A program made the translations under genes and the position numbers. Shown here piece after piece: positions 1 through 41,394 of a stretch of DNA of 41,394 nt. The notes beneath the pieces are model-generated. The model did no database searches and was not told the DNA's origin. It saw only the letters and a program-made list of their open reading frames with translations. The stretch's first letter is position 1, and every line of letters starts with the position of its first letter. Source of the DNA: an uncultured Desulfosporosinus sp. (GTDB lineage: Bacteria; Bacillota; Desulfitobacteriia; Desulfitobacteriales; Desulfitobacteriaceae); NCBI GenBank assembly GCA_927405585.1, contig CAKMJS010000128.1:1-41394 (forward strand), read 5' to 3'.

Positions 1-948
1 ACGTTTGATCGCTTCATAACTATAAAGTCCTCTCCGCTCGTCTTCTAGAAACTCAGGGGTACCACTAAAAATGATATACAAACCTGAGACATTGCCCTGC
101 AGAGTATCATTGAAGATTTTAAGAATGGTTTCATAGTTCTTATCCCTCGACTGCGGATGGGTTATTTTATATAGATTTATCGCCTCATCGAAATTGATGA
201 CCAAGCCAGAATACCCAATTTGGCGGACGAATTGCGCGATGATCTTAAGATAATCATAGTAGTTCGAGTCATCGATAATATCTCTGACTCCCAGATCCCC
301 TCTAGCCTCAGTTTTAGTCGAATATTCTCCTCGTAACCAACGCAGTGCGCTGCGCTGGAGGGAATTGTTATCTTCCACAAAACCCTTAAAATATTGCATC
401 AGGACTCGTACAAAATCGAACCCACCCACGAGCTGGTCCATCATAGTTGCGGTCTCCGCAATCTCGTGTTCCACATCGATAATAAATTGAGGATTATCAT
501 ACTCAATTGACCCGTACCCTTTTTCTTGCATGGTTTTGGTCTGTACTTCACTAATCCATTGATCCAAAATCATCGGTAAAGCATTTCCATCGGGGCAAGT
601 AGCGACCGCTAGATTTTTCATCATTTCCGAATAAGTAGCCACAGCCCTGCCCTCAGAGCCATATAGGCGACGATTTGCATCAAAATCAACCTTGCCAACC
701 GCAAATTTTTCACTGAAGGCGACTTGCTGGATTAATGCTTGCAGAAACGTCTTACCTGAACCAAAGGGCCCAATAATAAATTTAATGACCGAGGCTCCGT
801 CCTTAACAGTCTCTAAATCATTCAAAATTTGATTGACCTCATCTTTGCGGCCGACCATAATATGTTCCAGACCCCTATTAGGTACAACTCCCCCGTAAAG
901 AGAGTTTAAAATTGCTGTGGATTCTTTTTTACGAAGTTTTCCCGCCAC
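1..948 (-). CDS. BrxD-like (DUF2791) P-loop ATPase, partial at the window edge
   Basis: An open frame of 316 residues begins at a GTG (946-948) and runs off the left edge, so the C-terminus is missing; the family is usually a little over 400 residues. A Walker A motif GPFGSGKT lies at residues 60-67. A Walker B-like LVINFDEA is at 249-256, and a family-typical FSGTPEFLEDERRGLYSYEA stretch is at about 294-313. This combination identifies the ATP-binding family found as BrxD in some BREX phage-defence systems and, outside BREX, beside TerB-domain proteins and superfamily II helicases. The start is fixed by AGGAGG nine bases upstream, inside the end of the preceding gene, and the two genes are four bases apart, so they are co-transcribed. 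The role in DNA processing or defence is inferred from family and context. The ATPase family call is firm; the exact subfamily is less so. Confidence 0.8.
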   Translation of the reverse strand, partial: MAGKLRKKESTAILNSLYGGVVPNRGLEHIMVGRKDEVNQILNDLETVKDGASVIKFIIGPFGSGKTFLQALIQQVAFSEKFAVGKVDFDANRRLYGSEGRAVATYSEMMKNLAVATCPDGNALPMILDQWISEVQTKTMQEKGYGSIEYDNPQFIIDVEHEIAETATMMDQLVGGFDFVRVLMQYFKGFVEDNNSLQRSALRWLRGEYSTKTEARGDLGVRDIIDDSNYYDYLKIIAQFVRQIGYSGLVINFDEAINLYKITHPQSRDKNYETILKIFNDTLQGNVSGLYIIFSGTPEFLEDERRGLYSYEAIKR

Positions 949-952
949 TGAT

Positions 953-2608
953 CTAAGCCTCCTCGACAAGTCTGTGTAGCACATCTTCGAAATCACTATT
1001 AAGCCTTAAAACGTCTCCCTCTTGTTCAATGAGGTTGTCCCCCAAATCTTCCAATGCCTTCTCGTTAAGGGCGTTAAGGAAGACCCCCAGCATAATGCCA
1101 CGACTTTTAAGGTAATTAATCCCCTCTTGCTTGGCTCTTATGAGACCCTCGAACCCTAGGAGGAATTCACCTTCTAGCTTGCTTAACTTGTCCATGAACG
1201 TCTCTAAGCCCTCATCCGAGGACACTGGGATTATATCATAAATGAGTTTTTTTTGTATTAGTGGGCGTTGCAGAGAATTATCCTGTGTTTTCGGATCCGA
1301 TTGGTCGTGAAGATCAAGGCTCTCGTCATCATATCGCAGGGCAAAAATCTCGATTAACTCTTTGCTTTCTTTATCTAACGTATCGATTCGCTCTAAATCA
1401 AACTCAATCAGTGGAATTGCCACACCTTGTTCCAGAATCTCAGGCGGTTCTGGAATCAAACTACCCCTGCCCTTAATCCCTTTGTCCCTTGCTTTGATAA
1501 AGCGACTTTCAGAGACTAGTGACGGTGTTTGCACGTTATCAAGAAACAATTCGAAGAGTGCATTTTTAAAGCCTTCTGGAAAGAGTGCTTCATCGACTGA
1601 TAATTGGCGCTTCTCTCCTGTTTTAACTCGGGCAACATTTTTCGCTAGTCGAAATAAGGCTGTAAGATCGTCTCTCATTTTTAACGCCGGAAATCGTTTT
1701 GCTTCAAGTTTAATGACTACCTTACGACCTATCACAGCATTTGTAAATAATCGCCGTTCAAGACTGGAGTTTTCTGTGAGGGGTATCCATGCATTTATTA
1801 GGTTTTCTCCTTGAGCTTGATACTGCCTTTCCAAGAGCCCAATCGAAGTTTTGAAAACTTTATAAATGTGATTTCTATTCGTCTTAAAGAAAGCTGTTTT
1901 ATTATATCTTATAAATCGTTTCCAAAAGGAAATAGAAACTGTCTCTAGTTTATTCTCAAATTGTTTGAGTGTTTCATAATCGGATAACTCATAGTTTCGT
2001 ATCTTAGCGGTCCACTTCTTTTCAAGGGCACCCTCTCCTAATTCATAGCAAAAATCAGCAATCCAGCGTGGTAAAAAATGAGCCAAATTATAATGCTTAT
2101 CCTGATAATTTAGAAAAATTCGATCCAACATACTTAAATTAAATGCTGCTTTATCATTAAAGGTGTAATTCAGTAGTTCATAGACAAAGATTAAGATGTA
2201 GCCTGGATCAGCATAGAGGTAGTTCCCCCTCAGAACTTCCTTTCTCCAGTAGAAATACCATTCCTTTTGTGCCTTATTGAGACTGTCAAACGATGGTTCA
2301 TAAATCTTAAGGAAAACGGGCATTGCAGATTTCCCCTGTGTCTCCTGTCGCTTAGAAAAAGCCACAGAATCCTTGCAAAACTTGAAGCTATTGCCTGTAT
2401 ACTGAGCCTCTTGGAAAGGCATCCCCTTGATAGTTTCCAGAAAAACTTTGACTGATAAAGGTGTTTCGACATGTTGATATTCTGAAAGAATCAAAGTTTC
2501 TACAGGATATATTAAATCTTCAGAGATAGACAATGTCTTCTCATTTACAAGTTCCGTCGCGCGTTTAAGATTAAACTTATCGAGCATGGTCAATAGTTTA
2601 TCGATCAT
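953..2608 (-). CDS. TerB-N/TerB-C domain protein, predicted defence or stress component
   Basis: The protein has 551 residues. Around residues 105-200 the stretch KAQKEWYFYWRKEVLRGNY...DPGYILIFVYELLN is typical of the TerB-N domain (aromatic-rich, a W..WR..V..G pattern, then a hydrophobic Y-E-L helix). The last 130 or so residues, with GFEGLIRAKQEG and an acidic LIEQEGD tail, resemble TerB-C. No central TerB domain with conserved metal-binding acids is obvious. There is no signal peptide or membrane segment, so it should be cytoplasmic. The family is known from tellurite-resistance-associated and predicted anti-phage gene neighbourhoods, often next to a DUF2791 ATPase and a helicase; here the ATPase gene follows four bases downstream. 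ATG start with a GAAGGAC-type site upstream. Function is inferred from domain and neighbourhood only. Confidence 0.72.
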   Translation of the reverse strand: MIDKLLTMLDKFNLKRATELVNEKTLSISEDLIYPVETLILSEYQHVETPLSVKVFLETIKGMPFQEAQYTGNSFKFCKDSVAFSKRQETQGKSAMPVFLKIYEPSFDSLNKAQKEWYFYWRKEVLRGNYLYADPGYILIFVYELLNYTFNDKAAFNLSMLDRIFLNYQDKHYNLAHFLPRWIADFCYELGEGALEKKWTAKIRNYELSDYETLKQFENKLETVSISFWKRFIRYNKTAFFKTNRNHIYKVFKTSIGLLERQYQAQGENLINAWIPLTENSSLERRLFTNAVIGRKVVIKLEAKRFPALKMRDDLTALFRLAKNVARVKTGEKRQLSVDEALFPEGFKNALFELFLDNVQTPSLVSESRFIKARDKGIKGRGSLIPEPPEILEQGVAIPLIEFDLERIDTLDKESKELIEIFALRYDDESLDLHDQSDPKTQDNSLQRPLIQKKLIYDIIPVSSDEGLETFMDKLSKLEGEFLLGFEGLIRAKQEGINYLKSRGIMLGVFLNALNEKALEDLGDNLIEQEGDVLRLNSDFEDVLHRLVEEA

Positions 2609-2662
2609 TCCAGTCCTTCGCCCTTCTATTTACAGGTTCTACCTATATTAGCCCATCTAATA

Positions 2663-2691
2663 ATTATAGCAGGTTAAACCTAGTATCATAA
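2663..2691 (-). promoter_or_regulatory. Extended -10 promoter for the TerB/BrxD-like operon
   Basis: On the minus strand a perfect TATAAT (2663-2668) is preceded by TGC, giving an extended -10 element. A weak -35 candidate TTATGA (2686-2691) lies 17 bases upstream. Start codon distance is about 55 bases. Position directly upstream of the two-gene operon fits an independent promoter for the accessory pair. Confidence 0.5.
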
Positions 2692-2747
2692 CAGTTATCA
2701 CCAGGAAAAAATACGTCCAAGCCTTCCTCTTAGTTAACAAAACCAAA

Positions 2748-2945
2748 TCATACCCTGCAATCCTTGTACCGAGCCATTTCTTCAAAATCAATAACTCTCC
2801 CCTCAAGTTTGGCATGATCTAAGGTCAGAGGTTTCCGAACAAGGACTATTACCTTAGAGTATTCATGGCTATTCAATAAGCAACTGAGTAATTCGCTACC
2901 CACTAACCCGCTTGAGCCCACAATAAGCGCCGATTTTCCTACCAT
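2748..2945 (-). pseudogene. Truncated NAD(P)-binding Rossmann-fold oxidoreductase (5' fragment)
   Basis: The frame gives 65 residues from the ATG at 2945, which has GGGGAGG eight bases upstream; an in-frame TTG six bases earlier is less likely. It reads as the N-terminus of an atypical short-chain-dehydrogenase/HTATIP2-like protein: dinucleotide motif GSSGLVGSEL, then VIVLVRKPL, then a LEGRVIDFEEM segment. Such proteins are normally about 215 residues and continue with a conserved FCCLGTT segment; here translation stops immediately before it. The fragment keeps a good ribosome site but lacks two thirds of the fold, including the substrate side, so it is probably dead. Its broken end lies next to the TerB operon promoter, which suggests insertion or deletion at the junction. 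Confidence 0.65.
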
Positions 2946-2990
2946 TCGCAACCCCTCCCCTTTTCCATCGCTTACCTAGTGTGACCCTAA

Positions 2991-3122
2991 GTGCATTTGA
3001 GTCGTATACGCAAACAGCAACCCCCAGTTTCCACCTAAACCCACAGCAAGCTAGCCCCAAAAGGGAGCTCTCTAAGTTTAAGATCATACCAAGTGCATTT
3101 GCGTCAAAGAACGCAAACAGCG
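2991..3122. repeat. Short direct repeat pair around acgcaaacag
   Basis: Two related stretches, 2991-3017 and 3092-3121, share gtgcattt, then gtc, then acgcaaacag with a few variable bases. A third relative is at 18442-18466 (cctttgcgtttacgacgcaa then acagc). All three sit next to copies of the long dispersed element, so this is probably its variable outer part. No convincing gene lies between 2952 and 3509. Confidence 0.55.
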
Positions 3123-3174
3123 TCACACACCCCAAATTGTGCAAGTTAAAGCGTCCCCGAGCTTGCACTCGTCG

Positions 3175-3505
3175 TTCCAAACCCTGTCGACCCAAGCTAG
3201 AGGGAGTTTTTTAGCTTAAGAAGCACTTTAGTGGAAGCGCGTCAATGAGCGCAGTCGATACGGCGTGAAGAAACGCAACGGTCGCACATGCAGAAAGCAC
3301 AAGGGTTTTGCGTTTTAGCCTTAGCGACAAGCGAATAGCACGATAGTCTCCGGTGGAGAGTATCGCCGAAGCCGCGATCCCTAAAGGAATACTTACCGGC
3401 GTAGGATTGAAGCACGATAGTCTCCGGGGGAGAGTATCGCCAAGGCGCTGAACCACAAACGAACACTTCGCGCCGTAGGATGCTGCGACTGTGCTAATAA
3501 ACTTC
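3175..3505. repeat. Long dispersed intergenic repeat, copy 1
   Basis: About 330 bases that share many blocks, in the same order and orientation, with 18480-18786: cgacccaagctagagg, gtgaagaaacgcaac, cgcacatgcag, ggttttgcgttttag, cttagcgacaag, a hairpin core, gctgcgac, and acttcctccc. Two hairpins CGATAGTCTCC/GGAGAGTATCG occur here (3341-3365 and 3415-3439), each with arms of 11 bases, one mismatch and a 3-base loop; the second may be an extra unit. No coding potential convinces in any frame. It separates the phosphodiesterase gene from the accessory region. Confidence 0.75.
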
Positions 3506-3509
3506 CTCC

Positions 3510-4997
3510 CTAGAAACCGAAATGTCCCATTATCATCGGAAACAAGTCAATAATCCTCGGATAATCTAGCCTAACTGGCATACCAGTAACGATCATCGGT
3601 ACCGTCGAATCCTCTTCTTCAAGCGATCCGTGGCTCCCACCTCCCGGATGAATGGGGGCCCCTGCTGCTAAATATTCATAGCCTGATACAGCAGAAACGA
3701 CTACTCGGCTCCCGCTCCGTGCCTCAAGAGCTGAGGAAAGACGACCAAATGCATCAGGGTACTTACCAAATTCAATTTTTTGCTTGCATTTCACCTGGGC
3801 ATCGACCACGGTTAAATCCCCTTCAAAGGTCCAGGTTTGACCGTATACATCCTGATACGGGCCAACTCGCCCAAAGAAAAGTTGTTTCTCCGTTCCACCT
3901 TGAAGGACACAATACTTATTTTCAGAGATTTTCCAAGCAATCTGGGCATTACGTGGATCCTTGGCCAGAATACCAACGATGTCGTGTAATATCTCGTTTT
4001 TTCGCTGGAGAACGTAAATAAAGGCCATACGTTCATTCGGGCATATGGCAATTTCTTTGTTGTTATTCCCACTCGCTTCTTCTGTAGCCCTTAATCGTTT
4101 AAACGACTTTAAAGCACGATCTAGATCGATCAGGTATTCATTGCCTAAGCCGACCAACGACTGCGCATGGTCGCCAGTAACAATAATGACATTTTCCTCA
4201 AGGGCTTTTTCCCAAGAACCAAACTCATCAAGGACTGATGCCACTAGTAAATCTGCTTGTTCAATCGATGGACCAGTCCTCAATGGGCCGTAATGATGGG
4301 AATACTTATCATTATCTGGAAAATAAACAACCATGAAATCCGGTTGTTTACCTTCCCTAATTAGCTGCGCAGAGATTTTCCCGGAGAAGGCATCATTAAA
4401 ACCAAAACGATTTAATGGTCCTCTTGGATAGGCACTTGCCCGTTCGGCGAAAGTTGGATGGACGAGTTGACCCAACGTCAGGTGGGAAGGCCCTAATACT
4501 TCTGCTTCAGTGAAACGAAAACCAGTGGCCAAAGAGAGTGAAAAAGGAATTTTTGCCTTGTAAGGACGCGTAGCTCTATGCATAAAAAGATTCACATTTC
4601 CTGTACTATATCCTTTACTCTCGAGTTCTTCATACAGGGTAGGCGTATCCGAGCTAAGGTGTTCTTGATTGAGTTTAATCAGTAGGTTGCGTAGAACCTT
4701 CTCAGTCCCAATTTTAATGACACTTTGTAAAGTCGCTCCGTAATCCACGATTTTCCGGATATCCTCGTTATACCAGATGAATCCAGGGACTCCATGCCGA
4801 TCTGGCCATGTTCCCGTAATCATAGAACTTGTGGCAACTGGGGTCATAGTTGGGAACGAAGAAACAACTCGCTCGAAATAAGTTCCGTGTTTAGCCAAAA
4901 AACGAAAAGCAGGAACATAGCCTTCAGAAAGAAGTCGTGCTAAAACCACAGGATGAAGGGAGTCTACCACAAATAAGATTACCTTTTTCACGGTCAA
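3510..4997 (-). CDS. Alkaline-phosphatase-superfamily phosphodiesterase/nucleotide pyrophosphatase-like protein
   Basis: This is a 495-residue member of the metal-dependent alkaline phosphatase superfamily (type I phosphodiesterase/nucleotide pyrophosphatase branch). Expected two-zinc-site elements can be seen in order: Asp12 in FVVDSLHP; a nucleophile region SFPTMTPVATSSMITG at about residues 47-61 (Thr50 or Thr52); FPDNDKYSHHYGP in the middle; TGDHAQS; and a late HPGGGSHGSLEE with the last histidine. There is no clear signal peptide, because the hydrophobic start (KKVILFVVDS) is the first beta strand, so a cytoplasmic location is likely. The substrate cannot be read from sequence; phosphodiesters, nucleotides or phosphonates are all possible. 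It stands alone between the UspA gene and a dispersed repeat, with a 188-base gap upstream. Confidence 0.75.
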   Translation of the reverse strand: MTVKKVILFVVDSLHPVVLARLLSEGYVPAFRFLAKHGTYFERVVSSFPTMTPVATSSMITGTWPDRHGVPGFIWYNEDIRKIVDYGATLQSVIKIGTEKVLRNLLIKLNQEHLSSDTPTLYEELESKGYSTGNVNLFMHRATRPYKAKIPFSLSLATGFRFTEAEVLGPSHLTLGQLVHPTFAERASAYPRGPLNRFGFNDAFSGKISAQLIREGKQPDFMVVYFPDNDKYSHHYGPLRTGPSIEQADLLVASVLDEFGSWEKALEENVIIVTGDHAQSLVGLGNEYLIDLDRALKSFKRLRATEEASGNNNKEIAICPNERMAFIYVLQRKNEILHDIVGILAKDPRNAQIAWKISENKYCVLQGGTEKQLFFGRVGPYQDVYGQTWTFEGDLTVVDAQVKCKQKIEFGKYPDAFGRLSSALEARSGSRVVVSAVSGYEYLAAGAPIHPGGGSHGSLEEEDSTVPMIVTGMPVRLDYPRIIDLFPMIMGHFGF

Positions 4998-5117
4998 CCC
5001 CCTTCCAAAATATCACCCATCTATAAAATCATCTTCATGTTATCTTTCACTGAACAACCTTATAATTTTTAACAGAAGTAAATTTTTCTTCAAAATAAAT
5101 ATTGTGCGCAGATACAG

Positions 5118-5152
5118 AACAAGGCTCAGAGCAAAAAGCTTCTAGCCTTGTT
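5118..5152. other. Long inverted repeat downstream of the UspA gene
   Basis: Arms of 15 bases (aacaaggct... and ...agccttgtt, extended inward by agc/gct with a 3-base internal mismatch) enclose a 5-base loop. It would form a stable hairpin in RNA from either strand. There is no U-run, so it is more likely a 3'-end stabilising or processing structure than an intrinsic terminator. The rest of the 4998-5185 gap shows nothing recognisable. Confidence 0.4.
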
Positions 5153-5185
5153 GAATCACCGAGTACCTATTCTTGATAAATGTAT

Positions 5186-5614
5186 TCACTTCACAATAAG
5201 AACAGAACATTTTGCTCCATGGAGAACGCGTTGACTGACGCTACCTAAGATAGTGCCAGTAATTGCCCCGTAACCATGACTTCCCATAACAACTAAATCT
5301 ATATTCTGATTTTCTATCTCTTGTAATATGATGTTTGCTGGTTTTCCTTGCATAACTTTCTTGATTATGTTGACGTTCGAACTATCGGATCCTTGCAGAG
5401 TGTCTTGGATCGCCTGCTCCCCTCCTAGTTCATTTTGTTCCCGCCAATTAATATGCTCGTCGAGCAAATTCACAGCATACGCTCGCGGCTGATCCATGAC
5501 GATCAGAAGCTCGATTTCCGAGTCAAATTTCCTAGCAATTTCCAAAGCACGCTTCAACGCTTTCCGTGAGTACTCCGAAGCATCTGTGGCCACCAATATT
5601 TTCTTCAGAATCAA
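5186..5614 (-). CDS. Universal stress protein, UspA family
   Basis: The protein is a single-domain UspA of about 142 residues. The start KKILVATDASEYS and the C-terminal GSHGYGAITGTILGSVSQRV show the G-2x-G-9x-G(S/T) pattern of the ATP-binding Usp subclass; it ends CSVLIVK. It is cytoplasmic and probably dimeric; these proteins bind nucleotide and support survival under stress, but the exact job is not predictable. The start is odd: the TTG at 5614 lies only two bases from AGGAGG, while a CTG two codons later (5606-5608) is eight bases from it and would give the family-typical MKKILVATD. A CTG start is therefore plausible. An inverted repeat lies about 50 bases upstream. Confidence 0.9.
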   Translation of the reverse strand: MILKKILVATDASEYSRKALKRALEIARKFDSEIELLIVMDQPRAYAVNLLDEHINWREQNELGGEQAIQDTLQGSDSSNVNIIKKVMQGKPANIILQEIENQNIDLVVMGSHGYGAITGTILGSVSQRVLHGAKCSVLIVK

Positions 5615-5662
5615 CCCCTCCTTCTACCTCATCTCTCTGCCAACTAAAATTCCACACTTTTT

Positions 5663-5691
5663 AATGATATCCTTCCATTTTAAGGATCATT
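5663..5691. promoter_or_regulatory. Inverted repeat upstream of the UspA gene, possible operator
   Basis: Minus-strand AATGATCCTT and AAGGAT-at-CATT form an interrupted inverted repeat with a 7-base centre and a 2-base bulge, about 50 bases before the start codon. It could be an operator or a leader hairpin. No convincing -35/-10 pair was found around it. Confidence 0.3.
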
Positions 5692-5743
5692 ATGATTTCT
5701 TATTAAGACAAACTAGTCTTAGTGCATCCTAAACCATTAGTTT

Positions 5744-6349
5744 TTAGATTTTCCGGCTCCCTGGCTTGATAGCAGGGATCCCTTGTGCACATAGCGGGCA
5801 TTCCAGAGCTTCATAGGCTTGGATGTGCAACTGAATTATAGAGGCCGTCGGCAGTCCAAAATCCACGGTACCTCCTGTTCGGTCGACAAGAATGCCGACG
5901 CCAACCGAAATAGCCTCAAATTCTTGGACTACAGCTAAGACCTCGCGTACGGATCCACCGGTCGTGATCACATCCTCCACGACCAAGACGCGTTCTCCCG
6001 GAGAAAGTGTGAACCCTCTGCGCAAACGCATGACTCCGTTTTCCCGTTCTGTAAATAGCGCTCGAACGCCTAAGGCCTTGGCGACTTCGTGGGCCACCAA
6101 GATCCCTCCTGTAGCGGGTCCAATAACAGTTTGTATCCCCTGATCTTGAAACGACGCGGCAAGCCCCTTGGCCAATGTTGCTGCCCGCTCAGGATACTGC
6201 AAGACTTGAGCACACTGCATATATTGAGCACTATGTTTTCCTGAGGTTAACAGAAAGTGCCCATCCAATAGAGCTTTACTCTCTCGAAATAAATCTAAAT
6301 ATTCGGCTTGTTTTAGTTTAGCTTCTTCTGCGTTCATTTGTTTTTTCAT
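5744..6349 (-). CDS. pyrE: Orotate phosphoribosyltransferase
   Basis: PyrE converts orotate and PRPP to orotidine 5'-monophosphate, the fifth step of UMP synthesis. The 201-residue product carries the type I phosphoribosyltransferase PRPP loop VLVVEDVITTGGS, the flexible-loop region after FTERENG, and GPATGGILVAHEVA. The start chosen is the ATG at 6349 (MKKQMNAEEA), with AAGGAG nine bases upstream; a longer frame reaches 6394 but has no ribosome site. It is the last gene of the pyr operon, 60 bases after pyrF, and no strong terminator is visible after it. A C-terminal extension with a CPLC pair (ECPLCAQGIPAIKPGS) is seen in many clostridial PyrE proteins. Confidence 0.96.
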   Translation of the reverse strand: MKKQMNAEEAKLKQAEYLDLFRESKALLDGHFLLTSGKHSAQYMQCAQVLQYPERAATLAKGLAASFQDQGIQTVIGPATGGILVAHEVAKALGVRALFTERENGVMRLRRGFTLSPGERVLVVEDVITTGGSVREVLAVVQEFEAISVGVGILVDRTGGTVDFGLPTASIIQLHIQAYEALECPLCAQGIPAIKPGSRKI

Positions 6350-6409
6350 GATATCAGTCTCCTTTTTAGGCTTAGTAAGAAAATAGCATGTCAAAGGTGC
6401 GAATGTGCC

Positions 6410-7120
6410 TTAACGTATCCAAAGTCGTTCCAAGGCCTGACGCGGGTCTTCTGCTCGAGTAATCGGCCTTCCGACCACGAGATATGTGCTTCCGGCTGCT
6501 AAGGCCTCATACGGTGTAAGGACCCGAGCTTGATCCTGTGCTTCACTCCAAGCTGGGCGAATCCCCGGCGTAACAATCAGAAACCCGTCTTTAGTGTTTC
6601 GTTTTATCTCACTAGCTTCCATAGCGGAAGCGACAACCCCATCTAATCCTGCCTTTTCTGCAAGTATAGCAAGTTCCAGTACATGCTCTGGGAGTTGCCG
6701 TTGTACTCCCATCTCTTGTTTAAATTGATTTTCAGACATGCTAGTTAGTACCGTTACTCCAATTACTTTAGGAGTACTTTTCAGTTTACTCCCGGCTTCC
6801 TGCACAGCGTTGGCCGCCCTAGCCATCATATCATACCCGCCGCTACAATGAACATTAATCATATCCGCACCACACTGCACGTAACCACGAATTGCCCGTT
6901 CGACCGTATTGGGAATGTCATGAAGCTTTAAGTCCAGAAAAATGGGAAACCCCATCTCTTTTAGTTCTTGAACCATCGCCGGACCAGTATACGCATAAAG
7001 TTCCATTCCTACTTTAAGCCAACATCCACTCCCTTGGAGAGCCTTTGCCAGGACCAAAGCTTCCTCGCGTCCCTGAACGTCTAGGGCGACCATAATCCGC
7101 TTATTTAAGGTTGCGTCCAT
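6410..7120 (-). CDS. pyrF: Orotidine 5'-phosphate decarboxylase
   Basis: PyrF decarboxylates OMP to UMP, the last step of the pathway. The 236-residue TIM-barrel protein has the catalytic signature FLDLKLHDIPNTV (the D-K-D tetrad region), a first-strand MVALDVQGREEAL, and the phosphate-binding end VTPGIRP...LVVGRPIT. ATG start with GGAGG eleven bases upstream. It lies downstream of pyrD after a 137-base gap holding two palindromic repeats, and upstream of pyrE. Length is normal for the short bacterial type. Regulation is expected to be through the two upstream PyrR attenuators. Confidence 0.97.
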   Translation of the reverse strand: MDATLNKRIMVALDVQGREEALVLAKALQGSGCWLKVGMELYAYTGPAMVQELKEMGFPIFLDLKLHDIPNTVERAIRGYVQCGADMINVHCSGGYDMMARAANAVQEAGSKLKSTPKVIGVTVLTSMSENQFKQEMGVQRQLPEHVLELAILAEKAGLDGVVASAMEASEIKRNTKDGFLIVTPGIRPAWSEAQDQARVLTPYEALAAGSTYLVVGRPITRAEDPRQALERLWIR

Positions 7121-7173
7121 TACTGGTTATACCTCCGTTTCTAACTGTGGGGCTTGTGACTATTCTTTTCCAT

Positions 7174-7234
7174 GTAGGGCAATTTATGAATTGCAATTCT
7201 TTTCCTTGTAGGGGCAATTCATGAATTGCCCCTA
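7174..7234. repeat. Two intergenic palindromes of the GGGCAATTC family
   Basis: At 7209-7234 a perfect 26-base palindrome has arms built on TAGGGGCAATTC and GAATTGCCCCTA. At 7174-7194 there is an imperfect, decayed relative (GGGCAATTTATGAATTGC). They fill the pyrD-pyrF gap. Related copies occur at 9081-9107 and 32174-32243. Confidence 0.8.
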
Positions 7235-7257
7235 TGTAACCGTTATTCCTTTATGAA

Positions 7258-8178
7258 CTAAGCCTTGTGAGCCAATCCTACTAAATCACGCACGGTACTT
7301 CTCCCGTGTTTTTGGCAATAAGACTTAAGCCCCTCAAGAATGTCCAGGGGAGCCTGAGGATTGACGAAATTTCCTGTGCCAATGCTAATGGCGGTCGCTC
7401 CTGCTAAGAGAAATTCTACAGCATCTTGCCAAGTGGTGATCCCACCCATCCCTATGATCGGTAAATCAACCGCATCAGCCACCTGCCATACCATGCGGAC
7501 AGCAACTGGACGAATGGCAGGCCCAGAAAGCCCTCCAAATGTATTGGCGAGTAAGGGTCGTTGTTGATCTATGTCAATACGCATTCCTAATAGCGTATTA
7601 ATGAGAGATAGAGCATCCGCTCCCCCACGCTGGGCAGCACGAGCCATACCTACGATATCCGTTACGTTGGGTGAAAGCTTAGCAATGATGGGGAGATCCG
7701 TTGTGGCCTTCACTGCTGCAATCACCTCTTCCGCACTACAAGGGTCTGTTCCAAAATGCATCCCACCATGTTTGACATTAGGGCAGGAAATGTTAACCTC
7801 CAGAGCAGCTAACCCGGAATCAGATTGCAATGCGTTAGCCATCTGAACATAATCCTCCAGTGAAAAACCAGAAATATTGGCGATCACCTCGGTTGGCATT
7901 TTGCGAACTTTCGGTAGATAGGAGCGCAGGAATTCCTCTAGTCCCGGGTTTTCCAACCCGACGGCGTTAAGTAGCCCTGACGGTGTTTCTGCCAACCGCG
8001 GTACTGAATTTCCAAGCCGTGGCAGGGGAGTAATCCCCTTCAGAGTTATTCCCCCTAGGGCTTCCAGAGGGCAATAATTGACATATTCTTCTCCAAAGCC
8101 ATAGGTTCCTGAACAGGTAAGGACAGGATTTCTAAGTGTCATACCCGCAAGCATGGTCGTAAAATCAACAGGACTCAT
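7258..8178 (-). CDS. pyrD: Dihydroorotate dehydrogenase, class 1B catalytic subunit
   Basis: PyrD (PyrDB) oxidises dihydroorotate to orotate on FMN and passes electrons to the PyrK partner and so to NAD. The 306-residue protein shows the class 1B catalytic loop NISCPNVKHGG, with cysteine rather than serine as the base, the FMN-site NTLLGMRIDI, and GGLSGPAIRP followed by GMGGI. The start is set at the ATG at 8178 (MSPVDFTTML), with GAGGAGG nine bases upstream; this overlaps the end of pyrK by 14 bases, as expected for two tightly coupled subunits. An upstream in-frame ATG at 8214 has no ribosome site. Together with pyrK it forms the usual alpha2-beta2 enzyme. Confidence 0.96.
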   Translation of the reverse strand: MSPVDFTTMLAGMTLRNPVLTCSGTYGFGEEYVNYCPLEALGGITLKGITPLPRLGNSVPRLAETPSGLLNAVGLENPGLEEFLRSYLPKVRKMPTEVIANISGFSLEDYVQMANALQSDSGLAALEVNISCPNVKHGGMHFGTDPCSAEEVIAAVKATTDLPIIAKLSPNVTDIVGMARAAQRGGADALSLINTLLGMRIDIDQQRPLLANTFGGLSGPAIRPVAVRMVWQVADAVDLPIIGMGGITTWQDAVEFLLAGATAISIGTGNFVNPQAPLDILEGLKSYCQKHGRSTVRDLVGLAHKA

Positions 8179-9025
8179 CCCAGACAACCTCCTCACCCCG
8201 AAAAACCGGTCCATCTTGACATACTTTTTTATGAATTAAAGTGCCTTCTTTATTAATGAGGGTACAGACGCATCCTAAGCAGGCCCCCACAGCGCAACCC
8301 ATGCGTTCTTCCATTGAAACCTGCACAGGCACGGCAAAGTTCATGCATAGCTCCGTCACGGCCTGCATCATTCTTTTGGGGCCACAAGTGGCCACCATAA
8401 TCTGGTTAAGGCTCAGCTGATGAGCTTGGTCTGTCAATTTAGTCTGCCCGAAGGTCTGCAATAACCGTCCCTGGAGTTGCTCCGTCACCAAACCTATATC
8501 CCCTAACGATCCATCCAATGTACTCAGGTGAATCGGGAGTCCTAACGCTTGCCATGCCTTAAGTCCTGCGCTAACAAGAAATGACTGGTTTTCACCCCCC
8601 CAAAACAAGCGGACGGTCAGGCCTTGAGCCAAGGCGCTTTGGGCGAGAGCATATAATGGAAAGATGCCAATGCCACCTGCAACGAGCCACAATTCCCCAG
8701 CCTCTGGCATAGAAAAGCCTTGACCCAAGGGGCCCATAATGCTGAGCCGTTCCCCACACCGTGCCCTTGCCAAGATTTCAGTACCTCTGCCTTGAATCCG
8801 GTAGAGCAACGTTATTTCGTCTTCATCAAGAGAAATTTCGGCTAAGCTGATGGGCCGTCGCAACAAAGGGTCGAAGGACGAGATCGAGGAATCCTGAACT
8901 TGGACAGCAACAAATTGTCCAGCCTTCGCCGTTTTGGCGATCGGTCCACGTAAAACCAAGCGCCTAAGCCTCTGCTCAGCCTCTCCCAAATATTCATGAA
9001 CAACTACTAGTCCTTCTGTGAGCAT
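8165..9025 (-). CDS. pyrK: Dihydroorotate dehydrogenase electron-transfer subunit
   Basis: PyrK is the FAD and [2Fe-2S] subunit that links PyrD to NAD. The 286-residue product has the flavin-binding RRPISLAE and RGTEIL stretches, the pyridine-nucleotide loop AGGIGIFPLYALA, and a C-terminal cluster of cysteines (MGCAVGACLGCVC, then KVCQDGPVF) that would ligate the iron-sulphur centre. The ATG at 9025 (MLTEGLVV) is preferred because AGGAG lies eight bases upstream; a longer frame to 9094 would run into an intergenic palindrome. It overlaps the start of pyrD. It is slightly longer than the usual 250-260 residues. Confidence 0.94.
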   Translation of the reverse strand: MLTEGLVVVHEYLGEAEQRLRRLVLRGPIAKTAKAGQFVAVQVQDSSISSFDPLLRRPISLAEISLDEDEITLLYRIQGRGTEILARARCGERLSIMGPLGQGFSMPEAGELWLVAGGIGIFPLYALAQSALAQGLTVRLFWGGENQSFLVSAGLKAWQALGLPIHLSTLDGSLGDIGLVTEQLQGRLLQTFGQTKLTDQAHQLSLNQIMVATCGPKRMMQAVTELCMNFAVPVQVSMEERMGCAVGACLGCVCTLINKEGTLIHKKVCQDGPVFRGEEVVWDESC

Positions 9026-9080
9026 CTCACCGTCTCCTTCCCTGATTCTTAGTTCGTGTGTCTCCCGTATACAAGCGTTG

Positions 9081-9107
9081 TACGGGCAATTCATGAATTG
9101 CCCCTAC
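9081..9107. repeat. Intergenic palindrome GGGCAATTC family, copy 3
   Basis: GGGCAATTCATGAATTGCCC at 9084-9103 is a perfect 20-base palindrome between carB and pyrK, flanked by tac and ctac. It would form a hairpin in the pyr operon mRNA just before the pyrK ribosome site. Confidence 0.8.
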
Positions 9108-9135
9108 TTCTTACATACACCTCGAGTCTTGAATC

Positions 9136-12100
9136 TTACAGCGGCAAAAGGCCAGGGGAAATACTTTCAAGTACCTGGAGCAAAGCGGCTGCGGTATCTA
9201 GACTTGTGAAGCAAGGAATTCCATGCTCCACGGCCGCTCTTCGAATCGCAAATCCATCGCTTTGTTGGACTCGACCATGGGTTGTTGTATTAAGGACATA
9301 TTGAATTTGATTCTTCCGTATTCCATCAATAATTTCATTCGAGCCATCATGCAACTTAGCGATCTGTTCCACCCTAAGCCCCTCACCCTGTAAGTAGCGA
9401 GCCGTCCCCTTAGTCGCCAGGATTCGAAACCCAATATCTGCGAATCGTCGGGCGAGTGCAACCCCTTCCGCTTTATCACGATCTGCCAGAGTCACGAACA
9501 CAGAACCATACGTCGTGAAGGACAGACCCGCGCCAAGAAGCGCTTTGTAGAGGGCTTTTTCGTAGGTTCGGTCGATCCCCATGACTTCGCCAGTAGATTT
9601 CATCTCTGGACCTAAAGAGGGTTCGACTCGATGTAGCTTGGAGAAGGAGAACACCGGTGCTTTGACGGCAACCCGATCACCCGTAGGCCAGAGGCCGTGG
9701 GGAATCTTTATTTCTTCCCAGGTCCTTCCTAAAATCACTTGGGTAGCCCAGTCGACAATCGGTACTCCAGTGACTTTACTCAAAAAGGGTACTGTGCGAC
9801 TTGACCGTGGATTGACTTCGAGCACAAAAAGTTCTTTATGATATATCACATATTGAATGTTCAAGAGGCCTTTAATTTTCAAAGACCGAGCAAGCGACTC
9901 CGTCAAGGCGATGATTCGCTCTTGCATATCTAAATTCAAGGTTTGCGGTGGATAGACTGCTATGGAATCTCCAGAATGAACGCCTGCCCGTTCTAGATGT
10001 TCCATAATTCCTGGGATAAAGACGTTTTCTCCATCCGAGATCGCATCGACCTCCACCTCTGTTCCGAGCAGATATTGATCCATCCAGATCTCTTGATCCG
10101 CAGAAGCCGACAGGGCACGCTTTACAACAGCCTCTAATTCCTTCGCTTCATAGACAATGTCCATTGCCCGTCCACCCAAGACATACGATGGACGAACCAC
10201 TAAAGGAAACCCGATTTCTTTCGCCACACGTTGCACCTGCTCCATATTCGTGGCTCCCCCTCCACGGGGGCGTTTGGCACCCAGTTCTTGAAGGACTCGG
10301 TCAAAGGTTCCTCGTTCCTCTGCCCGATCAATGTCTTCAACTGTTGTACCCAAGACTTTGTATCCACGCCCGGCGAGGCCACTGGCCAAGCCAATGGCCG
10401 TCTGTCCTCCGAACTGAACAATCACACCGTCAGGCTGTTCTTTGTCCAGAATCGCTGAAACATCCTCCAAGGTCAAGGGTTCAAAATAAAGGCGGTCTGC
10501 AGTGTCAAAGTCCGTTGAGACCGTCTCTGGATTGTTATTGATAATAATACTTTCAAATCCGGCTTTGCGCAGTGCCAAGACTGCGTGCACCGAACAATAG
10601 TCAAATTCAATGCCTTGTCCAATTCGGATCGGGCCGGATCCTAAGACGACTACTTTGGGTCGCTTATGAACCTCCCCTTCATCTTCTACATCATAGCTAG
10701 AATAGAAATAGGGCGTTGTAGCCTCAAACTCTCCAGCACAAGTATCCACCATTTTAAAGACGGGTCGAATACCCTGCTGAAGTCTGAACTGAAACACCGC
10801 ATCTTCCGTACTCTTCCAGAGGGAGGCAATCTCCTGATCTGCAAACCCTAGCCGTTTGGCGCGCAGTAACATTTCCGTATCCCATGGCACTTGTTCTAAT
10901 AAAGCAGTATTCTCCACAAGGCGCTTTAGTATACCTAGATAATAACGATTCCAGCCCGTCTCTTCAGCTAACCAATCGACTGTCCAACCGCGCTTTAAAG
11001 CTTCAGCAAAAACAAACAGCTGTCGATCATCCGGTTCCAGGCACGCGCTTTTTAATTCAGCATCTGAAAGTCCCTCAAGTTCAAATAATCGGATCCCGAA
11101 CACTTTTATATCCAGAGAACGGATAGCTTTGAGAAGAGCAGTCTCCAAGTTGCGACCAATTCCCATGACTTCTCCAGTCGCTTTCATCTGGGTACCCAAA
11201 CGTCGATCAGCCTCCGTAAATTTATCAAAGGGCCAACGTGGAATTTTAACGACCACATAGTCCATAGCTGGCTCAAAGCACGCCGAAGTCTTCTCAGTCA
11301 CCGCATTCTTTATTTCTGTCAGTGCATAACCCAAGGCAATTTTGGCTGCCACCTTAGCGATTGGATATCCCGTGGCTTTGGAGGCGAGGGCACTTGAACG
11401 GCTTAGACGAGGATTTACCTCGATCACTACGTATTCATTACGTGAGGGGTGAAGGGCAAACTGGACATTGCATCCGCCTTCAATTTTCAGTCCATTCACG
11501 ATTCGGCGCGAAGCACTGCGTAAGGTTTGAACCTCGCGATCAGTCAAGGTTAGACAGGGCGCAACGACAATACTATCTCCAGTATGTACTCCGACTGGGT
11601 CCATGTTTTCCATGTGACAAATCGTAATGCAGTTCCCGATTCCATCGCGAAGGACTTCAAACTCAACTTCCTTCCAACCGGCCACACTTCGCTCGATAAG
11701 GATCTGATCAATAAGGCTAGCTTGCAAGCCACTTTCTGCAATTTGTCCTAGCTCCTCCGCGCTTTGCACTATCCCTCCCCCGGTCCCTCCTAAGGTAAAG
11801 GCGGGTCGCACGATCAGCGGATATCCGGTGATCTCTGCGAACTTAATCGCATCCTCGACTCGGGATACAATCTTACTTTCTGGAATGGGTTCCCCGAGCT
11901 CTTGCATCAAGGTCCGAAAGCTTTCACGGTCTTCCGCTTGATCAATGCTCTTAAGAGAGGTTCCCATCAGAGTGACTTCGCAGCGATCTAAGACCCCCCG
12001 TTTAGCCAACTGATAAGCCAAATTTAGGCCAGTTTGACCGCCCATAGTCGGAATCAGCCCGTCCGGTCTCTCTCGCTCAATAATTCGTTCCACGGATTCT

Positions 12101-12309
12101 ACCGTCAACGGTTCTATATAGACCCGGTCAGCCGTTTCCCGGTCCGTCATAATCGTGGCTGGGTTGGAATTGACAAGAATGACTTCGACGCCTTCCTCGC
12201 GCAAGGCACGACAGGCCTGCGTACCAGCGTAGTCAAACTCAGCAGCCTGCCCAATGATAATGGGGCCTGATCCGATCACCAGAACCTTTTTCCACTCTTT
12301 CTTGGGCAT
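9136..12309 (-). CDS. carB: Carbamoyl-phosphate synthase large subunit
   Basis: CarB makes carbamoyl phosphate from bicarbonate, ammonia (channelled from CarA) and two ATP. The 1057-residue protein shows the expected duplicated layout. The first half starts [21 protein letters not shown] and contains an ATP-grasp domain with [12 protein letters not shown]; the second half restarts with [22 protein letters not shown] and has [14 protein letters not shown] and [15 protein letters not shown]. The last 130 or so residues form the MGS-like regulatory domain. Its start codon overlaps the carA stop by one base (TAATG), with GGGGAG nine bases upstream. Length is close to the 1070-residue norm. Being inside the pyr operon, with a single car pair in view, it serves pyrimidine synthesis at least. 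Confidence 0.98.
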
Positions 12310-13424
12310 TATGACGTTCTCCCCTTTCTTGTTAGATTTTTCTCGACTAATTTCTTGAATTGATCAAATATTTCAGCGTTTTCCTCAGGTCCTGGGGCGC
12401 CTTCAGGATGAAATTGAACCGATAAGATGGGGTAGGTATGATGCTCCATGCCTTCGACCGTTCCATCATTAAGATTACGCAAGGTCACTTCAAAACCTGA
12501 ACCCTCTAACGATTCTTCCTGGACGGCATACCCGTGGTTCTGGGCCGTCATGGTTGCTTTTCCTGAACGAATATCAATCACCGGATGATTTCCGCCGCGA
12601 TGCCCGTAAGGAAGTTTGTAGGTTTCTCCACCCGCCGCCAAGGCCAGGAGTTGATGGCCTAAGCAGATTCCTAATACTGGTAGTTTGTCATATAAACTAC
12701 GGACCGTAGCTACACATTCCGTCAACTCTTCCGGATCACCAGGACCATTGCTTAAAACAACTCCGCTCGGATGATGTCTTAGAATTTCTTCTGGAGATGA
12801 TCCCGCCGGAAACACCATAATCCGAAATCCTCTCTGCTGAAGGTTACGGATAATATTCCGTTTGGCTCCAAAGTCAAGTACAGCAAGCAAGGGGCCAGAT
12901 CCGGGAATTTCGTAGGCTTCTTTGACCGTTGAACGATAGACCCAGTGTTCTCTTTTCCCCTCTAAGTCATCGTTACTCTGAAAGTTTGCCCAGAATTCTA
13001 GCCCGACCTCCCGAGTTTGAACTATTACCCCAGGTAAGGTACCAAATTGTCTCAGATACCTTGTCAACGCCCGTGTATCCACACCCTTTAAGCCCTGAAC
13101 ACCATACTGTTGACAGTAGTCCTCCAAGGACCCCTCACAATGTAAACTTCCCTCTCCCTGGGAAAGTTCCCGTACAATGAGTCCCTGCAAACGCGTTTTA
13201 TCTGCTTCATTTTCTTCATGATGCCAACCATAGTTACCAATTTGAGGTTGAGTCAGGACCAGAATCTGACCAGCATAGGACAAATCTGTGACCATTTCCT
13301 GATAACCGCTCATAGAAGTGTTAAAGACTACTTCATGTTCGGCCATTACGGGATTGTTCTTCAACCAATCTCCAAACGCTTCCCCCTCAAAGGTTGTCCC
13401 ATCCTTGAAAACAAGATATGCCAA
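12309..13424 (-). CDS. carA: Carbamoyl-phosphate synthase small (glutaminase) subunit
   Basis: CarA hydrolyses glutamine and channels ammonia to CarB. About 371 residues: an N-terminal small-subunit domain ([21 protein letters not shown]) and a class I glutamine amidotransferase domain with nucleophile Cys in [12 protein letters not shown] and the His/Glu pair in [12 protein letters not shown]. Start choice: GTG at 13433 is only two bases from the AGAGG site, whereas the TTG at 13424 is about ten bases away and gives MAYLVFKDG, so I prefer the latter. It overlaps carB by one base. Upstream, a 110-base gap to pyrC holds a 7-bp periodic repeat. Confidence 0.96.
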
Positions 13425-13495
13425 GTGCGACACTTCCTCTCTGACTGCGGTTTATCTCTAATCAATTTTAATTCATTTCCTGTCATTCTCAGTCC

Positions 13496-13538
13496 CAGAC
13501 TCCGGCCTCTGGTTTCTGATCTCCGACCTCTGGTTTAT
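13496..13538 (-). repeat. 7-bp periodic repeat array, locus 1
   Basis: On the minus strand the sequence steps in sevens: GAGGTCG, GAGATCA, GAAACCA, GAGGCCG, GAGTCTG. It begins at the end of pyrC, whose stop codon lies inside it, and occupies the pyrC-carA gap. It fits the general GARNNNC pattern seen at five other loci. Confidence 0.55.
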
Positions 13539-14845
13539 AGTACGATACGATTTCTCTGGACAAGTCGGCCTTCCACCCAGACCATGACCGGAAACCCTTG
13601 TAAGGTTTTATTTAAGAACGGAGTATTTCGTGCTTTTGAAACCAAGGTTGCTGGCTCAATCACCTCTGAGAAGTCAGGATCAAAGAGTACCATGTCTGCC
13701 GGAGCCCCAGCAACTAACGATCCACCTTGCAAACCAAACCTCAGTGCCGGAGTGACACTCCAGGCCTCGATCACTCGATCCATGGAAATCCGTCCGGGCA
13801 CTACCAAGTTTTCCCACACTGCACTCAAAGCCGTCTCTAAGCTTGCGATTCCAAAGGGAGCCTCTGCAAAAGGCCGAGACTTTTCTGCCTGGGTATGAGG
13901 AGCGTGATCCGTAGCGAGCATATCTATTGTTCCATCACGAAGTCCTTCGATCAATGACTCTCTATCCGCTCGTGAACCTAAAGGTGGATTCACTTTAAGA
14001 AATGTATCTGTTATACCCAATTGTTCATCACAGAAGATCAAATGGTGAGGGTTGACTTCTGCTGTGACATTGACCCCTCGTGCTTTGGCCTGTCGAATTA
14101 AATCAACGCTCTCTGTCGTAGAAATATGGGCTAAATGAAGTCTACCCCCAGTTTCCTCCGCCAGCATCAGATCCCTTGCGACAATCACGCTTTCTGCACT
14201 GGCTGGAATCCCTTTCAAGCCCATCCGCGCTGATGATACTCCACGTCGCATTTGCCCTTCTCCTGCTAGGTCTTTATCCTCGCAATGACTGATAATCAGG
14301 AGCCCAGTTAACTTGGCATATTCTAAAGCGAGCCTCATCACTTCTGCATTTTGAATGTTTTTTCCATCATCAGAGAAGGCAACTGCTCCTCCCTCTTTCA
14401 TCGTTGCCATTTCGACCAGTTCAGTCCCTTGCATTCCTTTGGTGACGGTTCCAATAGGATGGACATGAGCGAATCCTGCCCGATCTCCCTGCATACGAAC
14501 GTATTCAACGAGGGCTCTACTATCAATTACTGGTTGAGTGTTAGCCATGGCCAGAATCGTTGTAAATCCTCCCCGCACGGCGGCACGCGAACCACTCAAA
14601 ATATCTTCTTTGTCTTCTTGCCCTGGCTCTCGCAGGTGCGTGTGTACATCAATTAGCCCTGGAAAAACAAACTTTCCCTTACCGTCGACCGTATCAACTG
14701 CCTCGCCCTGAGCTTTTACTGACACCTCCTCTTCTGTCATTGAAGAAGAAATTTCTAACACCTGTCCGCCTTTAACGAGAACATCACGAGGAGCCGAAAG
14801 CTTTTGACTCGGATCAATCACCCAGACATCTTTAAGCCACCACAT
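13535..14845 (-). CDS. pyrC: Dihydroorotase
   Basis: PyrC closes carbamoyl aspartate to dihydroorotate. The 436-residue protein is a class I (long) dihydroorotase of the amidohydrolase superfamily. It has the metal-binding DVHTHLREPGQ, a middle ISHCEDKDLAG and HLAHIST supplying further histidines, and the late catalytic aspartate in LATDHAPHT. ATG start, with a GGGGGG-type site in the sequence shared with the end of pyrB (14-base overlap). Length is normal for the family. The last codons run into a 7-bp repeat array. Confidence 0.97.
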   Translation of the reverse strand: MWWLKDVWVIDPSQKLSAPRDVLVKGGQVLEISSSMTEEEVSVKAQGEAVDTVDGKGKFVFPGLIDVHTHLREPGQEDKEDILSGSRAAVRGGFTTILAMANTQPVIDSRALVEYVRMQGDRAGFAHVHPIGTVTKGMQGTELVEMATMKEGGAVAFSDDGKNIQNAEVMRLALEYAKLTGLLIISHCEDKDLAGEGQMRRGVSSARMGLKGIPASAESVIVARDLMLAEETGGRLHLAHISTTESVDLIRQAKARGVNVTAEVNPHHLIFCDEQLGITDTFLKVNPPLGSRADRESLIEGLRDGTIDMLATDHAPHTQAEKSRPFAEAPFGIASLETALSAVWENLVVPGRISMDRVIEAWSVTPALRFGLQGGSLVAGAPADMVLFDPDFSEVIEPATLVSKARNTPFLNKTLQGFPVMVWVEGRLVQRNRIVL

Positions 14846-15767
14846 TGCTAGACCCCCCTATCAGTAAATAAATTAAGGCCATGCGAATGGCTACCCCATT
14901 CGTAACTTGTTTTTCAATCAAAGCCTGGACTCCATCTGCTACATCATCTGAGATTTCAACACCCCGATTCATAGGACCTGGGTGTAACACAATACTCTCT
15001 TTTCCCGTTTTCTTTAAACGGTCTGTTGTCAATCCATAAAGCTGGCTGTACTCACGAAGGCTAGGAAATAGGCCGCTTTTCTGGCGCTCAAGTTGAAGGC
15101 GAAGGGCCATCACTACATCTGCACCTGGTAAAGCACCGTTCAGATCATGCGTCATTTTAACTCCCAGCCCCTCCATCTCGATGGGGAGCAGCGTTGGAGG
15201 ACCCACCAAGGTGACATTTACGCCGAGCTTCTGAAGACCCCAAGCATTGCTCCGGGCAACCCTGGAATGCAAAACATCTCCCACGATGACAACGTTCTTT
15301 CCGTCTAAGGGTCCCAGCTTCTCCTCCATCGTGAAAATGTCCAGTAATGCTTGAGTTGGGTGCTCATGCTGCCCGTCTCCTGCATTAATCACATTAGGAT
15401 CAAGGATATCTGCTAAGAATTTTGCCGAGCCTGAACTAGGATGCCTCAAAATCACCAAATCCGCTCGCATCGCCTGAATCGTCTTAGCCGTATCATATAA
15501 GCTCTCCCCTTTGCTTACGCTGCTTTGGGCAATGGCTATGCTGGTGGTATCGGCTCCCAACACTTTGGCTGCCATTTCAAAGGAGGTTCGAGTCCGTGTA
15601 CTTGCCTCATAAAAAACATTAACCACCGATTTGCCTTTCAAGGTGGGCAATTTCTTAATTGGGCGCATCAAAATTTCTTTCATCACTTTTGCCGTATGCA
15701 GAATATGGCGAATATCTTCCACGCTCATATCCTCTAACCCCAAAATATCCTTACGCTGCCATTTCAT
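14832..15767 (-). CDS. pyrB: Aspartate carbamoyltransferase catalytic subunit
   Basis: PyrB joins carbamoyl phosphate and aspartate, the committed step. The 311-residue product has the carbamoyl-phosphate motif YEASTRTRTSFE, the GDGQHEHPTQALLDI active-site loop, and HPGPMNRGVE near the end. Start at the ATG at 15767 (MKWQRKDIL), with GGGAGGG just upstream; an in-frame ATG 39 bases earlier lacks a site. No pyrI regulatory subunit is present, so control is expected at the RNA level: an attenuator lies 100-180 bases upstream. It overlaps pyrC by 14 bases. Confidence 0.97.
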   Translation of the reverse strand: MKWQRKDILGLEDMSVEDIRHILHTAKVMKEILMRPIKKLPTLKGKSVVNVFYEASTRTRTSFEMAAKVLGADTTSIAIAQSSVSKGESLYDTAKTIQAMRADLVILRHPSSGSAKFLADILDPNVINAGDGQHEHPTQALLDIFTMEEKLGPLDGKNVVIVGDVLHSRVARSNAWGLQKLGVNVTLVGPPTLLPIEMEGLGVKMTHDLNGALPGADVVMALRLQLERQKSGLFPSLREYSQLYGLTTDRLKKTGKESIVLHPGPMNRGVEISDDVADGVQALIEKQVTNGVAIRMALIYLLIGGSSNVVA

Positions 15768-15863
15768 ATTAACCCTCCCTAACTTCTTCCCCCAAGCGTC
15801 CTGCAAGTCACCCTAAGAACCTTACAATCTACATTGTTATCCCCTTCCGCTCTCTTTCCTATT

Positions 15864-15950
15864 AAAAAAAATCCTCTTCCCAAGAGGGAGAGGATTAAAA
15901 ATAGGCCTAACCTATATCCCGCTCGCCCTTGACTATCTCTCTGGATAGCA
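15864..15950 (-). promoter_or_regulatory. PyrR-dependent attenuator between pyrR and pyrB
   Basis: On the minus strand the hairpin CTATC-CAGAGA-GATAG (15933-15948) contains UCCAGAGAG, close to the PyrR-binding anti-antiterminator consensus. About 35 bases downstream is an intrinsic terminator: AATCCTCTCCC pairs with GGGAAGAGGATT (15870-15896), followed by eight T (15864-15871). The PyrR loop's GAGAG could pair with the CUCUC of the terminator arm. With UMP or UTP high, PyrR should bind and favour termination. Confidence 0.85.
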
Positions 15951-15970
15951 TTTAAAGGGTAACGTCTCAT

Positions 15971-16534
<564 letters not shown>

Positions 16535-16597
16535 TCACTAACTCCTTTCACCCTATTCTTATCCTGAAATCTAAGGTTTGGAAAGAAAGGTATAAAG

Positions 16598-16666
16598 AAA
16601 AAAACCGTCTGAACAGCAGACAGTTCTCCCACGCTTCCGTCTGCCTTCCCAAGCCTCTCGGGACTT
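16598..16666 (-). promoter_or_regulatory. PyrR-dependent attenuator upstream of pyrR
   Basis: The minus strand carries AAGTCCCGAGAGGCTT (16651-16666), an exact match to the PyrR-binding consensus ARUCCNGNGAGGYU. Downstream is a terminator with a 7-bp stem CTGTCTG/CAGACGG, loop CTGTT and seven T (16598-16623). GCAGAC at 16639-16644 can instead pair with the GTCTGC of the terminator stem, giving the antiterminator. All three mutually exclusive elements are visible. Confidence 0.9.
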
Positions 16667-16692
16667 CATTAAAGGCCTAACACTTGTACATT

Positions 16693-16721
16693 AGTTTACT
16701 GTACCATCGACTGAAAGTCAA
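16693..16721 (-). promoter_or_regulatory. pyr operon promoter
   Basis: TTGACT (16716-16721), a 17-base spacer and TAAACT (16693-16698) on the minus strand, about 30 bases before the PyrR-binding sequence. Good sigma-A spacing, and the position is right for the leader RNA to begin just ahead of the first attenuator. Confidence 0.7.
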
Positions 16722-16775
16722 TGTTGGGATGGGCTAATAAATAAGGGTAAACTATTTCCAAGGTTCAGTATTTCC

Positions 16776-17744
16776 TTAATCCACGCGTAATTTTCCAAGG
16801 AGGGCTGCAAATACTTTTGGTAATGGAGCATCGAACTCCATCCACTGTCCACTGCGCGGATGTTCAAATCCCAAATGTGCGGCATGGAGCATTTGTCCTG
16901 ATAGCCCAAAGGGATTTTTCCTAGTGCCATACACAGGATCCCCGAGAACCGGATGTTTAATATAGAGCATATGAACACGGATTTGATGGGTTCGACCGGT
17001 TTCTAAACGCACCTCAAGATAAGTCGTCTCATTGAATCGTTCTAATACCTCATAATGCGTCACGGCCGGTTTCGAATGATGCATTACCACAGCCATCCTC
17101 TTTCGATTCGAAGGGTCTCTCCCAATAGGCGCGTCAATTGTCCCAGACGGTTCTAAGACTACCCCGTGTACTAACGCTCGATACTTCCGTGCCATAGTAT
17201 GCGCTTTAAGTTGAGCGGCCAGCCCTTGATGGGCGGTATCATTCTTAGCCACGACCAAAATACCGGAGGTATCTTTATCAATACGATGCACTATTCCCGG
17301 ACGTAAGACCCCGTTGATGCCAGAAAGATTATGACAATGATACAACAAAGCATTAACCATTGTTCCAGTCCAGGCCCCCGGAGCTGGATGAACCACCATT
17401 CCCTGACGCTTATTCACAACCAGGACATCCTCATCCTCATACAGGATTTCAAGTGGGATGTTTTCGGGTTCCGCCGTAGAGTCACGCAGTGTGGGGAACT
17501 CTACCTCAATCTTATCGCCCTGGCGAACTTTATAATTGGCCTTCTTAGGGGAACCGTTGACTTTTACGCATTCTTGCGCTATGAGCCCTTGAACGAAAGA
17601 CCTGCTCTTTCCCAAAACATCAGTCACACCAAGATCAAGGCGAATTCCTTCCTCAAGTTCAAAAGTTTCCAGTTCCGCAGATACTTCTTCATCAATTTCA
17701 AAATCTTCCGTAACAGATTCGCTTAACACTTTTTCCACTCTCAT
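16776..17744 (-). CDS. rluD: RluA/RluD-family 23S rRNA pseudouridine synthase
   Basis: The enzyme converts specific uridines of large-subunit rRNA to pseudouridine. The 322-residue protein has an acidic N-terminus, an S4 RNA-binding domain at about residues 35-95 (RLDLGVTDVLGKSRSFVQGLI...VKVNGSPKKANYKVRQGD), and the RluA catalytic domain with the key aspartate in HRIDKDTSGILVVAKND. The lysine-arginine-rich NRKRMAV and the ETGRTHQIRVHM motif follow. ATG start; the upstream site is weak. It directly follows lspA (54 bases), the same order as in many Firmicutes (lspA-rluD-pyrR). Which uridines it modifies cannot be told from sequence, so the symbol is a family name. Confidence 0.92.
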   Translation of the reverse strand: MRVEKVLSESVTEDFEIDEEVSAELETFELEEGIRLDLGVTDVLGKSRSFVQGLIAQECVKVNGSPKKANYKVRQGDKIEVEFPTLRDSTAEPENIPLEILYEDEDVLVVNKRQGMVVHPAPGAWTGTMVNALLYHCHNLSGINGVLRPGIVHRIDKDTSGILVVAKNDTAHQGLAAQLKAHTMARKYRALVHGVVLEPSGTIDAPIGRDPSNRKRMAVVMHHSKPAVTHYEVLERFNETTYLEVRLETGRTHQIRVHMLYIKHPVLGDPVYGTRKNPFGLSGQMLHAAHLGFEHPRSGQWMEFDAPLPKVFAALLGKLRVD

Positions 17745-17798
17745 AACCCCATTATATTAAAATTCAATAAATTAGAGTATCGGTTAAAGCTGCCGATT

Positions 17799-18302
17799 TC
17801 ACTTTACTTCAATATCTAATTCCTGTATGTTAGTAGATTCATCTTTCTTTTCTGGTTTACTCTGAGCCTTTTCGTCCCGATATATGAGTAACATCAGCAG
17901 CCCCGCCGCAATGACAATCATACTATCAGCAAAATTAAAAACATATGGCCAAATTTGGAAGTCCAAATAATCTACCACACGTCCGTTGGTAAGGCGATCA
18001 TATAGGTTACCAAGTGCTCCGCCACCGATCATCCCAATCGCCAGACGGGTGAGCCTCTCACTGCGAGGAATACGGAACTGACCATAAATTACTCCGCCTA
18101 CAACTACAAACGCGGTAACAACAAAAATCCAGGTCTGACCGGCCATCAGGCCGAACGCCGCACCTGGATTTAGTACAAACGTCAAGTGAAATACTTTGGG
18201 AACGACTATTAGCGTTTCTCCCGGAGTAAAGTTCGTTTCGATCAAGACCTTAAAAAGGCGGTCAATAGCCCATACCCCGATCATTGTAAACCACACCAGC
18301 AC
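17799..18302 (-). CDS. lspA: Lipoprotein signal peptidase (signal peptidase II)
   Basis: LspA removes the signal peptide of diacylated prolipoproteins at the membrane. The 167-residue protein has four hydrophobic segments and the two catalytic aspartates in the conserved VVDYLDFQIWPYVFNFADS stretch, preceded by GGALGNLYDRL and NPGAAFG. A GTG start is used, with a GGGGGG-rich site a few bases upstream. The charged C-terminal tail (KAQSKPEKKDESTN...) is cytoplasmic. It precedes rluD; the 480-base gap upstream contains a dispersed repeat and no obvious promoter. Confidence 0.96.
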   Translation of the reverse strand: MLVWFTMIGVWAIDRLFKVLIETNFTPGETLIVVPKVFHLTFVLNPGAAFGLMAGQTWIFVVTAFVVVGGVIYGQFRIPRSERLTRLAIGMIGGGALGNLYDRLTNGRVVDYLDFQIWPYVFNFADSMIVIAAGLLMLLIYRDEKAQSKPEKKDESTNIQELDIEVK

Positions 18303-18439
18303 CCTTTTAACCCCCCCTGTTTTTTCTACATCTTAACACAGGGCTACGACCTGGGCAAACTATTCGTGGGTGAATTAAGGCTAGTGCGAGAATAGAAGCG
18401 AATCAAGAGCCGTCCCCGTCGCCAGATAAGACCTTAATA

Positions 18440-18786
18440 ACGCCTTTGCGTTTACGACGCAAACAGCCCCAAACGTTCCCTCCATTGTTTCACTCCTCGG
18501 CGACCCAAGCTAGAGGAAGTTTCTTGGCTTAGGGAGCACGGAGAGAGGAATCGCGTCAATGAACGCCGTCGATAAGTCGTGAAGAAACGCAACTGACTTG
18601 TCCAAGGATGGACTGATGTCGCGGTGCCAAGGATGGCAAGGAGCGACGCGCACATGCAGTAAGCCCAGAGGTTTTGCGTTTTAGACTTAGCGACAAGTGA
18701 ATAGCGATGGAACACGATAGTCTCCGGTGGAGAGTATCGCCGAAGGCTGCTGCGACCGTGCCAAGACACTTCCTCCCACTTCCTCC
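18440..18786. repeat. Long dispersed intergenic repeat, copy 2
   Basis: This copy fills most of the 18303-18786 gap between lspA and the YteA gene. It shares ordered blocks with 3175-3505, including the hairpin CGATAGTCTCC/GGAGAGTATCG (18715-18739) and the terminal acttcctccc. It has an extra segment at about 18596-18655 (gacttgtccaaggatgg...) containing two partial ccaaggatgg repeats that are absent from copy 1. No gene is supported here. The 18303-18439 part shows nothing recognisable. Confidence 0.75.
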
Positions 18787-19461
18787 CTACGTCAACCCAT
18801 GCTCTTTACTATAGTGGATCGAATTTGCCCGCCCTTCCGGTTCCCTCTCTGTTTCGATGGTTTCAATATATTGGACTGCCCCAATCACTTCATCCGAATC
18901 TTCATATAGGTCATTAGGATCCGAAATATTACGATTTGTCCCTAAATCCTGAAGGGAATCCGCAGTCCCGTAGCGAGCTACTGCTTGCCAAGAGTCTTCG
19001 CCATCAAACTCTACTCGATCAGTTCCGTCATTAAAAGTGCGAGAAAATGGGCGATTCAGAAGTTCGTTCTCAACCGGATCGCGGTGCAGAGAATGTTGCT
19101 CTTCCATCTCCTCTTCGCTGCTACATTCTGTGCATACCGTCGTATAGGGCAGGGCCTCAAGGCGTTCAAACGGGATTTCGTGACCGCAGTGTTCGCAATC
19201 GCCGTACTTGCCTTCGTCAAATCGAGCTAAAGCAACATCGATCGCTTCAACTCTGTGGATCAATCGATCATGTTGTGCTACATCTCGAGACCGCTCATAA
19301 ACCTCGGTTGCAATGTCAGCTGGATGATTGTCTATGAGGGACAATTCACCTAACGATTCTCTCATATCTCCATTAAGAAGGTCTGTGGCGGTTTGAATTG
19401 CATCCGCTCTATCTTCATGCAGCGTTTTGATCAATTGGGTGTAACGCGTTTGGTCTTTCAT
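18787..19461 (-). CDS. DksA/TraR-family zinc-finger protein, YteA-like
   Basis: This 224-residue protein has an N-terminal coiled-coil-like helical region (residues 1-90, with ARFDEGKYGDC leading into the finger). A C4 zinc finger CEHCG...CTEC at about residues 88-110 is typical of the TraR/DksA family. The long acidic tail, with repeated ED and DP motifs, matches the Bacillus YteA-type subgroup, often annotated as sporulation-associated. DksA proteins bind RNA polymerase through the secondary channel; whether this subgroup does so is not known to me. It sits 21 bases after the small membrane protein gene and is separated from lspA by a dispersed repeat. Confidence 0.85.
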   Translation of the reverse strand: MKDQTRYTQLIKTLHEDRADAIQTATDLLNGDMRESLGELSLIDNHPADIATEVYERSRDVAQHDRLIHRVEAIDVALARFDEGKYGDCEHCGHEIPFERLEALPYTTVCTECSSEEEMEEQHSLHRDPVENELLNRPFSRTFNDGTDRVEFDGEDSWQAVARYGTADSLQDLGTNRNISDPNDLYEDSDEVIGAVQYIETIETEREPEGRANSIHYSKEHGLT

Positions 19462-19482
19462 AATTTCTGCCCCCTATCATTT

Positions 19483-19842
19483 CTAAGGCTGATTAATGTA
19501 CTTACTTAGTTCTGCAATAAACCCTCCAATAACTGGCAAATTAAGGATAACAATACGTTTTAACAGAAGATAAGCAACTCCTGCCAGGAGTCCAGCTCCC
19601 AATGCTGTTCCCAATCCTCGCACAAGACCGATTAAGAAATTAAACCATAGAAGGCGTCTAGGACGATTTAAATACGCGATGTATTCGGCCAATCTCATCT
19701 TTTCTAAAGTATCTGCCAATAATGCAACCTGACGCCTTAATCCAACTAACTCCTGAATGTCTGTTAAATCTTCTGCTTCTTTGCTTGAAGTAGATATAGG
19801 CGTCGATCTATTATCTTCATTTAACACGGTCACATTATTCAC
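19483..19842 (-). CDS. Small membrane protein with DUF5665-type domain
   Basis: The protein has 119 residues. A Ser/Thr- and acid-rich start is followed by a short helix (ELVGLRRQVALLADTLEKMRLAEYIAYLNRP) and two adjacent hydrophobic segments (FNFLIGLVRGLGTALGAGLLAGVAYLLL and IVILNLPVIGGFIAELSKYI). The RRLLWFNFLIGLVRGLG motif is the hallmark of DUF5665, a family of unknown function common in clostridia. It probably forms a hairpin in the cytoplasmic membrane. It precedes the YteA gene by 21 bases and likely shares its transcript; a strong terminator lies upstream at 19989-20028. Confidence 0.75.
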   Translation of the reverse strand: MNNVTVLNEDNRSTPISTSSKEAEDLTDIQELVGLRRQVALLADTLEKMRLAEYIAYLNRPRRLLWFNFLIGLVRGLGTALGAGLLAGVAYLLLKRIVILNLPVIGGFIAELSKYINQP

Positions 19843-19988
19843 CTCGCGTTAAATTTCAGTCTTCCCTGCGAAAGCTAGATTTACACGGAGATTTAAATTT
19901 CAATGATATAAGAATACTAATAATCCCCTTGTGTATAAGAATTTTTATCAATAAATTCAAATGTCTTTTTCTTAAGATGACTAAGGCA

Positions 19989-20028
19989 CGCAAAAAGACC
20001 CAGGATTTATTTTCTGGGTCTTTTTGCG
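19989..20028. terminator. Bidirectional intrinsic terminator after pduL
   Basis: Perfect 15-base arms (cgcaaaaagacccag / ctgggtctttttgcg) around a 10-base loop, with a five-base A/T run at the foot of each arm. It lies 55 bases past the pduL stop and would terminate on either strand, isolating pduL from the DUF5665 gene. Confidence 0.9.
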
Positions 20029-20082
20029 CTAAATATTTATATTTTACAAACATCATGCGACTGAAATCTAATCCAATCTAAT

Positions 20083-20661
20083 CTAATCTAACAAAACATC
20101 CAGCTGTTGACCATTGACCAAGCCAAATGCATTGCCTTCATCAGTATCTATATGTAAATCCAAAGCGTAATCAGGATTAACACGGATGAGAACCTGTTCT
20201 AAAATTCCACCTCGTGGACCCGGAACTGCGACACGGACATGATCCCCGTCTTTCAGCGCATACTTCGTAGCATCTTGTGGGGTCATGTGGATATGACGAG
20301 CTGCCACAATCACACCTTGCTCCATACGAACGCGCCCCTTCGGGCCTTCTACATCAACCCCTGGAGTATCCTCAAGCTTACCTGAATCTCGAACAGGGGG
20401 TTTCACACCTAACTTAAAGGTATCCGTCCCTGTAAGCTCTACTTGTGTAGCTTTTCTAGCAGGTCCCAAAACACGAACACCTTGAATTGTGCCTTTTGGT
20501 CCGATCAGAGATACCGTCTCCTCACTGGCAAACTGACCACTCTGGCTCAAGTCCTTCATTTTAGTCAAAGTGTGGCCTATCCCAAAAAGCGTTTCAATAT
20601 GTTCTTGGGACAAATGAATATGTCGATTAGAAATGCCCACGGGGACTTTAAAACTCGCCAC
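20083..20661 (-). CDS. pduL: Phosphate propanoyltransferase, PduL-type
   Basis: PduL interconverts acyl-CoA and acyl-phosphate (propionyl or acetyl) and is unrelated to Pta. The 192-residue product has the paired zinc-binding histidine motifs SNRHIHLS and AARHIHMTP, with a further LDLHIDTDEGNAFGL near the C-terminus, in two repeated beta-barrel halves. The GTG start at 20661 (MASFKVPVG) is chosen because GGGAGG lies eleven bases upstream and a TATAAT box falls at 20701-20706, which rules out the longer frame from 20727. No microcompartment shell genes are nearby and no N-terminal encapsulation peptide is seen, so it is probably a housekeeping enzyme for acetate or propionate formation. Confidence 0.92.
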   Translation of the reverse strand: MASFKVPVGISNRHIHLSQEHIETLFGIGHTLTKMKDLSQSGQFASEETVSLIGPKGTIQGVRVLGPARKATQVELTGTDTFKLGVKPPVRDSGKLEDTPGVDVEGPKGRVRMEQGVIVAARHIHMTPQDATKYALKDGDHVRVAVPGPRGGILEQVLIRVNPDYALDLHIDTDEGNAFGLVNGQQLDVLLD

Positions 20662-20700
20662 GATATCAACAACCTCCCTGTTCAATAATCTGTTGACACC

Positions 20701-20724
20701 ATTATACTCCATTACGACTCGTAA
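20701..20724 (-). promoter_or_regulatory. pduL promoter with a palindrome in the spacer
   Basis: TATAAT at 20701-20706 with only a weak -35 (TTTTGT or TTGTTA). The spacer contains TTACGA-G-TCGTAA (20712-20724), a perfect 6-base inverted repeat with one central base, which is a good place for a repressor to bind. The regulator is unknown. Confidence 0.45.
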
Positions 20725-20784
20725 CAAAATTTACTATTTCTTCACATTATTTAAACATCACTCTCTATGCAGCTTGTTCACGAC

Positions 20785-21516
20785 TTACTCCTCCGTCATC
20801 CACACAATTTCTCCCTCCTCGAAGACAGGGATAATCGGCAGAATATTAGGAGTAGAACAATATACCACATCCCGTTCAAAGCCTAAAGATATGAGCTTTT
20901 TTCCGTGTGCCGATTCGCGGATTCTATTTACAAGATAATTTTCGGAACTGTGATATAACATCCGTGCTGCTTCGCCCAGATCGTTGAGAGCAACATTGCT
21001 CCCCAACCCATCAATTAGCATACCCGCACATAGCGTATCTGGAAGATCAAAACGTTCTTCCGTACCCGCGCAAAACACCACGATTCCTTGGAGCTTATCA
21101 CTATTTTCAAATTGTCGTAAAACGGCCAGGATAATACTCTGCATATTAATAAAAGAGGCCATCCAGATTTTCGGCGCAGCGCCTGCATCTCGTATAGCCC
21201 GAGTACCATTCGTCGTCGTTATGATAACCCTTTTACCCCCAACTTTTTCTGGAACATAATCAAAAGGTGAATTGCCTAGATCAAACCCCTCAATCGGTAA
21301 CGCATGACGCTCTCCACCTAACAAAGATCCGGGTAGTGTTAAACGCCTTTCAATAGCATCTTCCGGTGATAGGACCGGGATAATGGACTGACACCCATTG
21401 GCCAAAGCGGTTACCATGGTACTTGTCGCTCTTAAGACATCAATCACAATGACTAATTTATCTTCTAGGTAGGGTAAAAGTGGTGAACCTGCATTCGGTA
21501 ATACTTCAACCTGCAT
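20785..21516 (-). CDS. 2-phosphosulfolactate phosphatase family protein (ComB-like)
   Basis: The 243-residue protein carries all ComB family blocks: VIVIDVLRATSTMVTAL, GGERHALPIEGFDLGNSP, ITTTNGTRAI and FCAGTEERFDLPDTLCAG. ComB hydrolyses 2-phosphosulfolactate to sulfolactate, an early step of coenzyme M synthesis in methanogens; in bacteria the role is usually unproven and may concern sulfolactate or another phospho-acid. No comA or comC is in view. ATG start, with GGGGGC six bases upstream. It lies between the lipoyl genes and pduL with gaps of 138 and 123 bases, so it may be a separate unit. The family call is firm, the substrate is not. Confidence 0.88.
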   Translation of the reverse strand: MQVEVLPNAGSPLLPYLEDKLVIVIDVLRATSTMVTALANGCQSIIPVLSPEDAIERRLTLPGSLLGGERHALPIEGFDLGNSPFDYVPEKVGGKRVIITTTNGTRAIRDAGAAPKIWMASFINMQSIILAVLRQFENSDKLQGIVVFCAGTEERFDLPDTLCAGMLIDGLGSNVALNDLGEAARMLYHSSENYLVNRIRESAHGKKLISLGFERDVVYCSTPNILPIIPVFEEGEIVWMTEE

Positions 21517-21654
21517 ACTAGCGCCCCCATCTCTGGTGTATCAAAGCATTAACCCGTTTTTTCTACCAAAGAGGGTTGCCTTTTACCCTTAAAATATTCA
21601 ACATATTCTTCCATAATTCCTGCAAAGTTTGTATAAAAGTTTCATATTCTCCCT

Positions 21655-22491
21655 TTATCGCTTTTTTGTCCATACTTCGGAATGATATTTGAGGAGTGCG
21701 TCTTCCATCAAGACCTTCTCCTGCGCTGTCAATTGGCTACGAATTAATTCGATGTTCATGATCTCACAAAATCCTGAACATAGTTCCCGTTCCAGATCCT
21801 CCCTATCAATAGGGTGCGTCCATACTTCATCCAGCGCGCAAGCTTTGGCCATAAACCCTGTCAGTAATCTCTGCCGTATTTGCTCATTTGGAAACTTAAG
21901 TAGACGAAAGAGAAGGTCTGCGTCGAAATGGAGAAGGATAGACCCATGTTGCAACAATATCCCTTCTTTCCTCACCTGGGCACTCCCCACCAGTTTACGA
22001 CCGTCAACAACTAATTCATACCAAGATGGAGCATCAAAGCAGGCAGAAGAGCTGGCCTCGTTAAGTCCACCGCACGCTACCATTTCTGCGGGAACCCCCA
22101 GAGCTTTTAATCCTTTTAATAAGGCTTGACTAATTTTCAGATAGGATTGTATCACCGTACCAGAAACATGGGGATCCTGCTCTGGTGCAATGACACTATA
22201 AGTCAGTTCATATTGGTGCAAAACAGCCCTTCCGCCCGTCGGACGACGAACTATTTCGATCCCTTCAGCCTGGCAAGCTTCTTCGTCTACCTCTTTGTGA
22301 TAACTCTGCGCATACCCCAAGGAAAGAGTCGATGGACTCCACCCATAAAATCGGAGCACGGGTTGGGGCTGCGCGGTATGAGACATCGTCAGTAAGAGCG
22401 CCTCATCAATCGCCATATTCTCTGCTCCGGTGTGAACAGCATACGGCAAATACCGCCAGGATGTTGTATTCGTACTCGCACTCATACTCAT
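21655..22491 (-). CDS. lipM: Octanoyltransferase, LipM-type (lipoate/biotin ligase fold)
   Basis: LipM transfers octanoyl from acyl carrier protein to GcvH, the first step of lipoyl assembly. From the ATG at 22491 the protein has 278 residues, the usual LipM length. It has the ligase-fold signatures RRPTGGRAVLH and GRKLVGSAQVRKEGILLQHGSIL, and Cys151 in ACFDAPSWYELV, matching the catalytic cysteine position of Bacillus LipM. The presence of this cysteine argues against a plain lipoate-protein ligase. The start overlaps the previous stop (ATGA); a second ATG six bases on (22485) is better spaced from AAGGGG and may be the true one. It is the last gene of the lipoyl/glycine cleavage run. Confidence 0.82.
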   Translation of the reverse strand: MSMSASTNTTSWRYLPYAVHTGAENMAIDEALLLTMSHTAQPQPVLRFYGWSPSTLSLGYAQSYHKEVDEEACQAEGIEIVRRPTGGRAVLHQYELTYSVIAPEQDPHVSGTVIQSYLKISQALLKGLKALGVPAEMVACGGLNEASSSACFDAPSWYELVVDGRKLVGSAQVRKEGILLQHGSILLHFDADLLFRLLKFPNEQIRQRLLTGFMAKACALDEVWTHPIDREDLERELCSGFCEIMNIELIRSQLTAQEKVLMEDALLKYHSEVWTKKR

Positions 22492-23459
22492 ACCCCTTCC
22501 CGCATGTCCGTTGTTGCACGGACATGTGCCCATGCGGCTTCAACCTCTTCAGGAGTTAAGCTCTTGGGATAATTGTAGAGTTCTTCTCCAGGCGTTTCGT
22601 TATAGTACGGGCGGTTACATCCAGTACAACCGGAGGTTTGAAATGGTTCCCCACTCCTTCTCTGCTGGAGCATATCTATTGAAATCCCAAAATCAATAAT
22701 CTGACCGTCTCGAAATCGGAAATGATCGGCCCGTACCAATCCAGTTTGGATCCCATCATGGGCAACCTGAACACGTCGATAATGCGCCATCTCAGGTTGT
22801 TTTACTCCTTCCATGCGAGTCCCTTTGATCGGTGTGAAAGCAAAAAGAGCTACGCTTATCCCTTTATCGTACAGCGCTTGAAGGAGTCTGACCATGTCTT
22901 CTTCACTTTCTCCCAGCCCGACAATCAAGTGAGTAGCCATGTGTCCGGGAAATCTTTTAGCCGCCTCACTTAATAACTCAAAGCGGTCCAGCCATGAGCC
23001 ATCTTTACTTTGTGCATAGATTTCTGGAGTTGCTGCGTCCAACGCAATGCTGACGTGTTCAACCCCAAGCTCAAGAAGTTCTGTAACTTCTTCAAGCGTT
23101 CGCGGCCCTGCAGAAACGCAAATTGGAAGCTGCGTTTTGCTTTTCACTGCTTTGACCCATTCCTTGGTGTCCTCTAAAGCGGCCTTGTCTTGAACGACTT
23201 GAAAGCAAATCCGTTGCAATGTTGTTTTAGCATTCGGTTGCACTAATCCTTGCAAAAACGATTCTCTTTCGAATTCTGGCCAACTGATTCGAGACAGGAG
23301 GTCTGCACGCGAGCTACTTTCTCGGGCTTGCGCACAAAAGGAACAGTTGAAATGGCAACGCTCCCCCACCATAAGATAAGCCGTTGTGGGTAAGGCATCG
23401 ACTTTAACTCTTTTTAAACCCAATACTTTGGCAGTACCGATTGAACAGCGGATCTTCAT
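22488..23459 (-). CDS. Radical SAM protein, LipS1/LipS2-type lipoyl synthase component
   Basis: The 323-residue protein has the radical SAM cluster motif CHFNCSFC (Cys35, Cys39, Cys42) and looks superficially like biotin synthase. A C-terminal CTGC (GCTGCNRPYYNETPGEELYNYP) may bind a second iron-sulphur cluster. It is encoded with a second, different radical SAM protein (four-base ATGA overlap) and a LipM-like octanoyltransferase, directly after gcvPB. That arrangement matches the two-protein lipoyl synthase LipS1/LipS2 characterised in Thermococcus and recognised in some bacteria, in which two enzymes jointly insert the two sulphurs. I cannot say which of the two this is. Biotin synthase is the alternative, but no bio genes are near. 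The start at 23459 has GAGGAG eleven bases upstream. Confidence 0.75.
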   Translation of the reverse strand: MKIRCSIGTAKVLGLKRVKVDALPTTAYLMVGERCHFNCSFCAQARESSSRADLLSRISWPEFERESFLQGLVQPNAKTTLQRICFQVVQDKAALEDTKEWVKAVKSKTQLPICVSAGPRTLEEVTELLELGVEHVSIALDAATPEIYAQSKDGSWLDRFELLSEAAKRFPGHMATHLIVGLGESEEDMVRLLQALYDKGISVALFAFTPIKGTRMEGVKQPEMAHYRRVQVAHDGIQTGLVRADHFRFRDGQIIDFGISIDMLQQRRSGEPFQTSGCTGCNRPYYNETPGEELYNYPKSLTPEEVEAAWAHVRATTDMREGV

Positions 23460-24331
23460 AAGGCACAACACTCCTCTCCTCTAATCACACGGAGCCCCAA
23501 CTCACCCGCTAAACGACGCGCTCCCGGGGTCGGCATGACAAGGCGATTGATTCCCAGTGCGACTGCCGCCTCATCCAAGATCTGACGATATCTTCCTTTC
23601 GGTCGCATACATCCCAAGGCTAACGATATATCTGGAAAACGCAGTCTCGCGCTAGCCAAAAAACGAATAACCTCTTCTACCGGAAGTGGAGGCTTTTGCT
23701 CATAACGTGTGCCTGGCGTCGGAATAAAAACGTTAAAGATCAGTCCATCTAGCCCTAGTTCTTCCAAGGCATCCAAGGCCTTCTCTTCTCCACCCCATTG
23801 ACCTCCTCTTAGACCAAGCGTTAAATGCGGCATAACCGGCACGACTTTTCTGAGTGCCTGGTAAACACGACTGTAATCGGTCAGTCCTTTCTTTAACCCG
23901 TAAACCTCCTCAATAGTATCGGAGTCTGCAACAAAGTCAAAGGAAACAACATCCGCTAGATCTTTCAAGAGCTGAATTTCATCGTCATCCAGCAACCCAA
24001 CATGAAAGTTCAAGTGCACATCTTTTTTAAGCGTGTGCAGAAAATCAAGTTGTTGGGTAAAGGGAACCTTCCCCTCCGCTGTGCACCCTCCGCTGATCAG
24101 CGCACTGCGAAAGGCATACTTTGAATCTTGAGATCCTAGAGCCTTAACTTCTGGTACGCTTGTCATTCCTTTAAGATAATGCCCTCCACAATGGGCACAG
24201 TCAAGCGCACACGAATGGCCAGTAAGAGTAATGCTCTCAGTCAAGGTCGGAAAGTCAAAAAAGATCTCATCAGCAAAATGCGCCTGTCGCACTTTCCAAG
24301 CTTGTTGAACTAACGTGTCTAATTGTACCAT
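23456..24331 (-). CDS. Radical SAM protein, second LipS1/LipS2-type lipoyl synthase component
   Basis: This 291-residue protein has the radical SAM motif CALDCAHC at Cys41, Cys45 and Cys48. The rest is a partial TIM barrel, with GHYLKGM after the cluster and LGCMRPKGRYRQILDEAA in the second half. The C-terminus ends GEECCAL, so extra cysteines are available for an auxiliary cluster. It is only distantly similar to the neighbouring radical SAM protein, as expected of a LipS1/LipS2 pair rather than a recent duplication. It is the first gene after the terminator at 24353-24386, with a GGTGAGG ribosome site. The assignment rests on family resemblance and on sitting between the glycine cleavage genes and lipM; no classical lipA is in the window. 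Confidence 0.75.
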   Translation of the reverse strand: MVQLDTLVQQAWKVRQAHFADEIFFDFPTLTESITLTGHSCALDCAHCGGHYLKGMTSVPEVKALGSQDSKYAFRSALISGGCTAEGKVPFTQQLDFLHTLKKDVHLNFHVGLLDDDEIQLLKDLADVVSFDFVADSDTIEEVYGLKKGLTDYSRVYQALRKVVPVMPHLTLGLRGGQWGGEEKALDALEELGLDGLIFNVFIPTPGTRYEQKPPLPVEEVIRFLASARLRFPDISLALGCMRPKGRYRQILDEAAVALGINRLVMPTPGARRLAGELGLRVIRGEECCAL

Positions 24332-24352
24332 TTAATATCCTCACCTACTTGA

Positions 24353-24386
24353 GTAAAAAGCCGCCCTTAACGAGCGGCATTTTTAC
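24353..24386. terminator. Intrinsic terminator between gcvPB and the lipoyl genes
   Basis: Minus strand: GCCGC and GCGGC around a 9-base loop, followed by TTTTTAC; the other strand also ends in five T. It lies 24 bases past the gcvPB stop. The radical SAM genes downstream would therefore be transcribed by partial read-through; no separate promoter is visible before them. Confidence 0.75.
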
Positions 24387-24409
24387 TTATTCACCTAGTC
24401 TTAAAGTGT

Positions 24410-25870
24410 CTACACATTCCGCCAACGTAAATTTGGTTTTCGTGCTGCGCCGACTTCATCAAAGCGCGACACGACCGTAGTATGTGGTGCATTTTTTACG
24501 AGATCTGCGTCGGTTCGTGCTTCCTCTGCTATCTTTATTAAGACCTCTGCAAATTCATCGAGGGTTTCTATACTCTCTGTTTCGGTTGGCTCAATCATCA
24601 TGGCTTCTTCGACAATCATCGGGAAATAAATCGTTGGTGGATGATAGCCATAGTCTAATAAGCGCTTAGCGATATCTAAGGTGTGCACTCCAGTGGCTTT
24701 GAGATTTTTCGGGGTAATGACAAACTCATGTTTGCAGACTCGATCAAAGGGCAGGAAATAGTGCTCTTTGAGAACACTCATCAGATAGTTAGCATTCAAC
24801 ACTGCGTTCTCTGAGGCTGCTTTTAACCCTTGCCCACCAAGGCTTCGAATATAAGCATAGGCTTTAACGAGAACATTGAAGTTCGCATAAAATGAACGTA
24901 CTCGGCCAATGGATAATGGCATGTTCGTCTCGAGAGAATACGTTCCATCCTCACGCTGAACCACTACTGGCTTAGGCAGGAAAGGTATCAAAAACTCTTT
25001 GACTCCGACTGGACCTGATCCAGGACCTCCGCCCCCGTGAGGCGTGGCGAACGTCTTGTGTAAATTCAGATGGACAACGTCAAAACCCATGTCTCCAGGA
25101 CGAGTTATGCCCATAATCGCATTAGTATTCGCTCCGTCGTAGTACAATAATCCACCTGCGTCATGAATCAGTTTTGTAATTTCTGAGATATTTTCTTCAA
25201 AGAGTCCTACTGTGTTAGGATTCGTCAGCATCAAGGCAGCAACTTCGTCATTGACGACCTTTTTTAGTTCCTCTAGATCCACTCCACCCCGCGCATTGGA
25301 GGGAACGACAATGATCTCATAACCCGCCATCGCTGCTGTAGCAGGATTGGTGCCATGGGCCGCATCTGGAACAATGACTTTTGTACGTTTAAGGTCTCCA
25401 CGCTGCTCATGATAGGCTCTAATGACTAACACACCCACGAGTTCTCCATGTGAACCAGCGGCAGGTGAGAGAGTAAATCCGTCCATTCCTGTCAATTCAG
25501 CGAGATCGTCTTGGAGTTCCGCCATGAGCTGTAAAGCCCCTTGAGTCATTGACTCAGGCTGGTAGGGATGTAACGATGTGAAGCCAGGCAGACGAGCCAG
25601 TCTTTCATTGACCTTCGGGTTATATTTCATAGTACAAGACCCTAGTGGGTAAAATCCGGTGTCCACACCATAATTCAAGGTCGAAAGACGGGTAAAGTGA
25701 CGAACAACATCCACTTCAGAGAGTTCTGGGAGCTGCGGTCCTAGCTCGGAAAGAAATTCTGCAGGGATAAGTGTTTCAACCGCAACTTCAGGTACATCAC
25801 ACATTGGTAAGCTGAGCGCTTTACGCCCGCTGGCGCTAAGATCGAAAATAAGTGGTTCTGACGTTATCAT
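24410..25870 (-). CDS. gcvPB: Glycine dehydrogenase (decarboxylating) subunit 2
   Basis: Subunit 2 of the P-protein carries the PLP cofactor; with subunit 1 it decarboxylates glycine and loads the aminomethyl group on the lipoyl arm of GcvH. The 486-residue protein has the PLP lysine in [22 protein letters not shown] and upstream [18 protein letters not shown]. The start ATG overlaps the gcvPA stop by four bases (ATGA). Length matches the split two-subunit form usual in Firmicutes and Thermotoga. It is under the glycine riboswitch upstream of gcvT. Confidence 0.97.
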
Positions 25871-27207
25871 TTAATCTCCTCCAATCTGGCCACGAGTCGG
25901 TCAATATCCTCTTTACATTTCGTCTCGGTCACACAGAAGAGGAGGTGATGATCGAGCTCTGGGTAGAAGCGAGCAAGATCAAGTCCACCAATAATTTTAT
26001 TTTCTAGGAGCCAAGCATTGACTTTAGCCGGTTCTGCTTTCGTCTCGACTACAAATTCATGGAAGAACGGCCCTGAGAATGCCAAACTCATGCCAGGAAT
26101 TTTCCCAATCTCTTGTGCGGCATAGTGGGCGTTCTGCAAATTAAGATAGGCTAATTCTTTGATCCCAGTTTTGCCAAGTGCACTCAAATGCATGGAGAAA
26201 GCCAGCGCGCAGAGCGCTTCATTGGAGCAAATATTGGATGTGGCTTTTTCACGTCGGATATGTTGTTCTCGGGCTTGAAGGGTCAATACAAATCCCTTTT
26301 TCCCGTTTTTATCCGTGGCTACACCCACAATTCGCCCTGGCATACGCCGAACGAACTTGTCTCGGGTGGCTAAAAAGCCCAGATAAGGACCTCCATAACT
26401 CAAAGGGTTACCAAAGGGCTGTCCTTCGCCAACCACAATATCAGCTCCACATTCCCCTGGAGACTTTAGCAACCCCAATGAAACGGGATTAACTGCCATG
26501 ACCAGAAGTGCCCCTTTGGCATGTGTCAGCTGTGCGATTTTCTCCGCCTTTTCAACACTACCAAAGAAATTAGGATTTTGGATAATGACTCCAGCAATGT
26601 CATCTTGCAGGGCCGCTTCAAGCGCAGCTAAGTCTCCTACCCCATCCTGATAGGGAAGTTCAACCAGCTCTACGCCCCTGGGCGGTAAATAAGTCTTTAA
26701 AACCTCGCGATATTCTGGATGCACGGTTTGGAAGACAAGTACTTTTTCCCGTCGAGTCGCATCACAAGTCATGAGGGCTGCTTCCGCTAGAGCCGAGGCA
26801 CCATCATACATCGAGGCATTGGTAGCGTCCATCCCCGTTAACTCACAGACTAATGTCTGATATTCATAAATCGCTTGCAGTGTCCCCTGACTAATCTCAG
26901 GTTGGTACGGTGTATAGGCTGTATAAAACTCAGAGCGCAGTAACAATTGGTCCACAAAACTCGGGATAAAATGGTCATAGGCACCAGCACCGAGGTAGGA
27001 ACTGTACTCTTCCACCGATTGATTCTTAGTTGCTAAGCCAGTGACATGTTTGACCAATTCTTGCTCGGACATTCCCCCCCGTATATTAAGGGGATGCTTC
27101 AATCGAACTTCCTGAGGGATATCATCAAAAAGCTCTTCGACAGACTTAATCCCAATACGGGCTAAGAGCTGCTCCTTTTGATCCTCCGTATTTGGTACAA
27201 AATTCAT
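25867..27207 (-). CDS. gcvPA: Glycine dehydrogenase (decarboxylating) subunit 1
   Basis: Subunit 1 of the split P-protein, 446 residues from the ATG at 27207 ([10 protein letters not shown]), with GGAGG nine bases upstream inside the gcvH end; a longer frame to 27246 would overlap gcvH. Recognisable stretches are [53 protein letters not shown] and [20 protein letters not shown], all characteristic of the N-terminal half of glycine decarboxylase. It forms the heterotetramer with GcvPB. It is one base from gcvH and overlaps gcvPB by four bases, so translation is coupled. Confidence 0.97.
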
Positions 27208-27208
27208 T

Positions 27209-27595
27209 CTAATGTTCCTCCGTAGCCACAAACGCTTCATATTCATCAGCCGACATCATTGTTTCTAGCGGTGATAAATCGTCCGCTTCAACCTTAATGA
27301 GCCAGCCTTCTCCATAGGGATCACTGTTCAGCAAATCTGGTGCATCTAAGACCTGAGTATTCACTTCAACAACTTTTCCACTGACTGAAGCCATAATATC
27401 TGAGACTGCCTTCACCGATTCCACCGTACCGTAGGATTTTCCGGCTGTCACAGTTGCGCCTTCATCAGGTAGTTCCACGAACACAACATCTCCGAGACTT
27501 TCTTGGGCATGATTTGTAATACCAAACGTTACGATGTTACCATTCACCCCTGCATACTCGTGCTCTTTGTTATACTTCAATTCTACTGGATTCAT
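27209..27595 (-). CDS. gcvH: Glycine cleavage system H protein
   Basis: GcvH carries the lipoyl arm that moves the aminomethyl intermediate between P, T and L proteins. The 128-residue product shows [12 protein letters not shown] with the lipoylated lysine, [20 protein letters not shown] before it, and the C-terminal [15 protein letters not shown]. The ATG at 27595 is fixed by AGGAGG nine bases upstream; a long in-frame extension to 27871 is only translated 7-bp repeat DNA. This protein is also the expected acceptor for the LipM and LipS proteins encoded downstream. No L-protein (lipoamide dehydrogenase) gene is in the window. Confidence 0.97.
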
Positions 27596-27640
27596 GTAAA
27601 TCATCCTCCTAATATTTTTTATTATCTTGCCCTGAATTCG

Positions 27641-27825
27641 AGGCACGATGCCCTTTATCGAGGCACGATGCTCGAGGCTCGATGTCCGAATTGTGAATTC
27701 GATTCTGCGAATCGAAGAACGAATTAAACTACGAATTAAACTCGAGATATTAATCATTATGCGAACTTTGTTCGCTTTCGATTCGTGCATCGTGCATCGC
27801 ACATCGTGCCTCGCGTTAGCCTCGT
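27641..27825. repeat. 7-bp periodic repeat array, locus 2
   Basis: The gcvT-gcvH gap is filled with degenerate 7-bp units: plus strand cgtgcat, cgtgcat, cgcacat, cgtgcct at 27785-27811, and cgaggcacgatg units at 27638-27685. Longer inverted pieces (gaattcgattctgcgaatcg) give hairpins. No gene is supported; the operon is presumably transcribed through it. Confidence 0.7.
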
Positions 27826-28910
27826 TTATAAAACAGTGAGGGAATAATTTTAGCTTGCACAGCCTTATCACGAATCATTACATCCAGTACGTCACCTTGA
27901 ACAGCCAAATCCGAACGAATTAGCCCTAAAGCAATGTTCTTATTCAGAGTTGGGGAGAACGAGCCTGAAGTGACAAATCCAATCTCTTCACCATCTTTTT
28001 GCAGAGGGTAATGAGACCGGGCAATCCCGCGTCCAACCATTTCGAGACCAACTAATTTTCGGGGAACCCCTTGCTCTTTTTGGAGTTGCAGAGCAGCCTT
28101 TCCGACAAAATCTTCTTTATCTAATTTCACAAAAAAACCAATTCCTGCTTCGAGGGGAGTAATTTCTGCACCTAATTCATTACCGTACAAAGGAAGGCGA
28201 GCTTCGAAGCGTAATGTGTCGCGTGCTCCCAAGCCAATCGGTTGTACCCCATCGCTCGCACCGATTTCTAATATTTTCCGCCATAATTGTCGCCCAAACT
28301 CCGGTGCACAATATACTTCAAACCCATCTTCTCCGGTATAGCCCGTACGGGAGATAAGGCAAGGCACTCCATCAACTTCTCCGTGTGTAAAGGTGTAGTA
28401 AATTATTTTAGACAGATCAACCTGTGTTATACGTTGTAAAATTGTTTCCGCAAGAGGCCCTTGCAAAGCGAGTTGAACATATTGGTCAGAAACATTGTCG
28501 ACAGTCACTTCAAAGTTTTTGGCCTGCTCAAGCATCCAAGCATAGTCCTTATCCGCGTTAGAAGCATTGACAACAATAAAGAAATGTTCTGTATCATAGC
28601 GATAAACGAGCGAATCATCAACAATTCCGCCGGTTGGGTAGCACATGGGCGAATAAAGAATTTTCCCATCATGTAATTTACTCGCATCATTGGTAATTAA
28701 CATCTGAACAAATGCCAGTGCGTCTTTACCTCGAACATCAATTTCTCCCATATGAGACGTATCAAAAAGCCCTGCTTTGTTCCTGACTGCATGGTGTTCA
28801 GCAATCACACCAGCATACTGCACTGGCATTTCCCACCCACCAAAGTCGATTAATTTGGCTTTTGCAGCCTGATGTTCCTCATAAATTGGCGTTCGTTTTG
28901 TTCCTATCAA
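27816..28910 (-). CDS. gcvT: Glycine cleavage system T protein (aminomethyltransferase)
   Basis: GcvT moves the methylene group from GcvH to tetrahydrofolate, releasing ammonia. The roughly 364-residue protein begins [31 protein letters not shown] and has the folate-binding [32 protein letters not shown] and [17 protein letters not shown]. The TTG at 28910 is eight bases after AGGAGG, whereas the GTG at 28919 overlaps that site, so I use the TTG. It is first in the gcv operon, about 170 bases after the riboswitch terminator. Its last codons touch a 7-bp repeat array. Confidence 0.96.
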
Positions 28911-28945
28911 ATCAAGCACCTCCTAATTTTCTTGCCTCGTGATCC

Positions 28946-29074
28946 CCCCACCATAATGTGGGGGTGGATTATTCGTATAACTTCAGGTAGGGTAGAGTCC
29001 ATTTGGGATAGGCGACTGCACCGGAGGCTTTCATATCTGCCGCCTCGGAGTGGGACAAGGAACCTGTCCCACTC
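28946..29074 (-). other. Two extra leader hairpins between riboswitch terminator and gcvT
   Basis: 29048-29074 is a near-perfect hairpin: arms gagtgggac and gtcccactc, extended by agg/cct with one bulge. 28946-28966 pairs ccccac with gtgggg around cataat. Neither is followed by a T-run. They may set mRNA stability, or be repeats; no open frame fits here. Confidence 0.5.
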
Positions 29075-29084
29075 CCTGTAACAT

Positions 29085-29125
29085 AAAAAAGGACAGAGGA
29101 AATGCGTGTCGCACTTCCTCTGTCC
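29085..29125 (-). terminator. Glycine riboswitch expression-platform terminator
   Basis: Arms of 16 bases (GGACAGAGGAAGTGCG and CGCATTTCCTCTGTCC, one G-U pair) around a 3-base loop, followed by six T on the minus strand. It directly follows the second glycine aptamer, as expected of a riboswitch that turns gcv genes on when glycine is present. Confidence 0.9.
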
Positions 29126-29306
29126 TTGAACCTGAGAGATTCGCCTCTCGGCATCCCCTTTGGTGTTCTCTGTTACAAGAAACTCTCCAGAGTCCCGTCT
29201 ACTAGCAGTACTTTCTGCCTGAGAGTTTCTTCCCTTGAAAAGCGATTCAGGGATTTGCTCCTTCGGCGTCTGGATTTTTTGCTGCCCAGATCTCTCCAGC
29301 TAGTAT
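29126..29306 (-). promoter_or_regulatory. Tandem glycine riboswitch
   Basis: Two similar aptamers lie in series on the minus strand. The first shows CTGGAGAGATCTGGG, GCCGAAGGAGCAAAT and CTCTCAGGCAGAAAGTAC. The second shows CTGGAGAGTTTCTT, AACACCAAAGGGGATGCCGA and ATCTCTCAGGTTCAAG. These are the conserved GGAGAG, GCCGAAGG/GATGCCGA and CTCTCAGG elements of the class. It sits between a promoter and a terminator ahead of gcvT; glycine binding should relieve termination. Confidence 0.95.
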
Positions 29307-29338
29307 CATTCGGTAATTAAATATTCAGTATTATCTAT

Positions 29339-29367
29339 AGTATATACTCATTTCACCATTAAGTCTA
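29339..29367 (-). promoter_or_regulatory. gcv operon promoter
   Basis: TAGACT (29362-29367), 17-base spacer, TATACT (29339-29344) on the minus strand; four of six matches in the -35 and five of six in the -10. Transcription would start about 25 bases before the first glycine aptamer. Confidence 0.6.
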
Positions 29368-29382
29368 CTTATAATTTATCCC

Positions 29383-32151
29383 CTAAAGGTTAATCACCAC
29401 TGCGCTACAACGTGGGCAAATCGTTGGATGTTCCTGATTCTTTCCAACCTCGACATGAAACATCCAGCAGCGTTCGCACTTTTCTCCCTTGGCAGGTTGC
29501 ACAAGTATCCCTAATCCCTCGTGACCTTCAGCTTTTTGTACACCTTCAGGCCTTTCCTCGCTAGGTTTATGGAGCATTAAGCCCGAAACTATAAAGATTT
29601 CTGCGAGATTAGGAACTTGTTGTAAAAACTCATACTGAACTTCCGTTGGATAAAGATCAACGTGAGCGGTTAAGGGATGATTGATCATTTTCTCCTGGCG
29701 CGCCATTTCTAACACTTTGGCAACATCCGTCCGCAAATCTAGGATCCGATCCCATTGATAGGCAATCTTCTCATCCATCCATTCGTGGTTCACTTTTGGC
29801 ATTTCTGCCATTTGAACGTTCTCCATGTTCTTTTCTCCAGGGATATATGGCCAGATTTCGTCTGTCATGAACGTCAAGACCGGTGCTAGCAAGCGAACCA
29901 AGGCATCTAGGACTTCGTATAAAACCGTTTGAGCAGAACGACGGAGTGGAGATGTTTTCCCTTCCACATAGAGTCGGTCTTTGACAATATCCAGATAAAT
30001 GGCGCTCAACTCCACCGTACAGAAATTATGAATTGTGTGGTAAACCCAATGAAATTCATACGTCTCATAGCCAAGAAGTACGCGTTCAACGACTTTAGAA
30101 AGTTTAAGCAAGGCCCAGCGATCAATTTCCTGAAGCTCTTGATAGGCTACTTTATCCTTAGCTGGATCGAAATCATTGAGATTGCTCAACAAAAAGCGAA
30201 GGGTGTTTCGAATCTTTCGATAGGCCTCGGACATTTGCTTCATAATGCGCGGGGAGGCGGCGACGTCATTCTTATAATCCACAGAGCTAACCCATAGTCG
30301 TAAAATATCAGCCCCCAGTTCTTGAACGACCTTGAGCGGATCAACCCCATTACCCAGCGATTTAGACATCTTACGCCCTTGCTCATCAACGACAAAGCCG
30401 TGCGTCAATACATTACGATAAGGCGCCTGACCAAACGCCGCTACTGACGTTGACAACGAGGAATTGAACCATCCTCTATGCTGATCAGACCCCTCTAAAT
30501 AGAGGTCTGCCGGCCAGGACAACTCACTCCGTTGCTTCAATACGCCAGCGTGACTGGTGCCCGAATCAAACCAGACGTCCATAATATCCGTTTCTTTACG
30601 GAATTTTTCTCCGCCACAGGAACACGTAAACCCTTCTGGTAAGAGTTCCTCAGCAGAATGTGCAAACCAAGCATCTGAACCTTCTTGACGAAATATTTCC
30701 TGGACCTTGGCTATCGTTTGGTTATTCACCAATACTTTCCCACAATCCACACAGTAAAAGATCGGGATCGGGACTCCCCACGTCCTTTGACGGGAAATAC
30801 ACCAGTCTCCTCGATCGGCAATCATGTTAAAGATCCGGTCTCTTCCCCAAGCAGGAATCCAACGAACCTTCTCGATCTCATCCAAGACAGCCTGACGAAA
30901 TCCGCTAATGGAGGCAAACCATTGTTCTGTGGCACGGTAAATAATCGGGCTTTTACAACGCCAACAATGAGGGTAACTATGTTGAATCGTCTCCTCTAAC
31001 ACCAGATTTCCGGTCTTAGTTAGATCCTCGACGATCACGGGATTTGCTTTTCCTGTTTTCAGCCCGACATATGCCCCACCCTCTGAGGTAAATTTCCCTT
31101 GATGGTCAACCGGACATAGCACGGATAACCCATATTGTTTCCCGATTAGAAAGTCATCTTCACCATGTCCTGGTGCCGTATGAACGCATCCCGTACCTGC
31201 TTCTAAGGTTACATGTTCTCCGCAGATCATCACGGAGTCGCGATCCATCAGGGGGTGAGTGCAAATTACCCCTTCCAGCTCCTTACCTGAGAGAGTTTTT
31301 TCGACTGGGAGTTCTAGCTTCCACAGCGAACGCAGGGACTCCAGCATCCCCTCCGCCACGACCCAACGTTCTTCTCCTTCAGTGACAACAGCATACGTCA
31401 GCTCTGGGTGTACGCAGATCGCCAGGTTAGCAGGAAGAGTCCACGGAGTCGTCGTCCAAATAACCACAAACGTGTTTCCCTGGGTAAGAGCGTTCAAACC
31501 ATCTCTCACGGCGAACTTCACATAAATGGCAGAAGCAGGTTTATCCGCATACTCGATTTCCGCTTCGGCTAGTGCCGTTTCACAGGAAGGGCACCAATAG
31601 ACAGGTTTTAAGCCTTTATAAATATACCCTTTATTGGTCATGTCCCCAAATACCCCGATTTGAGCTGCCTCATACTCTTTTTGCAAGGTCAAGTACGGAT
31701 GGTCCCAGTCTCCGCGTACCCCTAGGCGCTTAAACTGCTCGCGCTGAATCCCTACATATTTCTCGGCATAGTCTTTACATTTCTCACGGAATTCCAGCGT
31801 AGACACAGCATGTCTGTTGACGCCCAACTTCTTGATCACTTGTATTTCAATAGGAAGCCCATGAGTGTCCCATCCCGGGACATAGGGCGCATCAAAGCCC
31901 ATCATGGTTTTGTATTTGACCACAACATCTTTTAACACCTTATTGATAGCGTGCCCAAGGTGAATATCCCCGTTAGCATACGGCGGCCCATCATGAAGAA
32001 TAAACTTTGGTCGTCCAGCACGAGCACTTTGTACCTTTTGATAAATATTATCATCTTCCCAAGTCTTGAGAATTTCCGGTTCCTTTCGGGGAAGATTCCC
32101 ACGCATCGGAAAATCAGTTTCCGGTAAATTCAGGGTAGTTCGATAGTCCAT
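29383..32151 (-). CDS. ileS: Isoleucyl-tRNA synthetase
   Basis: IleS charges tRNA-Ile and edits misactivated valine. The 922-residue class I synthetase has the HIGH motif in [16 protein letters not shown], the KMSKS motif in [14 protein letters not shown], an editing domain with [28 protein letters not shown], and a C-terminal zinc finger CERCW...CPRC. This is the short bacterial type. ATG start, with GGAGG a short distance upstream. An isoleucine T-box leader precedes it. It is separated from the upstream division cluster by that leader and from gcvT by the glycine riboswitch, so it is a monocistronic unit. No terminator is obvious in the 75 bases after its stop. Confidence 0.98.
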
Positions 32152-32173
32152 TGATCTTTCCTCCTTAAATTTC

Positions 32174-32243
32174 GTAGGGTCAATTCATGAATTGACCTAC
32201 TGGGAATAACGGGTTAACTAGGGGGCAATTCACGAATTGCCCT
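32174..32243. repeat. Two intergenic palindromes of the GGGCAATTC family, copies 4 and 5
   Basis: GGTCAATTCATGAATTGACC (32178-32197) and GGGCAATTCACGAATTGCCC (32223-32242, one mismatch) lie between the T-box terminator and ileS. In the first, the third position and its partner have both changed, so pairing is kept. Confidence 0.8.
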
Positions 32244-32274
32244 GCAGAAATAACGCACTAGATAAATAGCAGAA

Positions 32275-32475
32275 ATCTCGCCCCTTCTAGAAGGGACGAG
32301 ATCACTCGCAGTACCACCCTTGTCGCCCAATAAAGCCACTCGGAAGTCTGTTAACGGTGACCGACCGGAAGAACTTACTCAGTTTCAGCCCTTCACTCCA
32401 AGGGGATTTTCTCCGTCTCTCCTCACGGGCTCACACCGTTCCCGCTCGCTGTTGAGGGTACCTGACAAAGACTGT
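32275..32475 (-). promoter_or_regulatory. T-box leader of ileS (isoleucine tRNA-sensing)
   Basis: The T-box sequence AAGGGTGGTACTGCG is at 32307-32321 on the minus strand. It is followed by a 13-bp terminator hairpin (atctcg... 32275-32302, 2-base loop) with a poor T-run. Upstream, Stem I parts CAGCGAGCGGGAACGGTG and GAGCCCG are visible, and the candidate specifier codon AUC is at 32405-32407 in GAAAATCCCCTTGGAG. Uncharged tRNA-Ile should stabilise the antiterminator. A TTGACA at 32487-32492 has no convincing -10 partner. Confidence 0.92.
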
Positions 32476-32521
32476 CCTTATCAACGTGTCAATAATTTAT
32501 TTACTTTTTATCAGCCCGAGC

Positions 32522-33001
32522 TCACTTTTCCTTCAAGATAACTTTCCTTAAGATCGTGACAAGTTTTGCTTGACCTTCCGACTCAATAGGATCCACCATC
32601 CACAGACATAAAAAGGAATTTTTTTGACTCTTCCAATCCTGAACGTAGGGGCTCATCTGATCTTTAGCTAAATATAAATGCGTTGAATCTTGAGAAGGCG
32701 TCAAACTGACGACGACTCCGCGTTGCTCAATTTCATCCATGGCCTGAAACGCCCGATCGAGTAAATCATCACTCCCGGCCATCAAAACATCTCCCGGACG
32801 AAAATTCTGGCTGGCCTCGGCGAACCCTACACTCAAAATTTTTATATCCGTTCGGTTTGATTGCAAATCATTAATGGAAGGTAAGAGCTGGACTTCTTGT
32901 CCTCCAACTTTCCCAACATAGGACAAATTCTCATCTTGATGCAGCCCAAACCCCTGAATGAGAAAGTCAGGAGGTAGCTCACTAATTAATATATTATTCA
33001 T
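32522..33001 (-). CDS. Unknown protein between divIVA and ileS
   Basis: The protein has about 159 residues from the ATG at 33001 (MNNILISELPPDF), with GAAGG ten bases upstream; an in-frame ATG at 33055 is possible but would add an atypical start. I do not recognise a family. It is soluble, with no signal peptide or membrane segment; there is an alternating strand pattern in the first half (NLSYVGKVGGQEVQLLPSI, IKILSVGFAEA) and a helix DDLLDRAFQAMDEIEQRG in the middle. Its position 87 bases after divIVA and directly before the ileS leader suggests it belongs to the division/cell-growth cluster, but no role can be assigned. Confidence 0.7.
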   Translation of the reverse strand: MNNILISELPPDFLIQGFGLHQDENLSYVGKVGGQEVQLLPSINDLQSNRTDIKILSVGFAEASQNFRPGDVLMAGSDDLLDRAFQAMDEIEQRGVVVSLTPSQDSTHLYLAKDQMSPYVQDWKSQKNSFLCLWMVDPIESEGQAKLVTILRKVILKEK

Positions 33002-33088
33002 CGATGCCAATCCTTCTCCTTCAAAGTGTCTATTAATCATTTTATCACAAAACAAGGTTTATTCGCAACCTGAAGGACTCTGCGCAAT

Positions 33089-33550
33089 TTAAGCAATGCC
33101 ATCGGTTCGTTCCTGCAATTTTTCTAAGTCTAGATGAGCAAGCAGAAACGATTTGAGTTGAGTTCTTAATAAATCCCGTCTCCGCGAAAGTCCCTGAATT
33201 TCTTCTTGAATATTTGCCAGTATTACTTGAGTTTCTGACACTTTGCTTAACTTATCGTTTTCAGCTTCCCTCAGCAGGAGAGCCGCCTCATGCTGGGCAG
33301 CTTTCTTAACCTCTTCAGCAGTTTGCTGAGCCAAAACGAGGGTTTGTTGCAAGGTATTCTCAAGTTGGCGATAGTGGGTGATTTCCGATTCCAAGCCCTT
33401 GTTCTTTTCGCGTAGTTCGAAATTTTCAGTATAGGCAGCTTCAAACTCCTGACTTACGATTTCGAGAAACTTTTCCACTTCTCCGCATTGGTAACCTCGT
33501 ATACCTTTACCGAACATTTTATTTCGAATATCAAGAGGAGTCATCTGCAT
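33089..33550 (-). CDS. divIVA: DivIVA-domain protein
   Basis: DivIVA proteins bind negatively curved membrane at poles and septa and recruit partners. This 153-residue protein has the N-terminal DivIVA signature (MTPLDIRNKMFGKGIRGYQCGEVEKFLEIVSQEFE), then a long coiled coil (about residues 30-140, with heptads such as ENTLQQTLVLAQQTAEEVKKAAQHEAALLLREAE). The ATG at 33550 is eight bases after AGGAGG; the ATG at 33556 is too close. It follows ylmH by 12 bases, the standard cluster order. It has a cysteine (YQCGEV) where most have G/Y-D. Exact role, polar targeting in division or sporulation, is from family knowledge. Confidence 0.92.
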   Translation of the reverse strand: MQMTPLDIRNKMFGKGIRGYQCGEVEKFLEIVSQEFEAAYTENFELREKNKGLESEITHYRQLENTLQQTLVLAQQTAEEVKKAAQHEAALLLREAENDKLSKVSETQVILANIQEEIQGLSRRRDLLRTQLKSFLLAHLDLEKLQERTDGIA

Positions 33551-33562
33551 CTTCATTACCTC

Positions 33563-34360
33563 CTAATGCCGTTGTGATCGGTAAAGCACGATTTGCCACG
33601 CTGTCCGATCCTTGCGAGTCTGAGTACATTTCAAAAGTTTTATCCGCCCCTGCCCCCGGCAAGAGATCAGATCGTCGGCTTGAACTTCAGTATCCGCTTT
33701 GCTCACCACCAGACCATCCTTTCTCAACTTACCTTGGGTAATCCACTCTTGCGCTATTGACCTCGAAACCCCAAAAGAATTAGCAATCACCGCATCGATG
33801 CGTGAAGAATTAACGGTGATGCGGCATTCCTCACCCGAATCGGGACACAGATCCGGTTTATCCTCGTAGCAAGAAACTTTAATGTTCTCTCGACCCGCCT
33901 GGGTCCAATGATCTAACAAAAACGGGGCAATTTCTGCTGTAGTCGCGATATAGTAACCCTTCACTCCAGCTTGTATATCTCCCAATACCTCTCTCTTGAA
34001 ACCTAGTCCCATCAGGGATCCCAAGATCTGGCGATGCTCAAGTTGAGCACGCGGGTCCGTTGGACGCACCCAAAGTAGCGAAATGTTAGCATCTTTAGAA
34101 TGTAAGGTACTTCCCCATGGAGCGATAATTAGCCGAACACGCTCTGACTCGGAGAATCCCCCCTCCGCCATTACCACCAAGTGTTCCTTGCGCAGAACAG
34201 CTTCAGCCCAATCCCTCATTGCAAAACTTAAAAAAGGCGTAACTTGTGTAGACTCCATATGGTGGACTGCATCCGCTAGGTCCAAAATATGTGCAGCCTC
34301 TAAACGCACTTCCTTTACACTCCAAAATCCGAGTCCACTACGATCTGTCGAATAGTTCAC
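33563..34360 (-). CDS. ylmH: YlmH-type S4-domain RNA-binding protein
   Basis: The 265-residue protein has a C-terminal S4 RNA-binding domain (about residues 185-245: SSRIDAVIANSFGVSRSIAQEWITQGKLRKDGLVVSKADTEV...DLISCRGQGRIKL), preceded by a YlmH-like N-terminal region with LWVRPTDPRAQLEHRQILGSLMGLGFKREVLGDI. YlmH has been linked to ribosome rescue and division-cluster expression in Bacillus. GTG start sharing one base with the yggT stop (TAGTG); no clear Shine-Dalgarno, so translation is probably coupled. The gene lies in the standard yggS-sepF-yggT-ylmH-divIVA order. Confidence 0.92.
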   Translation of the reverse strand: MNYSTDRSGLGFWSVKEVRLEAAHILDLADAVHHMESTQVTPFLSFAMRDWAEAVLRKEHLVVMAEGGFSESERVRLIIAPWGSTLHSKDANISLLWVRPTDPRAQLEHRQILGSLMGLGFKREVLGDIQAGVKGYYIATTAEIAPFLLDHWTQAGRENIKVSCYEDKPDLCPDSGEECRITVNSSRIDAVIANSFGVSRSIAQEWITQGKLRKDGLVVSKADTEVQADDLISCRGQGRIKLLKCTQTRKDRTAWQIVLYRSQRH

Positions 34361-34629
34361 TAGAAACCAATAAAGGGTCTAACGACTAATGACTGAATCA
34401 GATTGAGCACAATGATTGCGATAATCGGGGAAAAATCTATCGCCCGTGCTGCACCGCCGATTTGAAAACGTTGAAATGGCTTCAGGAGTGGCTCTGTCAC
34501 ATCATTAAGAAGAACACTCAGTTTACTGGAATTGAGTTGAGGAAAGAAAGAAAGCAACGCGCGCGCCACAATCATGTATATTAGAATTGTGATGACTTGA
34601 TAAATAACTTGAGCTATTAGAGAAATCAA
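34360..34629 (-). CDS. yggT: YggT-family membrane protein
   Basis: The protein has 89 residues with two hydrophobic segments (about 4-27 and 63-83) separated by a loop carrying the family motif LLNDVTEPLLKPFQRFQIG. YggT/YlmG proteins sit in the cytoplasmic membrane and are linked to division and membrane homeostasis; the molecular role is not settled. It is 12 bases after sepF and overlaps ylmH by one base. Confidence 0.93.
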   Translation of the reverse strand: MISLIAQVIYQVITILIYMIVARALLSFFPQLNSSKLSVLLNDVTEPLLKPFQRFQIGGAARAIDFSPIIAIIVLNLIQSLVVRPFIGF

Positions 34630-34641
34630 TTCAAAATCCTC

Positions 34642-35079
34642 CTATTTTTGCCAGAATAATCCCTTATCTTTTAATTCGTCGCGCATCTCACCAGAAATAT
34701 CCACATTAGTCGGAACAAATAAGAAGATTCCATTCCCGACCTTTTGCATGTTGCCATTTAATGCGTAGGTTGTTCCACTAATAAAATCTACGATGCGTTT
34801 GGCTAACATTTTTTCAGCGTTTTCGAGATTGACAATAACGGGTCGGCGAGATTTCAGCTGATCAGCAATATTTTGGGCTTCTTCAAAAGAACTCGGTTCC
34901 ATCACAACGACACGCATTTGCTTTTGTGAATGAATGCTTACGACCTGTGCATTTTTACGACTGGAGCGCACCTCTTCTTGAGCGTTTTTTTCTCGCTCAT
35001 TTTCTTCGAAGATATCTTCTTCTGGTTCTTCATCTGAAAATCCCATAATTCCGATCACTTTATCAATTAATTTAGCCAT
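34642..35079 (-). CDS. sepF: Cell division protein SepF
   Basis: SepF anchors FtsZ to the membrane and shapes the septum. The 145-residue protein has an N-terminal amphipathic membrane-binding helix (MAKLIDKVIGIMGF), an acidic linker (DEEPEEDIFEENEREKNAQ), and the C-terminal SepF domain with VVVMEPSSFEEAQNIADQLKSRRPVIVNLENAEKMLAKRIVDFISGTTYALNG. Length and layout are typical. It follows yggS by 29 bases. Confidence 0.96.
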   Translation of the reverse strand: MAKLIDKVIGIMGFSDEEPEEDIFEENEREKNAQEEVRSSRKNAQVVSIHSQKQMRVVVMEPSSFEEAQNIADQLKSRRPVIVNLENAEKMLAKRIVDFISGTTYALNGNMQKVGNGIFLFVPTNVDISGEMRDELKDKGLFWQK

Positions 35080-35108
35080 TCATTTATCATCCTCCCTATT
35101 TAGGTTGT

Positions 35109-35804
35109 TTATCCACGGTTTCCAAAAATATCACGCCCAACACGAACTAGAGTAGCCCCTTCTTCAATGGCCATTTCGAAATCATCACTCATCCCCATCG
35201 AAAGCTCACTCAAATCGACTCCAGACCATTTTTGGGCTTGCAAAGTATCCCTTAGTACCCTCAGTTGACGGAAAAAACCCCGCGTTTCCACTGAACTAGC
35301 TTCCAAGGCCCCAATGGTCATTAATCCTTTGACCTTCACTTGGGAATAATTCCCAATTATTCTTAAAAAGTCTGGGACTTCCTCCGGCGTAAGTCCTGCC
35401 TTTGCAGGGTCCTGGGCGATATTAACTTGAACAAGTGTTGTCCAGATTATACCACATTGTTCCCCTCTTGCGTTAAGAGTCTCTAATAAAGAAAAACGAT
35501 CCAGGGAATGAATCATCGCAACGGAATGATCTAAGTACTTCACTTTGTTGGTCTGGAGCCTTCCAACTAAGTGCCATTCACAATCGTTCTTAAGCGAAGG
35601 TGCTTTCTCTAACCATTCCTGAACACGGTTTTCTGCAAATCTGCGTTGTCCGAATCGATAAGCCTCCTCCATAGCTGAAATCGGCTGGGTCTTAGACACC
35701 GCTAATAATCGGATACTTTTCGGGTCCCTATGACTTAAGGCTGCAGCTCGACCCATCCGTTGACGAACTTCGATTAGGCTTTGCTCAATACCCTTATTTG
35801 TCAT
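35109..35804 (-). CDS. yggS: YggS-family PLP homeostasis protein
   Basis: The 231-residue protein binds pyridoxal phosphate and keeps vitamin B6 and amino-acid pools balanced without a known reaction. The PLP lysine is in IRLLAVSKTQP; other blocks are FAENRVQEWLEK, EWHLVGRLQTNKVKYL, LVQVNIAQDPAKAGL, VKGLMTIGA and ELSMGMSDDFEMAIEEGATLVRVGRDIFG. ATG start with GGAGAT nearby. It heads the yggS-sepF-yggT-ylmH-divIVA run after a HlyD-like gene. Confidence 0.96.
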   Translation of the reverse strand: MTNKGIEQSLIEVRQRMGRAAALSHRDPKSIRLLAVSKTQPISAMEEAYRFGQRRFAENRVQEWLEKAPSLKNDCEWHLVGRLQTNKVKYLDHSVAMIHSLDRFSLLETLNARGEQCGIIWTTLVQVNIAQDPAKAGLTPEEVPDFLRIIGNYSQVKVKGLMTIGALEASSVETRGFFRQLRVLRDTLQAQKWSGVDLSELSMGMSDDFEMAIEEGATLVRVGRDIFGNRG

Positions 35805-35868
35805 TAGAATATCTCCTCCGCAATGAATTCTACGCTCTTTCGTCGTTTCCTGCTTTTGAAAGCGTAAC

Positions 35869-36804
35869 CTAAATATTTTTTACATCGGCAACTAACCCTT
35901 CCAGTCCGTTTCGGGGTGTTATCACAATTGGGATACCACTCGTCAGGTTTTCAATGCAAGCATAACTTTCATCTTGATCAAGGACTTTAACCTTTTTAAA
36001 ATGCACAACTCCCTCATTCCAGAGAAAGACTCCAAGTTCCTCTCCCTGAGTCCACAAAGCACTCTTTGGAACGATTACCCCACTTGTCGGCGATTGGTAG
36101 ATCCAGGTCACCTCTTGCCGCCTATTGATTGCTGATCCATCGATATAATGAGGGAATACTACGATAACTCCCGTTGGCTTCGCTGATTTACGCAGAATTT
36201 TTGCATTGACAGTTTGCTCTCCAGTCATAATACGTATTGTCTTGCCGACAGTGAGTCCCTCGATACTTGTCAGTTCTAGAAAGGCCTGCGTTGGAATAAG
36301 GTTATTCACTATTTTACCCACAAATTCGCCGGTTTGAACATTAGCTCCTGGAATTTTAACGTTCGCTGTCTGGGCAGATAATTGATCTAAATCCATGGTA
36401 GATAAGTTTTCAGTCGTTATGATGGTTTCTAAGCCATCTGTCTGATTATAGAATAGCCCACCCATCGTTGCCGAAAGTATTTGTTTCTGAGCATCCTCCT
36501 GCTTAGTTCCCGGCGTGGCTCCATTTGGTTGAATAGTCGCAATACCTTCCCCACGCCTAACGCGCTGTCCATCTTTGCCTATTATTTGAACACTACCAGA
36601 GAACGGAGCAGATATTGGTAGTTCCTGATTCGCAAACGTTGCCTTAACTTTACGTTCATGACTAATGGTTCCGGTTTGGGCCAACGCAAATTTAATAGTC
36701 ACTGAGTTAAAATTCGATCGATAGGACCACAAAATCCCACCGATTAAAGCGATCACCAATACTCCCCAAAACCAAAAGCTTGGTTTTCTTGTTTTCCCCT
36801 CCAT
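35869..36804 (-). CDS. HlyD-like single-pass protein
   Basis: The protein has 311 residues. A single N-terminal membrane anchor (residues 10-27, FWFWGVLVIALIGGILWS) is followed by an extracytoplasmic part resembling a membrane-fusion protein. It has a biotinyl-lipoyl-like segment (ISAPFSGSVQIIGKDGQRVRRGEGIATI) and a late strand-rich region with VPKSALWTQGEELGVFLWNEGVVHFKKVKVL, typical of HlyD/RND adaptors. The coiled-coil hairpin of true HlyD adaptors is short or missing. There is no ABC or RND partner next to it; relatives in this cluster position occur in many clostridia, with unknown job. ATG start with AGGAGG close upstream. Confidence 0.75.
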   Translation of the reverse strand: MEGKTRKPSFWFWGVLVIALIGGILWSYRSNFNSVTIKFALAQTGTISHERKVKATFANQELPISAPFSGSVQIIGKDGQRVRRGEGIATIQPNGATPGTKQEDAQKQILSATMGGLFYNQTDGLETIITTENLSTMDLDQLSAQTANVKIPGANVQTGEFVGKIVNNLIPTQAFLELTSIEGLTVGKTIRIMTGEQTVNAKILRKSAKPTGVIVVFPHYIDGSAINRRQEVTWIYQSPTSGVIVPKSALWTQGEELGVFLWNEGVVHFKKVKVLDQDESYACIENLTSGIPIVITPRNGLEGLVADVKNI

Positions 36805-36815
36805 GGCATCCTCCT

Positions 36816-36929
36816 GCGCGAAGCTCGATGCTCGATGCTCGATGCTCGACCATATTCTATATGTTATGTTAGATGTTGGCTATTGATTTTTGATATTCGA
36901 ACCTCGAACCTCGAACTTCGAACTTCGCT
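36816..36929. repeat. 7-bp periodic repeat array, locus 3
   Basis: Minus strand: GAGCATC repeated three times then GAGCTTC (36816-36850), and GAAGTTC, GAAGTTC, GAGGTTC, GAGGTTC (36896-36926). The two blocks flank a 45-base AT-rich stretch. It fills the kinase-HlyD gap and abuts the kinase stop codon. Confidence 0.8.
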
Positions 36930-38305
36930 TATGCTCGTGGTAAATCACACGTAAAGATAGTCCCCACCCCTATCTGAGAAGTTACACTTATTTTACCACC
37001 AATGCCTTCCAACATGTGTTTTACAATACTCAACCCTAGCCCGGTTCCCCCTTGTTCTCGCGAACGGGCCTTATCTACTCGGTAGAAACGCTCGAAAATC
37101 CGTGGCAACATCTCTTCTGGGATGCCACAACCAGTATCTCCAAATTCCAGGTGAATGAATTCCTGCCCGATATGGGCATGCAGCCAAACACGTCCCTCAG
37201 ACGTATATTTAACAGCATTCTCTAAAAGGTTTAAGAGGAGTTGACTCAGTAGATTTTCTCCTATTAAGAGTGGCGGGATAGTTTTTGGGAGATCGACCTC
37301 TACCCTAATTCCTTTAGCCTGAGCAAAGCTCAGAATGACCGGTTTAATTGTTTCGTAAGCCTTCTGCACATAACTCACTTTTCCGGAACTCTGTCCCTGG
37401 CGATTATCCCGTCCCTCAAAATGAGCTAAGGTAAGCAGGTCTTCGATTAGCCGTTGTAAACGCAAGGTTTCTGCTTGGATAATCTTCAGAAACCGTTCTC
37501 GTAAAGAGGGGTCTTCAGCCGCTCCGTCCAAAAGTGTTTCGACAAAGCCTTTAATGGAGGTCAGAGGAGTTCTTAACTCATGAGAAACATTGGCGACAAA
37601 TTCCGTTCGCATTTGTTCAAGACGTCGAAGCTCAGTAACATCATGAATTACGATGACCGCGCCTCGGACTTGACCCTGTCCACTGAGGATTGGGTTGATT
37701 TGACTTTGAACCGTCCTTTGAGCAATATGGGTTTCCCGGGTGGCCGTAAGTTGCTGCCCTGAAAGTACCTTACGGATTAAATGCTCTAATTCGGAATCAT
37801 AGGTTAGTTCCAATAGATACTTTAATTCTCTATTCGTGCCTTGACGTTCAAAAATCCTCTCGGCCGCTGAATTCACCAAAACCACTCGTCCCACCTGATC
37901 CACTGCCACTACGCCTTCTTGCATTCCCGCTAAAATGGTCTCCATCTTGTGCGCTTCCTGGGTTCCATTTTGTACCATCATTTCAACATGACGGGAAAGG
38001 CTATTCAGTTCGGTTGTAAATTGCCCAAGTTCATCGGTTGAATCCGATAAGTGAATATGTTCAAAATCTCCTCTGGCAATCCTTTGGGTGGCAAAGTATA
38101 GCTTTTCCATCCGACGCGATAATTGTCTAGTGTATAAATAAACAACCCCGGCAGGCAGACACACCGCAAAAACTATAACTCCAAAATCAATCCGATGGGT
38201 GTTAGCGGCTATCCTCACGCTCTCTCCAACCCAAAACAAAAGCAGAGAAAGCCCCGTCATCACAATAAAAAGCCCCGTTAATCGCCATTTTATACTCATC
38301 GTCAT
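36929..38305 (-). CDS. Sensor histidine kinase, PhoR/WalK-like
   Basis: The protein has about 458 residues: two transmembrane segments (about 8-27 and 42-58) with only a 15-residue outer loop, so it has almost no extracellular sensor. These are followed by HAMP (about 58-112), a PAS domain (about 118-225), HisKA with His242 in FVANVSHELRTPLTSIKGF, and a HATPase domain with NLLENAVKYTS, GDTGCGIP and GGTGLGLSIVKHM. The layout suggests sensing in or near the membrane or by the PAS domain. The start follows the regulator stop by one base; the ATG at 38299 is an alternative with slightly better spacing. It pairs with the response regulator immediately upstream. Signal unknown. Confidence 0.94.
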   Translation of the reverse strand: MTMSIKWRLTGLFIVMTGLSLLLFWVGESVRIAANTHRIDFGVIVFAVCLPAGVVYLYTRQLSRRMEKLYFATQRIARGDFEHIHLSDSTDELGQFTTELNSLSRHVEMMVQNGTQEAHKMETILAGMQEGVVAVDQVGRVVLVNSAAERIFERQGTNRELKYLLELTYDSELEHLIRKVLSGQQLTATRETHIAQRTVQSQINPILSGQGQVRGAVIVIHDVTELRRLEQMRTEFVANVSHELRTPLTSIKGFVETLLDGAAEDPSLRERFLKIIQAETLRLQRLIEDLLTLAHFEGRDNRQGQSSGKVSYVQKAYETIKPVILSFAQAKGIRVEVDLPKTIPPLLIGENLLSQLLLNLLENAVKYTSEGRVWLHAHIGQEFIHLEFGDTGCGIPEEMLPRIFERFYRVDKARSREQGGTGLGLSIVKHMLEGIGGKISVTSQIGVGTIFTCDLPRA

Positions 38306-38306
38306 C

Positions 38307-38996
38307 CTATCCTTTGAAGCGGTAACCAATCCCGCGTAGTGTCTCAATATATTCGGGATTGGAAGGATCCCGTTCTACTTTCAGTCGTAGATGACGTACA
38401 TGGACATCAACCGTTCGAGTATCGCCATCATATTCATACCCCCAAATTCGTTCCAACAACTCGTCCCGGGAATATACCTTCCCCGGGTGAGCCACCAAAA
38501 CGCGAAGCAGTTCGAATTCTTTGGGCGTTAACTCAGTTTCTTCTCCACGTACATGAACACGAAACCCTGTAACGTCGACTCGTAACTCCCCACGAATAAT
38601 AATCTGAGCATCAGCCTCCTCCTGCGAATTGATGCGTCGCAAGCGGGCTTTAATTCTTGCTAACAGTTCACGGGGACTGAACGGTTTGGTCATGTAATCG
38701 TCGGCGCCAAGCTCCAGTCCTAGAACCTTATCGATCTCCTCACCCTTAGCGGTTAACATAATGATGGGAATTTGCTGGAATTTCGGATTAGAACGAAGTT
38801 TCCGACAAACCTCTAAGCCATCCATACCCGGCAGCATCAGATCAAGCACAATGAGGTCCGGTTGATCCTTCATCACCTGATTTAATGCGTCCTGACCATC
38901 CTTCGCTACACACACAAGGTACCCATCCTTCTCCAAATTGAATCTGAGAAGTTCTTGGATTGGTTCCTCGTCATCGACTACTAATATGGTTGCCAT
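38307..38996 (-). CDS. OmpR/PhoB-family response regulator
   Basis: This 229-residue regulator has a receiver domain with the acidic pocket VVDDEE, phosphoacceptor Asp52 in LIVLDLMLPGMDG, TAKG and the KPFSP lysine. The C-terminal winged helix has FELLRVLVAHPGKVYSRDELLERIWGYEYDGDTRTVDVHVRHLRLKVE. The WGYEYDGDTRTVDVH motif is shared by PhoP/WalR/ResD-type regulators. It is co-transcribed with the downstream kinase (one-base gap). Targets are not predictable; phosphate, cell-wall or redox control are the common themes of the group. Confidence 0.96.
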   Translation of the reverse strand: MATILVVDDEEPIQELLRFNLEKDGYLVCVAKDGQDALNQVMKDQPDLIVLDLMLPGMDGLEVCRKLRSNPKFQQIPIIMLTAKGEEIDKVLGLELGADDYMTKPFSPRELLARIKARLRRINSQEEADAQIIIRGELRVDVTGFRVHVRGEETELTPKEFELLRVLVAHPGKVYSRDELLERIWGYEYDGDTRTVDVHVRHLRLKVERDPSNPEYIETLRGIGYRFKG

Positions 38997-39005
38997 CTTA
39001 TCCCC

Positions 39006-39145
39006 CCCCTTAATCGATGCTCGATGCTCGAAGTTCGAATATTACATACCACTCGTGCCTCGTTCATCGCGACTCGTACCTTCACTCATCGTTCCTCGGC
39101 TTCATATATCGTGCTTCGCGCATCGTGCTTCGCGCCTCGCTTACG
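39006..39145. repeat. 7-bp periodic repeat array, locus 4
   Basis: Plus strand: tcgatgctcgatgctcg (39014-39031) and cgtgcttcgcgcatcgtgct then tcgcgcctcgc (39110-39141). Part of it lies inside the 3' end of pgeF, so the array was translated into the protein's last residues. Confidence 0.75.
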
Positions 39146-39937
39146 GATCCACCCAGCCATCCGTCCAGTACATGCTCCATCCCGCCTATGAGAATAGAAC
39201 CATTCAGGATTATCTGCAGTACAAGTCGCTACCACGTCAATATTTTCCGGTAGAACGCCTTTTCCCAAAAGTGTGGTCTTGTTCGCCTCCCATAAATCCA
39301 GAAGGTAATGTCCATCCTCTTGCTTAGTCAGAAACGGTGTCTCGCTAAAATTTGCACGAAACTGCGCCGCTACTCTTTCATCCACAAGGTAACAACACGG
39401 GCCTATGCTTGGTCCGATCGCAACCCAGGCATTTTTTGTTAGTCCGCCTGCCTTTTCTACACATTCTAGGACTTTATGCCCTATCTTATGAGCAGTTCCT
39501 TTCCAACCAGCGTGCGATATCCCAATCACCTGAATATCTGGGAAATAGAAGAAAAGAGGGACACAATCCGCGAAAAAACTCATTAATCCTATTGTACTTT
39601 GAGTCATTAATCCATCAACGGCTGGGATTGCAGTCTCTAATTCGCGAATCCCCCTACCTCCGTCTTCCTCACCCACCCATAACACGTTAGTACCATGGAC
39701 CTGTTCGCCTACGATTGCCTTCGACCAGGGAACCTTCCATTGATCTAACCAAAGCCTTCGATTTTCCAAAACGGCAGTTGGGTCATCACCCACATGGAAC
39801 CCTAAATTGAACGTATCGTAAGGAAATTGGCTTACTCCCCCAACCCGAGTCGAGAATCCTAAGTCGATCCCTTCCGCTTGCCATTTTGGCAGGGTTAGGT
39901 AGTATAAACTTCCTCTTGTTTGCCATTCCCAGCTCAT
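39086..39937 (-). CDS. pgeF: PgeF/YfiH-family multicopper-oxidase-like (LACC1 family) protein
   Basis: The 283-residue protein from the ATG at 39937 (MSWEWQTRG, with AAGGAG eight bases upstream) belongs to the DUF152/LACC1 family. It has FADCVPLFFYFP, SHAGWKGT, IGPSIGPCCY and FYSHRRDGACTGRMAGWI. Members have been shown to act in purine nucleoside cleavage, in peptidoglycan editing in E. coli, or as laccase-like oxidases; which applies here is unknown. The last 15 or so residues (AKHDARSTIYEAEER) are encoded by a 7-bp repeat array and look like an added tail. The gene sits upstream of the two-component system, in an order common in this group. Confidence 0.92.
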   Translation of the reverse strand: MSWEWQTRGSLYYLTLPKWQAEGIDLGFSTRVGGVSQFPYDTFNLGFHVGDDPTAVLENRRLWLDQWKVPWSKAIVGEQVHGTNVLWVGEEDGGRGIRELETAIPAVDGLMTQSTIGLMSFFADCVPLFFYFPDIQVIGISHAGWKGTAHKIGHKVLECVEKAGGLTKNAWVAIGPSIGPCCYLVDERVAAQFRANFSETPFLTKQEDGHYLLDLWEANKTTLLGKGVLPENIDVVATCTADNPEWFYSHRRDGACTGRMAGWIRKRGAKHDARSTIYEAEER

Positions 39938-40039
39938 CCCTCTAACTCCTTCGACTTCCTTTGATTTCCTTTTAAATATACCATTTAATATTCCAGAGGA
40001 CAAACCTGCCATTAGTCCTAATTTTTGTGTTTGAAAACA

Positions 40040-40074
40040 AATAAGCCCCTGTTCTCTAAAACAGCGGGCTTATT
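40040..40074 (-). terminator. Intrinsic terminator after ymxH
   Basis: Minus strand: AATAAGCCCGCTGTT pairs with AACAGGGGCTTATT across a 6-base loop (one bulge), followed by TGTTTTC. It lies 22 bases past the ymxH stop, separating it from pgeF. Confidence 0.75.
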
Positions 40075-40096
40075 CTCTAGAAATCCTAAGTATTTA

Positions 40097-40372
40097 TTAG
40101 CGACGATCATCATGGTCTGTATTAAATTCTGGCAAATCATTGGCATCAACTAAGATAACGTCAACTCCAATTTTTTTCACACGGTCCCATGGGACAATAT
40201 AATCCTCCGACTTACCACTGCCAAAAAACCCCCAACTTCGCGTGGGACCGGGCACAATAATCCCTTTAACGACACCTCGTTCGAGATCCAACTCAAGATC
40301 TTTAATGGATCCTAACCTTCGTCCATCTTTAACATTAACAACATCCAATAATCGCAAATCCGAGATCCGCAT
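40097..40372 (-). CDS. ymxH: YlmC/YmxH-family sporulation protein (PRC-barrel)
   Basis: The protein has 91 residues. A single PRC-barrel-like domain is visible: MRISDLRLLDVVNVKDGRRLGSIKDLELDLERGVVKGIIVPG, then SEDYIVPWDRVKKIGVDVILVD. The family is confined to spore formers and the role is not known in detail. ATG start with GGGGG upstream. It is followed by a terminator and preceded by a repeat-filled gap after sigG. Confidence 0.92.
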   Translation of the reverse strand: MRISDLRLLDVVNVKDGRRLGSIKDLELDLERGVVKGIIVPGPTRSWGFFGSGKSEDYIVPWDRVKKIGVDVILVDANDLPEFNTDHDDRR

Positions 40373-40385
40373 TGTTAGACCACCC

Positions 40386-40685
40386 CCTAGTCGAGGTTCG
40401 ATGCACGAGGCTCGAAGTTCGAAACCAAAGCTCGACTACCCTTCATCGCGCATCGTATATCTCATCATATGAGGGAGTGACTTAAAATAGCCCTAATCGA
40501 TGCTCGATGCACGTGGCGCAAGGTCCGAATATTTTTAATTCGAACATCTGTCGCGCCTCACCCACACCTGCCTCGAAGTACGTACTTTGAGTTTCTACTT
40601 CGTGTTTCATCATTCTCAAATCATGAGGTACTCCTCATTCGTGCTTCGTGCTTCGCGCCTGTGCTTCGAGCTTCGCGCATCTCTA
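40386..40685. repeat. 7-bp periodic repeat arrays, loci 5 and 6 (sigG-ymxH gap)
   Basis: The whole 310-base gap between sigG and ymxH is made of degenerate 7-bp units. On the minus strand GAAGCTC, GAAGCAC, GAAGCAC, GAAGCAC appear at about 40636-40676. On the plus strand units such as cgaggttcgatgcacgagg (40394-40412) and tcgatgctcgatgcacg (40498-40514) follow. No gene or promoter is supported. The sigG stop codon lies at the array's edge. Confidence 0.8.
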
Positions 40686-41394
40686 GACGTACTTGCGCAT
40701 GTGTTGCATAGCAGCTTTCTCAAGACGTGATACCTGAGCCTGGGAGATTCCAATCTCATCGGCCACTTCCATTTGAGTCTTGCCATTAAAGAAGCGCAAT
40801 GACAAAATGAGCTTTTCCCGTTCACTAAGGCGTCGCAATGCTTCTCTTACAGCTAATCCCTCTATCCACCCAGTATCGGATTGTTTATCATCCCCTATCT
40901 GATCCATGACAAAGATAGGATCTCCACCATCATGATAAATAGGTTCAAATAACGAAATAGGTTCTTGAATAGCATCTAAGGCAAAGATGACATCTTCTCT
41001 CGGAAGAGCAAGTTTAGCCGCTATCTCTGACACTGTTGGTTCACGTGAACATTCACAGACTAACTGATCTCTTACCTGGAGCGCCTTGTAAGCGATATCC
41101 CGCAGGGATCGACTCACGCGTATTGGATTGTTGTCTCTCAAATAACGACGGATTTCCCCAATGATCATGGGGACAGCATAGGTAGAAAACTTAACGTTTT
41201 GTCCAAGATCAAAATTGTCGATCGCTTTCATCAGACCAATACACCCGACCTGAAAAAGGTCATCCACATACTCTCCACGATTTGTAAACCGCTGAATCAC
41301 ACTGAGAACTAGACGTAGATTTCCATGGATAAGTTTGTCCCGAGCACTGCGATCCCCAGCTTGGTAAATCACAAACAACTCTTTCATTTTAACA
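40683..41394 (-). CDS. sigG: RNA polymerase sporulation sigma factor SigG (N-terminus outside the window)
   Basis: SigG directs late gene expression in the forespore. The visible part has 237 residues of a usual 255-260. It starts inside region 2.1, shows the invariant core GNLRLVLSVIQRFTNRGEYVDDLFQVGCIGLMKAIDNFDL and STYAVPMIIGEIRRYLRDNNPIRVSRSLRD (regions 2.2-3.0), then FALDAIQEPISLFEPIYHDGGDPIFVMDQI, and ends with the region 4.2 helix-turn-helix GKTQMEVADEIGISQAQVSRLEKAA. This is SigG rather than SigF. The frame stays open to the edge, so the internal ATG at 41387 is not the real start. Confidence 0.96.
   Translation of the reverse strand, partial: VKMKELFVIYQAGDRSARDKLIHGNLRLVLSVIQRFTNRGEYVDDLFQVGCIGLMKAIDNFDLGQNVKFSTYAVPMIIGEIRRYLRDNNPIRVSRSLRDIAYKALQVRDQLVCECSREPTVSEIAAKLALPREDVIFALDAIQEPISLFEPIYHDGGDPIFVMDQIGDDKQSDTGWIEGLAVREALRRLSEREKLILSLRFFNGKTQMEVADEIGISQAQVSRLEKAAMQHMRKYV

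What the first reader, a model, noticed from the sequence alone, without database searches (positions are those of the whole stretch)
1..2608. Two-gene TerB-N/TerB-C + BrxD-like ATPase operon: a candidate defence system leaving the window
Seen: a promoter-like extended -10, a 551-aa TerB-N/TerB-C protein and, four bases on, a P-loop ATPase of the BrxD/DUF2791 family (Walker A GPFGSGKT, Walker B LVINFDE). Family knowledge: BrxD belongs to BREX phage-defence systems, and TerB-N/C proteins recur with such ATPases and with superfamily II helicases in predicted stress or defence loci. None of the other BREX genes (pglX, pglZ, brxC) is in view. Inference: this is a stand-alone helicase-ATPase-TerB defence module whose next gene (helicase?) lies left of coordinate 1.
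Basis: partly seen in the sequence, partly recalled or inferred. Interest (0 to 1): 0.8.

Follow-up and report, generated by a model that had tools for sequence, protein, structure and literature searches.

The report
A Shango anti-phage operon in Desulfosporosinus
The window edge holds the first two genes of Shango, a known three-gene bacterial anti-phage system whose helicase gene lies on another piece of the same genome; its parts look like a machine that loads a helicase onto DNA, but how Shango works has not been shown.

Summary
Window 953-2608(-) encodes a 551-aa TerB_N/TerB_C protein and 1-948(-) the first 316 residues of a BrxC/BrxD-family ATPase. PADLOC names them SngA (2e-38) and SngB (1e-130; BrxD 9e-48): Shango, not BREX. 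PglZ was not found and SngB is the only BrxC/D hit in the genome. The window begins at a contig end; the predicted helicase, SngC (5e-192), starts contig C134, which one relative's synteny places next. About 0.4-0.5 kb, with the end of sngB, is missing. The genus is Desulfosporosinus; 6 of 29 genus genomes have a close SngA, at more than one site, and synonymous divergence suggests transfer. The SngB model resembles ORC/Cdc6 and TnsC ATPases, SngA ends in a probable winged helix, SngC is an SF2 helicase nearest Lhr/Ski2-like ones. I propose that SngA senses, SngB loads and SngC remodels DNA. SngA here has no recognisable TerB core; 9 of 11 tested clade relatives outside the genus carry a TM2 membrane anchor. 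New member of a known kind; mechanism open.

The parts
953..2608 (-). sngA: TerB_N/TerB_C protein, 551 aa, stop included
   Evidence: Pfam TerB_N 3.5e-19, TerB_C 1.2e-8; PADLOC SngA 2.3e-38
1955..2413 (-). TerB_N domain of SngA (residues 66-218), with the family motif WYFYWR and invariant R122 and E144
956..1231 (-). probable C-terminal winged-helix domain of SngA (residues about 460-551, within TerB_C)
   Evidence: AlphaFold2 model pLDDT 83.6; VIA-align Z 5.8-8.6 in the 50 rows shown, nearly all winged-helix chains
1..948 (-). sngB, 5' part: ORC/Cdc6-like AAA+ ATPase, cut by the contig end (possible start at 996)
   Evidence: Pfam BrxC_BrxD 9.1e-118; PADLOC SngB 1e-130; fold of a full-length orthologue
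748..771 (-). Walker A GPFGSGKT of SngB
   Evidence: G77, G80, G82, K83 of the orthologue invariant in 48 SngB rows
184..195 (-). Walker B NFDE of SngB
   Evidence: D271, E272 of the orthologue invariant in 48 rows
28..63 (-). GTPEFLEDERRG motif of SngB (candidate sensor / arginine-finger region; assignment recalled)
   Evidence: G313, T314, G324 invariant and R322, R323 nearly invariant
958..964 (-). GAGGAGG, ribosome-binding site for sngB inside the end of sngA (translational coupling inferred)
   Evidence: sequence
2663..2671 (-). extended -10-like TGCTATAAT upstream of sngA
   Evidence: 3 in window, 1.17 expected; no two-hexamer site

Best explanation
Identity (shown): these are sngA and the start of sngB of a Shango anti-phage operon, sngA-sngB-sngC, in a Desulfosporosinus genome; sngC is on contig C134, the neighbour of the window contig by synteny with one relative. 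Mechanism (inferred, about 0.5): Shango is a loader-helicase machine that acts on invading DNA. SngA, a mostly helical protein ending in a probable winged helix, recognises or is brought to phage DNA or a phage-induced structure. SngB, an ORC/Cdc6-TnsC-type AAA+ ATPase, assembles there with SngA and uses ATP to place SngC on the DNA. SngC, a superfamily 2 helicase nearest Lhr/Ski2-like ones, then translocates and unwinds or strips the DNA and so blocks phage replication. No nuclease or toxin fold was recognised in SngA or SngB, which does not exclude one; otherwise any cutting would come from host enzymes. Shown: gene content, order, active-site motifs, folds by prediction, selection, mobility. 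Not shown: DNA binding, loading, complex formation, anti-phage activity of this copy. Confidence: identity 0.95, mechanism 0.5; the figure below is for the whole statement.
For: PADLOC SngA, SngB and SngC models hit all three proteins, SngB and SngC well above BrxD and BrxHI. SngC motifs TASGKT, DEIH, SAT, GRSGR present. Synteny across the contig break with G003. SngA and SngC profile hits lie on the two sides of SngB in 66 of 80 loci of other genomes, SngC alone in 5 more; of the 9 loci without SngC, 6 genomes were searched and 6 of 6 have an SngC elsewhere. SngB model: best matches A. pernix ORC2 (Z 16.3, 258 aligned, 3.5 A) and Cdc6/Orc1 2qby (15.9), first TnsC row 13.8. SngA residues about 460-551 winged helix. 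SngC: nearest NCBIfam model is the ligase-associated DEXH helicase TIGR04121 (1e-66, 225 bits, under its cut-off of 850); best solved relatives ASCC3 and the DNA helicases 5v9x and 7lhl (Lhr, name recalled), core only. Purifying selection on all three genes. Shango of P. aeruginosa PA14 lowered plating 10-100-fold for many, not all, phages tested (PMC10250203, passages).
Against: The last ~125 aa of SngB, the sngB-sngC spacer and the first codons of sngC are absent from this assembly, so the copy could be damaged there. The first 162 bases of C134 are not operon but pieces of another gene. AAA+ folds serve many functions; HslU and RdrA lead the Foldseek list. The winged-helix scores are in a range the tool calls common, and a winged helix can bind protein: the two top rows are plant NLRs. 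SngA outside that part had no convincing match. TM2 anchors on relatives' SngA fit a membrane role at least as well as DNA sensing.
Confidence: 0.55

Rival explanations
1. Abortive or membrane-acting system: SngB and SngC sense phage DNA processing and release or switch on SngA, which is the effector at the membrane (anchored by TM2 in most tested clade relatives, recruited some other way in Desulfosporosinus).
For: TM2 domain at the N-terminus of 9 of 11 tested clade-I SngA from outside Desulfosporosinus; SngA has the highest dN/dS of the three; Hachiman is a precedent of a helicase that restrains an effector (PMC12278908, start of abstract, passages).
Against: Window SngA and the Desulfosporosinus proteins L086 and L088 have no TM2; no toxin, nuclease or channel fold recognised (not proof of absence); only four residues invariant in 58 SngA, no obvious catalytic set.
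Confidence: 0.25
2. Non-defence stress or repair module: the ATPase-helicase pair repairs or remodels chromosomal DNA under stress, with phage protection as a side effect.
For: TerB kinship; SngC resembles repair helicases; the genes beside it in the window read as housekeeping genes, not a defence island (names mostly by eye).
Against: Patchy presence (close SngA in 6 of 29 genus genomes), more than one site, SngB relatives on 692 of 72,556 plasmid records, signs of horizontal transfer, published anti-phage activity of a homologous system.
Confidence: 0.1
3. Fragment of a type 2 BREX locus (BrxD plus BrxHI).
For: SngB hits BrxD (9e-48) and SngC hits BrxHI (6.7e-127).
Against: SngB and SngC models score far higher; BrxD equivalog score 162, cut-off 350; no PglZ and no second BrxC/D in the 98.6% complete genome; the partner is SngA.
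Confidence: 0.02
4. In this strain the operon is broken: sngB is truncated or parted from sngC by a rearrangement at the contig break.
For: Contig ends on both sides; C134:1-162 is a mosaic of pieces of a SulP-like gene, 98% identical to G009; the phosphoesterase next to sngC lies inverted relative to its neighbours when compared with relatives; in complete relatives G007, G011 and G028 the flanks are 1.8, 2.4 and 2.5 Mb apart; decayed copies exist in G005 and G016.
Against: Order and orientation of the two contigs agree with the closer relative G003; sngA, the read part of sngB and sngC (from about codon 9) are open and under purifying selection; the mosaic looks like a chimeric contig end.
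Confidence: 0.12

Closest known systems
Shango (SngA-SngB-SngC), described in E. coli and P. aeruginosa PA14
   Same: Three genes, same order, TerB-type protein, BrxC/D-family ATPase, DEAD/DEAH helicase; PADLOC models hit all three.
   Different: The tested strains' proteins were not fetched. Against an E. coli plasmid form (L180, PADLOC 350/618/936 bits): SngB of the D. metallidurans orthologue 39.5% identical (H53); window SngA 551 aa without a recognisable TerB core, L180 SngA 769 aa with one; a separate SngB clade.
Type 2 BREX BrxD-BrxHI pair
   Same: SngB and SngC are homologues of BrxD and BrxHI; a loader role for BrxD was proposed in PMC12839542 (passage read).
   Different: Scores under the BrxD cut-off; no PglZ and no second BrxC/D in the genome; PglX and PglW were not searched.
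Bunzi, Dionysus and other TerB-carrying defence systems
   Same: TerB-type proteins named in anti-phage systems (PMC10952713 table, passage; PMC12926258, passages).
   Different: Not compared by sequence here.
ORC/Cdc6 and TnsC AAA+ ATPases
   Same: Predicted fold of SngB.
   Different: No sequence relative of the SngB profile in the PDB at E 0.1; partner and job differ.

Membership tests
Shango | SngA (TerB_N/TerB_C protein) | tested here: met
   PADLOC PDLC03958 131 bits, 2.3e-38, model 82-526/528. Low in its range: best phylum members 340-380 bits, many others 140-250
Shango | SngB ATPase next to SngA | tested here: met
   PADLOC PDLC03959 1e-130; BrxD 9.2e-48; 3' part of the gene not in the assembly
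Shango | SngC helicase after SngB | tested here: met
   C134:172-2241, 4.9e-192; adjacency in this genome by synteny only, gap unsequenced; direct adjacency seen in five relatives
Shango | TerB core domain PF05099 in SngA (listed for Shango in a table of PMC10952713) | tested here: not met
   No hit in window SngA; 0 of 58 SngA of alignment A2 at E 0.01 (12 of 69 candidates were left out of A2, and members over 620 aa were cut to their last 560). 5 of 5 tested SngA of plasmid or viral contigs have it. It is not needed for a PADLOC SngA hit, so I do not treat it as defining; a degenerate remnant is not excluded
Shango | anti-phage activity | not testable with these tools
   shown for PA14 Shango in PMC10250203 (passages), not for this copy
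BREX (type 2) | BrxD equivalog score | tested here: not met
   162 bits, cut-off 350; full-length orthologue 174 bits
BREX (type 2) | PglZ and a BrxC present | tested here: not met
   PglZ 0 hits in the genome; one BrxC/D hit only, which is SngB; genome 98.6% complete
BREX (type 2) | PglX and PglW present | not tested
   no search made
ORC/Cdc6-type AAA+ (fold) | AAA+ core of the initiator clade | tested here: met
   VIA-align Z 16.3 to 1w5t, 15.9 to 2qby; the ten best rows are all ORC/Cdc6; model of the D. metallidurans orthologue, pLDDT 88.2. Foldseek alone ranks HslU and RdrA first
Helicase loader (function) | loads a helicase on DNA with ATP | not testable with these tools
   inference only

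The most novel reading that the evidence does not exclude
Shango is bacterial immunity built on replication-initiation logic: an ORC/Cdc6-like ATPase (SngB) is steered by an interchangeable recognition subunit (SngA: a TerB-core form on the plasmid and viral contigs tested, a short form in the Bacillota-rich set, a TM2 membrane-tethered form in the clade of this window) to load an Lhr/Ski2-like helicase (SngC) onto incoming DNA, with no nuclease of its own. In the membrane-tethered form it would stand at the point of DNA entry.
Probability: 0.35. Interest if true: 0.65.

Novelty: new member of a known kind. Interest (0 to 1): 0.35.

Why it matters
Shango protects bacteria against phages, but a 2026 review lists its mechanism among the unknown ones (PMC12926258, passage). 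The data here give a testable order of events (sense, load, translocate), name the motifs to mutate, and show SngB clades that go with different SngA architectures, which suggests that SngB and SngC are the core and the front of SngA is the part that is swapped. The Desulfosporosinus copy itself is an ordinary, mobile member.

Tried and rejected
BREX remnant: rejected by scores and by absence of PglZ and of a second BrxC/D. IS element at the start of C134: my first reading; rejected when the matching pieces in G009 proved to lie in and at the end of a long frame that reads by eye as a SulP sulfate permease; a chimeric contig end is the simpler account, and the piece has no second copy in the assembly. 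Contigs C128 and C134 far apart: suggested by complete relatives G007, G011 and G028, overturned for the closer relative G003, where the phosphodiesterase and TraB-like genes are neighbours in the same order and orientation. Structured RNA: Rfam 0 hits in window 1-6000 and L022 1-600, fold of L022 1-130 z -0.86. Two-hexamer promoter or terminator in 2560-3560: none. Known fold for SngA outside the C-terminal domain: no convincing match in PDB or viral libraries, which is not evidence of a new fold. PDB sequence relatives of the SngA and SngB profiles: none convincing. SngB in annotated phage genomes: no match in 50,697 records. SngA relatives in viral contigs by direct search: none; the SngB profile found 7 loci. 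Exact overlap of 11-200 bases between the contig ends: none. Literature: 8 searches brought up no paper on the mechanism, and none holding both Desulfosporosinus and Shango; other Shango papers seen as passages only: PMC10855318, PMC11096173, PMC10221251. The founding Shango paper (Millman 2022) was not seen; it is known to me from other papers' text.
Full report
What is there. The window is contig C128 of a 4.48-Mb, 181-contig genome; the nearest named SngB relatives are Desulfosporosinus. Reading leftwards, sngA (2608-953) and sngB (948 to the contig end) form a tight pair with a GAGGAGG ribosome-binding site for sngB inside the end of sngA. Pfam gives TerB_N, TerB_C and BrxC_BrxD. PADLOC gives SngA and SngB, the names used for the Shango system. 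NCBIfam gives a sub-threshold BrxD hit (162 bits, cut-off 350) and nothing meaningful for SngA. Names of flanking genes below are read by eye except the phosphodiesterase and the phosphoesterase (Pfam).

The missing helicase. In the same genome the best SngC hit (4.9e-192) starts at base 172 of contig C134; the next best is 6e-21. A PADLOC scan of that protein gives SngC 1.4e-192, BrxHI 6.7e-127. The last ~125 aa of SngB were not found in the assembly. In relative G003 the genes pyrD-pyrF-pyrE-USP-phosphodiesterase of the window are followed, about 0.8 kb on and in the expected orientation, by the TraB-like gene that is at C134:5662-6831, and further on by the aminotransferase of C134:9193. 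So C134 should follow C128, with Shango, a phosphoesterase, a ferredoxin and an aldehyde-ferredoxin-oxidoreductase-like gene in between, while G003 has no Shango at that place; its copy is next to a CarD-like gene, as in G008. Against simple adjacency: in complete relatives G007, G011 and G028 the flanks are 1.8, 2.4 and 2.5 Mb apart, and C134:1-162 consists of two oppositely oriented pieces of a SulP-like gene, 98% identical to G009 although genes beside it are only about 76% identical to that genome. I read that as a chimeric contig end; it is not proven.

Distribution and mobility. Of 29 genus genomes searched with window SngA, 10 have any match: six close copies, full or edge-cut (G000, G003, G008, G019, G020, G027), one decayed (G005), and three distant frames of 1233-1234 aa (G004, G026, G028) that have an SngB-like match beside them. 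A decayed sngC lies in G016 and a partial sngC match in G022 that cannot be judged. In a phylum sample, 23 of 398 genomes match the SngA model at 1e-10, this one included. Synonymous divergence from G008 (NG86) is 0.52-0.71 for the three sng genes but 1.21-1.98 for four flanking core genes; against G003 the two sets overlap (0.66-0.88 and 0.62-1.08), and against G027 sng genes are 0.66-1.14 and the one core gene compared 1.49. This fits transfer within the genus for the G008 comparison; values over 1 are near saturation. SngB relatives are on 692 of 72,556 plasmid records (Klebsiella 449, Salmonella 144); the weakest listed is annotated BrxD, so not every one is Shango. None of 50,697 phage records matched.

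Operon conservation. In 66 of 80, frames hitting my SngA and SngC profiles lie on the two sides of SngB; in 7 only SngA, in 5 only SngC, in 2 neither within the stretch held. Of the 66, 60 have an SngA-SngB gap of 50 nt or less, and 60 an SngB-SngC gap of 50 nt or less. In the 7 viral-contig loci, 6 have SngC and none hit my SngA profiles, but the two upstream proteins scanned are TerB_N-TerB-TerB_C proteins. Nine of the 80 loci lacked SngC; I searched the genomes of six (L103, L131, L138, L145, L156, L161) and 6 of 6 have a strong SngC elsewhere (6e-190 to 1e-271; the SngC model also rings weaker helicases in 9 of 14 control genomes). For L103 the contig simply ended 37 nt after sngB, and in L145's genome SngC is in two frames. 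L147, L150 and L159 were not searched. The helicase seems seldom to be dispensed with.

Architecture. Of 69 candidate SngA I aligned 57 with the window protein; 12 were left out. All 58 have TerB_N and TerB_C and none a TerB core (members over 620 aa were cut to their last 560 aa, so N-terminal domains are under-counted there). Five of five SngA tested from plasmid or viral contigs have the TerB core (L165, L169, L179, L180, L181). A MAFFT alignment sets 81 window residues against the 107-residue core, so a degenerate remnant cannot be excluded. In the clade of the window, 9 of 11 full-length SngA from outside Desulfosporosinus carry an N-terminal TM2 domain (L074, L076, L089, L090, L092-L096; not L075, L091; L074-L076 are placed in the clade by 55-68% SngB identity, and are not in the tree), and window SngA, L086 and L088 do not. 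A maximum-likelihood tree of 51 chosen SngB (48 of alignment A3 and three plasmid ones) holds the 13 rows of the window's clade together (98/92) and sets 7 rows labelled TerB-core apart (100/100); of those 7 labels, 5 were tested by Pfam. dN/dS is highest in sngA and lowest in sngB.

Folds. The SngA model (pLDDT 83.6) has a probable C-terminal winged helix, residues about 460-551 (best Z 8.6, 83 aligned, 3.4 A; 3 of 992 chains at Z 8 or more; no Foldseek match at E 0.001); the tool warns that such Z values can be a common arrangement, so the winged helix rests also on the secondary-structure order. The SngB model (D. metallidurans orthologue, pLDDT 88.2, pTM 0.85) matches ORC/Cdc6 best by VIA-align (Z 16.3 down to 13.9 in the first ten rows), then TnsC (13.8); Foldseek alone lists HslU and RdrA first, with ORC at rank 4. 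SngC keeps the motor motifs; its nearest NCBIfam model is the ligase-associated DEXH helicase, under cut-off. PMC12278908 places SngC with BrxHI, DruE and DpdJ in one potentially distinct helicase clade (passage).

Mechanism. PMC12839542 proposes that BrxD may help to load or activate BrxHI in type 2 BREX (passage). Since SngB and SngC are the Shango counterparts of that pair, since SngB has an initiator-type fold, and since SngC accompanies SngB in nearly every genome looked at, the best reading is loader plus helicase, with SngA as recognition or anchoring subunit. Every step after gene identity is inference. The main rival, a membrane-acting or abortive SngA, is kept at 0.25 because of the TM2 anchors.

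Novelty. The locus is a new member of a known system. The correspondence between SngB clades and SngA front ends, and the TM2-tethered form, did not come up in the papers that searches listed, of which I saw passages of a few; the founding paper was not available and the searches are by words only.

Noticed in passing
window 3170-3410: Dispersed repeat with further copies in this genome (for example contigs C29, C162, C19, C74, C35, C77) and in many genus members, partly a two-copy 71-nt tandem at 3337-3481. No Rfam match.
   Followed up: partly
window about 2750-2945 (-): Short broken reading frame that looks by eye like the start of an NAD(P)-binding oxidoreductase; no family search made.
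   Followed up: no
L022:1-162 (start of contig C134): Two oppositely oriented pieces of a SulP-like gene with a 4-nt overlap in the query, 98% identical to G009; probably a chimeric contig end.
   Followed up: partly
L138, L145, L156, L161: Three Coriobacteriaceae and one uncultured actinobacterium with sngA-sngB and no sngC in the 2.7-5.4 kb held downstream; a sngC lies elsewhere in each genome.
   Followed up: partly
L179:6015-8748: On a Sulfitobacter plasmid sngABC runs, 2 bases on, into genes annotated PD-(D/E)XK nuclease family and UvrD-helicase (AddAB-like, my reading).
   Followed up: no
L017, L018, L019: Three other genus genomes carry a distant Shango kind with a 1233-1234-aa SngA-like frame followed by an SngB-like match.
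   Followed up: partly
L097:3995-9445: Mucilaginibacter locus with SngB-SngC and an upstream 665-aa protein that hits TerB_C but not TerB_N and starts with a hydrophobic segment.
   Followed up: no
L028:3821-4172 and L071:2937-3273: Decayed sngA (G005) and sngC (G016), signs of loss in the genus.
   Followed up: partly
L147, L159: Oscillospiraceae loci with extra genes between the SngA-like frame and sngB: three in L147, one in L159.
   Followed up: no
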